Shown: positions 1 through 51,449 of the stretch, piece after piece | How the letters are laid out: every line of letters begins with the position of its first letter | Position numbering within the stretch: position 1 is the first letter of the stretch | Source: Bacteroidaceae bacterium | Lineage (GTDB): Bacteria > Bacteroidota > Bacteroidia > Bacteroidales > Bacteroidaceae | Length of the DNA: 51,449 nt | Direction of reading: 5' to 3' | Assembly (NCBI GenBank): GCA_024401215.1 | Contig: JAKSLL010000021.1 | Coordinates: forward strand, 1 to 51,449 | The notes under the pieces: model-generated | Databases searched by the model: none | What the model was told of the DNA's origin: nothing | The model's input: only the letters and a program-made list of their open reading frames with translations | Position numbers and translations under genes: made by a program

Positions 1-296
1 TTGATAACTTCGTGGATGAAAGAGTTCTCACTTTGCTGACCAAAAGAGAAAAAGGGGTGTCGGCTACGATACACTCTCGCTATACCGAACAGTTCAAGTT
101 GGATGTGGAGAAGCACAATGAGCAATACGATACTGTGGTGTTCGTACAGTTGCCCCATAAATCCCATGACCGTTTCTTGGTTGTTGATGATGATGTGTAC
201 CTGATGGGTGCAAGTGTCAAGGATATGGGTACCAGCCTTTGCGCTATAACAAAGATGGAGATGTCGCCAGATGTAGTATTGAATTTGCTGAAATGA
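1..296 (+). CDS. C-terminal part of an ORF6N/KilA-N-type protein (cut by window edge)
   Basis: The open frame enters from the left edge (Asp-Asn-Phe precede the GTG at 12), so this is the end of a longer gene and that GTG is probably not the start. The tail HDRFLVVDDDVYLMGASVKD resembles the C-terminal region that Bacteroidales ORF6N proteins carry behind their DNA-binding domain (HDRFLIID...GASLKDLG type). The N-terminal DNA-binding half is outside the window. Such proteins are common near mobile elements and are thought to be phage-derived regulators; I see nothing that gives a specific role. The family call rests on recalled similarity of a short segment. Confidence 0.6.
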   Translation, partial: DNFVDERVLTLLTKREKGVSATIHSRYTEQFKLDVEKHNEQYDTVVFVQLPHKSHDRFLVVDDDVYLMGASVKDMGTSLCAITKMEMSPDVVLNLLK

Positions 297-472
297 TAAC
301 AGACAAAGGGGGAAAAAGGAATAAAAGCAATCGTGGCAAAGCCTTTCTTTCCCCTTTTGTCATTACTTTACTTTAATGCGTATGTATATATGACGGTGTT
401 AAAGTAAAGTGAACTTGAATGTAGTTTATTTTGTAAACTAATGTTAAATAAGGTATATTTTATTGAGAAATA

Positions 473-504
473 TTTGGTTTATATTATAAACTTATGTAAC
501 TTTG
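473..504 (+). promoter_or_regulatory. Bacteroidetes-type promoter
   Basis: A -7 box TAACTTTG lies at 497-504 and a TTTG at 473-476, 20 bases upstream, the usual spacing for the Bacteroidetes major sigma factor. It would start transcription near 510 and drive the genes at 662 and 1309. The rest of the gap, 297-472, is AT-rich and shows no gene or clear repeat. Confidence 0.75.
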
Positions 505-510
505 CACCCG

Positions 511-595
511 AAACCATTAGTGTGAGAAGAGTATCATGCTAGCTTAAAGCAAGCGAGAGTCGACCTCCTTGCTTCTCTTTTTACCGAAATGGTTT
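511..595 (+). ncRNA. Folded 5' leader or small RNA candidate
   Basis: Directly after the predicted start site, AAACCATT (511-518) pairs with AATGGTTT (588-595). Inside, GAGAAG (524-529) can pair with CTTCTC (572-577), or alternatively AAGCAAG (547-553) with CTTGCTT (568-574). The two inner pairings share bases 572-574 and exclude each other, so a switch is conceivable. It lies about 70 bases before the coding start. It could be a leader, or a small RNA with readthrough; no known family is recognised. Confidence 0.35.
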
Positions 596-661
596 ATAAA
601 ATAAACTGAGTAACGAACCTGACACATTATATAATATTATGTGTCGCAAACAACAAGAAAA

Positions 662-1312
662 ATGGAAGAAAAGAAGATTTCTGAGAAAGAGAGCCTGGAG
701 CTCATATCGCAAATGATACAGCAGACAAAGAATAGAATTGCAGTTGGAAGTGGCAAGCCGTTCATCGTTTGGGGAGTCGTCATGATGATGGTTGCTGTCG
801 TAGTAGGATTAGGGATACAGCTCACTGGCAACGGAATGTGGATGTGGGGCTACTTTGCCATACCTGTGCTTGGTTATTTGTACCAATACATCAACCAAAG
901 ACAAGTTCGTAAGAGTGTCCAGCCACAAGTAAAAACTTACATCGAGGAGAATCTGCAACTCGTATGGAAAGGTATAGGCACTATTCTCTTGTCATATCCA
1001 GCTATAATTCTTGTATTACGTTTCAACGAACCAAGAGCATGGATAGGCATGTACTTCATTGGTGCATTTATGCCCATGGTTGGAGCCTATCTTACTTGTT
1101 TGATGCTCAAGATTCACAAAATCAATTATTATATTGGACTCCCAATGGGTATGTGTCTCATGATGTTGTCGGATCTGTTCATTAACCAAACGATGACCAA
1201 TAACTACAATTTCTTTTTTGCAGTACTTTCATTCTTCTCCCTTGTTGTGCCTGGAATCATCATCAATAAAGAGGCACATAATAGTAACGTCAAGAGGAAC
1301 GATAACATATGA
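662..1312 (+). CDS. Multi-pass membrane protein of unknown function
   Basis: The predicted protein has 216 residues. After a charged N-terminus of about 35 residues come roughly six hydrophobic segments in three pairs (residues ~37-55, 62-80, 105-122, 127-148, 155-170, 180-200). I chose the ATG at 662; a GTG at 641 in frame would add seven residues. No catalytic motif is visible. Its stop overlaps the start of the winged-helix regulator at 1309 (ATGA overlap), so the two are co-translated. Small membrane proteins paired with winged-helix regulators are frequent in Bacteroidales, and the regulator may control this pair, but that is inference. Confidence 0.75.
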   Translation: MEEKKISEKESLELISQMIQQTKNRIAVGSGKPFIVWGVVMMMVAVVVGLGIQLTGNGMWMWGYFAIPVLGYLYQYINQRQVRKSVQPQVKTYIEENLQLVWKGIGTILLSYPAIILVLRFNEPRAWIGMYFIGAFMPMVGAYLTCLMLKIHKINYYIGLPMGMCLMMLSDLFINQTMTNNYNFFFAVLSFFSLVVPGIIINKEAHNSNVKRNDNI

Positions 1313-1596
1313 TGAAAGAACTAGATCCGCTATTACATAGTCAGCTCCGACTTGCTATCATGTCCATTCTGCTAAGTGTTGAAGAAGCCGACTTCGTCTA
1401 TCTGAAGGAGAAGACGGAATCGACTGCAGGCAACCTCAGTGTGCAGCTGGACAAGCTCAGTACGGCTGGCTACATCAAGAAAGAAACAGATGGCTCGGGC
1501 ACCAAACCTCGAACCATCTGCAAGATGACCGATACAGGACGTGAAGCCATGCAAAAGTATGTGGAAGCCCTAAAGACATATTTTGCTGGTCTATAA
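1309..1596 (+). CDS. Winged-helix transcriptional regulator (HTH_34/MarR-like)
   Basis: This 95-residue protein consists almost entirely of one winged-helix domain. The pattern LRLAIMSILL, then AGNLSVQLDKLSTAGYIKK (recognition helix) and a TDTGREAM segment after the wing is typical of PF13601-type regulators, which bind DNA as dimers and lack a separate ligand domain. It overlaps the upstream membrane gene by four bases. Autoregulation of the operon from the promoter at 473-504 is plausible. A second ATG follows at 1312, so the protein could start one residue later. Confidence 0.8.
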   Translation: MMKELDPLLHSQLRLAIMSILLSVEEADFVYLKEKTESTAGNLSVQLDKLSTAGYIKKETDGSGTKPRTICKMTDTGREAMQKYVEALKTYFAGL

Positions 1597-1601
1597 CACA
1601 A

Positions 1602-1637
1602 AATGCTGCCCTCCTTTTTCTTTTGGAAGGCAGCATT
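1602..1637. terminator. Bidirectional terminator between convergent genes
   Basis: AATGCTGCC (1602-1610) pairs with GGCAGCATT (1629-1637) around a T-rich loop. It separates the regulator from the convergent relaxase gene and probably stops transcription from both sides. Confidence 0.55.
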
Positions 1638-1659
1638 CATATTCTCATGCCAGCTATCA

Positions 1660-3111
1660 CTACATTGAAATACCTTGACCTCCTTTGCCGAGACGATGAT
1701 CGTATTTGCCAGTTGCAATGTCCTCTACCTCGCTATAGGCTCTTTCTGATTCGTAGTCATTCAAGTGCCCTTCGCTTTCTGCGAACATTGCAAGCCAGTT
1801 GCCCACACTAATACGTGCCTCTTTGTTTTCCGCATACTGGTCAATGATTGTCTTTATGGCAACTACTTCATCGTTTGGGAAGATGTCGCCATGCTTACCA
1901 TTTCCTCCAAATGCAGAATGTGCATAGTCTATGATTGCGTCAATGACCTTGCGAAACAAATTGCTGGTTCTATAGTATGCCTTAGCAAGAGCAAGCAACA
2001 CATCGTTTCTCCAACTCACACGCTTTTCCATCGCTTCGAGTTCTTGCTTATCGCTGGAAACCTTGTAAGTAAGATCGCAAGTGAGCGATTCGCATTTTCT
2101 TTTGAGGGCAGTGATTGTCTGTTCATCACGCTTCTTAGCCTCAATATAGGGCTTAGTTTGTTCTGCAACAGCAGCCTTTACCTTTTGGGAGAATTCTTTT
2201 TCAAGTCGTTGTTTCTCCTTGGGAATTGCCTCTTCGAGTTCCTTGTTTCTCTTTTCGATGGCTGCATATTTGCCCTTACCGAACATATTGGCGGTTCCAG
2301 AAAGGATGGCATCCAAACCTCCTCGTCTCTCTTGTGCAAGTTCTTCTTCCTTTTCTGCAATCTGGGCGTTTAATTCATTCAGACGACTTGCCTTTGCGTT
2401 ATTCTCTTTATTGAGGTGGTCAGACTCGGCTTTTTGCTCTTCGATTTTAGCACGCTGCTTGCTAATGACAAAGTCGTTGCGCTCTAGATGCTCCTTGCCT
2501 GTCTCTTCTTTGCTTCGCCCTCTGTCCATTTCAAGGCATTCGGCTGCCAGATCCTGCATTCTGCTCATGTCAGCTTTGCCTGTCTTGATGGACTTGCCTG
2601 TTGTGTGATCCATCCAATCCCATATCAAATGAACATGATAGTTGGGAATCCATGCGTCAGTATCGTCTTTGTTCTCATAGTGACCTTCGTCTTTGTGAAA
2701 GAATATCTGAAGAGGTTTGATGTGAAGTTCCTCATGAACCTTTTGTGCGTAAAGCTTAACCTGATCAAACGTGGTGTTGGCACTGCATACCAATACACTT
2801 TCTCTGATTGGCGAACTTCCTTGAACCTTCTTTGTCTTACCAGTCTTCTTGTCAGTGATGGTTCGTTCCTTTGTTTGTAAAGCGCGTCCTGTTTTCTCCT
2901 TTACCATGATGGCTATGTCATCGTAGTATTGTTGGAGATTGCGACCTTCCATGTCAGATGAGATCCATTCCACGTTTTGGGGAACAAGGTCGGGACGGAT
3001 GTAAATTTCATCCTTGTTGATGTGGGCAATGTATTCTGGTGTACGTCTGTTATGTGCCTCGCTTTGCCCAATGTTGCATGGCTTGACGTGATCTGATGTG
3101 TAGTTAGGCAT
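1660..3111 (-). CDS. MobV/Pre family relaxase (mobilization protein)
   Basis: The 483-residue protein has the Mob_Pre (PF01076) pattern. HKDEGH at residues 139-144 and PNYHVH, with His159 and His161, form the metal-binding HUH region typical of MobV relaxases, which nick oriT and start conjugative transfer in trans of a helper element. Residues ~215-380 are highly charged and probably coiled coil, as in other Bacteroides Mob proteins; the C-terminus is less conserved. The likely oriT lies just upstream (3281-3320). The gene is last in a minus-strand set with the RepA-like ATPase and the HTH gene. No frameshift is seen. Plasmid recombination enzyme is another name for the same family. Confidence 0.85.
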   Translation of the reverse strand: MPNYTSDHVKPCNIGQSEAHNRRTPEYIAHINKDEIYIRPDLVPQNVEWISSDMEGRNLQQYYDDIAIMVKEKTGRALQTKERTITDKKTGKTKKVQGSSPIRESVLVCSANTTFDQVKLYAQKVHEELHIKPLQIFFHKDEGHYENKDDTDAWIPNYHVHLIWDWMDHTTGKSIKTGKADMSRMQDLAAECLEMDRGRSKEETGKEHLERNDFVISKQRAKIEEQKAESDHLNKENNAKASRLNELNAQIAEKEEELAQERRGGLDAILSGTANMFGKGKYAAIEKRNKELEEAIPKEKQRLEKEFSQKVKAAVAEQTKPYIEAKKRDEQTITALKRKCESLTCDLTYKVSSDKQELEAMEKRVSWRNDVLLALAKAYYRTSNLFRKVIDAIIDYAHSAFGGNGKHGDIFPNDEVVAIKTIIDQYAENKEARISVGNWLAMFAESEGHLNDYESERAYSEVEDIATGKYDHRLGKGGQGISM

Positions 3112-3280
3112 TTCTTGTTACATTTGAGTTTGGGTTCTTGGGGCAGAGTCCTAAGTGGAGGGTGCAGGGAGAGAGTCACTTCCTGCTCAGGGTTCTTATG
3201 GGGCAGATGCCCATGAGCAGGGTATTGGGACAGAGTCCTGATTGGGTCGGGGCAAAGCCCAGGCTCTCGGCAGAGCCCAC

Positions 3281-3320
3281 AACTACGTAAACGCAGTGTG
3301 TAGTTATAGTGGGCTATAAC
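3281..3320 (-). other. Candidate oriT / nick region
   Basis: The 288-base gap 3112-3399 upstream of the relaxase is rich in short inverted repeats. AACTAC (3281-3286) pairs with GTAGTT (3300-3305), and GTTATAG (3303-3309) with CTATAAC (3314-3320) around a TGGG loop. Between 3130 and 3280 there are about five degenerate GGGCAGAGTCC-like units, each able to form a small hairpin. Clustered inverted repeats next to a MobV gene are the usual setting of oriT. The exact nick site cannot be read from this alone. Confidence 0.45.
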
Positions 3321-3399
3321 TTGGGCAAGCCCTTCGTTTTGTTCAGCAAGCTGCTTTAAGAAACTCTCCTATATACGCCCTTTGATTAAAGTAAAGTTA

Positions 3400-4476
3400 C
3401 TACCAGTGTCTCTCGGGATTGAGAATGTTTTTTCCCTTGTCATTCTTGATGATAATACGCTTGTTCCACAAGCACGTGATGATAGTTGAAATTTTGTTGT
3501 TGCCCATAGGATGCTTCTCTTTTTCGTATGCAGCTTTGAGTGCTTTATGCAATTCTTGGTAACCGTATATTGCATCAGGATTTGCATAAATTGCATCTAT
3601 CACACGCTGGTGAACCTGTAAAGGCGTAGTCGTGAAAGGGTCTTTGTTCTCTGGCGGTCTGCCAGTAGGTTTGTTCTCGAATGAGTAATCATCCAAGAGT
3701 TCTGGCAAATGTTCCTCATTGATGCGAAATGCAAAAGGATCAAATTCTCTATCACGAATGCAAACTGCTTCGACCTTGCTGATGTTATGGTCAGTCTTGT
3801 CTTTCTCGACCTGCAACACAGTTTCTGCCTTGTTGAGTAGTTCTGTACCTATATGACCTCTGGCATTGTCGTCACCCTTGTTCTGATGAAGGATGGTGTG
3901 AAGATGTATCTGAAATTCATCTGTCCACTGCATCAACTTGGATATGATAAAAGTTGCCTCAGATGGAGAGTTGATGTCAACAACAAGATCTCTTACACCA
4001 TCAATGATTACCAGTCCCAAACCATCTATTCCATGAATGGCAGCATCTATTATTCCAAGACGGTCTGCAGGAGTATGCTTGCGAAGTCCCAGGAACTCCA
4101 GTCGGTCGCAATCCTCATCATCGGGAAGTCCTGCCAGTTTGAGGATACGCTTGTACACTCTGTTGCAGTGGTGATCACTCTGCTCGGTGTCAACATAGAG
4201 AATCTTGTTCTTGTCAGGAGGGAAACAACCAGTGTAGTTTACCACCATGTCGCCTTTGAGCGCAGCTGCCACAATAGCAGAAAGGTTGAAGGTCTTTTTA
4301 CTTTTGGCTTTACCGATGGAGGCACTGAAGTTGCCCAAGGTGCAGATTGTGACCTCTCCAACCTTGAGAACTTCAGGATCCTTCTCTATCACATCATGGA
4401 CACTGAGCCTTGACTTGTGCCATAAGCCCACATAATCAATTGGCTGAGTTTGCATACTGGGAGCGAGAGCATTCAT
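3400..4476 (-). CDS. RepA/RecA-like AAA ATPase of a mobilizable element
   Basis: The 358-residue protein has a RecA/DnaB-like core: a relaxed P-loop in GKAKSKKTF at residues ~54-62, a Walker B-like strand LVIIDGVRDLV, and a following segment HLHTILHQNK. The C-terminal ~100 residues look like a small helical DNA-binding region. ATPases of this type sit between the excisionase-like gene and the mob gene in Bacteroides integrative mobilizable elements and are thought to act in replication or processing of the excised circle. Its start overlaps the stop of the HTH gene (ATGA at 4473-4476). The exact role is inferred from the family setting. Confidence 0.7.
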   Translation of the reverse strand: MNALAPSMQTQPIDYVGLWHKSRLSVHDVIEKDPEVLKVGEVTICTLGNFSASIGKAKSKKTFNLSAIVAAALKGDMVVNYTGCFPPDKNKILYVDTEQSDHHCNRVYKRILKLAGLPDDEDCDRLEFLGLRKHTPADRLGIIDAAIHGIDGLGLVIIDGVRDLVVDINSPSEATFIISKLMQWTDEFQIHLHTILHQNKGDDNARGHIGTELLNKAETVLQVEKDKTDHNISKVEAVCIRDREFDPFAFRINEEHLPELLDDYSFENKPTGRPPENKDPFTTTPLQVHQRVIDAIYANPDAIYGYQELHKALKAAYEKEKHPMGNNKISTIITCLWNKRIIIKNDKGKNILNPERHW

Positions 4477-4823
4477 GACGCACCTCCTTCCTGTGAGGCA
4501 GAAGTCTCGTAGGCAGTCGCTGAGATGTTCTTGCGGTTCTTGATGAAGTCGTAAACCTCTTCCTTGAGATATACCACCTTCGCATTTCCATCTTTGTAGT
4601 TACAGAGGATGCCTTCCTTGTTCCAACGCCAAAGGCTTGTGAGACTTGCCTTGAGCAATTTCGCAACCTCTTGACGTGTCATGTATTTGTCCTCCATCTC
4701 AGTTGTGGAAGGTGATGTCGCACTTTGTACAGCGACAAGATTTCTGGCAGCTTCATGTACCATGTTCATATAGTCAGACATAGTCATTACCACGAACTGC
4801 GTATTTGAATTGTTTTCTAACAT
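4473..4823 (-). CDS. Excisionase-like helix-turn-helix protein
   Basis: This protein has 116 residues from the ATG at 4823; a longer frame to 4877 exists but reads through what looks like leader. Residues ~48-95 form an HTH_17/MerR-like domain: MTRQEVAKLLKASLTSLWRW followed by a wing and VYLKEEVYDFI. Such proteins accompany tyrosine integrases as directionality factors or regulate the mobilization genes. Here no integrase is found on either side, so the partner is missing or encoded elsewhere. It is first in the three-gene minus-strand set. Confidence 0.7.
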   Translation of the reverse strand: MLENNSNTQFVVMTMSDYMNMVHEAARNLVAVQSATSPSTTEMEDKYMTRQEVAKLLKASLTSLWRWNKEGILCNYKDGNAKVVYLKEEVYDFIKNRKNISATAYETSASQEGGAS

Positions 4824-4936
4824 ATTATTACTCTTGTTAAATTTGCATTGCCAGCCTCTGAGGTGCCTTCCACACACCTGTCACTGGTATGGCGGAAAGA
4901 AGTGGCAGTGGAAGTGCCGACTTCAAAACCGCAGTG

Positions 4937-4944
4937 CAAAGTTA
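4937..4944 (-). promoter_or_regulatory. Promoter -7 box for the mobilization operon
   Basis: On the minus strand this reads TAACTTTG, the Bacteroidetes -7 consensus, about 113 bases upstream of the HTH start at 4823. The -33 region (TTTTCG, near 4967) is weak. Transcription would begin near 4930. Confidence 0.55.
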
Positions 4945-5013
4945 CGACAAGAATGACGATACGACGAAAATAGCTGATTTTCAGAGCCTGTTCTTAACAA
5001 GATTTGGCTTACG

Positions 5014-5222
5014 AGTATGATTTTACACGAATAATCATACTATAAAATGTTGAGAAGGTGTATTTCTTGCTATTTGGCGAATTGGATTGAAACTATTCTG
5101 TTTCCTCGAATTTGGGAAAATGAAATCTGATGAAAATACGTGTTCGCAAGATAAAAAAGCATGAAAATGTGCGAAAACCATGTTGCTGTACAAATGTCTC
5201 TGTGTTCGCAATGTGTTCGCAA
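5014..5222. repeat. Inverted repeat and three GTGTTCGCAA direct repeats
   Basis: The 397-base gap between the HTH gene and tRNA-Met has no gene. It holds an inverted repeat AGTATGAT (5014-5021) / ATCATACT (5034-5041) and the decamer GTGTTCGCAA three times (5140-5149, 5202-5211, 5213-5222). Repeats at the edge of a mobilization module beside tRNA genes may be integrase or excisionase binding sites or an attachment end. No matching copy was seen on the left side of the module. Confidence 0.4.
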
Positions 5223-5233
5223 AGCAAAAGAAA

Positions 5234-5262
5234 AAGCAGCTAAGCTTGTGGCTTAACTGCTT
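5234..5262 (-). terminator. Terminator of the tRNA operon
   Basis: On the minus strand, AAGCAG and TAAGC segments pair with their complements (5234-5245 with 5251-5262, one mismatch) and are followed by a T-run. This is a good intrinsic terminator just downstream of tRNA-Met. Confidence 0.6.
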
Positions 5263-5274
5263 GATTTTGAGAGG

Positions 5275-5348
5275 TGGACCAGCTAGGGCTTGAACCTAGG
5301 ACCTCCAGATTATGAGTCTGTTGCTCTAACCAACTGAGCTACAAGTCC
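5275..5348 (-). tRNA. tRNA-Met (CAT)
   Basis: A 74-base cloverleaf reads GGACTTG at the 5' end, D arm with GTTGGTTA, anticodon loop CTCATAA (anticodon CAT), and T arm TTCAAGC flanked by CTAGG/CCTAG. The acceptor stem has one T-T mismatch (position 6 to 67) and the anticodon stem an A-G mismatch at its base. CCA is not encoded. It is most likely the elongator methionine tRNA; a lysidine-type tRNA-Ile cannot be fully excluded. It is transcribed with, and downstream of, tRNA-Gln. Confidence 0.85.
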
Positions 5349-5390
5349 GATGTTTTGAGTTTTGATCCTATTTCAGTGTCAAATCTCTGG

Positions 5391-5461
5391 TTGTGTTACC
5401 AGGATTCGAACCTGGACTGAGAGAACCAAAAACTCTAGTGCTGCCATTACACCATAACACA
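5391..5461 (-). tRNA. tRNA-Gln (TTG)
   Basis: A 71-base cloverleaf has a perfect 7-bp acceptor stem (TGTGTTA with TAACACA), discriminator A, then CCA in the genome. The anticodon loop TTTTGGT gives anticodon TTG. The T loop TTCGAAT is canonical. The gene lies 42 bases upstream of tRNA-Met on the same strand and they probably form one transcript ending at 5234. Confidence 0.88.
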
Positions 5462-5596
5462 ATCCTCAAGCGTCCGCTTTTAGGGGATTATGCCTTGTGG
5501 ATAACATATCCTTTTGCGAATGCGGGTGCAAAGTTAATGCTTTTATTTAGATTTGCAAAAAGAAATGGAGAAAAATATTGAAAAAAGTTATTTTTG

Positions 5597-5628
5597 TTTG
5601 TCTTATATAATAAATATGTCTATCTTTG
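5597..5628 (+). promoter_or_regulatory. Promoter of psd-pssA
   Basis: TTTG at 5597-5600 and TATCTTTG at 5621-5628 are 20 bases apart, matching the Bacteroidetes promoter. The start of transcription near 5635 leaves a leader of about 40 bases. Confidence 0.75.
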
Positions 5629-5673
5629 CATGTAGAAAAATCTACTAAAACAGAAATAACATACTTAAATATA

Positions 5674-6381
5674 ATGACAAAGGAAAAGCCGATTATCCAT
5701 AATAAACGTAGAAATAAAATAAGAATACATCATGAAGGGAAGCATACCTTGTTGTACACAGGTGCTGTTGCATTGGTAATATTGACATTGGCATGGTTCT
5801 CTCGCGGCACATTGAATTGGGGCAGTTATGTTATTATGGGTGTTGTTGTCATCCTTTATGGCATATTGCTGAATTTCTTCCGTTGCCCAATCCGAATGTT
5901 TCAAGGTCCGACGACTGGTACTGTTGTTGCTCCTGCTGATGGAAAGATTGTGGTGATTGAAGAAGTGGAGGAGAACGAGTATTTTCATGACAAGCGTCTT
6001 ATGGTAAGCATTTTCATGAGCATTACAAATGTTCATGCAAACTGGATTCCCTGTGAAGGTACAATCGTAAAGGTTGGCCACCAGAATGGAAATTTCATGA
6101 AGGCATACCTTCCAAAGGCAAGTACGGAGAATGAGCGTTCAATGGTGGTGATAAAAACTCATCATGGTCATGAAGTGATGGCGAGGCAGATAGCAGGAGC
6201 TATGGCTCGTCGTATTGTGACATATTCAAAGCCTGGTGATGAATGTTTCATTGATGACCACATGGGATTTATTAAGTTTGGCAGTCGTGTGGATGTTTAT
6301 CTTCCACTTGGCACAGAGGTGCTTGTAAAGATGGGACAGTCAACTGTTGGTGATGAAACGATTATTGCAAGACTTAAATAA
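5674..6381 (+). CDS. psd: Phosphatidylserine decarboxylase
   Basis: The enzyme converts phosphatidylserine to phosphatidylethanolamine at the inner membrane, the last step of the pathway whose previous step is the next gene. It has 235 residues from the ATG at 5674, the first ATG after the predicted start of transcription. Two membrane segments (residues ~25-42 and 50-68) are followed by the catalytic domain. The self-cleavage site is Gly203-Ser204 in FIKFGSR; Ser204 would become the pyruvoyl group. The FGS form with a short chain is the Bacteroidetes/archaeal-like type rather than the LGST type of E. coli. Only two bases separate it from pssA. Confidence 0.93.
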
Positions 6382-6383
6382 CG

Positions 6384-7133
6384 ATGAAGAAACATATTCC
6401 AAATATTATTACTTGTTGCAATCTTATTTGTGGATGTATTGCAACGTATTGTGGATTTAAGCAGGGATACGATTTCGCATTCCTTTTCATTCTGCTCGGT
6501 GCATTTTTTGATTTCTTTGACGGAATGACAGCTCGTGCATTAGGAGTGAGTGGTAAGATAGGATTGGAGCTTGATTCTCTTGCCGACTGTGTTACATTTG
6601 GTGTAGCTCCGTCCTCAATATTGTTCACGCTGTTTTTCCATGTTCAATATCCTGAAATTTTGGATGCTCTTGTTGTCCGTCAGGTAATGCCTTTTACAGC
6701 ATTCCTCATTGCAGCGTTCTCTGCTTTGAGGCTTGCGAAATTTAATATTGATGAGCGACAGCATTTTGGATTTATAGGAATGCCTACACCTGCAAATGCT
6801 ATTTTCTGGGCGTCTTTGGTGTGCAGCAGCAAGGAGTGGCTGGTTGGTCCCCGTTTCAATGTTGTATTTTTGTTCCTCTTTATGATACTCTTCTGCTGGC
6901 TTCTTGTGTGTGAAGTGCCAATGTTCGCTTTCAAATTCAAAACTATGAGCTGGGCAGAAAATAAAGTGAAATACATATTCTTGATGATATGCTTTGTCGT
7001 ACTTTGTAGTTCGGCTGTTGTTGGTGGCGCAAATGGCATGTTATGGTATAGTTTGATACGCGCGTTGTCTGTTTGTATCGGACTTTATGTCTTAGTTTCT
7101 ATTGTGGCATCATATTTGTCTAAGAGAGATTAA
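6384..7133 (+). CDS. pssA: CDP-diacylglycerol-serine O-phosphatidyltransferase
   Basis: This integral membrane enzyme makes phosphatidylserine from CDP-diacylglycerol and L-serine. Residues 46-68 match the CDP-alcohol phosphotransferase signature DG-x2-AR-x8-G-x3-D-x3-D exactly (Asp46, Gly47, Ala50, Arg51, Gly60, Asp64, Asp68). About seven to eight hydrophobic segments cover the 249 residues. It is translated right after psd (two-base gap), so both steps of phosphatidylethanolamine synthesis form one operon. Confidence 0.93.
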   Translation: MKKHIPNIITCCNLICGCIATYCGFKQGYDFAFLFILLGAFFDFFDGMTARALGVSGKIGLELDSLADCVTFGVAPSSILFTLFFHVQYPEILDALVVRQVMPFTAFLIAAFSALRLAKFNIDERQHFGFIGMPTPANAIFWASLVCSSKEWLVGPRFNVVFLFLFMILFCWLLVCEVPMFAFKFKTMSWAENKVKYIFLMICFVVLCSSAVVGGANGMLWYSLIRALSVCIGLYVLVSIVASYLSKRD

Positions 7134-7268
7134 GTGACAAGGCATATCTTGTTTTATGGCTGCTGCTTGCTTGTCTTAGGAAAGCAATGGTAAAAGAGCG
7201 GTAGCCAAATAGAACAGCAAAATGTTTCTAAGTCACTAATTCTCCATTACTAATTATTAGAAAGAAAT

Positions 7269-7580
7269 ATGATTGAAGCACTACTGACTATTATAGGTAT
7301 TATATTGGTTTCCTTGCTTGTTGTATTCGGCATAGGAATCTTTATAATGTGCAAACTTGTTGGAGGTTTTGGTAATTTGAAGAAGATATGGTCCTTCTTT
7401 TCTGGCTTTAAGAAGAAGTCTGATAGCAAGAAGAAAAAGAGTTCATTTTCTAACACCAAAACTTCGTCAAATTCATCATCATCGTCCTCTTCTTCTTCAT
7501 CTTCTTCTGCTGCTAGTACGGGAGGTAAGATTTTTAACAGAAATGAGGGCACTTATGTTGACTTTGAGGAGATTAAGTGA
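7269..7580 (+). CDS. DUF4834 family small membrane protein
   Basis: The 103-residue protein has one N-terminal membrane segment (residues ~4-27), a lysine-rich stretch, a low-complexity serine run (about residues 59-80) and a short conserved end, GGKIFNRNEGTYVDFEEIK. This matches Bacteroidales DUF4834 proteins, often found behind pssA. Function is unknown. The serine run is encoded by mixed TCA/TCT/TCC codons and could vary in length. The preceding gap of 135 bases contains a short AATTAG-type repeat (7236-7260) and no clear promoter. Confidence 0.7.
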   Translation: MIEALLTIIGIILVSLLVVFGIGIFIMCKLVGGFGNLKKIWSFFSGFKKKSDSKKKKSSFSNTKTSSNSSSSSSSSSSSSAASTGGKIFNRNEGTYVDFEEIK

Positions 7581-7638
7581 GTTTGGGTGTTTAGTTTGTG
7601 ACTATCTATTTACATTTGTGATTTACCACATACCACAT

Positions 7639-7680
7639 ACAGAAAGAGGGATTAGGCTGCAGCCTAATCCCTCTTTCTGT
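7639..7680. terminator. Perfect 42-bp palindrome, bidirectional terminator
   Basis: Both 21-base arms (7639-7659 and 7660-7680) are exact reverse complements with no spacer, centred on CTGCAG. A GC-rich core is flanked by A/T-rich ends, so RNA from either strand forms a strong hairpin. It lies between the convergent DUF4834 and proA genes. Confidence 0.75.
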
Positions 7681-7743
7681 TACGCATCTATAGCAAATGT
7701 CCGTGTTGGATACTTGCTTGTTTAGGTTGGTGCGTATGCTTAT

Positions 7744-8991
7744 TTATTTGCTTCTCACCTGTCCGTTGCCTTCTATAATCCACTTGTATGTGCAGATTTC
7801 TTCGAGAGCCATAGGGCCGCGAGCATGCAGTTTCTGTGTCGAAATGCCGATTTCTGCTCCAAGGCCGAACTGTGCGCCGTCAGTGAATGCTGTTGGAGCG
7901 TTGTGGTAAACGCAGGCTGCATCCACCTGAGCAAGAAATTTGTCTGCTGTAGAACGGTTTTCTGTGATTATGCATTCTGAGTGTCCTGAACCAAACTTGC
8001 GTATGTGCTTGATTGCTTCATCTGCCGAAATGACAGTTTTCACTGCCATCGTGTAAGATTGAAACTCTGTACCATAGCTCTCTTCTGTTGATGGCTTGAG
8101 CAGTTCTGCAGGGTAGCTGTTTGCGAGTGCTGCGAGTGCAGGTTCGTCAGCATAGATAAGAACATTGCTCTCCTTGAGTGGCTCGCATATCGCAGGGAGG
8201 TCGGCGAGGCGGTCAGCGTGGATGATAGAGCAGTCAAGTGCGTTGCATACGCTTACACGGCGAGTCTTGGCGTTATTGATGATGCGCGCTCCTTTCTCTG
8301 TGTCTCCATCTTTGTCGAAATATGCATGACATACACCAGCTCCTGTTTCGATGACAGGTACGGATGCCTCTTGACGAACGAAGTCGATAAGGCGCTTGCT
8401 GCCGCGAGGGATTACGAGATCAACAACTCCGTTAGCATGAAGCAGCTCGCCTGTTGCTTCGTGAGTGGCAGGCAGCAGCTCAATAGCGTTCTCGTTGATG
8501 CTAAACTCCTTGAGTACGGACTTGATGAGTGCCACAATGGCACGGTTGCTGTCGTCGGCGTCTTTTCCTCCTTTGAGGATGCATGCGCTGCCTGCTTTCA
8601 GGCAGAGGGCGAAGACATCGAAGGTCACATTTGGACGTGCTTCATATACTATGCCAATTACTCCAAAAGGAACACTTACGCGTTTTAGATCCAGTCCGTT
8701 AGGCAATACCGTGTGCTTTAACACTTTGCCAAGAGGTGATGGCAAAGATGCCACATTGCGAGTGTCACCAGCGATTCCCTCGATTCGTTCCTTTGTGAGT
8801 TTAAGTCTGTCATACATAGGATTAGCTGAGTCCATGCGGCTCAAATCCTTGGCGTTGGCTTCAAGTATGGCGTCTGTATTTGCTATTGCCTTGTCGGCAA
8901 CAGCAAGAAGCACTTTGTTTATTGTGTCATTGTCAAGAAGCGCAAGTTCGATGCTTGCGTCCTTGACGCTTTGAAAAATGTCGTTTAACAT
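7744..8991 (-). CDS. proA: Glutamate-5-semialdehyde dehydrogenase (gamma-glutamyl phosphate reductase)
   Basis: The enzyme reduces gamma-glutamyl phosphate with NADPH to glutamate semialdehyde, which cyclises to pyrroline-5-carboxylate in proline synthesis. It has 415 residues from the ATG at 8991, the usual length. Landmarks are [10 protein letters not shown] (residues ~116-125), [12 protein letters not shown], and the catalytic cysteine region SVCNALD with Cys249. I chose 8991 over the ATG at 9006 because it overlaps the proB stop by seven bases, a typical coupled arrangement. proB lies directly upstream. Confidence 0.95.
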
Positions 8992-9749
8992 AGGAATTCT
9001 GTGCAAGGGGTGTTGTCCTTGTCATTCAAAAGTTTTACTAATATGTTATCTCTCTTGCCATTGGCAATGATTACGCTTATGCCAGCCTCTGCTGTGCGCG
9101 CAGCAACAGAAGACTTGCTTTGCATGCCTCCGCGTCCAGCAGAAGATTTGCTGGTCTGTATGTAGTCAGTAAGGTCTTTTCCTGGCTTGACGATGCTTAT
9201 GAGTCTTGATTCTGGGTCTGCAGGGTTGCCAGTGAAAATCCCGTCGATATTGCTAAGGATGATGAGTGCCTGTGAGTGAGTCATCTGCGCAATGAGTCCA
9301 GACAGCTCGTCATTGTCCGTAAACATAAGCTCTGTGATAGACACCGTGTCATTTTCATTGACAATAGGCAGGACGCCGTTCTCCAGCATCACTTTGAAGC
9401 AGTTCTCCTGATTTTTGCAGTGCTCATTATCTCCGAAATTCTCTTTTGTTGTAAGCACTTGACCGACGCTGATGCCATATTCACGGAAAAGTTCAAAATA
9501 TCTATTCATCAGCTTTGCTTGACCTACGGCAGAGAAGAGCTGTCGTTGATCAACAGAATCGAGGTCGTGCTGTATATGTTTGAGCTCGCTGCGGCCACTG
9601 GCAACAGCACCAGAGGAGACGAGTATTATCTCATGTCCCTGACTTCTCAGTGAAGCAATCTGGTCAACAAGAGCAGACATTCGGGTCACATCGAGTGAAC
9701 CGTCTGCGCGAGTTAGGACGTTGGAGCCTATTTTTATTGTTAGTCTCAT
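8985..9749 (-). CDS. proB: Glutamate 5-kinase
   Basis: The enzyme phosphorylates glutamate with ATP, the first step of proline synthesis. It has 254 residues from the ATG at 9749 ([14 protein letters not shown]); a longer frame to 9803 reads through the promoter and is rejected. The amino acid kinase fold is visible: [10 protein letters not shown], then [19 protein letters not shown], and GRGGMQSK near the C-terminus. The chain ends after the kinase domain, so the PUA domain of E. coli ProB is absent, as is common in Bacteroidetes. It overlaps proA and has its own promoter. Confidence 0.93.
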
Positions 9750-9800
9750 CTTTTGAAAAATAAAAGTTTGGTGAAAAACAAAAGCGTAGCTTTGTTGATG

Positions 9801-9808
9801 CAAAGTTA
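9801..9808 (-). promoter_or_regulatory. Promoter -7 box of proBA
   Basis: On the minus strand this reads TAACTTTG, about 50 bases upstream of the proB ATG. It lies in the 83-base gap after the activating enzyme gene, so proBA can be transcribed independently. An A-rich tract lies upstream instead of a clear -33 box. Confidence 0.65.
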
Positions 9809-9832
9809 CGCTTTTTTTTTGTTTTTAGGGTG

Positions 9833-10753
9833 TCAGCCACCAATTTTTGTGTTGAGTCCGTAAGATTTGAAGATTTCCAGTGCCTGTTGCTGCTCTTCTT
9901 CTGATGGTGGTGACATAGGAACATCCTCAGGATTGTATTCCGTTCCCAGTCGGGAATGCTTGCCTTTTCCTATATCGTGATAGATAAGCAGGCTTACCAC
10001 TTCTGGAGGTGTGGGGAGCGATGCAAGGAACTGGGCTGATGCCTTGAGGTTTTCTTTGTCAGCGTTGATGCCTTCTATAAGAGGAATGCGAATCCAGAAA
10101 GCATGCTTCATTTCGCTAATCATCCTTATGTTCTCCAATATCTTCTCGTTGCGAACTTTAGTGTACTTGTAGTGAATGTCGCTATCCATGTGCTTTAAGT
10201 CAACAAGGAACAGCTCGCATCTCTCTGCCACTTTTTTCACATTTTCTGTCGAAGCGAAGAGGGTGGTGTCAACGGTGCGGTTAATGCCTCTCTTGCCAAG
10301 TTCATCAAGCAAGGCGCACAGATAGTCAGGGTGCATCATTGGCTCTCCACCGCAGATGGTCACCCCTCCGCCACTTTCTTCCATAACCATGCGCTCCTTT
10401 TCGACAATGCTCATCAATTCTTCCTGCTCCCATTCCTTGCCTGCCATTTCCAAAGCAAGGGTTGGACATTCGTTTGTACACAATCCGCATGCCTTCCCCT
10501 CCTCAAGCAGGCAGTTGCCTTGTTCTTTTATTCCGTCAGACGTGAGCATGAGGTTGTGCTGTGGACAGATGTCAACACATGACTTGCATCCAATGCATTT
10601 CTTTTTTGTATAAAGTTTCACGGGACGCTCTGTCAGTCCCTCTGGATTGTGGCACCACACGCATCGCAGTGGACAGCCTTTCATGAAGATTGTCGTACGG
10701 ATGCCAGGGCCGTCATTGATTGCAAAGCGCTTTATGTCGAAAATAAGTGCCAT
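9833..10753 (-). CDS. Glycyl-radical enzyme activating protein (radical SAM), possibly for HypD
   Basis: This 306-residue protein installs a glycyl radical on a partner enzyme using SAM. The radical SAM cluster motif CPLRCVWC has Cys27, Cys31 and Cys34. A ferredoxin-like insert follows with CIGCKSCVDIC (Cys53, 56, 59, 63) and CGLCTNEC (Cys89, 92, 96). This insert is absent from classic PflA but present in activases of dehydratase-type glycyl radical enzymes. GGGVTICGGEPMMH is the conserved SAM-binding segment. The only glycyl radical enzyme in the window, the HypD-like protein at 22877-25366, is 12 kb away. The position beside proBA fits a hydroxyproline-to-proline role; the pairing is inferred. 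Confidence 0.85.
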   Translation of the reverse strand: MALIFDIKRFAINDGPGIRTTIFMKGCPLRCVWCHNPEGLTERPVKLYTKKKCIGCKSCVDICPQHNLMLTSDGIKEQGNCLLEEGKACGLCTNECPTLALEMAGKEWEQEELMSIVEKERMVMEESGGGVTICGGEPMMHPDYLCALLDELGKRGINRTVDTTLFASTENVKKVAERCELFLVDLKHMDSDIHYKYTKVRNEKILENIRMISEMKHAFWIRIPLIEGINADKENLKASAQFLASLPTPPEVVSLLIYHDIGKGKHSRLGTEYNPEDVPMSPPSEEEQQQALEIFKSYGLNTKIGG

Positions 10754-10781
10754 CGGATACTTTTCTTTATTATTTTAGAAC

Positions 10782-10808
10782 AAAGATAGTGATTTTGTGT
10801 AACTTTAC
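10782..10808. promoter_or_regulatory. Divergent promoter boxes
   Basis: In the 102-base gap between the activase and the GH89 gene, the minus strand has TATCTTTG (10782-10789) and the plus strand TAACTTTA (10801-10808, one base off consensus). The first would serve the activase, the second the GH89 operon. No clear -33 boxes are seen. Confidence 0.5.
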
Positions 10809-10855
10809 GGTGAAAAACAAAAATAATAACCTAAAAAGCATTACAAATACCTATT

Positions 10856-13132
10856 ATGAGAAGGCTTATCTTTTTTGTGACGATGATTTTTGTGAGTATT
10901 CTGATGACTGCGGCTACACCTGTTGATGCCATGCTTGAGCGAATAGACAAAGGCGCTTCCTCCAAGTTTGTCATCGAGAAGAAATCATCCGACGTTGACT
11001 TCTTCGAACTTGATCAGCAAGGACAGAAAGTCGTTGTCCGTGGCAACACTTGGGTGAACATTGCCGTGGGAGTGAACTGGTATCTCAAATACTATGCAGG
11101 CATACACCTTTCATGGAATTGCATGAAGGCAAAGCTTCCATCCGTGCTTCCATCCGTTGAGACAAAAGAAAGGCATGAAACTGACCTGAAGCTTCGCTAC
11201 GACTTCAACTACTGCACCTTCTCCTATTCCATGGCGTTCTGGGATTGGGAACGCTGGCAAACGGAAATTGACTGGATGGCTTTGCATGGCATCAACATGC
11301 CACTTGCTGCCGTTGGTCATGAGTGTGTGTGGCGAAACATGATGTTGAGGCTTGGCTACAGCGAAGAGCAGATTGGCAAATTCATTGCTGGACCAGCCTT
11401 CCTTGCATGGTGGGAAATGAACAACCTTGAAGGGTGGGGAGGGCCGCTTCCATTATCTTGGTACGGTCAGCAAGAGAAGCTTCAAAAGCAGATTCTCAAA
11501 CGAATGAAAGAGTTTGGAATGCACCCAGTTCTTCCTGGATATAGCGGAATGTGTCCTTCTTTTGAAAGCACAGCATCCGAAACAGAAGGAGCAGCAAATT
11601 CTGGCGAAAGCAATCAGAGCTCGCTTCAACTGTGGAATGGTTTCACACGTCCAGGTATCCTCTACCCAGGCGACAAACGCTTTGAAAAATACGCTAAGGT
11701 GTTCTACGAAGAGACAAAGAAGCTTTATGGTACAGCCGATTACTATTCCATTGACCCATTCCACGAAGCAAGCAACCTTCCTGAAGATTTAGACATTGGC
11801 GAAGCTGGCAAGGAAATTCTCAAGGCAATGAAGCAATATGGCAATGAGCATTCCACTTGGGTGGTTCAGGGATGGAGCGAAAACCCTCGACCAGAGATGC
11901 TTGATGCCCTTCCTAATGGCGATGTGCTTGTGCTCGACCTCTTCTCCGAGTGCCGTCCTCAGTACGGAGCAAAGAACTCAATCTGGCATCGCGAGAATGG
12001 TTATGGCGAGCATGACTGGGCATTCTGCATGCTTGAAAACTTCGGTGCCAATGTAGGTATGCACGGAAGAATGGATCAGCTCATAAACAATTATTATACA
12101 GCGCAAAAGGATTTCTCCAAGCACATGAAAGGATGGGGATTCACGATGGAAGGAAGCGAGACAAATCCTGTCATGTATGAGTTGATGAGTGAGTTGCCTT
12201 GGAGAGAGGAAAAGATAACGAAAGATAAGTGGGTGATGGATTATGTTTATGCAAGATATGGCATTAACAATAAACCCGAACTGACGCACGTCGTCAATCA
12301 CCATTCCCCAATCAACATGATGTTAGGAGCATGGGATCTTCTTTCCAAGGGCATTTACAACTGTCCTGTTGGTAACAATCAGCAAGGACCTCACGAATCA
12401 GTATTTTGCTCACGCCCTTCTCTTGACTGTTTCCAAGCTTCGTCGTGGAGCAAGATGACAAACTACTACGATCCGAACTCAACTATGAATGCTGCAATCG
12501 TGTATGTTGCCTTTGCCGACTTCTTAAAGGACAATGAGAACTTCCGCTACGACCTCATAGACCTTTGCCGTCAGGCAATTGCCGACAGAGGAAGAATAGT
12601 TTACAATCAGTTGGTTGCCGACTTTAAGTCGTTTGACAAGAATGCTTTTGAGAAGCACAAGGCGGAGTTCCTCGATCTCATTTTGAAGCAAGACTCTCTC
12701 CTTGCCACACGCTCCGAGTTCCGTGTGGGCAGATGGATCAATCAGGCTCGCTCCATTGGCAAAACGACAGAAGAGAAGGATTTGTACGAATGGAATGCTC
12801 GAGTGCAGATCACCACATGGGGCAATCGCTATTGTGCCGATACTGGCGGACTTCGCGACTATGCTCACAAAGAATGGAACGGACTTCTGAAAGATTTCTA
12901 CTATCCACGATGGAAGCATTACCTTGACATCCTCAGCGACGAACTCAATGGCAAGCTGCCTGTTCTTCCTGTGGGCAATTCTTCATGGAAAACTCCCGAC
13001 AATCCTGCGCTGACAATTGACTGGTATGCAATGGAAGAGCCTTGGACTCTTCAGCATAACACATACTCTTCCCTATCAGAAGGCAATGAAATAGAAACCG
13101 CAAAACGCATAATATCACAAATCGCAAAATAG
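10856..13132 (+). CDS. Alpha-N-acetylglucosaminidase, GH89 (NAGLU-like), secreted
   Basis: The 758-residue protein is a GH89 enzyme, which removes terminal alpha-N-acetylglucosamine from glycans such as heparan sulfate or mucin. A signal peptide (residues ~1-19) is followed by a small N-terminal domain, then a (beta/alpha)8 core beginning with YDFNYCTFSYSMAFWDWERW (~115-134) and GINMPLAAVGHECVWR (~145-160). Likely catalytic residues by family position are Glu304 in DPFHEASN and Glu432 in FTMEGSETNP. An all-helical C-terminal domain follows. The length fits the NAGLU family. One base separates it from the next gene, an HGSNAT-like acyltransferase. The glycan substrate is inferred. Confidence 0.92.
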   Translation: MRRLIFFVTMIFVSILMTAATPVDAMLERIDKGASSKFVIEKKSSDVDFFELDQQGQKVVVRGNTWVNIAVGVNWYLKYYAGIHLSWNCMKAKLPSVLPSVETKERHETDLKLRYDFNYCTFSYSMAFWDWERWQTEIDWMALHGINMPLAAVGHECVWRNMMLRLGYSEEQIGKFIAGPAFLAWWEMNNLEGWGGPLPLSWYGQQEKLQKQILKRMKEFGMHPVLPGYSGMCPSFESTASETEGAANSGESNQSSLQLWNGFTRPGILYPGDKRFEKYAKVFYEETKKLYGTADYYSIDPFHEASNLPEDLDIGEAGKEILKAMKQYGNEHSTWVVQGWSENPRPEMLDALPNGDVLVLDLFSECRPQYGAKNSIWHRENGYGEHDWAFCMLENFGANVGMHGRMDQLINNYYTAQKDFSKHMKGWGFTMEGSETNPVMYELMSELPWREEKITKDKWVMDYVYARYGINNKPELTHVVNHHSPINMMLGAWDLLSKGIYNCPVGNNQQGPHESVFCSRPSLDCFQASSWSKMTNYYDPNSTMNAAIVYVAFADFLKDNENFRYDLIDLCRQAIADRGRIVYNQLVADFKSFDKNAFEKHKAEFLDLILKQDSLLATRSEFRVGRWINQARSIGKTTEEKDLYEWNARVQITTWGNRYCADTGGLRDYAHKEWNGLLKDFYYPRWKHYLDILSDELNGKLPVLPVGNSSWKTPDNPALTIDWYAMEEPWTLQHNTYSSLSEGNEIETAKRIISQIAK

Positions 13133-13133
13133 G

Positions 13134-14201
13134 ATGAAACGACTCATTTCTCTCGATGTGCTCAGAGGCATCACGGTCTTTGGCATGATATTGGTAAATA
13201 ATGGTGTAGGGCATAAGCAGTTCTCTACTCTTCAGCATGCGAAGTGGAACGGTCTCACGCCCTGCGACCTCGTCTTCCCGTTCTTCCTCTTCATGGTTGG
13301 CGTGTCTATCTACCTTTCGTTGAAGAAGTTCGATTTCACTCCAACGCCAAAGCTTGTGGGCAAGATTCTCAAGCGAACAGCAATCTTGTTCCTTATGGGC
13401 ATGCTGCTTCATGCTTGGGATATGATGGTATGGAGCGAACCCGACATCCTTGCCAATATCCGCGTGTGGAGTGTGTTGGGTCGCATCGCTTTATGCTATG
13501 GCATTGTGTCCCTTTTGATGCTTTGGGTCAGCTATCGCCATCTGTGGAAAATCGTGCTTGGCTTGCTTGTCTTGTATTCTGCAATTCTTGTAATGGGAAA
13601 TGGATATGCACAAGATGAGACTAATCTTGCTTGCATCATTGACCGTGCCCTATGTGGCGAAGCGCATCTGTATCACAAATCGCCAGTAGATCCAGAAGGA
13701 CTTTTAGGCACCATATCCTCTGTTGCTCACACTATTATTGGCGTGATGGTAGGCAAGGCAATCTCTGAAAAGAAATCTGTCAAAGAACGCATATTTGGCG
13801 TCTTGCTCATTGCCTCCTTCATTGGCGTTGCAGGCTATCTCCTATCTTATGGCTTCCCGCTCAACAAGCGTATCTGGTCGCCAAGCTACGTTCTCGTCAC
13901 TTGTTCGTTGGCAGCCAGCATGCTTGGCTTGCTCACCTATGTCATCGACGAAAGAGGATACTCGAAATGCTTCACCTTCTTCCGTGCTTTTGGTGTCAAT
14001 GCCTTCTTCATGTACGTGCTTAGCGAAGCGTTGGCTTCCATCATGTGGTATTTCAATGTTCCAGGCACAGTGTATGACTTCGTCAATGGCATCATCAACA
14101 GCCCAGAATGGTCATCAGCCATCTATGCCCTCCTCTTCGATGCCTCACTTGGACTTATTGCTTTGTTGATGTGGAAGATGAAATGGACTGTGAAGATTTA
14201 G
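13134..14201 (+). CDS. HGSNAT/NagX-like membrane acyltransferase (DUF5009 type)
   Basis: The 355-residue integral membrane protein has about ten hydrophobic segments. Its start, RLISLDVLRGITVFGMILVN, and PCDLVFPFFLFMVGVSIYLS are the signature of the family that includes human heparan-alpha-glucosaminide N-acetyltransferase and bacterial NagX. Human HGSNAT transfers acetyl from cytosolic acetyl-CoA across the membrane to terminal glucosamine. His203-equivalent placement cannot be confirmed by eye. It is co-transcribed with the GH89 gene (one-base gap), which supports a role in amino-sugar glycan use. A transporter-like role, proposed for NagX, is the alternative. Confidence 0.8.
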   Translation: MKRLISLDVLRGITVFGMILVNNGVGHKQFSTLQHAKWNGLTPCDLVFPFFLFMVGVSIYLSLKKFDFTPTPKLVGKILKRTAILFLMGMLLHAWDMMVWSEPDILANIRVWSVLGRIALCYGIVSLLMLWVSYRHLWKIVLGLLVLYSAILVMGNGYAQDETNLACIIDRALCGEAHLYHKSPVDPEGLLGTISSVAHTIIGVMVGKAISEKKSVKERIFGVLLIASFIGVAGYLLSYGFPLNKRIWSPSYVLVTCSLAASMLGLLTYVIDERGYSKCFTFFRAFGVNAFFMYVLSEALASIMWYFNVPGTVYDFVNGIINSPEWSSAIYALLFDASLGLIALLMWKMKWTVKI

Positions 14202-14295
14202 ACACATGATTGACGCTATTCGCAAGCGAAGTGCTGAACTGAAAGAGCAATATGTTTGGCTTTGTGTAGAAGAGGATGAAAAATGGCGATAGTTA

Positions 14296-14329
14296 ATCCT
14301 TTCCTGTTTGTTTTTGTATAGAAAAGGAT
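14296..14329 (+). terminator. Possible weak terminator after the acyltransferase gene
   Basis: ATCCTTT (14296-14302) can pair with AAAGGAT (14323-14329) around a T-rich loop, about 95 bases after the stop. It lacks a following T-run, so termination is uncertain. Confidence 0.3.
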
Positions 14330-14361
14330 GAGCTATAGCATGTTTCCCCATTTTTATTTGT

Positions 14362-14461
14362 TATCTTTGCGGCAAAATCAGCCACATTATATAAGTAGGT
14401 GTTCATAATTAATTTAACATTTCATGCATCCTATAGGATGTGGTAAATGCCGAAAACACCT
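14362..14461 (+). promoter_or_regulatory. Promoter and folded leader of the propeller-GH5 operon
   Basis: TATCTTTG at 14362-14369 is a -7 box, giving a leader of about 185 bases. In it AGGTGTT (14397-14403) pairs with AACACCT (14455-14461), enclosing the palindrome CATCCTATAGGATG (14427-14440). This nested fold may act in stability or control of the operon. The other parts of the 360-base gap 14202-14561 show no gene. Confidence 0.5.
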
Positions 14462-14561
14462 GCTATGATATATATAATAAATTTTGAACAGCTACTTATT
14501 AATAGTTTATGAATATTCTAACAACCATAATAAAGAAAATTACTAACTCTGAAATTTAAAG

Positions 14562-15833
14562 ATGAAGAAGATTATTTTAAGCATTGCATTTGCTGCTTTT
14601 ATGATGAATGACGCTGCAGCTCAGGTGACACCTTACGGATGGCGAGGACCAGAGCATAACGGTTGCTATCCGGACAAAGGTCTCTTGGCGTCATGGGACG
14701 AGAACGGTCCTGAACTGGTGTTTGAAACCACCGATGCAGGCAAGGGCTATTCGTCGCCTGTGGTAGTGGGCGACAGGGTGTATCTGACTGGCATGAACGA
14801 AGATGAGACACTCGAGGTGTTCCACTGCTACACGCTCAAGGGCGAGAAACTCTACACTGTGGAGTATGGACATCCTTGGAAGCAGTCGTATCCTGAGACA
14901 CGCACCACTCCAGCCATCGATGGCGACAAGGCATACGTGATCAGTGGTATGGGCGAGATTGTTTGCATCGACGTGAAGAAGGGTAGCATCGTGTGGAGCG
15001 TGGATGGCGGTACTAAATATCAGCGCAAGACAGGCAATTGGGGCACCAGCGAGTGTCCGCTCGTGTATGACGACAAGGTGATATACACTCCTTGCGGTGA
15101 AATGACTACTATGGTGGCTTTGAACAAGAATACAGGCGAGGAGGTGTGGAAGACTCGTTCGCTCAATAATCATTCGGGATATGTGTCGCCTGTCATGATT
15201 GAATATAAGGGCAAGCGTCAGATTGTTGGTTCTACTGCTACTTCTGCCATTGGTGTTAATCCTGACAGCGGTGAGATAGAGTGGACGTTCGACAACTGGG
15301 GCGAGCGCTACACAGGCAAGCCAATACGATGGGGCGATATTGCTCCAAATTCTGCCGTGTACAAGGATGGCAAGATTTTCTTCTGTCACGGATATGACAT
15401 CAACGGTTTCCAGCTCCAGCTTGCTGATGATTTGAAGAGTGTGACTTGTACATGGCGCAATGAGGTTCTCGACACTCACCACGGCGGATATGTGCTCGTA
15501 GATGGCAAGGTGTACGGTTCGAACTGGATCAACGGCAATGAGGGCAAATGGTGCTGCATCGACTGGGAGACGGGTGAGACAAACTACGAGGAGAAATGGA
15601 TTGATGGTACTGGCAAGGGATCTATCATTGCTGCCGATGGTAAGCTCTTCATATATGATGAACGTCGTGGCTATGTTGGTCTTGTCAATGCCACAGCCGA
15701 GAAGTTTGACGTGGTGAGCAGTTTCCGCATTGAGAAGGGTAGTGGTCCTTACTGGGCGCACATGAGTATCGACAACGGCATCCTGTATGTTCGTCATGGC
15801 GAACTGCTTGCAGGATACAAGATAAGGAAGTGA
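14562..15833 (+). CDS. Secreted PQQ-like beta-propeller protein
   Basis: The 423-residue protein has a signal peptide (MKKIILSIAFAAFMMNDAAA, cleavage before QVTP) and repeats of the PQQ-type propeller: WRGPEHNG near the N-terminus, then units such as KGYSSPVVVGDRVYLTG, EIVCIDVKKGSIVW, MVALNKNTGEEVWKT and IGVNPDSGEIEWTF. These resemble secreted BamB/quinoprotein-like propellers that need not bind PQQ. No catalytic residues are recognisable. It is three bases upstream of the GH5 gene, suggesting a role in binding or processing the same polysaccharide outside the cell. A BamB role in outer membrane assembly is unlikely in this setting. Confidence 0.8.
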   Translation: MKKIILSIAFAAFMMNDAAAQVTPYGWRGPEHNGCYPDKGLLASWDENGPELVFETTDAGKGYSSPVVVGDRVYLTGMNEDETLEVFHCYTLKGEKLYTVEYGHPWKQSYPETRTTPAIDGDKAYVISGMGEIVCIDVKKGSIVWSVDGGTKYQRKTGNWGTSECPLVYDDKVIYTPCGEMTTMVALNKNTGEEVWKTRSLNNHSGYVSPVMIEYKGKRQIVGSTATSAIGVNPDSGEIEWTFDNWGERYTGKPIRWGDIAPNSAVYKDGKIFFCHGYDINGFQLQLADDLKSVTCTWRNEVLDTHHGGYVLVDGKVYGSNWINGNEGKWCCIDWETGETNYEEKWIDGTGKGSIIAADGKLFIYDERRGYVGLVNATAEKFDVVSSFRIEKGSGPYWAHMSIDNGILYVRHGELLAGYKIRK

Positions 15834-15836
15834 AGA

Positions 15837-17579
15837 ATGAAAAAACTATTAACTGCTGCGCTGATTGCCTTTGGGGCGATGAGTGCATACGGACAGACAA
15901 ATGAGACAGCCACAGAGGCTGTGAAGAACATGGGTGTGGGATGGAATCTTGGCAACACGCTTGATGCCAATGGCGCAAAGGTGGCAGACCCTGCCAATGA
16001 TGCGTATTGGGGATGCCAGGGACTGGAGTCGGAGACATACTGGGGGCAGACGGTGACAACTCCTGCCTTGATGACGATGATGAAAGAGGCTGGTTTTGGC
16101 GCAATACGCGTGCCTGTCACTTGGTACAACCACATGGACAAGACTGGCAAGGTTAATGCAGAGTGGATGAAGCGTGTGCATGAGGTTGTTGACTATGTGA
16201 TTGACAATGGCATGTACTGCGTATTGAATGTCCACCATGACACTGGTGCAGATGGCAACAGCAAGTCTTGGCTGAAAGCTGAGGAGGCATGGTACTCAAA
16301 GTATAAAGATAAATATGAGTATCTGTGGCAGCAGATTGCTGAAGAGTTTAAGGATTATGATGGCAAGCTGTTGTTTGAGAGCTACAACGAGATGCTTGAC
16401 ACCAACAATTCGTGGTGCTTTGCTTCGTTTGCAGCATCAGGCAACTACAATGCCTCTCTTGCCACGTCAGCCTACAATGCTATAAACAGCTATGCGCAGA
16501 GTTTTGTGGATGTTGTTCGTGCCTCTGGAGGCAAGAATGCCGACCGCAACCTGATTGTGAACACTTATGCTGCCTGCAATGGATATGGCACATGGAATAC
16601 TCATTTGGCTGACCCTGTTAAGCAGATGAAGATGCCTAAGGATGTGGTGGAGAATCATCTGATATTTGAAGTTCACAGCTATCCTGCCATATCAAACAAG
16701 AATAATCAGGGGGTGGTGTCAAATCGTCCTATGTCGGAAATTAAGAAGGAGATTGACGGCACGATTTCGGTGCTGAAAGACAATCTGATGTCTAAGGGTG
16801 CGCCGGTGATTATTGGCGAATGGGGCACTTCGAACGTAGATGCTGGCGATGGCAAGACAGATTATGATGCTCGCAAGGAACTGATGATGCAGTTTGTTGA
16901 TTACTATGTCAGCAAGGCAAAGGAAAATGGCATTGCTATGTTCTACTGGATGGGATTGTCAGACGGCTCCTATCGCGCAGAGCCTGCATTCAGCCAGCCT
17001 GACTTGGCAGAGCGCATCGTTAAGGCATATCATAGCAATGACTTCAAGGGCGTGTACCCAGAACCACAAAAGAACACTTCAATCACAGGTTTTGAGGGTG
17101 ATAAGCTTGTTGATTGGGGTAATGGAATAACTATAGCAGGCAATCTGTTTAAGAGCGTTGGTGAAGGCGCTCAGCTTGAGATGACATATAAACTGCAGAT
17201 TACGGACTATGATGATATTCAGCTTTTCTTTGGCGATTGGTCAAAGGGCGTGGATTTCAAAGTGAACAATAAGGCTTTCAGTTCGGATTTCACGCCTCGC
17301 TCATTCTATAATGTGCCAAACGGAACAGAATTGACTACAGCTTTCACTTTCGATAGTAACACTTATGCTTTGCTGGCGAAGAAGGGATTGATTATTCATG
17401 GACGTGGTTTCCGTATTATCAAGGTTGTAGTGCTTGACCCATCTGCCGCTGCGGATGTGAATAATGTACAAACTGCTGCAAAGGGTGATGATGCTGTGTA
17501 TAACATGGCAGGTCAGCGAGTGAATACTCCAGGAAAGGGCGTGTACATTAAAGGTGGAAGGAAACTGATTGCAAAATAG
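15837..17579 (+). CDS. Secreted GH5 endoglucanase with C-terminal sorting-like tail
   Basis: The 580-residue protein has a signal peptide (residues 1-20), a GH5 catalytic domain (~25-400) and a C-terminal beta-rich module (~410-535). Family markers are MGVGWNLGNTLDA (32-44), VLNVHHD (129-135), the acid/base Glu185 in FESYNEM and the nucleophile Glu328 in VIIGEWGTS. The WNLGNTLDA form fits subfamily 4-like endoglucanases or xyloglucanases. The final ~27 residues, YNMAGQRV...GVYIKGGRKLIAK, match the short C-terminal module of many Prevotella secreted proteins, probably used in export or surface attachment. It forms an operon with the propeller protein. Confidence 0.9.
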   Translation: MKKLLTAALIAFGAMSAYGQTNETATEAVKNMGVGWNLGNTLDANGAKVADPANDAYWGCQGLESETYWGQTVTTPALMTMMKEAGFGAIRVPVTWYNHMDKTGKVNAEWMKRVHEVVDYVIDNGMYCVLNVHHDTGADGNSKSWLKAEEAWYSKYKDKYEYLWQQIAEEFKDYDGKLLFESYNEMLDTNNSWCFASFAASGNYNASLATSAYNAINSYAQSFVDVVRASGGKNADRNLIVNTYAACNGYGTWNTHLADPVKQMKMPKDVVENHLIFEVHSYPAISNKNNQGVVSNRPMSEIKKEIDGTISVLKDNLMSKGAPVIIGEWGTSNVDAGDGKTDYDARKELMMQFVDYYVSKAKENGIAMFYWMGLSDGSYRAEPAFSQPDLAERIVKAYHSNDFKGVYPEPQKNTSITGFEGDKLVDWGNGITIAGNLFKSVGEGAQLEMTYKLQITDYDDIQLFFGDWSKGVDFKVNNKAFSSDFTPRSFYNVPNGTELTTAFTFDSNTYALLAKKGLIIHGRGFRIIKVVVLDPSAAADVNNVQTAAKGDDAVYNMAGQRVNTPGKGVYIKGGRKLIAK

Positions 17580-17588
17580 AAACAAAAG

Positions 17589-17626
17589 AGAGGGTGTGTC
17601 TGTGACTTTTGACACACCCTCTTTTT
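17589..17626 (+). terminator. Terminator of the GH5 operon
   Basis: AGAGGGTGTGTC (17589-17600) pairs exactly with GACACACCCTCT (17611-17622), followed by a T-run. It sits ten bases after the GH5 stop codon. Confidence 0.88.
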
Positions 17627-17646
17627 AATGACTAATGTCCTGTACA

Positions 17647-17705
17647 AAAACAAGCATAAGTTCACAACTTTGTGAACCACAACTTTGTGAACTTATGCTT
17701 GTTTT
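17647..17705. repeat. 21-bp-arm inverted repeat with internal direct repeat
   Basis: Arms 17647-17667 and 17685-17705 are exact reverse complements of 21 bases. Across the loop the 15-mer CACAACTTTGTGAAC occurs twice, 17 bases apart. It may be a second terminator or a small interspersed element. Between 17706 and 17950 I see no gene or further repeat. Confidence 0.6.
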
Positions 17706-17950
17706 GTCTTATTTGGATGCTTTTCAATGAGTTTTTGCTATGGAAATGCGTCGGGAAATGGATTTTTTGTTGATTAATAGAGAAGGTTTTGAAGTGATGT
17801 CTTTGACTCAATAGGATAGAGGGGAGTTTTGTTCCAAACGCATTTGTCACTTCTCTACCAAACATTCCTCCACATTGCGAGTCTCACGAGAAATATTCAC
17901 AGGGTCACAGGGACAGGTCCTTGATCCACTTAGGATAGCAAGTACGGTGT

Positions 17951-18012
17951 TCCGCTATCCGCTAATAATACAATCGAGGCATCCCACGCTTTTCATTAGC
18001 ACAGGATGCCTC
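17951..18012 (-). repeat. 62-bp hairpin repeat, copy A (terminator of the ATPase at 18021)
   Basis: This copy matches 19561-19622 at about 56 of 62 positions. Its core is the hairpin GAGGCATCC / GGATGCCTC (9-bp stem). It begins nine bases beyond the stop of the downstream ATPase gene on the minus strand, so it probably ends that transcript. Its reuse behind both ATPase genes suggests that it moved or was duplicated with them. Confidence 0.65.
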
Positions 18013-18020
18013 TATTTCTT

Positions 18021-19373
18021 TCACCATTCCCCGATAACACCACTCTCTGGTTGAAAGAACATAATGTTGTAGATTGGCATGTAGGTGATGGCACCGTCTG
18101 CGGATACGAGATTTTCATTGCTCAACACGTAAGCGTGATTTATGTGATAGTCTTTTATTTCAAGGAACTTATCAAGGGCACTATGGATAGTATAGCTCTT
18201 GCCTGATTTTACCTCGATTGGCATTGTGGAGAGGTGGGCAGGATCGTCAATCAGGTAATCCACCTCACCATTCTTCTTGTTGTCATAATAGTAGCATCCG
18301 TTGCCATGGGCAGACAGCTCTTGTGCCACGAAAGATTCATAAACGGCTCCAAGATTAACGCTACATTCATCGTCCATGACGGCTTTTATGTTGTTGCGAT
18401 AAAGTTGTGCTGTCAGCATTCCCACATCGTTCATATAGAGCTTCAGCAAGTTTTTGCCTTCGTTTTGGTTCAGAGGATAGGTAGGTTGGCTGATAGCCTT
18501 GCATTCAAGAGTGATGCCTGATGCAACAAGATATTCAAATTCATCTTCGTAATCTGTCATGCGTTTGCCCTTCTTTCCTTCAATATCCTTTGCAACAACA
18601 CGTTTCTTCTTGTTCTCCATGAGTGAAGGAACCATATTGTAGATACGTTGTATCTTCAGCTTCTTACCAGATTCATTCTCATACTTTGCCGCATCATTTA
18701 GATACAAATCGTGTATGTCACTATGTATCTGTCGTATTGCCATTATGTTCTGTTCTGTCACAAAAGTGTTGACTGCATCTGGTAATCCTCCTACAAGAAG
18801 GTATTTGCGCAGAAGGTTCATAATACGATTATGAAGTCCCTCGTTGATTGTTTCGCCTTTATCAAATGCTTCGCGCATCGCTTGAATTACAAGTTCGCCA
18901 ACACCATTTGCCCAAAGAAACTCCTCAAAGTCAAGTGGGAACATGCGTGCGCGTTCATAACGGCCACCAGGGATTGATTGTGTCTTTTTGAGCGTTATGC
19001 CCAATTGTGAGCCACTGGCGATATAGGTGAACTTGCCTTCGTCCATCAGAAACTTCACCAGTGTCAATAGGTGGTCGTAAGCTTGAATTTCGTCTATAAA
19101 GACCAGAGTTGTATCTTTACTTTTCATCTTGTCACCAGCCACTGCGCTCAATGCCATGTAAAAGTCCTTTGTGGTCTTAGCATTGGCAAAAATGCGTTCG
19201 CCCTGCTTGTCCTCTTCCATGTTTATCTCAATATAGTTGGGGTAAAGTTGCTTGCCAATATGACGAATGATATACGACTTTCCTATTTGACGTGCACCAT
19301 CAACCAAAAGCATCTTGTGAGAAGGCGCTTTTAAGTACGTTTCTATTTTGTTATAAATCTTACGTTTAAGCAT
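18021..19373 (-). CDS. AAA ATPase with DUF4143 domain (AAA_14 family), copy A
   Basis: The 450-residue protein has an N-terminal ATPase domain with Walker A GARQIGKS (residues 26-33) and Walker B VFIDEIQ (91-97), and a C-terminal DUF4143 region. The latter carries a PD-(D/E)XK-like nuclease signature: Asp372 in EVDYLI, then Glu387 and Lys389 in PIEVKSGK. Such proteins are highly expanded in Prevotella and Bacteroides, and their cellular role is not settled. It is paralogous to the gene at 19642. A 33-bp tandem repeat begins seven bases upstream of the start codon. The two copies are clearly diverged, not a recent duplication. Confidence 0.85.
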   Translation of the reverse strand: MLKRKIYNKIETYLKAPSHKMLLVDGARQIGKSYIIRHIGKQLYPNYIEINMEEDKQGERIFANAKTTKDFYMALSAVAGDKMKSKDTTLVFIDEIQAYDHLLTLVKFLMDEGKFTYIASGSQLGITLKKTQSIPGGRYERARMFPLDFEEFLWANGVGELVIQAMREAFDKGETINEGLHNRIMNLLRKYLLVGGLPDAVNTFVTEQNIMAIRQIHSDIHDLYLNDAAKYENESGKKLKIQRIYNMVPSLMENKKKRVVAKDIEGKKGKRMTDYEDEFEYLVASGITLECKAISQPTYPLNQNEGKNLLKLYMNDVGMLTAQLYRNNIKAVMDDECSVNLGAVYESFVAQELSAHGNGCYYYDNKKNGEVDYLIDDPAHLSTMPIEVKSGKSYTIHSALDKFLEIKDYHINHAYVLSNENLVSADGAITYMPIYNIMFFQPESGVIGEW

Positions 19374-19380
19374 TTGTTAA

Positions 19381-19456
19381 TACACTTTTCCTGTGAATAC
19401 GGTGGTGTAAAAATACACTTTTCCTATAAAATGGTGGTGTAAAAATAACACTTTTC
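19381..19456 (-). repeat. 33-bp tandem repeat upstream of ATPase copy A (about 2.3 units)
   Basis: Units start at 19381, 19414 and 19446 (partial), each opening with TACACTTTTC or TAACACTTTTC and containing GGTGGTGTAAAAA. Across each junction GTGTA and TACAC form a small inverted repeat. The block ends seven bases before the ATPase start codon, so it lies in the leader or promoter. No clear TAnnTTTG box was found upstream of it. Confidence 0.8.
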
Positions 19457-19560
19457 TTTTATCTGTGCAAGGAAAAGCATGAAAATTATGATGCAACAGG
19501 AACGTTTGACTTCGTCGAGCTTCGGTTCTATCTTGCATCTTAAGAAATAGCAGGGATATT

Positions 19561-19622
19561 TTCGCTGCCCGCTAATTATACATTCGAGGCATCCCACGCT
19601 ATTCATTAGCACAGGATGCCTC
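19561..19622 (-). repeat. 62-bp hairpin repeat, copy B (terminator of the ATPase at 19642)
   Basis: This is the second copy of the repeat at 17951-18012, with the same GAGGCATCC / GGATGCCTC stem. It lies about 20 bases downstream of the stop of ATPase copy B on the minus strand. Confidence 0.65.
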
Positions 19623-19641
19623 GATTGTTTTTGTCTTAGTA

Positions 19642-20979
19642 TTAAATCTCTGTCAATAGGAATGCCATATAGAAAGGCAACGTGAGCAATGGTCCGTTGC
19701 GTCCCACATTATAGTCACCAAACTTCAATGCGTGATAAACGTGGTACTTTTCTGGGTGCTTCAAAAGCGTCTGCATAGACTTTGCATTGCCTGTACGTGC
19801 TTTGCATTCTATTGGAGTGCATTCGCCTTGGTAGCGCATCACGAAGTCAATTTCTATGCTGTCGGGCTTTTGGTAATAATAAAGCTTACGCCCCATCTTG
19901 CCTAAGATGTCTGCCAATACATTCTCATAGATAGCCCCTTTGAAGCTTCCCAAGCGTCCTTGCAGAATATCAGATTGTGTTCCTTCGTCGAGCATACTTA
20001 TGAAAAGACCTGTGTCTGCCATGTATATCTTGAAACAATCTTGCAATGCATTTCCGCTCAGTGGCAGTTCCGTGATGCTGAGGTTGTGACATCGACGCAC
20101 AATACCAGCATCCTCTATCCATTGCAAACTGCCGACATACTCTTTACTGCGACCTCCCTTACGCACTACGGAATAAGTGAATTTCTTATTGTCGCGACTC
20201 AACTGGCGAGGTATTGACTCAAAGCACTCACGAATGCGTGGCTTATCTTCCGATTGAGCATACTTCACCATATCAACCTTGTACTCATCGATAATGGTTC
20301 GCTGCACAGCAACCATTTGATTCACATCATGCGTGTTGAGGAAAGTGCTGACAGCTTCAGGCATTCCTCCAACGATGACGTACTCCAGCAGCAGCTGTCG
20401 CATTCGCTGATGTATTGCTTCAGGAACAGGAGATTCATTTTGCATGTATTGTTTCAGCAAATCTATTACAGGTTGTTGTATCTGGTTTGCCCAAAGCCAT
20501 TCCTCAAAGTCCATCGGATACATGTCAACGATAGTCTCAAAACCTACAGGGACGGATGTGGATTCTTCATCCTTCTGTTGTTCTTCCGATTTGTAACCAT
20601 TTACACCTAATAACGATCCTGTACAGATAACATCGTACCGTCCATCCAGTTTGAAGAACTTCAACGCAGCTCGTGCTTGTGGACAGTCTTGTATCTCATC
20701 AAGAATAATACAAGTCTTGCCAGGAACGAATGTTGCATCAGGAATGGCTGCCGTGATGACAACAGTAAGATAATCCACTTTCAGCGACCCTTGGAACAAC
20801 GCACGCAGTTCTTTTTGTTCATGAAAATCCATGTAAACGACATGCTTATAGTGCTGCTCAGCGAATGCTTTCACCGAACTTGTTTTACCGCACTGACGGC
20901 AACCTTTTATGACCAATGGCTTATGACTTGGTATCTCTTTCCATCGGAGTAAAACCTCCTCAATTTTCCTTCGATACAT
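19642..20979 (-). CDS. AAA ATPase with DUF4143 domain (AAA_14 family), copy B
   Basis: The 445-residue protein has Walker A GCRQCGKTS (residues 26-34), Walker B IILDEIQ (91-97) and a glycine-rich sensor segment CTGSLLGV. MYPMDFEEWLWANQ at ~162-175 matches MFPLDFEEFLWANG in copy A. The C-terminal DUF4143 region ends with a PD-(D/E)XK pattern: Asp378 in EIDFVMRY, then Glu391 and Lys393 in PIECKAR. It is a diverged paralogue of copy A with the same orientation, its own 33-bp tandem repeat upstream and the same hairpin repeat downstream. Function is unknown; DNA binding or cleavage is possible from the nuclease-like signature. Confidence 0.85.
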   Translation of the reverse strand: MYRRKIEEVLLRWKEIPSHKPLVIKGCRQCGKTSSVKAFAEQHYKHVVYMDFHEQKELRALFQGSLKVDYLTVVITAAIPDATFVPGKTCIILDEIQDCPQARAALKFFKLDGRYDVICTGSLLGVNGYKSEEQQKDEESTSVPVGFETIVDMYPMDFEEWLWANQIQQPVIDLLKQYMQNESPVPEAIHQRMRQLLLEYVIVGGMPEAVSTFLNTHDVNQMVAVQRTIIDEYKVDMVKYAQSEDKPRIRECFESIPRQLSRDNKKFTYSVVRKGGRSKEYVGSLQWIEDAGIVRRCHNLSITELPLSGNALQDCFKIYMADTGLFISMLDEGTQSDILQGRLGSFKGAIYENVLADILGKMGRKLYYYQKPDSIEIDFVMRYQGECTPIECKARTGNAKSMQTLLKHPEKYHVYHALKFGDYNVGRNGPLLTLPFYMAFLLTEI

Positions 20980-21025
20980 GTTCTATAGTGGTAATCAAGT
21001 AGATATATGTGTTAGATACATAAAA

Positions 21026-21103
21026 TCGGGCGACTTTTTGTGCGATTGTCACACTTTTTCGGGCGACTTTTTTCATAATCGCCACACTTTTTCGGGCGAC
21101 TTT
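21026..21103 (-). repeat. 33-bp tandem repeat upstream of ATPase copy B (about 2.4 units)
   Basis: Units start at 21026, 21059 and 21092 (partial), each opening with TCGGGCGACTTT; the two full units contain CACACTTTTT. The period is exactly 33. The sequence differs from the repeat before copy A, but both share an ACACTTTT core and the same period. It ends 47 bases before the ATPase start codon and begins at the predicted start of transcription. Confidence 0.85.
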
Positions 21104-21109
21104 CGCTTG

Positions 21110-21117
21110 CAAAGTTA
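21110..21117 (-). promoter_or_regulatory. Promoter -7 box of ATPase copy B
   Basis: The minus strand reads TAACTTTG. Transcription would start near 21103, so the 33-bp units would be transcribed as the leader of the ATPase mRNA. The remainder of the 404-base gap, 21118-21276, shows no gene. Confidence 0.6.
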
Positions 21118-21276
21118 CATCTTAATTTAGATTTACCATCACTATCTTGCCTTTTTTTATGTATTATAATAGGATTTTAATGGCGAATCTTACTGTGAAT
21201 GGATGCAATAGGAACCGTTTCTCTCTTGCATCTGAGAATATCGGGGCGGTTTCACTATCCGCATATGAAGGCTTGC

Positions 21277-21312
21277 AAAAAGGAGTGAAGTCATGGCGAT
21301 TTCACTCCTTTT
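21277..21312 (-). terminator. Terminator of the dockerin operon
   Basis: AAAAGGAGTGAA and TTCACTCCTTTT pair (21278-21289 with 21301-21312) around an 11-base loop. On the minus strand the stem runs into a T-run. It lies about 75 bases after the dockerin gene. Confidence 0.7.
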
Positions 21313-21383
21313 CTGATGTTGTGCCTATTTATAGCTCTTTTATCCTTAAGAAACTCTATAGGATGTTGTTGCTGTACTATTAC

Positions 21384-21788
21384 TTACTTGCCTAATATAA
21401 TATTCACGAGCGTTGTTATGTCGTTGATGTTGATATCTTTGTCTCCATTCACATCTGCAAATCCTGTTGAGTCTGTTGACTTGCCGAGGATGATGTTGAC
21501 AAGAGTTGTGACATCGTTGATGTTGACGTTGCCGTCGCCATTCACATCGCCTTTCTTCGCTGTTCTCTTGATGCGGAGAACGAGGCGTTCATCCTTAGAG
21601 AACTCTGTGCTATTGGTGTTGTCGGTGAATGTGAGTGATGTTGCACCAATCACTAACTTAGGACTATTTTGCAGCGACAGCTCTGCATGCTTAGAGGGTG
21701 AAACGGCTTCAACAATCTGCTCGCTTTGCGCCTTTGCCGACAAACATGCTGTCAGCAAGGCGATTAGGAGAAATATCTTTGCTTTCAT
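21384..21788 (-). CDS. Small secreted dockerin-domain protein
   Basis: The 134-residue protein has a signal peptide (cleavage near residue 20, SAKAQ), about 55 residues without recognised fold, and a type I dockerin made of two calcium-binding repeats. These are GDVNGDGNVNINDVTTLVN (80-98) and ADVNGDKDININDITTLVN (111-129); the Asp and Asn residues of the loops fit EF-hand-like calcium binding. Dockerins normally bind cohesins. Many Prevotella secreted proteins carry such domains without a known cellulosome, so the partner is unknown. The gene follows the secreted protein at 21790 with a one-base gap, so the two are co-translated. Confidence 0.88.
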   Translation of the reverse strand: MKAKIFLLIALLTACLSAKAQSEQIVEAVSPSKHAELSLQNSPKLVIGATSLTFTDNTNSTEFSKDERLVLRIKRTAKKGDVNGDGNVNINDVTTLVNIILGKSTDSTGFADVNGDKDININDITTLVNIILGK

Positions 21789-21789
21789 T

Positions 21790-22632
21790 TCAATAATTGT
21801 TTATTCTGGCAATTATACTTAGTTTTTTAGTGTCGCTATTTAGTACGGTGTACCATAAATAGTAAGTTTTTCCATTGATTGTTTTGGTCTTTCCCATTTT
21901 GGATGTACCTTCTGAGAACAAGGTTCCCCCGGACTTTGGATAACAAGAAGGACGTTTGTCATCAGGTGTCAATAGCACAATATAATTCCCCGCTGTATAA
22001 TCTTCCTCTATGTTATCAGAGTACATAGCAATAAAATCATTTTCTTTCAAATTCGCTATTTCTTCTTCACTTTTAGCACTCATATAATAAAATCCATAAT
22101 CTGCATTTAGGGTGATTTCGACTCGACGTTCATCCAATTGCATGATATCGTCAATCCACACACAGTATTTCTCACCATCTACGACAATGAAATTGTCACA
22201 GTCTGTTCCATAAATGTCATGGTAATATGTTGAAATGGAATAAATTCCATGAGGATTTGACCACATACCCATAGTCTCAAATCTAACCAACGGTGAATGG
22301 TACTCCTTGGTTAAAGTTATAAGGTGACCTTTTCCTTGTGGCCCTCTTACTTCTGATACATTACTTCTTATTTTGTGCTTTGTGGCGGCTTCTATCATTG
22401 AAGCGGTCAATACTCCATCCTCACTAAACGTTTTATATACATTATCGCTAATGTAACCATAGTATCCCAACAACGGCAATGACTCGTCGTCGCCAGGGCA
22501 ATATACAACGCTGTCCACTGCTGAAATGTCCATCTCACGAGCCACATGGCCGTTCTTGTAGAGTTTAATGCTTTGCGCACTAACTGATAGGCTTGCTACA
22601 AGCACCATCAGAATCAAATAAAATCTTTTCAT
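21790..22632 (-). CDS. Secreted protein of unknown function
   Basis: The 280-residue protein has a signal peptide (residues ~1-19, cleavage at SVSAQ) and starts its mature part with SIKLYKNGHVAREMDISAVD. This short motif (LYKNG...VDSVVY) is common at the start of Prevotella and Bacteroides secreted proteins, often followed by extracellular domains. The rest has many aromatic and acidic residues and looks beta-rich; I recognise no family. It heads the operon with the dockerin protein and may be its partner. An 8-base C run (22758-22765) and a GC-rich hairpin (22684-22723) lie upstream; the latter may end the hypD transcript. Confidence 0.7.
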   Translation of the reverse strand: MKRFYLILMVLVASLSVSAQSIKLYKNGHVAREMDISAVDSVVYCPGDDESLPLLGYYGYISDNVYKTFSEDGVLTASMIEAATKHKIRSNVSEVRGPQGKGHLITLTKEYHSPLVRFETMGMWSNPHGIYSISTYYHDIYGTDCDNFIVVDGEKYCVWIDDIMQLDERRVEITLNADYGFYYMSAKSEEEIANLKENDFIAMYSDNIEEDYTAGNYIVLLTPDDKRPSCYPKSGGTLFSEGTSKMGKTKTINGKTYYLWYTVLNSDTKKLSIIARINNY

Positions 22633-22683
22633 CTTGTTGTTTTTTATGAGTTAATAAATGTAGAGTAATTTACAAACACAGAA

Positions 22684-22723
22684 CGCCTGCCATAAGCACT
22701 CATTTGAGCGCTTACAGCAGGCG
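22684..22723 (-). terminator. Hairpin between hypD and the secreted operon
   Basis: CGCCTGC (22684-22690) pairs with GCAGGCG (22717-22723), with an inner pairing of TAAGC to GCgCTTA. It lies about 155 bases after the hypD stop codon and 50 before the next gene. It may be a terminator or part of the next leader. Confidence 0.45.
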
Positions 22724-22876
22724 TGTAGTATATATATTGTTGATAATGAGCTATTTACCCCCCCCTGTTAAGTGCCATATTGGCATATAAAACCATTACA
22801 CTTGAAGAAGCGTAAGACAAATGGTTGTATGTGTACTTAGATAGGGTCATAAGCAGGACGCTGTCAATAATGCAAG

Positions 22877-25366
22877 TTAAAATTCTTCGTTTTCTGTACG
22901 AGCGATGATCTCGTTCTGCAGTTGCTCAGTCATGTCGTTGAAGTAGTCGGAATATCCTGCAACACGCACAAGCAGGTCTTTGTAATTCTCCGGCTGATGC
23001 TGTGCGTCGAGGAGTGTCTGAGTGTCAACGATGTTGAACTGTATGTGATGGCCTCCCATGCTGAAGTATGTGCGGATGAGGGATGCCAGCTTTCTCATGT
23101 CCTCTTCTCTTTTCAGGAGTGAAGGCACAAAGCGTACATTGAGGAGTGTGCCTCCTGATTTTGTCTGGTCGAGTTTGCCGAGCGACTTGATGACCGATGT
23201 TGGTCCGTTGGTGTCGGCGCCATGTGCTGGCGATGTGCCGTCGGAGATAGCGAACTTGGCAAGTCGTCCGTTGCAGCTTGCTCCGCAAACGCTGCCGAAA
23301 TAGTTATGGCAGGTTGTTGAGAGCATGTTGAGCTGTGTCTTTCCTCCTCGTGTGTTTGGATGTCCTTCGATAGCCTCTACGAGGTCGTCATACACCTTCA
23401 CGGCAATAGAGTCGGCGTAGTCGTCATCGTTGCCGAAGAATGGTGTGCGGTTGATGATGAACTGACGCATCTTCTCGTTGCCCTCGAAGTTCTCACTTAC
23501 GGCTTTAAGAATCTCGTCCATAGTGAATTTCTTGTCCTCAAACACATGCTTCTTGAGTGTTGACAGACAGTCGGTTGTTGTGCCGAGGCCTGTGCACTGG
23601 ATGTATGTCGTGTTGTAGCGAGCGCCGCCAGAGTAGTAGTCCTTGCCCTTTGTGATGCAGTCGTCGATGAAGAGGCTGAGGAATGTGGCAGGTGCGTAAA
23701 GCGAGAACATGCGCTCAATGTAGTTGTTGACAGCGAGCTTCATATTTACGAAATACACCATCTGCTTATGGTAGGCTTCGTACAGATCTTCGTAGCTCTT
23801 GAAAGAGCGAGGGTCGCCTGTCTCAAGACCAAGTTTCTTGCCGCTAACAGGATCGATGCCGTTGTTGAGAGTGATTTCCAGAATCTTAGGTGTGTTGAGG
23901 TATCCCGTCAGGATGTAAGCCTCTTTGCCGAACGCTCCCACCTCGATGCAGCCGGAGCATCCGCCTTCGTTTGCGTCTTCCTGTGTCTTGCCCTGACGAA
24001 CAAGTTCCTTGGTGTAGGTGTCGGGATTGAAGCATGAAGGGTATCCATGTCCTTGTCGGATAACTTTCACACCTGCCATGACAAAGTCGTCGGGAGTGAC
24101 TTTGCTGATGTGAATAGAGAGTCCTGGTTGGAGTTCGTGGAGCTCTTCCTGTACTTCGAGAATGATGTATGAAAGTTCGTTGACAGCGTCATTGCCGTAT
24201 TTGTCGATGCCGCCGATGTTGATGTTGGTGAAGTCGTTGTAAGTGCCTGATTCAAGAGCAGTCACGCCGACCTTTGGAGGAGCTGGCTGATTGTTGAACT
24301 TTATCCAGAAACAAGAGATGAGTTCCTTTGCTTTATCGCGAGTCATAGTGCCGTCCTCAAGTCCTTTCTTGTAGAAAGGGTAGAGGTGCTGGTCGATATG
24401 GCCAGGGTTCATGCAGTCCCATCCGTTGAGTTCGGTGACGGTGCCGAGATGAGTGAACCAGTATGTCTGGATTGCCTCTTGCATGTCACGAGGGGCGTGA
24501 GCAGGCACCCAGCGGCAGGTGTCGGCAATCTTTAGAAGTTCAGAGATTCTCTGTTCGTTTGCCTTTCTCTCCTCACTATCAATTCCTAACTCCTCATTCC
24601 TCATTCCTAATTCTGCAGCTTGCTGCTCCGCCAATTCTGCATGACGCTCAGCGAAAAGGATGGCAGCATCGCATGAGATGTCCATGGCTTGAAGCTCCTG
24701 CTGTTTGTCTGTTGCCTCAGGGTCGTTGATGAAGTCGAGCTTGTTGAGGGTGTCGGCAATGAGCTTCTTCACATCAAGCAGACCGCGCTGATACATCTTG
24801 CCGTCCATGGCTGTGTGTCCGCCAGCACGTTGCTCCATAAACTCAGTGAATACGCCAGCATGGTATGCCTCTTCCCATTCCTTGCTCACGTGAGAGAAGA
24901 TGCGCTCGCGCTGTGTGCGGCCCTCCCAGTAAGGGATGACTTCGCGCTCGTAGGTGTCGATGTCCTCTTGTGAGATGAAGTATGGCTGCATATCTCTGTC
25001 GTTGAGGGTGTGAAGATCCTCGACAGTGTGGCAGGTGAGTTCGGGGAAGGTAGGCACAGCCTTTGGCACAGGGCCACGTTCGCCGACTATAAGTTCATCT
25101 TTGCCGATGTATATTGTCTTCTTCTTGCAAAGTTCGTAGAAGTTTCTTGCACGAAGGATGCAGTTTGGCATTTTGCCGTAATTCTCCTTGTAGAAAGCTG
25201 TCTCGATGAGTGCTCGCTCAATGGTGAGCGTTGTTGGAGTGTCGATGCTCTCTTTATGCAGACGCTTTATGCGGTCATTCATGCCGCCGTCGTTTGCAGG
25301 GCATGTGAGAGAGAAGTTCATCTTTGAATGAGGCGCGCGAAAAGCGTTATCTTTTATTCCTGTCAT
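22877..25366 (-). CDS. hypD: Glycyl radical enzyme, probable trans-4-hydroxy-L-proline dehydratase
   Basis: The 829-residue enzyme has the PFL-like fold. The thiyl radical Cys473 and base Glu475 lie in GGCSGCIEVGAFGKEAY, and the glycyl radical Gly804 in RVAGYSDYF. GCIE rather than GCVEP separates it from choline lyase and glycerol dehydratase; the surroundings (GKEAYILTGYLNTPKILEIT) match HypD as I recall it. HypD removes water from hydroxyproline to give pyrroline-5-carboxylate, which ProC reduces to proline. Residues ~250-268 are an in-frame low-complexity insertion. The ATG at 25366 lies about 17 bases after the predicted start of transcription; an internal ATG at 25282 (MNDRIKRL) gives a family-like start. 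No activase is adjacent. Confidence 0.82.
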   Translation of the reverse strand: MTGIKDNAFRAPHSKMNFSLTCPANDGGMNDRIKRLHKESIDTPTTLTIERALIETAFYKENYGKMPNCILRARNFYELCKKKTIYIGKDELIVGERGPVPKAVPTFPELTCHTVEDLHTLNDRDMQPYFISQEDIDTYEREVIPYWEGRTQRERIFSHVSKEWEEAYHAGVFTEFMEQRAGGHTAMDGKMYQRGLLDVKKLIADTLNKLDFINDPEATDKQQELQAMDISCDAAILFAERHAELAEQQAAELGMRNEELGIDSEERKANEQRISELLKIADTCRWVPAHAPRDMQEAIQTYWFTHLGTVTELNGWDCMNPGHIDQHLYPFYKKGLEDGTMTRDKAKELISCFWIKFNNQPAPPKVGVTALESGTYNDFTNINIGGIDKYGNDAVNELSYIILEVQEELHELQPGLSIHISKVTPDDFVMAGVKVIRQGHGYPSCFNPDTYTKELVRQGKTQEDANEGGCSGCIEVGAFGKEAYILTGYLNTPKILEITLNNGIDPVSGKKLGLETGDPRSFKSYEDLYEAYHKQMVYFVNMKLAVNNYIERMFSLYAPATFLSLFIDDCITKGKDYYSGGARYNTTYIQCTGLGTTTDCLSTLKKHVFEDKKFTMDEILKAVSENFEGNEKMRQFIINRTPFFGNDDDYADSIAVKVYDDLVEAIEGHPNTRGGKTQLNMLSTTCHNYFGSVCGASCNGRLAKFAISDGTSPAHGADTNGPTSVIKSLGKLDQTKSGGTLLNVRFVPSLLKREEDMRKLASLIRTYFSMGGHHIQFNIVDTQTLLDAQHQPENYKDLLVRVAGYSDYFNDMTEQLQNEIIARTENEEF

Positions 25367-25389
25367 AGTATAGTGTTATTTAGTTGAGG

Positions 25390-25397
25390 CAAAGATA
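25390..25397 (-). promoter_or_regulatory. Promoter -7 box of hypD
   Basis: The minus strand reads TATCTTTG, 24 bases before the ATG at 25366. The upstream -33 region is AT-rich without a clear TTG. Confidence 0.6.
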
Positions 25398-25572
25398 CGA
25401 CATTTTTTTAAGTTGGTATTTATTCTTAATACAAAAAAGCGTGATGTGCGTATCGCCATTTGTGCTATCAGTCACATACTGCTATTTTGCTTTTCATATT
25501 GTTACCCCTCTATGTAAATATTGACTTGCAGTTGTTTGTCAGTATATGCTTTATGCCCCCTTTGAAGCACGC

Positions 25573-25662
25573 CTTGTGTAACACATGCAACACACCTTGT
25601 GTTACGCGTGTAACATGCCGTATGTTACGCGTGTAACATGCAGCGTGTGACAGATGTTACAT
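25573..25662. repeat. 23-bp imperfect tandem repeat with GTTACGCGTGTAAC palindromes
   Basis: Four units start at 25573, 25596, 25619 and 25642. The second and third are closest and contain GTTACGCGTGTAAC (25601-25614 and 25624-25637), a near-palindrome; the outer two are degenerate (GTGTAACACATGC, GTGTGACAGATGTTACA). It lies in the 508-base gap between the divergent hypD and trxB genes. It may be a regulator binding array or a degenerate interspersed repeat. The rest of the gap (25400-25572) shows no gene. Confidence 0.6.
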
Positions 25663-25881
25663 TTTGCGAATCCAACTTTCTTCAATTACGATGTTGTTGC
25701 GCATCTTGGTGAACCAATCCTCGCCATCCTCGTAAATCTTCTTGAAAATGCAAGCCAAATCTTCTGGAGTCGTTATTTTACTATCGCTAAAATGTTGTAA
25801 TTGGATAAAAAGAACTATCTTTGTAATGTCGATTGATTTCGTAATTACTAAATTGAAACTAACTGTAAATTCTGATGGCAC
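25657..25881 (-). pseudogene. Possible gene remnant
   Basis: A 74-codon frame whose last ~42 residues (from about 25785 down to 25657: PEDLACIFKKIYEDGEDWFT and onward) look like real protein, with balanced charge and aromatic content. Its first half reads through the trxB promoter and start codon. It could be the decayed end of a displaced gene. I recognise no family, and expression from this position is unlikely. Confidence 0.2.
25795..25823 (+). promoter_or_regulatory. Promoter of trxB
   Basis: TTG at 25795-25797 and TATCTTTG at 25816-25823 are 18 bases apart. Transcription would start near 25830, giving a leader of about 45 bases. Confidence 0.65.
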
Positions 25882-26822
25882 TTAAAACTTTGATTATCGG
25901 CAGCGGACCTGCCGGCTATACAGCAGCAATATATGCATCTCGCAGCGGACTTGAACCTGTGGTTTACGAAGGACTTGAACCAGGCGGTCAGCTGACAAAG
26001 ACAACTGACGTGGAGAATTTCCCTGGTTATCGTGATGGCACCACTGGGGCGGAGATGATGGATGACATGCGTGCGCAGGCTGTCCGTCTTGGTGCTGACA
26101 TCCGTTATGGCGTAGTCACTAAGGTTGACTTCTCCCTTGATGGTTCGGCTCCTCATAAGGTGACCATCGATGATGAGACGGAGGTTGAAGCTCATACTAT
26201 AATTATATGTACAGGTGCCTCTGCTAAATATCTTGGTCTTAAAGATGAAGAGAAGTATGCAGGGCAGGGCGTGTCGGCATGTGCTACATGTGACGGCTTT
26301 TTCTACAGAAAGAAAGTTGTGGCTGTGGTAGGTGGCGGTGATACTGCTTGCGAGGAAGCGCAGTATCTGGCACGTTTGGCAAAGAAAGTGTATCTCATTG
26401 TTCGCCGCGATGTTCTCCGTGCAAGCGATGCCATGCAGCAGAAGGTGAAAGAGGCGGATAACATCGAAATACTGTGGAGCACTCAGACCGTAGGCTTGTT
26501 TGGCGATAATGGGCTTGAAGGTGCGCATCTTGTTCGCAATAAGGGCGAGCTGGGTGAGGAATTTTTTGACATCAGCATTGACGGCTTTTTCCTCGCTATA
26601 GGTCATCATCCTAATTCAGAAGTGTTTGCGCCTGCAGTCGATGTGGATGAACAGGGTTACATAAAAGTGGCGAGTCCGACAACCAAGACGAACGTGTCAG
26701 GAGTGTTTGCTGCTGGTGATGTGGCAGACCCGCTTTATCGCCAGGCTGTAAGTGCCGCTGGCAGCGGTTGCCGTGCAGCAATTGACGCTTTGAAGTATCT
26801 GCAAGAGAAAGGGCTTGCATAA
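25875..26822 (+). CDS. trxB: Thioredoxin-disulfide reductase
   Basis: The flavoenzyme passes electrons from NADPH to thioredoxin. In 315 residues it has the FAD-binding GSGPAGYTAAIYASR near the N-terminus, the redox CATC (Cys136 and Cys139) in SACATCDGFFYR, the NADPH-binding GGGDTACEEAQYLA, and the C-terminal FAD segment FAAGDVADPLYRQAVSAAGSG. All catalytic parts are present and the length is usual. The downstream neighbour dsbD uses thioredoxin as electron donor to the periplasm, so the two genes form a functional chain; they are 38 bases apart and probably co-transcribed. Confidence 0.95.
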   Translation: MALKTLIIGSGPAGYTAAIYASRSGLEPVVYEGLEPGGQLTKTTDVENFPGYRDGTTGAEMMDDMRAQAVRLGADIRYGVVTKVDFSLDGSAPHKVTIDDETEVEAHTIIICTGASAKYLGLKDEEKYAGQGVSACATCDGFFYRKKVVAVVGGGDTACEEAQYLARLAKKVYLIVRRDVLRASDAMQQKVKEADNIEILWSTQTVGLFGDNGLEGAHLVRNKGELGEEFFDISIDGFFLAIGHHPNSEVFAPAVDVDEQGYIKVASPTTKTNVSGVFAAGDVADPLYRQAVSAAGSGCRAAIDALKYLQEKGLA

Positions 26823-26860
26823 ATTATGAAGGTGTCTATTGGAGCATCCCCTAAAAAGTT

Positions 26861-28954
26861 ATGACAATGAAGAAAAGACTGATATCCTTACTAATAACGC
26901 TATGTTGCATATCCTATGCTTTCGCTCAGTTTGGTGACCCAGTGCAGGTGAAAGCAACGATAAAGGAGACATCCCCAAGCGAGGCGGTGATAACTTTCGC
27001 TGCATCAATAAAGAGCGGCTGGCACATGTACAGCACGGAGGTGGTGGAGGATGGACCGACACCTACAACGCTGAAGGTTGAGAAAATCAACGGAGCGAAG
27101 CTTGACGGTGCATTGAAGCCTGTGTCCAAGCCTGTGAAGAAATATGAAGAGATGTTTGGCGCAGATGTGTACTTCTTTGAACAGTCTGCTACATATACGC
27201 AAAAAATCAGGCTCTTAGGTGGAAAATATGAGATAGAAGGTTATCTGGAATATGGAGCTTGCAATGACAGGAGCTGCATACCGCCTACTGCTGTAGATTT
27301 CAGCTTCTCGGGTGAAGTGACTGTTCAAAAGGAGGCGGCAAATGACAAAGATGTGAAGCCTGTGGATGTGGATGAGGCTCCGTCGGATGAGGAAGCAGAT
27401 GAAATCGTGGAGTCGGCGTCTGACTCGTTGGAAGTCAAGAAAGATTCTGCTGTTGCAGCTGCTGATTGGTGGAAAGCGGTGGATTTCTCTGAATACACAT
27501 CTTCAGGAGAAGTCGGCAGCGGTGAGTCTTCGCTTTGGTATATCTTTGGCATTGGATTTTTTGGCGGTCTGCTGGCTTTGTTGACTCCATGCGTATGGCC
27601 TGTCATTCCTATGACAGTCAGTTTCTTCCTGAAGAAAGGCACAACGAAGAAGTCCACTCCAGAGCAGATAGCGGCTGCGAAGAAGCGAGGAGTGAGAGAT
27701 GCTATGCTGTACGGGTTGAGCATAGTAGTCATATATGTGGCTTTAGGACTTGTTATCACGGCGTTGTTTGGTGCTTCTGCATTGAATGACCTTGCGACAA
27801 ATGCCGTCTTCAATATCATCTTTTTCCTTATGCTTCTGCTGTTCGGCGCATCGTTCATAGGCGGCTTTGAGATTACGCTTCCTTCGTCATGGAATAATGC
27901 CATCGACAGCAAGGCGAGCAGCACGACGGGCTTGCTCAGCGTGTTCCTCATGGCGTTCACTCTTGTGCTTGTGAGCTTCTCATGCACAGGGCCGATAATA
28001 GGATTCCTGCTTGTGCAGGTGGTGACATCCGACATCCTCGGGCCGGTGATAGGCATGCTTGGCTTCTCTGTTGGCTTGGCTCTCCCTTTCTCATTTTTTG
28101 CGCTTTTCCCTGCGCTTCTCAAGTCTGTGCCAAAAAGCGGCAACTGGATGAATGTGGTGAAGGTGACCCTCGGATTTGTTGAACTGGCATTCTCCCTCAA
28201 GTTCCTCTCGGTGGCAGACCTTGCTTATGGAAAGGGGCTGCTTGACAGGGAGGTGTTCCTTTCGCTGTGGATAGCATTGGCGGTATTGCTCGGTGCGTAT
28301 CTTATAGGATGGATTCGCTTCCCTCATGACGAAGATGAGTTTGATGAGATGGGGAATGTTGTCGTGAAGCAGAAGACGTCTGTCCCACGCTTCTTCATGG
28401 CTCTTGTGGCTTTCGCTTTTGCTGTCTATATGATACCTGGGCTATGGGGGGCTCCGCTGAAGGCAATAAGCGCCTTCACTCCTCCGCTGAAGACTCAAGA
28501 TTTCAATCTTGCTGAGGAGAAAGAGGTGAAGCCTATGTTTACGGATTATGACGCAGGTATGGAATACGCAAAACAGCATAAGATGCCGGTTATGCTCGAT
28601 TTCACAGGCTATGGATGTGTGAACTGCAGAGAGATGGAGGCTAATGTGTTTGTTGATCCGACGGTGGCTGACATTATGCAGAAAGACTATGTGCTTATTC
28701 AGCTGTATGTTGATGACAAGGCAAGTCTGCCTGAAACGGTGGAGGTTGGCGTTGGCGGCACCGTGCGCAAGCTCAGGACGGTAGGCGACAAGTGGAGTTA
28801 CCTGCAGTCGTCGAAATTCGGTGCTAATGCTCAGCCGTTCTATGTGCTTCTTGACAACGAAGGAGAGCCTCTCGAAAGGGCGTACTCGTATGATGATGAT
28901 GTGGATGAGTTTGTAAAGTGGCTCCGTAGCGGTCTTGCGAATTATACAAAGTAG
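26861..28954 (+). CDS. dsbD: Thiol:disulfide interchange protein DsbD
   Basis: This inner membrane protein moves electrons from cytoplasmic thioredoxin to periplasmic thiol proteins. The 697 residues have a signal peptide (to SYAFAQ), an N-terminal periplasmic domain (~25-150) with a cysteine pair in YGACNDRSCIPP, a membrane domain of about eight segments with TPCVWPVIPMT and SFSCTGPIIGF, and a C-terminal thioredoxin-like domain with CVNC (Cys586, Cys589). All three cysteine pairs are present. Residues ~165-205 are an acidic linker. Translation may start at the ATG at 26861 or 26867. It follows trxB and precedes a pectate lyase by four bases. Confidence 0.92.
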   Translation: MTMKKRLISLLITLCCISYAFAQFGDPVQVKATIKETSPSEAVITFAASIKSGWHMYSTEVVEDGPTPTTLKVEKINGAKLDGALKPVSKPVKKYEEMFGADVYFFEQSATYTQKIRLLGGKYEIEGYLEYGACNDRSCIPPTAVDFSFSGEVTVQKEAANDKDVKPVDVDEAPSDEEADEIVESASDSLEVKKDSAVAAADWWKAVDFSEYTSSGEVGSGESSLWYIFGIGFFGGLLALLTPCVWPVIPMTVSFFLKKGTTKKSTPEQIAAAKKRGVRDAMLYGLSIVVIYVALGLVITALFGASALNDLATNAVFNIIFFLMLLLFGASFIGGFEITLPSSWNNAIDSKASSTTGLLSVFLMAFTLVLVSFSCTGPIIGFLLVQVVTSDILGPVIGMLGFSVGLALPFSFFALFPALLKSVPKSGNWMNVVKVTLGFVELAFSLKFLSVADLAYGKGLLDREVFLSLWIALAVLLGAYLIGWIRFPHDEDEFDEMGNVVVKQKTSVPRFFMALVAFAFAVYMIPGLWGAPLKAISAFTPPLKTQDFNLAEEKEVKPMFTDYDAGMEYAKQHKMPVMLDFTGYGCVNCREMEANVFVDPTVADIMQKDYVLIQLYVDDKASLPETVEVGVGGTVRKLRTVGDKWSYLQSSKFGANAQPFYVLLDNEGEPLERAYSYDDDVDEFVKWLRSGLANYTK

Positions 28955-28958
28955 TGGT

Positions 28959-30068
28959 ATGAATATGATGTGTAAGTGTCTGTTTTTGTCTTTTCTGCTG
29001 ATGCAGAATCTTTACGTTTCTGCTCAGAAAGAGCTGCAGCTTGCAGATTCTGTGGTTAAGTATCAGATGAAATCTGGTGGGTGGCCTAAGAATCAGGATT
29101 GGCTGTTAGGCCCTGATACTGCCTTGATGCGCAAATGCCAGGAGACAGGCGTGGGTTCGACAATCGACAATGGGGCGACTGTGGCGGAGATGAAGGCGCT
29201 AACCAATGCCGTGAGATACCTTGAACAGTCAGAGTGTCTGGGTGAGGGCGGATGTGCCAGCGATGTGATGCATTCAAAGAAGATGCAGTATCGTGAGTCG
29301 TTTGTCAGGGCGGTGGAGTATCTGCTGGATATGCAGTATGAGAATGGAGGTTTCCCTCAGTTTTACCCTCCAAAACAGAAGGCTGACTACTCGACGCATA
29401 TAACATTCAACGATAACGCCATGATAAGAGTGATGCTGCTACTCAGAGAGGTGGCTGATGGACATCAGTATGATTGTATGGGTGTTGATGCGGATATTAG
29501 AGGCAGATGCCGTGCGGCCTTCGACAAGGGTGTGGACTGTATTTTGAAATGCCAAATCAGACTTGATGAATGTGGGGAAGTTGTAAAGTATGGCTCACAG
29601 AAGTGGGATGGCGCGGAGAAAACGGTGTGGTGTCAGCAACATGACGAGAATACGTTTATGCCGGCTAAGGCAAGGGCGTATGAGCTGCCATCATTTACAG
29701 CTTACGGCGAGACGGTTGACATACTTGATTTTCTCATGTCGATTGAGAATCCGTCGGAAGACGTGAAAGCTGCTGTTGCCTGTGGAGTGGCGTGGCTTGA
29801 ACGGCATTCGATGAAGGATGCCGCCATTGAGTGGTTTGTTGATGACGAAGGCAGGAAGGATTGGAAAATCGTTGAGAAAAAAGGCGCGCCTCTGCTGTGG
29901 GCCCGTTTCTATGACTTGAAAACTCAGCAGCCGTATTTCTGCGGACGTGACGGAATGCCGAAAAGTGATGTGTCTGACATCTCTTACGAGAGAAGAAACG
30001 GCTATTCTTGGATTGGCGATTCTCCGCGGAAAGTCATAAATAAATATTATAATATGTACGCGCGATAG
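28959..30068 (+). CDS. Secreted pectate lyase, PL10 family
   Basis: The enzyme cleaves polygalacturonate by beta-elimination. From the ATG at 28959 it has 369 residues with a signal peptide ending at YVSAQ; the upstream ATG at 28935 lies inside dsbD and would spoil the signal. PL10 markers are SGGWPKNQDW, GSTIDNGATVAEM, YENGGFPQFYPPK, HITFNDNAMIRVM and HDENTFMPAKARAYELPS, and near the end YFCGRDG. These are the alpha/alpha-toroid core and the catalytic Asp/Arg region. It is only four bases behind dsbD, which is unexpected for a catabolic lyase. Confidence 0.88.
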   Translation: MNMMCKCLFLSFLLMQNLYVSAQKELQLADSVVKYQMKSGGWPKNQDWLLGPDTALMRKCQETGVGSTIDNGATVAEMKALTNAVRYLEQSECLGEGGCASDVMHSKKMQYRESFVRAVEYLLDMQYENGGFPQFYPPKQKADYSTHITFNDNAMIRVMLLLREVADGHQYDCMGVDADIRGRCRAAFDKGVDCILKCQIRLDECGEVVKYGSQKWDGAEKTVWCQQHDENTFMPAKARAYELPSFTAYGETVDILDFLMSIENPSEDVKAAVACGVAWLERHSMKDAAIEWFVDDEGRKDWKIVEKKGAPLLWARFYDLKTQQPYFCGRDGMPKSDVSDISYERRNGYSWIGDSPRKVINKYYNMYAR

Positions 30069-30140
30069 TGCTTGCAAGAAAAATCGAGCTGAATTTGATA
30101 AATATATGCCATAATGACAACAGATGTGCTTTTATTTGCT

Positions 30141-30148
30141 TATCTTTG
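30141..30148 (+). promoter_or_regulatory. Promoter -7 box upstream of the DUF3467 gene
   Basis: TATCTTTG at 30141-30148 lies about 200 bases before the DUF3467 start codon. The leader in between shows no open frame that looks coding and no strong hairpin. Its -33 region is weak. Confidence 0.5.
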
Positions 30149-30350
30149 TAATGTTTTTGATGAAAGTCTTGCATTACTGACACATTGTCGCAGGTATGGC
30201 AGACATTTGCATGCAGGCATGTGTGTTGTATTATTGTAAGTAGCTGTTCGTGATTTATTATGAATGTCGGACGGCGAAACTAAGTATAACAGCTTAACAA
30301 GAAAACTAAAACTAAAAATATTATTAATACTTAATCTATCAAACAAAATT

Positions 30351-30683
30351 ATGGCAGATAATAACAACAATCAGCAGCTTCAGATTGAACTGAAGCCAGA
30401 AGTAGCAGAAGGAACATACGCAAACCTCGCTATCATCACTCACTCAAGCTGTGAGGTAATCACAGACTTCATTCAGATGATGCCAGGTATGCCAAAGGCA
30501 CAGGTTAAGAGCCGTATCATCATGGCTCCAGAACATGCTAAGCGTCTTCTCTTCGCGCTTCAGGATAATATCCAGAAATACGAGGCTCAGTTCGGAGAGA
30601 TTCAGTTCCAGCAGCCACAGCCACAGCAGTCTCCAGAAGGCCGCACAATCGCTCCATTCAACATCAAGAAGGGCGAGGCTTAA
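30351..30683 (+). CDS. DUF3467 domain protein
   Basis: This 110-residue soluble protein starts at the ATG at 30351 (MADNNNNQQLQIELKPEVAE); an upstream in-frame extension to 30264 is hydrophobic and unlike the family. The pattern GTYANLAIITHSSCEVITDF and APEHAKRLLFALQDNIQKYE matches DUF3467. Family members are short, widespread in Bacteroidetes, and of unknown function. The C-terminus is rich in Gln and Pro (QFQQPQPQQSPEG). Its codon choice resembles the highly expressed ribosomal genes, suggesting abundant expression. Confidence 0.82.
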   Translation: MADNNNNQQLQIELKPEVAEGTYANLAIITHSSCEVITDFIQMMPGMPKAQVKSRIIMAPEHAKRLLFALQDNIQKYEAQFGEIQFQQPQPQQSPEGRTIAPFNIKKGEA

Positions 30684-30719
30684 TATAAGGTAATAGGAAC
30701 ATTTCATTCCGGAAACATA

Positions 30720-30760
30720 TCATTCACGGCTTGTGGCTCTTTGCTGCAAGCTGTGAATGA
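30720..30760 (+). terminator. Terminator of the DUF3467 gene
   Basis: TCATTCACGGCTTG (30720-30733) pairs with CAAGCTGTGAATGA (30747-30760), one G-T pair, followed a few bases later by TTTGTTTTT. Confidence 0.8.
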
Positions 30761-30924
30761 TGATTTGTTTTTGTAAGAGCGGTTCAGGCTGCCGTTATCT
30801 GACATTGTTTTGAGATTTGTTAATAGTAATAAATACAAGTTTCGCTGGCTCCACTATAATTTCCCAAAACGAGCATGCGAAAGTTGAATAATAAACATTA
30901 AGAAGTAGTTATACAATAATAAGC

Positions 30925-31965
30925 ATGAGTAATAAGAGTATAATTGTTGGTGCTGTCATCATAGGCGCTTTTATAGGCAGTGCGCTGTTTACAATAGCTT
31001 TGGGTGATGATGATGAGAATAAGGACAAGGACAACACAGAGTCAACGCAGATGACGCCGCAGAACAGGGCGGACTCCATTCTGAACAGGGTTGCAAAGGT
31101 TTCAGACTCTGATGGCAACACGGTAGAAGAGGAGACAAACCCTTATGACGAACTTAACGAACTGGTTGGTCTGGACGAAGTGAAGGCGGAAGTCAATTCG
31201 CTTGCTAATCTGGTGAAAGTGCAGAAAGCTCGCGAAAAGCAGGGTCTGAAGACGTCCAGCATATCATACCATCTTGTGTTCACGGGCAATCCAGGTACGG
31301 GTAAGACGACTGTGGCAAGAATACTTGCTCGAATCTATAAAGACCTTGGCGTTCTTGAAAAAGGTCATCTCGTTGAGACGGACCAGGCAGGTCTTATAGG
31401 TGAGTATGTAGGACAGACAGCTCCAAAGGTGAACCACATGGTGGATTCGGCTATGGGTGGTGTGCTGTTTATTGATGAGGCGTATTCTCTTACCAATGGT
31501 AAGGGCTCGACTTATGGTTCTGAAGCTGTTGCGACCCTTCTTAAGCGTATGGAGGATGACAGAGGCAAATTCGTTGTCATTGTTGCAGGCTATACCGACG
31601 AGATGAAAGAGTTTGTGGAAAGCAACCCAGGATTGAAGTCTCGCTTCACCCGATACATGTATTTCCCAGATTATTCAGCAGATGCGTTGTGTGAGATTTA
31701 TATGATAAGGGTTAGGAAGTTTGGCTTTAACCTTACTGACGAAGCATCCGCTTATCTGAAAACTGTGTTCCAGCGTGCTGTGAAAACAAAGGACAGGAAC
31801 TTCGGCAACGGACGATATGCGCGCAATCTTTTTGAAAATACTGTCACTTGCCAGGCTGACAGGTTGGCAAAGAGTGGCAAGCTTGCTGAAATGTCAAAGG
31901 AGGATCTCAGCGTAATAGAGAAGGAAGATATCGAAAAGGCGCTAAGCATGCTTAAGACAATATGA
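30925..31965 (+). CDS. Membrane-anchored AAA ATPase, CbbX/SpoVK-like
   Basis: The 346-residue protein has one N-terminal membrane segment (residues ~5-26), an acidic linker, and a CbbX/SpoVK-type AAA+ domain. ELVGLDEVKAEVNSL is the conserved lead-in, Walker A is GNPGTGKTT (121-129), Walker B GGVLFIDEAYSL, then the FVVIVAGYTDEM sensor strand and an arginine finger in GLKSRFTRY. Such ATPases remodel protein complexes; the substrate is unknown here. The transmembrane anchor is unusual compared with soluble CbbX. No -7 box was clear in the 160 bases upstream, and it probably has its own promoter. Confidence 0.82.
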   Translation: MSNKSIIVGAVIIGAFIGSALFTIALGDDDENKDKDNTESTQMTPQNRADSILNRVAKVSDSDGNTVEEETNPYDELNELVGLDEVKAEVNSLANLVKVQKAREKQGLKTSSISYHLVFTGNPGTGKTTVARILARIYKDLGVLEKGHLVETDQAGLIGEYVGQTAPKVNHMVDSAMGGVLFIDEAYSLTNGKGSTYGSEAVATLLKRMEDDRGKFVVIVAGYTDEMKEFVESNPGLKSRFTRYMYFPDYSADALCEIYMIRVRKFGFNLTDEASAYLKTVFQRAVKTKDRNFGNGRYARNLFENTVTCQADRLAKSGKLAEMSKEDLSVIEKEDIEKALSMLKTI

Positions 31966-32001
31966 TTTGCATCCTCTGCTTTTGGAGAGTATGACAAATG
32001 T

Positions 32002-32037
32002 AAAAGGCTGGTTGAGGTTGTTCGACCAGTCTTTTTT
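32002..32037 (+). terminator. Terminator of the CbbX/SpoVK-like gene
   Basis: AGGCTGGT pairs with ACCAGTCT (one G-T pair) around a 12-base loop, followed by TTTTTT. Confidence 0.75.
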
Positions 32038-32093
32038 GTCGATTGTGTGTCTTTCACACGCGTACATATATATAAATATACAAGTTTCGCTCC

Positions 32094-32232
32094 ACTTGTT
32101 GTGTAGTTAAAGGGTAGTTAAAGAGAAGTTAAAGGGTAGTTAAAGTGACAAATGTCCGACATGGCAAACGTCTCTTTAACTCCGAGCGAAGCGATAACTC
32201 CTCTTTAACTACCCTTTAACTTCACAACAAGT
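32094..32232. repeat. Inverted repeat built from 11-bp AGTTAAAG units
   Basis: The left arm 32094-32132 and right arm 32194-32232 are reverse complements over 39 bases with about three mismatches (ACTTGTTGTG ends). Within the left side four 11-bp units AGTTAAAGNNN lie end to end (32105, 32116, 32127, 32138). The right arm holds matching units on the other strand, with one more at 32170-32184. It lies in the gap 31966-32475 before the rpsL promoter; no gene is present. A short piece near it, ATACAAGTTTCGCT (from 32078), recurs at 30833. It may be a MITE-like element. Confidence 0.75.
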
Positions 32233-32475
32233 ATGAATATATTTGTGGCAAGCTCCAGTTGACTTAATAAGAGTTGTGCGTCTGTATTCCTGAGGTGATA
32301 TCTGTTGATTGTGGGGCTAGATTGAAGCCTTTTGTGAGGTTATTTTTGTGGATTTTTGCCTTTTCAGGTGTCAAAATACACGTTATAAAAGTTAAAAAAA
32401 CTTAAAAGTTGAGTTTTCTGAAGAGAGGGAAGAAAAAAGTTTCTGTTATATATATGTTATTCGGCATAAAATTCG

Positions 32476-32724
32476 TAACTTTGCAGCACTTTTTGGAGTA
32501 GTGCGCGCCTTGGTTAGGCGCTTGAGCATTGCGAATGAGTGGTTTCTCCTTAGTTTTATGAGGTGAAAGAATGCTGTGAGCAATGCTAAATTTAGCACGA
32601 AGCAAAGCGGGTAGCTGACCACAAAGATTATTCGTGTCGCCTCTGCGGAGGGGACAAATAAGGGTGGGCACTCGAATTGGATGACTATAATTAAAATAAA
32701 ATAATAATAAAAAAATTAATCAAA
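32476..32724 (+). promoter_or_regulatory. rpsL promoter and structured 235-nt leader
   Basis: TAACTTTG at 32476-32483 is the main promoter of the str operon. The leader (about 32490-32724) contains GCGCCT/AGGCGC (32505-32521), an 8-bp stem AGCATTGC (32525-32532) / GCAATGCT (32580-32587) with an inner TTTC..GAAA stem, then TGCTAAATTTAGCA and CCTC/GGAGG hairpins. A long folded leader before rpsL suggests feedback control by a ribosomal protein. No known family is recognised. Confidence 0.65.
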
Positions 32725-33105
32725 ATGCCTACTATTCAACAATTGGTAAGAAAAGGCCGTCAGGTTTTGGTAGACAAGAGCAAGTCTCCTGCATTGGATT
32801 CATGCCCACAGCGTCGCGGTGTTTGCGTGCGTGTGTACACTACAACTCCTAAGAAGCCTAATTCGGCGATGAGAAAGGTCGCTCGTGTTCGTCTCACAAA
32901 CAAGAAGGAAGTCAACTCTTACATCCCAGGAGAGGGACACAACCTTCAGGAGCACTCAATCGTACTCGTTCGTGGTGGTCGTGTAAAGGACCTTCCAGGT
33001 GTACGTTATCACATCATTCGTGGTGCTCTCGATACTGCAGGTGTTGCTAGCCGCACACAGCGTCGTTCTAAGTACGGAGCTAAGCGTCCAAAGGCTAAGA
33101 AGTAG
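32725..33105 (+). CDS. rpsL: 30S ribosomal protein S12
   Basis: S12 sits at the decoding centre and controls tRNA selection. The 126-residue chain is standard. [13 protein letters not shown] (residues 40-52) contains the two lysines at the streptomycin-sensitive site, both wild type. DLPGVRYH (89-96) carries the aspartate that is often methylthiolated. It is the first gene of the str operon, with a long folded leader and a 152-base gap to rpsG. Confidence 0.98.
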
Positions 33106-33257
33106 TTTTTAACTAAGAAAAAAATTAATTCAGTTTTTTCACAAAGTTTGGTTTGACGGAAGTGCTTGAAAGGGTTGAGTAAATGCCCTGACGTGGGCGT
33201 TGAAGACACACACAATATGCAGCCTCAGACTAAAGAAAGATTAAATCAAACAAAAAA

Positions 33258-33734
33258 ATGAGAAAAGCTAAACCAAAGAAGCGTGTGATCCTCCCAGATC
33301 CAGTTTTCGGTGATGTTAAGGTTACAAAGTTCGTTAACAACCTTATGTACGATGGAAAGAAGAGCGTAGCTTATACAATCTTCTATACAGCTCTCAAGAA
33401 TGTTGAGAATAAGATGAAGAATGAGGAGAAGTCTCCAATTGAAATTTGGAAGAAGGCTCTTGAGAATGTAACTCCACAGGTTGAGGTTAAGAGCCGCCGT
33501 ATCGGTGGTGCAACTTTCCAGGTTCCAACAGAGATCCGCCCAGACCGTAAGGAGGCTATCTCTATGAAGAACCTCATCCTTTTCGCTCGCAAGCGTTCTG
33601 GTAAGAGCATGGCTGACAAGCTCTCTGCAGAGATTATGGATGCTTTCAATGAGCAGGGTGGCGCATTCAAGCGTAAGGAAGATATGCACCGCATGGCTGA
33701 GGCTAACCGTGCATTCGCACATTTCCGCTTCTAA
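33258..33734 (+). CDS. rpsG: 30S ribosomal protein S7
   Basis: S7 starts assembly of the 30S head by binding the 3' domain of 16S rRNA and lies near the E site. The protein has 158 residues, with the conserved [19 protein letters not shown] and [19 protein letters not shown] segments and the C-terminal [12 protein letters not shown]. It is the second gene of the str operon. The 102-base gap to fusA contains AAAAACTCAA-type short repeats (33786-33830). Confidence 0.98.
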
Positions 33735-33785
33735 TAAATTGGGTTAGTAAGTTTGTGAGTTCTTAAGGTTTTAAGTTCTCGCGGA

Positions 33786-33830
33786 CAAAAACTCAAAAAC
33801 TCAAAAACTTAATAACTAAAAAACTCAAAT
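33786..33830 (+). repeat. Short AAAAACTC repeats in the rpsG-fusA gap
   Basis: AAAAACTC occurs at least three times, with related AAAAACTT and AATAACTA units, in a 10-base rhythm just before fusA. The G-free A-rich tract may keep the fusA translation start unstructured. Confidence 0.5.
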
Positions 33831-33836
33831 TAAGAT

Positions 33837-35954
33837 ATGGCAAAGCAAGATTTGCATCTTACCCGTAACTTTGGTATCATGGCGCACATCGATGCCGGTA
33901 AGACAACAACTTCTGAGCGTATCCTGTTCTATACAGGTAAGACTCATAAGATTGGTGAGGTACACGATGGTGGTGCTACAATGGACTGGATGGAGCAGGA
34001 GCAGGAGCGTGGTATCACTATCACTTCTGCTGCTACAACAGCATATTGGACATATAACGGAAACAAGTATAAGTTCAATTTGATTGACACTCCGGGACAC
34101 GTTGACTTCACTGCTGAGGTTGAGCGTTCACTCCGCGTACTTGACGGTGCTGTTGCAACATACTGCGCAGTAGGTGGTGTTGAGCCACAGTCTGAGACTG
34201 TATGGCGTCAGGCTGACAAGTACAATGTCCCACGTATGGGTTATGTAAACAAGATGGACCGTTCTGGTGCTGACTTCTTCGAGGTTGTTCGCCAGATGAA
34301 GGAGGTTCTTGGAGCTAACCCAGTTCCAGTTGTTATTCCAATCGGTGCCGAGGAGAATTTCAAGGGTATTGTTGACCTTATTGAAATGAAGGGTATCATC
34401 TGGCATGATGAGACTCAGGGCGCAGAGTATGACATCATCGACATTCCTGCAGAACTCGTAGATGAGGCAGAGGAGTGGCGTAACAAGATGCTCGAGTCTG
34501 TTGCTGAGTTCGATGACTCTCTCATGGAGAAGTTCTTCGATGATCCATCAACAATCACTAAGGAGGAGATTATCTCAGCAATCCGCAAGGCTACTTGTTC
34601 TCTTGCTGCAACTCCAATGCTCTGTGGTTCTTCATTCAAGAACAAGGGTGTGCAGACTCTCCTCAACTACATCTGTGCATTCCTCCCATCTCCACTCGAT
34701 ACAGAGGCTGTTATTGGTACAAACCCTGACACTAAGGAGGAAGAGGATCGCAAGCCATCTGAGGATGAGAAGACTTCAGCTCTCGCATTCAAGATTGCTA
34801 CTGACCCATATGTAGGCCGTCTTACTTTCGTTCGTGTTTACTCAGGTAAGATTGAGGCTGGTTCATACACATACAACACTCGTTCAGGAAAGAAGGAGCG
34901 TGTATCGCGTCTCTTCCAGATGCACTCTAACCACCAGAACCCAGTAGAGGTTATCGGTGCAGGTGACATCGGTGCTGTTGTAGGTCTTAAGGATATCCAC
35001 ACAGGTGATACTCTTTGTGATGAGGATGCACCAATCATTCTTGAGTCAATGGACTTCCCAGATCCAGTTATCGGTATCGCGGTAGAGCCTAAGACTCAGA
35101 AGGACCTCGATAAGCTTTCTCTTGGTCTCCAGAAGCTCGCTGAGGAGGATCCAACATTCACAGTTAAGACAGATGAGCAGTCTGGTCAGACAGTTATCTC
35201 TGGTATGGGTGAGCTTCACCTCGATATCATCATCGACCGTCTTAAGCGTGAGTTCAAGGTTGAGTGTAACCAGGGTAAGCCACAGGTTAACTACAAGGAG
35301 GCAATCACTAAGACTGTTAACCTCCGTGAGGTTTACAAGAAGCAGTCAGGTGGTCGCGGTAAGTTCGCAGATATCATCGTAAACGTAGGTCCTGTTGATG
35401 AGGATTTCCAGGGAACAGGTCTTCAGTTCGTTGACGAGGTTAAGGGTGGTAACGTGCCTAAGGAGTTCATCCCATCAGTTCAGAAGGGCTTCGCTGAGGC
35501 TATGAAGAACGGTGTGCTTGGTGGCTTCCCAATGGACAGCATGAAGGTTACTCTTGTTGACGGTAGCTTCCACCCAGTTGACTCTGACCAGTTGTCATTC
35601 GAAATCGCAGCTCGCCAGGCTTACAAGAACGCTTGCTCACAGGCTAAGCCAGTACTTATGGAGCCTATCATGAAGCTCGAGGTTACTACTCCAGAGGAGA
35701 ACATGGGTGATGTAATTGGTGACCTTAACAAGCGCCGTGGTCAGGTTGAAGGTATGGACACTACACGTTCTGGTGCTCGCCTCGTTAAGGCTATGGTTCC
35801 ACTGGGTGAGATGTTCGGTTATGTAACTGCACTCCGTACTATCACTTCTGGTCGTGCTACATCTTCAATGACTTATGACCACCACGCTCCAGTATCAAGC
35901 TCTATCGCTAAGGAAGTGCTTGCTGAGTGCAACGGTCGTACAGATCTCGTATAA
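33837..35954 (+). CDS. fusA: Elongation factor G
   Basis: EF-G is the GTPase that drives translocation. In 705 residues it has the G1 loop AHIDAGKT (16-23), the switch/G2 region [16 protein letters not shown]3 DTPGHVDF, G4 NKMD, and domains II-V ending in the EF-G type domain IV/V ([20 protein letters not shown]). The length and domain order are normal. Codon use is strongly biased toward GTT, CGT, AAG and CTC, as in the rest of the cluster. EF-Tu is not beside it, as is common in Bacteroidetes; a hairpin separates it from rpsJ. Confidence 0.97.
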
Positions 35955-35968
35955 TTAGAATATAAATA

Positions 35969-36019
35969 ATGTAGAGGCTCTGCGCCAAGCAAACGACTCT
36001 TTGGCGCATCCTCTTACAT
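35969..36019 (+). promoter_or_regulatory. Long hairpin between fusA and rpsJ
   Basis: ATGTAGAGG (35969-35977) pairs with CCTCTTACAT (36010-36019, with one bulge) and TGCGCCAA (35981-35988) with TTGGCGCA (36001-36008). No T-run follows, so it looks more like a leader or processing element than a terminator. It marks the border between the str and S10 operons. Confidence 0.65.
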
Positions 36020-36047
36020 ATAATTAATTAATAAATAATCAAATCAA

Positions 36048-36356
36048 ATGAGTCAGCAAAAAATTCGTATTAAGCTGAAGTCTTATGATCACAATCTCGT
36101 TGACAAGTCAGCAGAGAAGATCGTAAAGACAGTGAAGGCTACTGACGCTATTGTAAGCGGTCCAATTCCACTTCCAACTCACAAGCGTATCTTCACAGTT
36201 AACCGTTCAACATTCGTAAACAAGAAGTCTCGTGAGCAGTTTGAGCTCTGTACTTACAAGAGACTTATCGACATCTACAGCTCTACTACAAAGACTGTTG
36301 ATGCTCTTATGAAGCTTGAGCTTCCAAGCGGTGTTGAGGTTGAGATTAAGGTTTAA
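36048..36356 (+). CDS. rpsJ: 30S ribosomal protein S10
   Basis: S10 belongs to the 30S head and, with NusB, takes part in antitermination. The 102-residue protein has the conserved [20 protein letters not shown] start and [20 protein letters not shown] loop. It opens the S10 operon after the hairpin at 35969-36019. Confidence 0.98.
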
Positions 36357-36386
36357 TATTAGAGAACAATTAAAAGTATTATTGAA

Positions 36387-37001
36387 ATGCCAGGATTATT
36401 AGGAAAAAAAATCGGAATGACATCCGTTTTCAGTGCCGATGGTAAGAATCTTCCATGCACTGTTATCGAAGTTGGTCCTTGTGTTGTAACTCAGGTAAAG
36501 ACCGTAGAAAAGGATGGCTATGCTGCAGTGCAGGTAGGTTTCCAGGAAGCTAAGGAGAAGAATACTACTAAGCAGATGATGGGTCACTTCCAGAAGGCAG
36601 GTACAACACCAAAGAGACACTTGGCCGAGTTCACTTTTGACGAGGAGCATAACCTCGGTGATGTAATTACAGTTGAGCTTTTCAACGAAACTTCTTATGT
36701 TGATGTAATTGGTACATCTAAGGGTAAGGGTTTCCAGGGTGTTGTTAAGCGTCATGGTTTCGGTGGTGTAGGTCAGGCTACTCACGGTCAGGATGACCGT
36801 CTTCGCAAGCCAGGTTCTATTGGTGCTTGTGCAACTCCATCTCGCGTATTCAAGAATGTCCCAATGGGTGGACACATGGGTAACGAGCAGGTAACAACTC
36901 ACAACCTCCAGGTGATTAAGGTAGTTCCAGAACACAATCTTCTTCTTATCAAGGGTAGTGTTCCAGGTGCTAAGGGTTCAATCGTAATAATCAAGAAGTA
37001 A
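36387..37001 (+). CDS. rplC: 50S ribosomal protein L3
   Basis: L3 is an early 23S-binding protein that reaches the peptidyl transferase centre. It has 204 residues; the central loop [20 protein letters not shown] and GHMG motif are conserved. It lies 30 bases after rpsJ and three before rplD, in the S10 operon order. Confidence 0.98.
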
Positions 37002-37004
37002 GCA

Positions 37005-37634
37005 ATGGAAGTTTCTGTATTAAATATCAAAGGTGAGGACACTGGTAAGAAGGTTGTTCTGAACGATGAAATCTTCGGAATTGAACCAAACGATCATGTT
37101 ATCTACCTCGCAGTAAACCAGTACCTCGCTGCACAGCGTCAGGGAACTCATAAGTCAAAAGAAAGAAGCGAAATCACAGGATCTACTCGCAAGCTCATCC
37201 GTCAGAAGGGTGGTGGCGGCGCTCGCCGTGGTGACATCAAGTCTCCAGTTCTTCGTGGTGGTGGCCGCGTTTTCGGTCCAAAGCCTCGTGATTATTGGTT
37301 CAAGCTTAACAAGAAGGTAAAGAGCCTTGCTCGCAAGAGCGCTCTCTCATACAAGGCACAGCAGAATTCTATCATTGTCGTTGAAGACTTCGATTTTGAG
37401 GCTCCAAAGACAAAAGATGCTGTTTCTATGTTAAATAATCTTAAAATTGAGGGCAAGAAGACTCTTATCGCTTTGTCAGAAGTAAAAAAGAATGTAAATT
37501 TGTCAGTCCGTAATATTCAGCGTGTAGAAGTTATGACAGCAAGTGCGCTCAATACTTATAAAGTAATGAACGCAAACGTGCTTGTTATGACTGAAAGTGC
37601 TGTTAAGATGGTTGATGAAACTTTTAACAAATAA
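37005..37634 (+). CDS. rplD: 50S ribosomal protein L4
   Basis: L4 lines the exit tunnel; in E. coli it also represses its own operon. The 209-residue protein has the extended loop [20 protein letters not shown] and [13 protein letters not shown], placed in the tunnel, where macrolide resistance changes occur. The loop appears wild type. No E. coli-like S10 leader is seen upstream of rpsJ, although the hairpin at 35969-36019 could serve a similar purpose. Confidence 0.97.
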
Positions 37635-37645
37635 GGAGGTAACAT

Positions 37646-37939
37646 ATGGCATATATCGTAAAACCGTTGGTTACAGAGAAGATGAACGCTATTTCAGAGA
37701 AGCAGAACAACAAGTTCGGCTTCATTGTACTTCCTACAGCCAATAAGATTGAGATTAAGAAAGAAATAGAAGCTAAGTATAACGTAAATGTAGTTTCGGT
37801 TAACACTATGAACTACGCTGGTAAGCGTAAGAGCCGTTACACTAAGGCTGGTGTTATCAAGGGCAGCACTAAGGCTTTCAAGAAGGCTATTGTTACTCTT
37901 AAGGAAGGCGAAACTATTGATTTCTATAGTAACATTTAA
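37646..37939 (+). CDS. rplW: 50S ribosomal protein L23
   Basis: L23 sits at the tunnel exit and docks trigger factor, SRP and SecYEG. It has 97 residues, with KPLVTEKM at the start and NKIEIKKEIEAKYNVNVVSV in the middle. A clear purine-rich site (AAGGAGG, 37633-37639) precedes its ATG, one of the few strong Shine-Dalgarno-like sites in the window. Confidence 0.97.
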   Translation: MAYIVKPLVTEKMNAISEKQNNKFGFIVLPTANKIEIKKEIEAKYNVNVVSVNTMNYAGKRKSRYTKAGVIKGSTKAFKKAIVTLKEGETIDFYSNI

Positions 37940-37947
37940 TTTAACAA

Positions 37948-38772
37948 ATGGGTATTCGTAAATTTAGACCAGTAACTCCTGGTCAAAGACACAAGGCTAT
38001 TGGTACATTCGATGATGTTACTACATCTGTACCAGAGAAAACTCTTGTTTTCGGTAAGCGCAGCACTGGCGGTCGTAACAACTCCGGCCAGATTACTGTA
38101 CGCTACAGAGGTGGCGGTCACAAGCGATTGATTCGTATTGTCGATTTCAAGAGAGAAAAAGACGGTATTCCTGCAGTTGTGAAGACAATTGAGTACGATC
38201 CAAATCGTAGTGCTCGTATTGCTCTTGTTTTCTATGCTGACGGTGAAAAGCGTTACATTGTTGCTCCAAATGGTTTGAAGGTAGGCGCAACTATTATGTC
38301 AGGTAAGGATGCAACTCCAGATCTTGGCAACACTCTTCCACTTGAGAACATTCCAGTCGGTACTGTGATTCACAATATCGAACTCCGTCCAGGTCAGGGT
38401 GCTAAAATGGTTCGTTCTGCTGGTAACTTTGCTCAGTTAACTTCACGTGAAGGTCGCTACTGCGTAATCAAGCTCCCTTCAGGTGAGATTCGTAAAGTTC
38501 TTTCTGTTTGTCGTGCTACAATTGGTAGTGTAAGCAATTCAGACCACGCGCTCGAGTCTTCAGGTAAGGCAGGTCGCAGTCGTTGGCTCGGACGTCGTCC
38601 ACACAACCGTGGTGTTGTAATGAACCCAATCGATCACCCAATGGGTGGTGGTGAAGGACGTCACACAGGTGGACACCCACGCTCTCGCAACGGCCTCTAT
38701 GCTAAGGGTCTCAAGACTCGCGCACCAAAGAAGCAGTCAAGCAAGTACATTATTGAAAGACGTAACAAGTAA
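37948..38772 (+). CDS. rplB: 50S ribosomal protein L2
   Basis: L2 is needed for subunit association and peptidyl transfer. The 274-residue protein has the conserved N-terminus ([13 protein letters not shown]), the RNA-binding middle ([20 protein letters not shown]) and the C-terminal [21 protein letters not shown] region with the functional histidine. It follows rplW after eight bases. Confidence 0.98.
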
Positions 38773-38787
38773 TAAAGTTAACTGAAT

Positions 38788-39057
38788 ATGAGTCGTTCAT
38801 TAAAAAAAGGTCCATATATTAATGTTAAGCTCGAGAAGAAGGTTCTCGCTATGAACGAGAGCGGTAAGAAGAGCGTTATCAAATCATGGGCTCGCGCTTC
38901 AATGATATCACCTGATTTCGTAGGTCATACAATTGCAGTGCATAACGGTAATAAATTTATCCCTGTTTACATTACTGAAAACATGGTAGGCCACAAGCTC
39001 GGTGAGTTTGCACTTACTCGTACATTCCGCGGTCACGCTGGTAATAAGAAGAAGTAA
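38788..39057 (+). CDS. rpsS: 30S ribosomal protein S19
   Basis: S19 pairs with S13 in the 30S head near the A-site tRNA. The 89-residue chain has the family signature [10 protein letters not shown] at the start and the [20 protein letters not shown] segment. It is at its standard place between rplB and rplV. Confidence 0.98.
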
Positions 39058-39096
39058 TAAACAGGCTTCAAATCAAGTAAATAAGACATTTATATA

Positions 39097-39501
39097 ATGG
39101 GAGCAAGAAAAAGATTAATGGCCGAGAAGATTAAAGAGGCCAAAAAGACTGCTTACTTCGCTAGTCTTCGCAATGTTCCTTCATCACCTCGCAAGATGCG
39201 TTATGTAGCAGACCTTGTTCGTGGTATGGAAGTGAGCAAAGCTCTTGCAACACTTAAGTTCAACAGCAAGGATGCTGCTAAGGATCTTGAGAAGTTGCTT
39301 CGTTCAGCTATTGCTAACTGGGAGCAGAAGAATAATCGCAAGGCTGAAAACGGTGAATTATATATCTCTAAGATTTTTGTTGACGGAGGCGCAACTCTTA
39401 AGCGCATGAGACCAGCACCTCAGGGTCGTGGTTACAGAATTCGCAAGCGTTCTAACCATGTTACTATTTTCGTGGACGCTAAAACTAATGAGGAAAATTA
39501 A
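39097..39501 (+). CDS. rplV: 50S ribosomal protein L22
   Basis: L22 lines the exit tunnel with its long beta-hairpin. The 134-residue chain carries an N-terminal extension of about 20 basic residues compared with E. coli, as in other Bacteroidetes. The signature [16 protein letters not shown] and the tunnel loop [20 protein letters not shown] are conserved. The start lies 39 bases after rpsS. Confidence 0.97.
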
Positions 39502-39503
39502 TT

Positions 39504-40241
39504 ATGGGACAAAAATGTAATCCAATAAGCAACCGCCTCGGTATTGTAAGAGGTTGGGATTCTAACTGGTTCGGTGGAAACGATTTCGGTGATAATATCC
39601 TCGAGGACAATAAAATCCGCAAGTACCTCAACAAGCGCCTTGAGAAGGCAAGCGTTTCTAAGATTGTAATCGAGCGTACTCTTAAGCTCGTTACTATCAC
39701 AATCTGCACAGCTCGCCCTGGTTTCATTATCGGTAAGGGTGGCGAAGAGGTTGAGAAACTCAAGAAGGAGATCAAGAAGGTTACTGACAAGGAAGTTCAG
39801 ATTAACATCTTTGAGGTTAAGCGTCCAGAACTCGACGCAGTGATTGTTGCTAATAACATCGCTCGCCAGATTGAAGGCAAGATCGCTTATCGTCGTGCTG
39901 TAAAGACTGCTATTGCTAACACAATGCGTTCAGGTGCAGAGGGCATCAAGATCCAGATCTCTGGTCGTCTTAACGGTGCTGAAATGTCACGTTCTGAGAT
40001 GTACAAAGAGGGACGTACTCCACTTCACACTCTCCGCGCAGATATCGACTACTGCCTCGCAGAGGCTCTCACAAAGGTTGGTCTCCTTGGTATCAAGGTT
40101 TGGATCTGCCGTGGTGAGAAGTTTGGCAAGCAGGATCTTACTCCTAATTTCACTCAGCAGAAGGAGTCAGGTCGTGGTAACAATAACAATGCCGGTGGTC
40201 GTCGTTTCAGAAATAGAAAGTCTAACAACCGCAATAATTAA
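39504..40241 (+). CDS. rpsC: 30S ribosomal protein S3
   Basis: S3 forms part of the mRNA entry tunnel. In 245 residues it has an N-terminal KH domain ([14 protein letters not shown] with the GxxG loop) and the S3 C-terminal domain ([20 protein letters not shown]). The last ~25 residues are a low-complexity Asn/Arg/Gly tail ([19 protein letters not shown]). It starts two bases after rplV; the 63-base gap to rplP holds a small GCATGA/TCATGC hairpin (40259-40275). Confidence 0.97.
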
Positions 40242-40304
40242 TCTAACTGCAATCCGATGCATGACTTGTTCATGCTGAGGAGCAGTTCATAGAAGATATT
40301 TAAT

Positions 40305-40736
40305 ATGTTACAGCCAAAAAGACAAAAATATAGAAGACCGCAAAAAGGTCGCGGTCGTTGGAAGGGTGTTTCTCACAGAGGAACTGAGCTTTCTTTCGGA
40401 AGCTTCGGTATAAAGGCTCTTGAGACTAAATGGATTTCTGCTCGTCAGATTGAGGCTGCCCGTGTTGCTATCACACGTTATATGCAGCGTCAGGGACAGG
40501 TTTGGATCCGCATATTCCCTGATAAGCCAATCACAAAGAAGCCTGCTGACGTCCGAATGGGTAAAGGTAAGGGTGATCCATACCAGTACGTATTCCCAGC
40601 TAAGCCAGGTCGTATTCTTTTCGAGATTGAAGGTGTTTCATATGACATCGCTAAGGAGGCTCTCCGACTCGGTGCTCAGAAACTTCCTACTACTACAAAG
40701 TTTGTTGTACGTCGTGATTACGATAAAAACGCTTAA
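40305..40736 (+). CDS. rplP: 50S ribosomal protein L16
   Basis: L16 helps position the A-site tRNA acceptor arm. The 143-residue protein has the conserved [19 protein letters not shown] start and the [20 protein letters not shown] segment, in which an arginine is hydroxylated in some bacteria. It is followed by rpmC after two bases. Confidence 0.98.
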
Positions 40737-40738
40737 TT

Positions 40739-40927
40739 ATGAAAATTTCAGAAATTAGAGAACTTACAACAGAAGAGCTCGCTGAGCGCATCAAGGTAGA
40801 GACAGCTAATTTGGACAATATGAAGTTCGGTAACAAGGTTGCTCCACTTGCAGATAATTCTCAGATTAAGAAGTTGCGTCACGACATTGCACGCATGAAG
40901 GGCGAGCTTACACAGCGTAATAAATAA
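40739..40927 (+). CDS. rpmC: 50S ribosomal protein L29
   Basis: L29 is a small helical protein next to L23 at the tunnel exit. The 62 residues include MKISEIRELTTEEL at the start and the IKKLRHDIARMKGELTQR helix. Its position between rplP and rpsQ is canonical. Confidence 0.96.
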   Translation: MKISEIRELTTEELAERIKVETANLDNMKFGNKVAPLADNSQIKKLRHDIARMKGELTQRNK

Positions 40928-40940
40928 AGTATTGAGCTAA

Positions 40941-41198
40941 ATGGAAGCTAGAAATTTAAGAAAGCAAAGACAGGGTATTGTAACTAGCGATAAGATGGAT
41001 AAGACTATCGTTGTTGCAGCTAAATTCAAGGAGAAGCACCCTATATATGGTAAGTTTGTCCAGAAGACAAAGAAATACCATGCTCATGACGAAAAGAATG
41101 ATGCTCACATTGGTGACACTGTGCTTATCATGGAAACTCGTCCATTGAGCAAAACTAAGAGATGGAGATTAGTAGAAATCGTAGAAAGAGCTAAGTAA
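40941..41198 (+). CDS. rpsQ: 30S ribosomal protein S17
   Basis: S17 is an OB-fold protein that binds 16S rRNA early in assembly. The 85 residues contain [19 protein letters not shown] and the signature [20 protein letters not shown]. It follows rpmC after 13 bases and ends the S10-type part of the cluster. Confidence 0.97.
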
Positions 41199-41203
41199 TA
41201 ATT

Positions 41204-41569
41204 ATGATACAGGTAGAATCAAGATTACAGGTCGCTGACAACAGCGGTGCTCGCGAGGTGTTGTGTATCCGTGTACTCGGTGGCACAAGACGCCGTTACG
41301 CTACAGTAGGAGACGTTATCGTTGTAGCAGTGAAGAGCGCTATTCCAACAAGTGAGGTAAAGAAGGGTTCAGTATCTAAGGCTCTCATTGTTCGTACTAA
41401 AAAGGAAGTTCGTCGTGCTGACGGTTCTTATATCCGTTTCGATGATAATGCATGTGTTCTTTTGAACAATGCTGGCGAAATGAGAGGTAGCCGTATCTTC
41501 GGTCCTGTGGCTCGTGAACTTCGTGCTGCTAACATGAAGGTTGTTTCATTGGCTACTGAAGTACTTTAA
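41204..41569 (+). CDS. rplN: 50S ribosomal protein L14
   Basis: L14 lies on the subunit interface and binds the silencing factor RsfS. The 121-residue chain has the signature [20 protein letters not shown] and the end [18 protein letters not shown]. It is the first spc-type gene and follows rpsQ after only five bases, so transcription is continuous. Confidence 0.98.
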
Positions 41570-41590
41570 TCATTAAAAGTCATCACGGTA

Positions 41591-41908
41591 ATGAGTAAAT
41601 TACATATTAAGAAAGGCGACATGGTGTACGTTCTCGCAGGTAACGAGAAGGGCAAGACTGGTAAGGTCATCAAGGTCCTTGTTGAGAAGCAGCGTGCTAT
41701 TGTCGAGGGTGTCAATAAGATCAAGAAGAGCACTAAGCCTAGTGCTGCACACCCACAGGGAGGTTTTATCGAGCAGGAGGCTCCAATCCATATCTCTAAC
41801 CTTAATGTTGTTGACCCTAAGACAGGTAAGCCAACACGCATTGGTCGTAAGATGGGTGAGAATGGTAAATTAGTTAGATTCGCTAAAAAGTCAGGGGAGG
41901 TTATTTAA
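41591..41908 (+). CDS. rplX: 50S ribosomal protein L24
   Basis: L24 is an assembly initiator near the tunnel exit. The 105 residues contain the KOW motif [20 protein letters not shown] and [15 protein letters not shown]. Its stop codon overlaps the rplE start by one base (TAATG). Confidence 0.97.
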
Positions 41909-42462
41909 TGAGTACAACTGCACAACTTAAGAATGTTTATGCAGAGCAGATTGCTCCTGCACTCCAGAAGCAGTTTAACTACAAGTCTCCAATGCAGATT
42001 CCTGTTTTGAAGAAGATTGTAGTTAACCAGGGTCTTGGTATGGCTACTGCTGATAAGAAGGTTATAGAGATTGCAATGAACGAGATTGCCCAGATTACTG
42101 GTCAGAAGCCTGTTGCAACAATGTCTAAGAAGGATATTTCAAATTTCCGTCTTCGTAAGCATATGCCAATCGGTGTCATGGTAACTCTCCGTCGCGAGCG
42201 TATGTATGAGTTCCTTGAGAAGCTTATCCGCGTATCTCTTCCTCGTATTCGCGACTTCAAGGGTATTGAGTCTAAGTTCGATGGCCGTGGAAACTATACA
42301 CTCGGAATCACTGAGCAGATCATCTTCCCAGAAATCAATATCGACCAGGTTGATAAGATTATGGGTATGAACATCACTTTCGTTACATCTGCACAGACTG
42401 ACGAAGAGGGTTATGCACTCCTCAAGGCATTCGGTCTTCCATTTAAGGACGCTAAAAAGTAA
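41908..42462 (+). CDS. rplE: 50S ribosomal protein L5
   Basis: L5 binds 5S rRNA and contacts the P-site tRNA. The 184 residues include [16 protein letters not shown] and [19 protein letters not shown], both conserved. Its first base overlaps the last base of the rplX stop codon, so the two are coupled. Confidence 0.98.
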
Positions 42463-42470
42463 ATTCTCAT

Positions 42471-42773
42471 ATGGCAAAGGAATCAATGAAAGCACGCGAG
42501 GTTAAGCGTGCAAAGCTCGTGGCAAAGTATGCTGCAAAGCGTGCTGCTCTTAAGAAGGTTATTGCTACTGCTCAGGATCCTATTGATGCTTACGAGGCTG
42601 CTCGTGCTCTTCAGGCAATCCCTGCAAATGCTAACCCAATTCGTCTTCACAACCGCTGCAAGCTTACTGGTCGACCAAGAGGTTATATCCGTCAGTTCGG
42701 AATCTCTCGTATCCAGTTCCGCGAAATGGCATCTGCTGGTTTGATCCCAGGTGTTAAGAAGGCAAGCTGGTAA
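42471..42773 (+). CDS. rpsN: 30S ribosomal protein S14, zinc-free type
   Basis: S14 belongs to the 30S head. The 100-residue chain is the long form without the CxxC zinc pairs of the short type; only one cysteine (in [11 protein letters not shown]) is present, so it does not depend on zinc. The C-terminal [21 protein letters not shown] is conserved. It is the last gene before the terminator at 42788-42821, which splits the spc operon. Confidence 0.96.
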
Positions 42774-42787
42774 TTGGAAATATTAAG

Positions 42788-42821
42788 GTTTACCACAGGT
42801 TCGGGAGTGGTAAACTTTTTT
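42788..42821 (+). terminator. Intrinsic terminator inside the spc cluster
   Basis: GTTTACCAC (42788-42796) pairs exactly with GTGGTAAAC (42807-42815), followed by TTTTTT. It directly follows rpsN and looks fully functional. Confidence 0.88.
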
Positions 42822-42930
42822 ATAATCCCTTTATTAGCAATTTAGACTCGCAAATGTTATTTATTGTTAAAAAATGCGTTGTTTTCAATTAGTTTTAACA
42901 ATAAATTAATAAACATATTATAAAAAGTTG

Positions 42931-42991
42931 TAACTTTGCACGCTTTATGACATGAAATGACTGTCTAAAACGTGTAAATTTACGCGTTTTA
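42931..42991 (+). promoter_or_regulatory. Promoter and near-palindromic leader of rpsH
   Basis: TAACTTTG at 42931-42938 is a consensus -7 box. Soon after, 42966-42991 is a 26-base near-palindrome (TAAAACG core with GTAAATTTAC centre). Transcription would begin near 42945 and give a leader of about 120 bases before rpsH. This restarts transcription of the spc operon. Confidence 0.7.
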
Positions 42992-43064
42992 TAGATATTT
43001 TGTCTAAGTTAATTTTATTTTTAAATATTGTCGGGCATAAGTCCCGATTAATTTAATTTATTTT

Positions 43065-43460
43065 ATGACAGATCCAATAGCTGATTATCTGACGAGACTT
43101 CGTAATGCAATCCAGGCTAAGCACAAGGTTGTAGAAGTTCCTGCGTCAAACCTTAAGAAGGAAATCACTAAGATTCTTTTCGACAAAGGTTACATTTTGA
43201 ACTACAAGTTCGTAGAAGAGGGTCCTCAGGGAACAATCAAGGTTGCTCTCAAGTATGACCCAGAAACAAGAGTAAGCGCTATTCAGTGCTTAAAGCGTGT
43301 TTCTCGTCCAGGTCTCCGTAAGTACACTGGTTACAAGGACATGCCAAGAGTTATTAATGGATTAGGTATAGCAATTGTATCTACATCTAAAGGTGTTATG
43401 ACAGATAAAGAAGCCTCAGAACTCAAGATTGGTGGTGAGGTTCTTTGTTATGTATATTAA
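43065..43460 (+). CDS. rpsH: 30S ribosomal protein S8
   Basis: S8 is a primary 16S-binding protein and the translational repressor of the spc operon in E. coli. The 131 residues contain TDPIADYLTRLRNAIQAKH and GIAIVSTSKGVMTDKEA. Here it is the first gene after a terminator and new promoter, so its leader (42945-43064) is the natural place to look for S8 control. Confidence 0.97.
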   Translation: MTDPIADYLTRLRNAIQAKHKVVEVPASNLKKEITKILFDKGYILNYKFVEEGPQGTIKVALKYDPETRVSAIQCLKRVSRPGLRKYTGYKDMPRVINGLGIAIVSTSKGVMTDKEASELKIGGEVLCYVY

Positions 43461-43476
43461 TTAAGGAGGAAATATA

Positions 43477-44046
43477 ATGTCTAGAATTGGTAAATTACCT
43501 ATTATTATTCCTGCAGGAGTCACTGTAACTCATAAGGATGACATTGTAACTGTAAAAGGTCCTAAGGGTGAACTTACACAACCAGTTAACCCATGTATTA
43601 AGATTACAATTGAGGACGGTCAGGTAACAATGGCTGAAAATGAAGAACTGATGCAGGATAACGCAAAGTTGCGTCATGCTCTTCAGGGAACATATCGCTC
43701 ACTTGTAAACAACATGGTTTACGGTGTATCTGAAGGTTTCAAGAAAACTCTTCAGCTCGTGGGAGTTGGTTATCGTGTGAGCAATCAAGGCAATGTTCTT
43801 GATTTCGCTCTTGGATATTCTCATGCAATTGTTTTCGAATTGCCAAAGGAGGTTAAGGTTGAAACAAAGTCTGAGAGAAATCAGGATCCTCTTATCATGC
43901 TCGAGTGTGCAGACAAGCAGCTTCTTGGCCAGGTATGTGCTAAGATTCGCTCATTCCGCAAGCCAGAGCCTTATAAGGGCAAGGGTATTCGCTTCCAGGG
44001 TGAAGTTATAAGAAGAAAGTCTGGAAAGTCTGCAAATGCTAAATAA
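43477..44046 (+). CDS. rplF: 50S ribosomal protein L6
   Basis: L6 lies near the factor-binding site. The 189 residues have the two-repeat L6 fold, with SRIGKLPIIIPAGVTV at the start and the signature PEPYKGKGIRFQGEVIRRK near the end. A purine-rich AAGGAGGA precedes the start codon. Confidence 0.97.
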   Translation: MSRIGKLPIIIPAGVTVTHKDDIVTVKGPKGELTQPVNPCIKITIEDGQVTMAENEELMQDNAKLRHALQGTYRSLVNNMVYGVSEGFKKTLQLVGVGYRVSNQGNVLDFALGYSHAIVFELPKEVKVETKSERNQDPLIMLECADKQLLGQVCAKIRSFRKPEPYKGKGIRFQGEVIRRKSGKSANAK

Positions 44047-44062
44047 TTAAATTGACAAGAGT

Positions 44063-44404
44063 ATGATTACAAAGATTGAAAGACGACTCAAAATTAAATA
44101 TAGAGTACGCAATAAAATTTCTGGTACTGCTGAGCGCCCAAGAATGAGCGTTTTCAGAAGCAATAAGCAGATTTATGTACAGGTAATTGATGACGATGCT
44201 CAGAAAACTTTAGCTGCTGCTTCTTCACTTGGATTCGAAAAGATGAATAAGTCAGAGCAGGCTGCAAAAGTTGGTGAGATGATTGCAAAGAAGGCTATTG
44301 AAGCAGGTATTACTACAGTAGTGTTCGACCGTAATGGTTACTTGTATCATGGTAGAGTTAAAGAGGTAGCAGATGCTGCCCGTAATGCTGGTCTTAAATT
44401 CTAA
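44063..44404 (+). CDS. rplR: 50S ribosomal protein L18
   Basis: L18 binds 5S rRNA together with L5. It has 113 residues, with the basic start [38 protein letters not shown] and the closing [20 protein letters not shown]. Order rplF-rplR-rpsE is canonical. Confidence 0.97.
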
Positions 44405-44413
44405 AATACGATT

Positions 44414-44923
44414 ATGGTAAATAAAGTTAAAGTACAAAACGATGCTGAGCTTAAAGATCGCTTAGTTGCTATTAATCGTGTTACTAAGGTTACCAAGGGT
44501 GGTCGTACATTCACATTCGCAGCCATCGTTGTTGTAGGTGATGGTAACGGTGTTATTGGCTATGGTCTTGGAAAGGCTGGTGAAGTTACAGCTGCTATCG
44601 AAAAAGGAAAGGAAGCTGCTAAGAAGAATTTAGTAAAGGTGCCTGTTCTTAAGGGTACTGTTCCTCATGAGTCTTATGCTAAATTCGGAGGCGCTCGTGT
44701 TCTCATTATGCCTGCTTCAGAAGGTACTGGAGTTGTTGCTGGTGGCGCGATGCGTGCAGTTCTCGAAAGTGTTGGTATTACAGACGTTCTTGCAAAGTCT
44801 AAGGGTTCATCTAACCCTCACAACCTTGTAAAGGCTACTATTGCTGCTCTCGCAAATATGCGTGACGCTAAGACTGTTGCAAAGAACCGTGGTGTTAATT
44901 TGACAAAAGTATTTAAAGGATAA
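44414..44923 (+). CDS. rpsE: 30S ribosomal protein S5
   Basis: S5 is at the mRNA entry and affects decoding accuracy. In 169 residues it has the dsRNA-binding-like N-domain ([20 protein letters not shown], including the spectinomycin loop nearby) and the C-domain ([20 protein letters not shown]). No odd substitution is evident. Confidence 0.97.
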
Positions 44924-44931
44924 GAATAATC

Positions 44932-45108
44932 ATGGCAACTATCAAAATTAAGCAGATTAAAGGACAGGCTGGTCGTCCACAGGATCAGAAGAGCACTCTC
45001 GAGTCTCTCGGTCTTGGAAAGATTAATAGGGTCGTTGAGCGTGAGGATTCTCCATCTTTGCGTGGTATGATCCGCAAGGTAGAGCACCTTGTAGAGGTTA
45101 TTGACTAA
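44932..45108 (+). CDS. rpmD: 50S ribosomal protein L30
   Basis: This short gene of 58 codons starts at the ATG 44932 and ends with TAA at 45106-45108. The chain begins MATIKIKQIKGQAGRPQDQK and contains STLESLGLGKINRVVE, the L30 signature. It fills the gap between rpsE and rplO at the canonical place. L30 binds the 23S rRNA near the 5S site and is not universal in bacteria. Confidence 0.96.
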   Translation: MATIKIKQIKGQAGRPQDQKSTLESLGLGKINRVVEREDSPSLRGMIRKVEHLVEVID

Positions 45109-45135
45109 AATTAAACACACAAAATTTAGATCGAA

Positions 45136-45582
45136 ATGGAATTATATAATTTGAAACCAGCTGAAGGTGCTACTCACAACAGCAAGCGTGTAGGTCGTGG
45201 TTATGGTTCAGGAAAGGGCCGTACTTCTACTCGTGGACACAAGGGTGCTAAGGCGCGTTCTGGTTATAAGAAGAAGATTGGATTCGAAGGTGGTCAGATG
45301 CCTCTCCAGCGTCGTGTACCTAAGTTCGGATTCCAGAATATTAATCGTGTTGAATACAAGGCTATTAATATTGATCTTATTCAGAAACTTGCTGAAGAGA
45401 AGAATCTTTCAAAGGTTGGCATTAAGGAGCTTATTGAAGCAGGCTTCATTAACAAGAAGCAGCTTGTTAAGATTCTTGGCAACGGTGAACTCACATCTAA
45501 GATTGATGTTGAAGCTCATGCTTTCTCTGCTAAGGCAGAAGCTGCAATCACAGAAAAAGGTGGTAACGCTGTAAAACTCTAA
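45136..45582 (+). CDS. rplO: 50S ribosomal protein L15
   Basis: L15 is a late-assembly protein in the core of the large subunit. The 148 residues have the basic, glycine-rich N-terminus (GRGYGSGKGRTSTRGHKGAK) and GFEGGQMPLQRRVPKFGF. It is four bases upstream of secY. Confidence 0.98.
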   Translation: MELYNLKPAEGATHNSKRVGRGYGSGKGRTSTRGHKGAKARSGYKKKIGFEGGQMPLQRRVPKFGFQNINRVEYKAINIDLIQKLAEEKNLSKVGIKELIEAGFINKKQLVKILGNGELTSKIDVEAHAFSAKAEAAITEKGGNAVKL

Positions 45583-45586
45583 AATA

Positions 45587-46936
45587 ATGGGAAAAGCAAT
45601 CGAAAATCTTAAGGATATCAAGATTGTTAAGACATTTACTAACATCTGGCGTATTGAGGATTTGCGTACTCGCATCCTCATAACGCTTATGTTTGTAACA
45701 ATCTATCGTTTTGGCTCTTATGTGGTTCTCCCAGGTGTCGATACAGAGGCTCTTCAAGGACTCCATAATCAGACAGAAGGTGGTTTGATGTCTCTTCTTG
45801 ATATGTTCTCAGGTGGAGCTTTTTCTAAGGCATCTATCTTTGGACTTGGAATTATGCCATATATCTCTGCATCTATCGTTATTCAGTTGCTTGGTATAGC
45901 AGTTCCTTATTTCCAGAAGATGCAGCGTGAGGGTGAAAGTGGTAGAAGGAAGATGAATCAATATACTCGTTATTTGACTATTCCAATCCTTCTTTTCCAA
46001 GGTGTATTCTATCTTTTGAACCTCAAGAACACTACAGGCGGCACAGCAATTTTCCCTTCTTTGGATTGGAATATGTTTATGGTTGTCTCTACAATTATTC
46101 TCGCTGCTGGTAGTATGTTCGTTTTGTGGTTAGGTGAACGAATTACTGACCGTGGTATTGGAAATGGAGTGTCTATCATCATCATGATTGGTATTATTGC
46201 TCGTTTCCCTTCCGCTATTATCGAAGAATTTGGCTCTCGCTGGGGAGGTCAGGGTGGTCTGATAATGTTCCTTGTAGAGATTGTGGTTTTCCTTGTTGTA
46301 ATTGCAGCAGCTATCCTTCTTGTTCAAGGTGTCCGTCAGGTTCCAGTAAATTATGCAAAGAGAATTGCTGGTGTACGTGAGATTTCAGGTGCACGCCAGT
46401 ACATCCCTCTTAAGCCATATGCTGCAAATGTAATGCCTATCATTTTTGCTCAGGCTATTATGTTTATCCCTGCCACATTAGCGACTCTTTCTGGTAATAA
46501 GTTGAATTCAGTGGTTTCTATGCTGATTGATAACAACAGCGTTTTGTACAATGCTATTTTTGCTTTATTGATTGTGCTCTTCACATATCTCTATACTGCA
46601 ATCACTATCAATCCAACACAGATGGCTGAAGATATGAAGCGTAATAATGGATTCATACCAGGTATTAAGCCTGGAACTGAGACTGCTGACTATATTGATT
46701 CAATCATGTCACGCATCACTCTTCCTGGATCTCTCTTCCTCGCTCTTATTGCCGTTCTACCTGCTTTTGCTGGTTTCTTTGGTATTCATAGAGAATTTGC
46801 TGCTTTCTTCGGTGGTACATCACTTTTGATTCTTGTAGGTGTAGTTCTCGACACTCTTATGCAGATTGAGTCTCACCTTATGATGCGTCATTATGATGGA
46901 CTTCTTGAAACAGGTCGTGTTCGTGGTGAACATTAA
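45587..46936 (+). CDS. secY: Protein translocase subunit SecY
   Basis: SecY is the pore of the Sec translocon in the inner membrane. The 449 residues contain ten membrane segments, beginning near residue 28. Conserved parts are the plug region GLMSLLDMFSGGAFSKASIF, IMPYISASIVIQLLGI (membrane segment 2) and the cytoplasmic loop FIPGIKPGTETADYIDSIM. It lies between rplO and map, as in many Bacteroidetes. Confidence 0.98.
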   Translation: MGKAIENLKDIKIVKTFTNIWRIEDLRTRILITLMFVTIYRFGSYVVLPGVDTEALQGLHNQTEGGLMSLLDMFSGGAFSKASIFGLGIMPYISASIVIQLLGIAVPYFQKMQREGESGRRKMNQYTRYLTIPILLFQGVFYLLNLKNTTGGTAIFPSLDWNMFMVVSTIILAAGSMFVLWLGERITDRGIGNGVSIIIMIGIIARFPSAIIEEFGSRWGGQGGLIMFLVEIVVFLVVIAAAILLVQGVRQVPVNYAKRIAGVREISGARQYIPLKPYAANVMPIIFAQAIMFIPATLATLSGNKLNSVVSMLIDNNSVLYNAIFALLIVLFTYLYTAITINPTQMAEDMKRNNGFIPGIKPGTETADYIDSIMSRITLPGSLFLALIAVLPAFAGFFGIHREFAAFFGGTSLLILVGVVLDTLMQIESHLMMRHYDGLLETGRVRGEH

Positions 46937-46952
46937 GTTCTGCTTTTGAAAG

Positions 46953-47750
46953 ATGGTATATCTTAAAACTGACGAGGAAGTTGAACTGTTGCGTAAGGCA
47001 AATTTACTTGTAGGTAAAACTCTTGCGGAACTTGCTAAAGTTATAAAGCCAGGTGTTACTACAAAACAGTTAGATGTAATTGCTGAAGAATTTATCAGAG
47101 ATAATGGAGCTATCCCTACTTTTAAGGGTTTTCCTAATCCTTACGGTCCGGAGTTTCCTGCAAGCATTTGCACTTCTGTCAATCATCAAGTAGTTCATGG
47201 AATTCCTGGTGATGTTTGTCTAAAAGATGGCGATATAGTTTCTATAGACTGTGGAGTCAAACTAGACGGATATTGTGGCGATTCTTGTTACACATTCGAA
47301 GTTGGTCAAGTTTCAGATGAAATTAAGAAATTTCTTAGTGTTACTAAAGAATCTTTGTATAAGGGAATTGAACAAGCTATAGTAGGACATCGAATAGGTG
47401 ATATTTCTTATGCAGTTCAGACTCATTGCGAAGCGCAAGGCTATGGAGTTGTTCGTGAATTCGTCGGTCATGGAATAGGTAAAGAGATGCACGAAGATCC
47501 TCAGGTTCCTAATTATGGTAAAAGAGGAAATGGTATCTTGCTTAAAAATGGTTTGTGTATAGCCATTGAGCCAATGATTACTATGGGTGCTATTGATATC
47601 TACATGCAGCAAGATATGTGGGGTATTATTACTCGTGATAGTAAACCCGCAGCGCATTTCGAACATTCAGTATGTGTTCGCAAGGGAAAAGCTGACATTC
47701 TTTCGTCATTTGAAGAAATTGAAAAAGTATTAAGAGAAAAATCTTTATAA
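46953..47750 (+). CDS. map: Methionine aminopeptidase, type I
   Basis: The enzyme removes the initiator methionine from new proteins. The 265 residues have all five metal ligands in the expected order: Asp99, Asp110, His173 (in EFVGHGIGKEMHE), Glu206 (in AIEPM) and Glu237 (in HFEHSVCV), plus substrate His82. No N-terminal zinc finger extension is present, so it is the short bacterial type. Codon bias is weaker than in the flanking ribosomal genes. It is followed by infA after three bases. Confidence 0.97.
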   Translation: MVYLKTDEEVELLRKANLLVGKTLAELAKVIKPGVTTKQLDVIAEEFIRDNGAIPTFKGFPNPYGPEFPASICTSVNHQVVHGIPGDVCLKDGDIVSIDCGVKLDGYCGDSCYTFEVGQVSDEIKKFLSVTKESLYKGIEQAIVGHRIGDISYAVQTHCEAQGYGVVREFVGHGIGKEMHEDPQVPNYGKRGNGILLKNGLCIAIEPMITMGAIDIYMQQDMWGIITRDSKPAAHFEHSVCVRKGKADILSSFEEIEKVLREKSL

Positions 47751-47753
47751 AGT

Positions 47754-47972
47754 ATGGCTAAACAGTCTGCTATTGAACAGGATGGAACTATCGTTGAAGC
47801 ATTGTCTAATGCAATGTTTCGTGTTGAATTGGAAAATGGTCATGAGATAATTGCTCATATCTCAGGTAAGATGAGAATGCATTACATCAAGATTTTGCCT
47901 GGTGATAAGATTAAGGTTGAGATGTCTCCTTATGACCTTTCTAAAGGAAGAATAGTATTTAGATATAAATAA
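47754..47972 (+). CDS. infA: Translation initiation factor IF-1
   Basis: IF-1 occupies the ribosomal A site during initiation. The 72-residue OB-fold protein has [20 protein letters not shown] and [20 protein letters not shown], both family hallmarks. It is nine bases before rpmJ. Confidence 0.97.
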
Positions 47973-47981
47973 AATCAAAAT

Positions 47982-48098
47982 ATGAAAACAAGAGCATCAT
48001 TGAAGAAGCGTACACCTGATTGCGTAATCGTAAGACGTAAAGGTCGTCTGTTTGTAATTAATAAGAAGAATCCTAAGTACAAGATGCGTCAGGGTTAA
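47982..48098 (+). CDS. rpmJ: 50S ribosomal protein L36, zinc-free type
   Basis: This 38-codon gene runs from the ATG at 47982 to the TAA at 48096-48098. The chain starts [20 protein letters not shown] and ends NPKYKMRQG, the L36 end. The zinc ribbon of the classic form (three Cys and one His) is reduced to a single Cys14, so it is a zinc-free variant. It lies between infA and rpsM as expected. Confidence 0.96.
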
Positions 48099-48131
48099 TT
48101 CTTTTGTAAGAATTCGAAATTTAATTAAGAT

Positions 48132-48512
48132 ATGGCAATAAGAATTGTTGGTGTAGACCTCCCACAAAATAAGAGAGGTGAAATTGCGCTCACATACATT
48201 TTTGGTATTGGTCGCAGCAGCTCAGTCAAAATCCTTGAAAAGGCTGGCGTAGATAAGGATATTAAAGTTAAGGATTGGAATGACGATCAGGCTGGTAAGA
48301 TCCGTGAGGTTATTGCAGCTGAGTACAAGGTAGAAGGTGACCTTCGTTCTGAAATCCAGCTTAACATTAAGCGTCTGATGGATATTGGTTGCTATCGTGG
48401 TATCCGTCATCGTCTTGGTCTTCCTGTACGCGGTCAGAGCACAAAGAACAATGCTCGTACTCGTAAGGGTAAGAAGAAGACAGTTGCAAATAAGAAAAAG
48501 GCTACTAAATAA
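48132..48512 (+). CDS. rpsM: 30S ribosomal protein S13
   Basis: S13 contacts the P-site tRNA and forms inter-subunit bridges. The 126 residues have [20 protein letters not shown], the helix-two-turn-helix region, and [19 protein letters not shown]. It opens the alpha-type part of the cluster. Confidence 0.98.
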
Positions 48513-48524
48513 TAATTTTTTAAT

Positions 48525-48914
48525 ATGGCAAAGAAAACAACTTCTGCAAAGAAGAGAAATGTCAAGGTTACTGCAGAGGGTCAGCTTCATGTACACTCTT
48601 CATTTAACAACATCATTGTTACTCTTGCTAACAGTGAAGGTAATGTTATCTCTTGGTCAGCTGCAGGAAAGATGGGTTTCCGTGGTTCAAAGAAGAACAC
48701 TCCATACGCTGCTCAGATGGCAGCTCAGGACTGCGCTAAGGTTGCTTTTGATCTTGGACTTCGCAAGGTGAAGGCTTATATCAAGGGTCCAGGTAATGGT
48801 CGTGAAGCTGCTGTTCGTGGTTGTCATGCAGCAGGAATCGAAGTAACTGAGATCATCGACGTTACTCCACTTCCACATAACGGATGTCGTCCTCCTAAGA
48901 GAAGAAGAGTTTAA
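48525..48914 (+). CDS. rpsK: 30S ribosomal protein S11
   Basis: S11 forms the platform that holds the mRNA near the E site. The 129 residues contain [19 protein letters not shown] and the end [18 protein letters not shown], with the Asn-Gly that is often an isoaspartate site. A structured 104-base gap follows before rpsD. Confidence 0.98.
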
Positions 48915-48930
48915 TTTTCGAATTATGCGT

Positions 48931-48994
48931 GGATCTTTATTCTTTTATACCGCATCTTTTCCTTTCTGCGGTGGCTGCTGCGAATATAAGATCC
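48931..48994 (+). promoter_or_regulatory. Long hairpin leader before rpsD
   Basis: GGATCTT (48931-48937) pairs with AAGATCC (48988-48994), ATTC (48939-48942) with GAAT (48982-48985), and CCGCA (48950-48954) with TGCGG (48967-48971). The three stems lie on one axis, separated by a single-base mismatch and internal loops. It stands directly before the S4 gene, so it is a good candidate for an S4 target. Confidence 0.65.
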
Positions 48995-49018
48995 GAGCAT
49001 TAAATTATTAAGATAAAT

Positions 49019-49624
49019 ATGGCTAGATATATTGGACCTAAATCAAGAATTTCTCGTCGTTTCGGTGAGGCAATCTTTGGACCAGATAAGGTATTGTCTA
49101 AGAGAAATTTTGCTCCAGGTCAGCATGGTAACAATCGTCGTAAGAAGTCTTCAGAGTATGGTCTCATGCTTGCAGAAAAGCAGAAAGCTAAATATACTTA
49201 TGGAGTTCTTGAGCGTCAGTTCCGTAATCTTTTTGAAAAAGCTTCTACTAAGTCAGGAGTTACAGGTGAAGTTCTTCTTCAGCTTTTAGAGTCTCGTCTT
49301 GACAATGTAGTTTACCGTCTTGGTATTGCTCCTACACGTTCTGCTGCTCGTCAGCTTGTAAGTCATAAGCACATCGTTGTTGACGGACAGGTTGTTAATA
49401 TTCCTTCTTATTCAGTTCAGCCAGGTCAGATTGTTTCTGTTAGAGAAAAGTCTAAGAGCCTTGAAGTTATTGATAATGCTCTCAGTGGCTTTAATCACAG
49501 CAAGTATCCTTGGATTGAGTGGGATGAGAATGTTAAGGGTGGTAAGTTCCTTCACATGCCTGAGCGTGCAGACATCCCAGAGAATATCAAGGAGCAGATG
49601 ATTGTCGAGTTGTACTCTAAATAA
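49019..49624 (+). CDS. rpsD: 30S ribosomal protein S4
   Basis: S4 starts assembly of the 30S body and, in several phyla, represses translation through its mRNA leader. The 201 residues have [17 protein letters not shown], the S4 RNA-binding domain ([20 protein letters not shown]) and [18 protein letters not shown]. The first cysteine cluster of the zinc-binding form is absent. The hairpin at 48931-48994 precedes it. Confidence 0.98.
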
Positions 49625-49635
49625 TAAATAAACAA

Positions 49636-50628
49636 ATGGCGATATTAGCATTTCAAAAACCAGAAAAAGTCGTAATGTTAGAAGCGGACGATAAGTACGG
49701 AAAGTTTGAATTCCGTCCTTTGGAGCCTGGTTACGGTATTACAATCGGTAATCCTCTCCGCCGTGTTCTTCTTTCATCACTTGAGGGATTTGCCATCAAT
49801 ACAATTCGTATTGCTGGTGTGGAGCATGAATTCTCTACAATTCCAGGTGTTAAAGAGGATGTAACTAACATTATCTTGAATCTTAAGCAAGTTAGATTCA
49901 AGCAAGTGGCTGATGATTTTGAATCTGAAAAGGTATCAATATCAATCGAGAATTCAACCGAGTTTAAGGCTGGAGATATCAACAAGTATCTTAACGGATT
50001 TGGAGTGTTAAATCCTGATTTGGTAATTTGTCATTTGGATCCTCAAGCAACATTGGAAATTGAATTGAGCATCAATAAAGGTCGTGGATATGTTCCTGCT
50101 GATGAGAATCGTGAATTCTGCAAGGAAATCAACGAAATTGCTATTGACTCAATTTATACTCCTATTCGCAACGTCAAGTTCGCAGTTGAAAACTATCGTG
50201 TAGCTCAGAAGACTGACTATGAGAAGTTGGTTCTTGAGATTACAACTGATGGTTCTATTCATCCAAAGGATGCTCTTAAAGAGGCATCAAGAATCCTTAT
50301 TTATCATCTTATGTTGTTCTCTGATGAGAAGATTACTCTTGAGAATGCTGATATCGATGGTAATGATCAGTTCGATGAGGAAGTATTGCGTATGCGTCAG
50401 TTGCTTAAGACTAAGCTTGTCGAAATGAATCTCTCTGTTCGCGCTCTCAATTGTTTGAAGGCTGCTGATGTTGAGACTCTTGGCGATCTCGTACAATTTA
50501 ACAAAACAGACTTGCTTAAGTTCCGTAATTTTGGTAAGAAGTCACTCACAGAGCTTGACGAATTGCTTGAGGACTTGAACCTTTCATTCGGAACTGATAT
50601 TTCTAAGTATAAATTAGACAAAGACTAA
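49636..50628 (+). CDS. rpoA: RNA polymerase subunit alpha
   Basis: Alpha dimers nucleate RNA polymerase assembly, and the C-terminal domain contacts promoter DNA and activators. The 330 residues have the N-terminal domain ([16 protein letters not shown]) and, after a flexible acidic linker, the C-terminal domain ([20 protein letters not shown] and [19 protein letters not shown]). Both are complete. It sits between rpsD and rplQ, the standard alpha operon order. Confidence 0.98.
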
Positions 50629-50635
50629 TTAAAAA

Positions 50636-51127
50636 ATGAGACACAATAAGAAATTTAATCACCTTGGTCGTAAGCATTCTCACCGTGCTGCAATGTTGTC
50701 AAATATGGCAACATCTCTTATCATGCACAAGAGAATCACTACTACACTTCCAAAGGCAAAGGCTCTTCGTGTATATGTTGAGCCGCTGATTACAAAGTCA
50801 AAGGAGGACACTACAGCTTCTCGTCGTGTTGTATTCAGCTATCTTCAGAATAAGTACGCTATCACTGAGCTTTTCGGCCCTGTAGCTACTGCAGTTGCAA
50901 ATCGTCCTGGAGGTTACACTCGTATCATTAAGCTTGGTCGCCGTCCATCAGACGATGCTGAAATGGCATTCATCGAGCTTGTTGACTTTGATGAGAACAT
51001 GGCTAAGACAGAGGCTAAGAAGACTCGTACTCGTCGTTCTCGCAAGTCTGCTCCTAAGGCAGAAGCTGTTGAAGAAACAGTTGCTGAGGAGGCTACAGAG
51101 GCTCCAGCTGAGACACCTGCTGAGTAA
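50636..51127 (+). CDS. rplQ: 50S ribosomal protein L17 with C-terminal extension
   Basis: L17 lies near the tunnel exit. The conserved part (residues 1-~118: [20 protein letters not shown] and [21 protein letters not shown]) is followed by about 45 residues of basic, then Ala/Glu/Thr-rich sequence ending in ETPAE. Such tails are frequent in Bacteroidetes L17 and are probably disordered. It ends the cluster before a terminator. Confidence 0.97.
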
Positions 51128-51148
51128 TCATTCAAAATTGATTATATT

Positions 51149-51182
51149 AAGACCGCTTGAGAAATCAGGTGGTCTTTTTTTG
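51149..51182 (+). terminator. Terminator of the ribosomal cluster
   Basis: AAGACCGCTTGA pairs with TCAGGTGGTCTT (12 bp with G-T pairs) around GAAA, followed by seven T. The remaining gap, 51183-51449, is T-rich and shows no gene; a weak TACTTTCG near 51440 may be the start of a promoter for the next gene. Confidence 0.88.
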
Positions 51183-51449
51183 TGCTTTTCCCTCTAATTT
51201 TATATATGCTTTCTGCGTTTTTTCTTGATTCGTGATCCTGTCCTTTCTTTTTTTCATTCGGTTATCTGCCTTATTATATCTACAATTTCTATTTCTTGTT
51301 GTTTTGCCCTCCTTTTTTATTCCTCGCTCGTATCGCTGTTTCAAGGTGTCCTAAAAGTCTATAGTTGTATGAAAAATACATGGAAATTCTCTCGAACTTA
51401 TTGCTAACCGATACTAATTCTTAAACTTTTCTTTAATCTACTTTCGTGT

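Follow-up and report, generated by a model that had tools for sequence, protein, structure and literature searches.

PDC-S01 is a single-gene phage-defence candidate in which an ATPase domain is fused to a member of the PD-(D/E)XK superfamily. According to the available part of its description it ranks as the fourth commonest prokaryotic defence (29,494 instances in bacteria and 9,986 in archaea), and most such defence candidates await validation (PMC12988326). In the available part of a rumen survey, PDC-S01 is the most frequent individual locus (PMC13356809). The accessible portions of these two accounts treat distribution and evolution and contain nothing on promoter arrays or autoregulation (PMC12988326, PMC13356809). 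For the same domain pair, the accessible text of a study in Thermus lists one AAA_14/DUF4143 gene among the transcripts that changed with a plasmid (PMC4406477). The repression of a defence locus through direct repeats has been described, in the available part of the report, for RptR, a small dedicated repressor that acts on a restriction-modification/defence island at three direct repeats covering the -10 box and whose sites contain a 6-bp palindrome in 9-bp repeats (PMC12255303).

The window analysed here, a stretch of 51,449 nucleotides from a Bacteroidaceae bacterium, carries two paralogous genes on the minus strand, gene A (18021..19373, 450 aa) and gene B (19642..20979, 445 aa), whose products match PDC-S01 models over almost their whole length. 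As far as the accessible text on RptR goes, our system resembles it in the proposed repression logic and in the direct repeats across a promoter, but differs in that the effector is itself the proposed reader and in that the units are non-palindromic, 22-33 bp apart and specific for each paralogue (PMC12255303). TAGCTA palindromes in 9-bp repeats, as in the RptR type, were not encountered; the units differ and are mostly 33 bp apart. A second likeness is that to Orc1/Cdc6 (PDB-code: 2qby, a Foldseek match), in which an AAA+ domain is joined to a winged helix. The iteron-binding Rep initiators of plasmids bind DNA through a winged helix, and next to their genes stand direct repeats at a constant helical interval. 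Compared with the iteron-Rep and Orc1/Cdc6 systems, however, the window family is present in many copies per genome and has a nuclease-type domain; furthermore, a Rep domain is absent from A and B (Pfam, E ≤ 0.01) and no replication function is indicated. The closest fold match is PAB2304, a Walker-type ATPase of Pyrococcus abyssi (PDB-code: 2qen), which has 14% identity to gene A and 350 vs. 450 residues, and for which we know of no established functional assignment. In the literature outside subscription papers and preprints, no title or beginning of an abstract was found to describe promoter arrays of DUF4143 or PDC-S01 genes, and within that literature the arrays reported here are new.

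Results

Gene A passes the Pfam gathering scores for AAA_14 (91.3 bits) and DUF4143 (83 bits), as does gene B (76.1 and 106.6 bits, respectively), and the PDC-S01 models of PADLOC cover both proteins over nearly their whole length (E 2.6e-176 for A and 5.8e-152 for B). A search by sequence for solved homologues returned nothing beyond a weak Midasin match, and an NCBIfam scan gave a single match far under its cut-off. The AlphaFold2 model of gene A (mean pLDDT 90.2, pTM 0.90) consists of an ATPase domain, a middle region and a C-terminal nuclease-type domain. The middle region, residues 241-294 (18492..18653, minus strand), is modelled with helices at residues 241-253, 261-265 and 272-284 and a strand at 288-294; in our reading it would be a winged helix, with 272-284 as the predicted recognition helix. 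The C-terminal domain has its core at residues 342-389 (18207..18350, minus strand), delimited from the alignment and the model. The residues E346, D372, E387 and K389, which the model places on a helix and on consecutive strands, are unchanged across 76 aligned proteins including A and B. These acidic residues and the E-x-K motif on an alpha-beta core are what would assign the predicted domain to the PD-(D/E)XK superfamily, in agreement with the original prediction of such a signature in each gene.

A Foldseek comparison of the gene A model gave PAB2304 as the best match, with a TM-score of 0.55 (target) or 0.44 (query); other matches were Orc1/Cdc6 on origin DNA, APAF-1, MuB and Avs3. Because the TM-scores peak at 0.55, these matches are suggestive of an AAA+/STAND-like ATPase that could assemble on DNA. 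They bring in one alternative view of the repeats. The array might be a DNA target or loading platform that the PD-(D/E)XK domain nicks or cuts, with regulation as a by-product; a self-targeting or an origin-like complex may serve as a likeness. The invariance of the PD-(D/E)XK-type positions and the presence of AAA+ and winged-helix loaders and of MuB filaments among the fold matches are in favour of this view, as is the fact that iterated sites adjoining the binder's own gene are typical of initiators. We nonetheless judge it unlikely on the basis of the promoter and virus data given below.

The original prediction had placed 33-bp tandem units before both ATPase genes, differing in sequence and agreeing in period, copy number and core, and a -7 box before gene B; all of these features were recovered. 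Tandem Repeats Finder reports array A at 19379-19456 (score 119) and array B at 21026-21103 (score 107), each with a period of 33 and 2.4 copies and each immediately 5' of its gene. Read on the coding strand, both arrays have the core AAAAGTGT in common. Three such cores in 33-bp steps on the minus strand make up array A: unit 1 is a core variant, GAAAAGTGTTA (19447..19457), and units 2 and 3 read GGAAAAGTGTA (19414..19424 and 19381..19391). The unit of array B, also on the minus strand, is longer at 21 bp and reads AAAGTCGCCCGAAAAAGTGTG in unit 1 (21083..21103) and unit 2 (21050..21070); the third, partial copy (21017..21037) retains the first half only, AAAGTCGCCCGA. The -7 box of gene B, TAACTTTG (21110..21117, minus strand), was identified in the sequence and by a pattern scan. 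It lies 24 bp ahead of the first array B unit and, because it precedes the array, the units would begin the mRNA. In gene A, TATTTTTA (19408..19415, minus strand) departs by one mismatch from the TAnnTTTG consensus of the -7 box; it occupies the +8 offset, at which the box is perfect in several relatives.

The genome of the window (4.35 Mb, 234 contigs) contains 15 DUF4143 matches. As judged by eye, 12 of these genes each have their own upstream array, which differs in sequence from the others. The period is mostly 32 or 33 bp; one array has five units of 23 bp, and one of 52 bp precedes a gene (L014) that PADLOC assigns to PDC-S27 rather than PDC-S01. PDC-S01 is the best PADLOC match for the other six of the seven own-genome paralogues scanned. 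In a shuffle test (100 dinucleotide shuffles, periods 21-24 and 31-34, pass at p ≤ 0.01), 11 of 14 DUF4143 genes of this genome passed, compared to 13 of 253 other genes, two of which show weak 33-bp periodicity with scores of 10 and 11. When a best period of 31-34 and a score of at least 12 were applied to a background set of 261 genes (about 427 kb: the window and 20 stretches, several of them from DUF4143-bearing contigs), seven genes were retained, all of them DUF4143. The exact pair AAAAGTGT-(23..27)-AAAAGTGT has 5 occurrences in the 4.35 Mb, in three places, all before DUF4143 genes, and the reversed control pattern has 0. One gene tallied as negative (L006) has a start that was called too early, and by eye two GAAAA units 33 bp apart stand before its next start codon. 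Other kinds of tandem repeat abound in this genome.

Over a wider set, 85 of 140 distinct DUF4143 genes passed the shuffle test vs. the 13 of 253 other genes (61% vs. 5%; Fisher p ~2e-34, with the controls from one genome only and the DUF4143 genes from many). The other 55 fail, and some clades are almost without arrays. The periods of the 85 positives are 21 (1 gene), 22 (4), 23 (20), 32 (23), 33 (36) and 34 bp (1), and the period follows the clade, at 22/23 or 32/33 bp. All 16 genes that pass in the L001 clade (of 19) have 23 bp, and all three in the L050 clade (of three) have 22 bp. The window-like clades L007, L005, L004 and L009 pass in 9/9, 13/16, 16/29 and 8/12 cases, with 32-33 bp in 43 of these 46 positives and 21, 23 and 34 bp in the remaining three. 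Clade L041 is mixed (5/12), and clades L037, L040, L051 and L053 jointly reach 3/22. An enrichment of tandem repeats upstream of DUF4143 genes, as anticipated, is therefore seen; the anticipated period of 33 holds, at 32/33 bp, in the window-like clades, other clades have 22/23 bp, and some are almost without arrays.

Arrays of 31-35 bp with a score of at least 11 precede 69 of 79 gene A relatives examined, in several phyla. According to record titles, 80 gene A relatives from named genomes belong to Bacteroidota, Clostridia and other Bacillota, Spirochaetia/Treponema and Fibrobacter, although single taxon labels may err because many are metagenome bins. Pairs of GGAAAAGTGTA in 198 genomes of the order mark six arrays, five of which stand before an ATPase gene (gene A itself included, and one gene cut by the contig after 54 residues); no ATPase gene was detected at the sixth. 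One orphan array, L180 in genome G040, is without a detected ATPase gene in its vicinity. Four of seven plasmid genes, counted without the shuffle test, have a repeat of 32 bp (A. baumannii, Vibrio), 33 bp (Segatella) or 66 bp (Parabacteroides), and the three from Fusobacterium, Ruminococcus albus and Acinetobacter sp. PK01 (reading frame cut) have none. If the arrays were functionless duplications, arisen by chance or slippage, one could point to the many other tandem repeats of the window's genome and to the 13 of 253 control genes that pass the shuffle test. The array frequency of 61% vs. 5% and the retention of arrays in relatives of several phyla speak so clearly against this explanation that we give it next to no weight.

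The anatomy of the unit was studied on an alignment of 76 proteins, comprising gene A, gene B, five further paralogues from the same genome and 69 loci. Upstream of 75 of the 76 genes there is a chain of units, with at least three units in 71; the identical finder gives at least three units for 5 of 253 control genes and for 2 of 75 shuffled upstream regions. The 192 unit steps measure 33 bp in 154 cases, 32 bp in 30, 31 bp in 5 and 34 bp in 3. Within an array, the units are identical to 0.70-0.97 over positions -2 to +9 around the G of GAAAA, to 0.4-0.6 in the flanks and to ~0.3 at +16 to +21. The conservation of the core is partly due to construction, because the finder seeks similar 12-mers, whereas the low identity of the spacers is not. 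That spacers diverge and the core stays is a further argument against chance duplication.

Two parts make up each unit. The constant half reads GGAAAA or TTGAAAA, in some cases GGAATAA; behind it comes a gene-specific tail such as GTGT, GTCA, CGCA, GTGG, GTTG, GTCC or CCGA, among others. As the GAAAA half is common to nearly all units of the gene A alignment, the reader of the arrays might be an unlinked transcription factor that recognizes this half, in which case the tails would be lineage markers only. Paralogues within one genome carry different units, however, and this argues against a separate factor, which we regard as distinctly improbable.

We then compared the units with consensus promoter boxes. 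In 22 of 26 loci of the Bacillota type, a -10-like box, defined as a match to five of the six letters of TATAAT, is located 20 or 21 bp past the G of a unit; altogether 23 of 53 -10-like boxes fall at 20-21 bp, and an even spread across 40 offsets would give ~3. Because of this distance TTGAAA units would occupy the -35 position, and the next unit would then lie, judging from the consensus boxes, at the likely transcription start. In Bacteroidota-type arrays, a TAnnTTTG box is seen at +8 to +10, +28 to +30 or +39 to +41 in 36 of 43 cases. The last of these offsets is one period beyond the first, and +28 to +30 is that of the CGCA class. The other 7 of 43, namely genes A and B, L002, L005, L103, L135 and L143, lack a perfect -7 box at these offsets. 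By consensus boxes (22 of 26 and 36 of 43), the sites thus appear to overlap the promoter of the predicted binder's own gene. The mostly constant phase between units and promoter elements favours autoregulation, and since the box offsets vary between subclasses, some arrays could activate.

The fixed phase to the -10 and -7 boxes is a requirement of an operator and speaks against a target or loading platform. Phage target or decoy arrays were also looked for and were discarded as an explanation: three scans of IMG/VR, one for each of the tail classes GTGTA, GTCA and CGCA, returned five stretches, one of them before a DUF4143 gene, and within the four other stretches no DUF4143 gene was detected and the repeats look unrelated. 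Since the matches amount to one DUF4143 locus and unrelated-looking repeats, the scans yield no sign of phage target arrays. The promoter data also bear on the possibility that the repeats act as an RNA element in the 5' leader, i.e. a riboswitch, an attenuator or repeat hairpins. The -7 box does precede the units in gene B and some others, so that the mRNA would begin with them. In other members, though, the units are upstream of or across the promoter, an RNA would have no evident need of a constant 33-bp step, and Rfam gave no match at E ≤ 1 in positions 17800-21800. With the Rfam result blank and units on both sides of promoters, we rejected an RNA element, the probability of which we consider very low; the set placement of the units relative to the promoter boxes points to an operator instead.

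If the ATPase reads its own array, tail and protein may be expected to vary together. Over 61 units, all alignment columns were ranked by the mutual information that they share with the 4-base tail, and residue 271 came out on top (z 12.0, next 8.6); against the third tail base alone it is only third, with residues 9 and 323 ahead. In gene A this residue is Arg271 (codon 18561..18563, minus strand). The GTGT tail is accompanied by Arg271 in 23/23 cases, the GTCA tail by Thr271 in eight and Ser271 in one of nine, and the GTCC tail by Gln271 in 2/2. For the CGCA tail the combination of Arg271 and Trp269 is found in 7/7, and Trp269 is present in 0/69 other proteins. The link between Arg271 and GTGT runs one way; Arg271 also occurs with CGCA (7), GTGG (2) and CGTG (1). 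A pairwise partial correlation was set aside, as it was swamped by near-invariant columns and had residues 268, 269 and 271 merely in the top 15.

For a comparison along branches, a tree was built minus residues 236-296 and 400 columns were scored for co-change with the tail. Residue 271 ranks 1/400 (7.6 vs. 2.6 expected), with an uncorrected p of 7e-4 that, taken by itself, fails correction over the 400 columns. In a two-state version, which was framed after the table had been inspected, the changes of Arg271 (9) and of GTGT/ATGT (10) coincide in 7 cases over 120 branches (p 7e-8). The relation between tail and residue is obeyed in 5/5 loci outside the alignment, of which L145 is 89% identical to an alignment member and L010, L147, L148 and L149 are 60-71% identical. 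In the distant clades L004 and L009, no simple one-residue code was found by eye. On the gene A branch, the putative DNA-reading helix thus seems to have changed in step with its sites. It had been suggested to look for co-variation of the repeat with the C-terminal domain; co-variation with the protein does exist, but it maps to the middle winged helix rather than to that domain.

The co-variation of the tail with the protein again disfavours chance duplication, and the position of best co-variation belongs to the ATPase itself and not to a separate factor. Neither do the neighbours recur: among 69 loci (up to two ORFs of at least 80 aa per side) no recurrent partner gene was found. With no neighbour recurring in these loci, a linked partner gene was dismissed as a candidate reader. 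The largest cluster of neighbours comprises 5 loci, and the protein representing it is a P-loop ATPase in its own right. A same-strand ORF follows within 60 bp downstream in 10/69 loci. The original prediction left open whether each ATPase or a linked factor would recognise its own iterated site. Array enrichment and protein co-variation lend support to such a site, and the co-variation of its own predicted recognition helix, together with the lack of a recurring partner in the 69 loci, favours the ATPase over a linked factor.

Discussion

We propose that each ATPase-nuclease regulates its own gene by binding to an iterated operator of its own, a reading that we consider probable from the sequence comparisons. 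The repeats would constitute an iterated operator spanning the promoter of the ATPase gene. Each unit would be a candidate binding site, ~12 bp long in the gene A clade and longer in gene B, and the sites, about three helical turns apart, would all face one side of the DNA. The ATPase-nuclease would grip its own array via the internal winged helix; residue 271 and those next to it, where the recognition helix begins, would recognize the variable tail, and the constant GAAAA half would be read through a generic contact. Adjacent molecules would be kept at a fixed spacing and may assemble cooperatively. RNA polymerase would thereby be shut out, resulting in autorepression rather than activation until the protein is titrated or switched, possibly by ATP or an infection signal. 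A connection with phage defence may exist. Because the recognition helix seems to track the array sites, each protein is suggested to control its own gene. The dozen copies per genome need not cross-regulate if, as it appears, every paralogue has its own code.

A more far-reaching version, possible but rather doubtful, is that the array serves as operator and sensor platform at the same time. Inhibited, ATP-dependent monomers would be held in a lattice of 33-bp or 23-bp spacing, and infection or foreign DNA would strip them off, so that the gene is derepressed and the nuclease is freed. If this is true, an evolving residue-to-base code would allow a genome to stack at least a dozen orthogonal, self-controlled ATPase-nucleases.

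With autoregulation through a self-bound operator as the preferred reading, a very common family that is suspected to be antiviral gains a proposed DNA ligand, a candidate recognition residue and a testable code, and binding, autoregulation and triggering can therefore be studied jointly. The family would offer a large natural collection of repressor-operator pairs, and the finding suggests how genomes may insulate many paralogues from one another.

Repeats around the DUF4143 genes and elsewhere

The segments that follow the two AAA_14/DUF4143 paralogues of the candidate defence family PDC-S01, gene A (18021-19373, minus strand) and gene B (19642-20979, minus strand), share 67 bp at 90% identity (17950-18016 and 19560-19626, respectively), despite only 27% identity between the two encoded proteins. 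Part of this shared segment also matches in inverted orientation, which would fit a terminator or else an intergenic mobile element of small size.

In the window, a tandem repeat with a period of 23 and 3.1 copies (25568-25638) precedes the gene at 22877-25366, a putative glycyl radical enzyme gene judging by its sequence. Intergenic repeats of other kinds recur in the genome to which the window belongs. In the window, 11-bp GTAGTTAAAGG arrays occupy 32103-32221. Similar 11-bp arrays lie near the loci L005 and L029, and 23-bp intergenic arrays of the GCAAAGCATC type were found in L018 (near 6090) and L020 (near 12306).

Repeats were also seen where no ATPase gene was detected. In genome G040, a pair of GGAAAAGTGTA (L180:1501-1544) lies next to similar TACACTTTTTC copies; no ATPase gene was detected near the pair within the 3-kb locus. 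The pair is thus an orphan array, perhaps a remnant of gene loss. An IMG/VR viral contig carries four unevenly spaced copies of GTCGGAAAAGTGTAATCG (L277:13020-13239), and no DUF4143 gene was detected around them in the stretch examined.

Distribution of the family and a second candidate

The number of DUF4143 matches was very uneven, ranging from 0 to 29 among the genomes searched, with 29 in G015, 19 in G019, 17 in G363 and 16 in G366, which points to expansion and transfer.

In the window's own genome, at L014:480-740 (C12), two 52-bp direct repeats, each containing the inverted repeat TTTTACCCAAAT...ATTTGGGTAAAA, lie upstream of a DUF4143 gene assigned to PDC-S27. On the basis of this single gene, a self-operator of the kind proposed for genes A and B, read by the gene's own protein, may also exist in a second candidate defence family.
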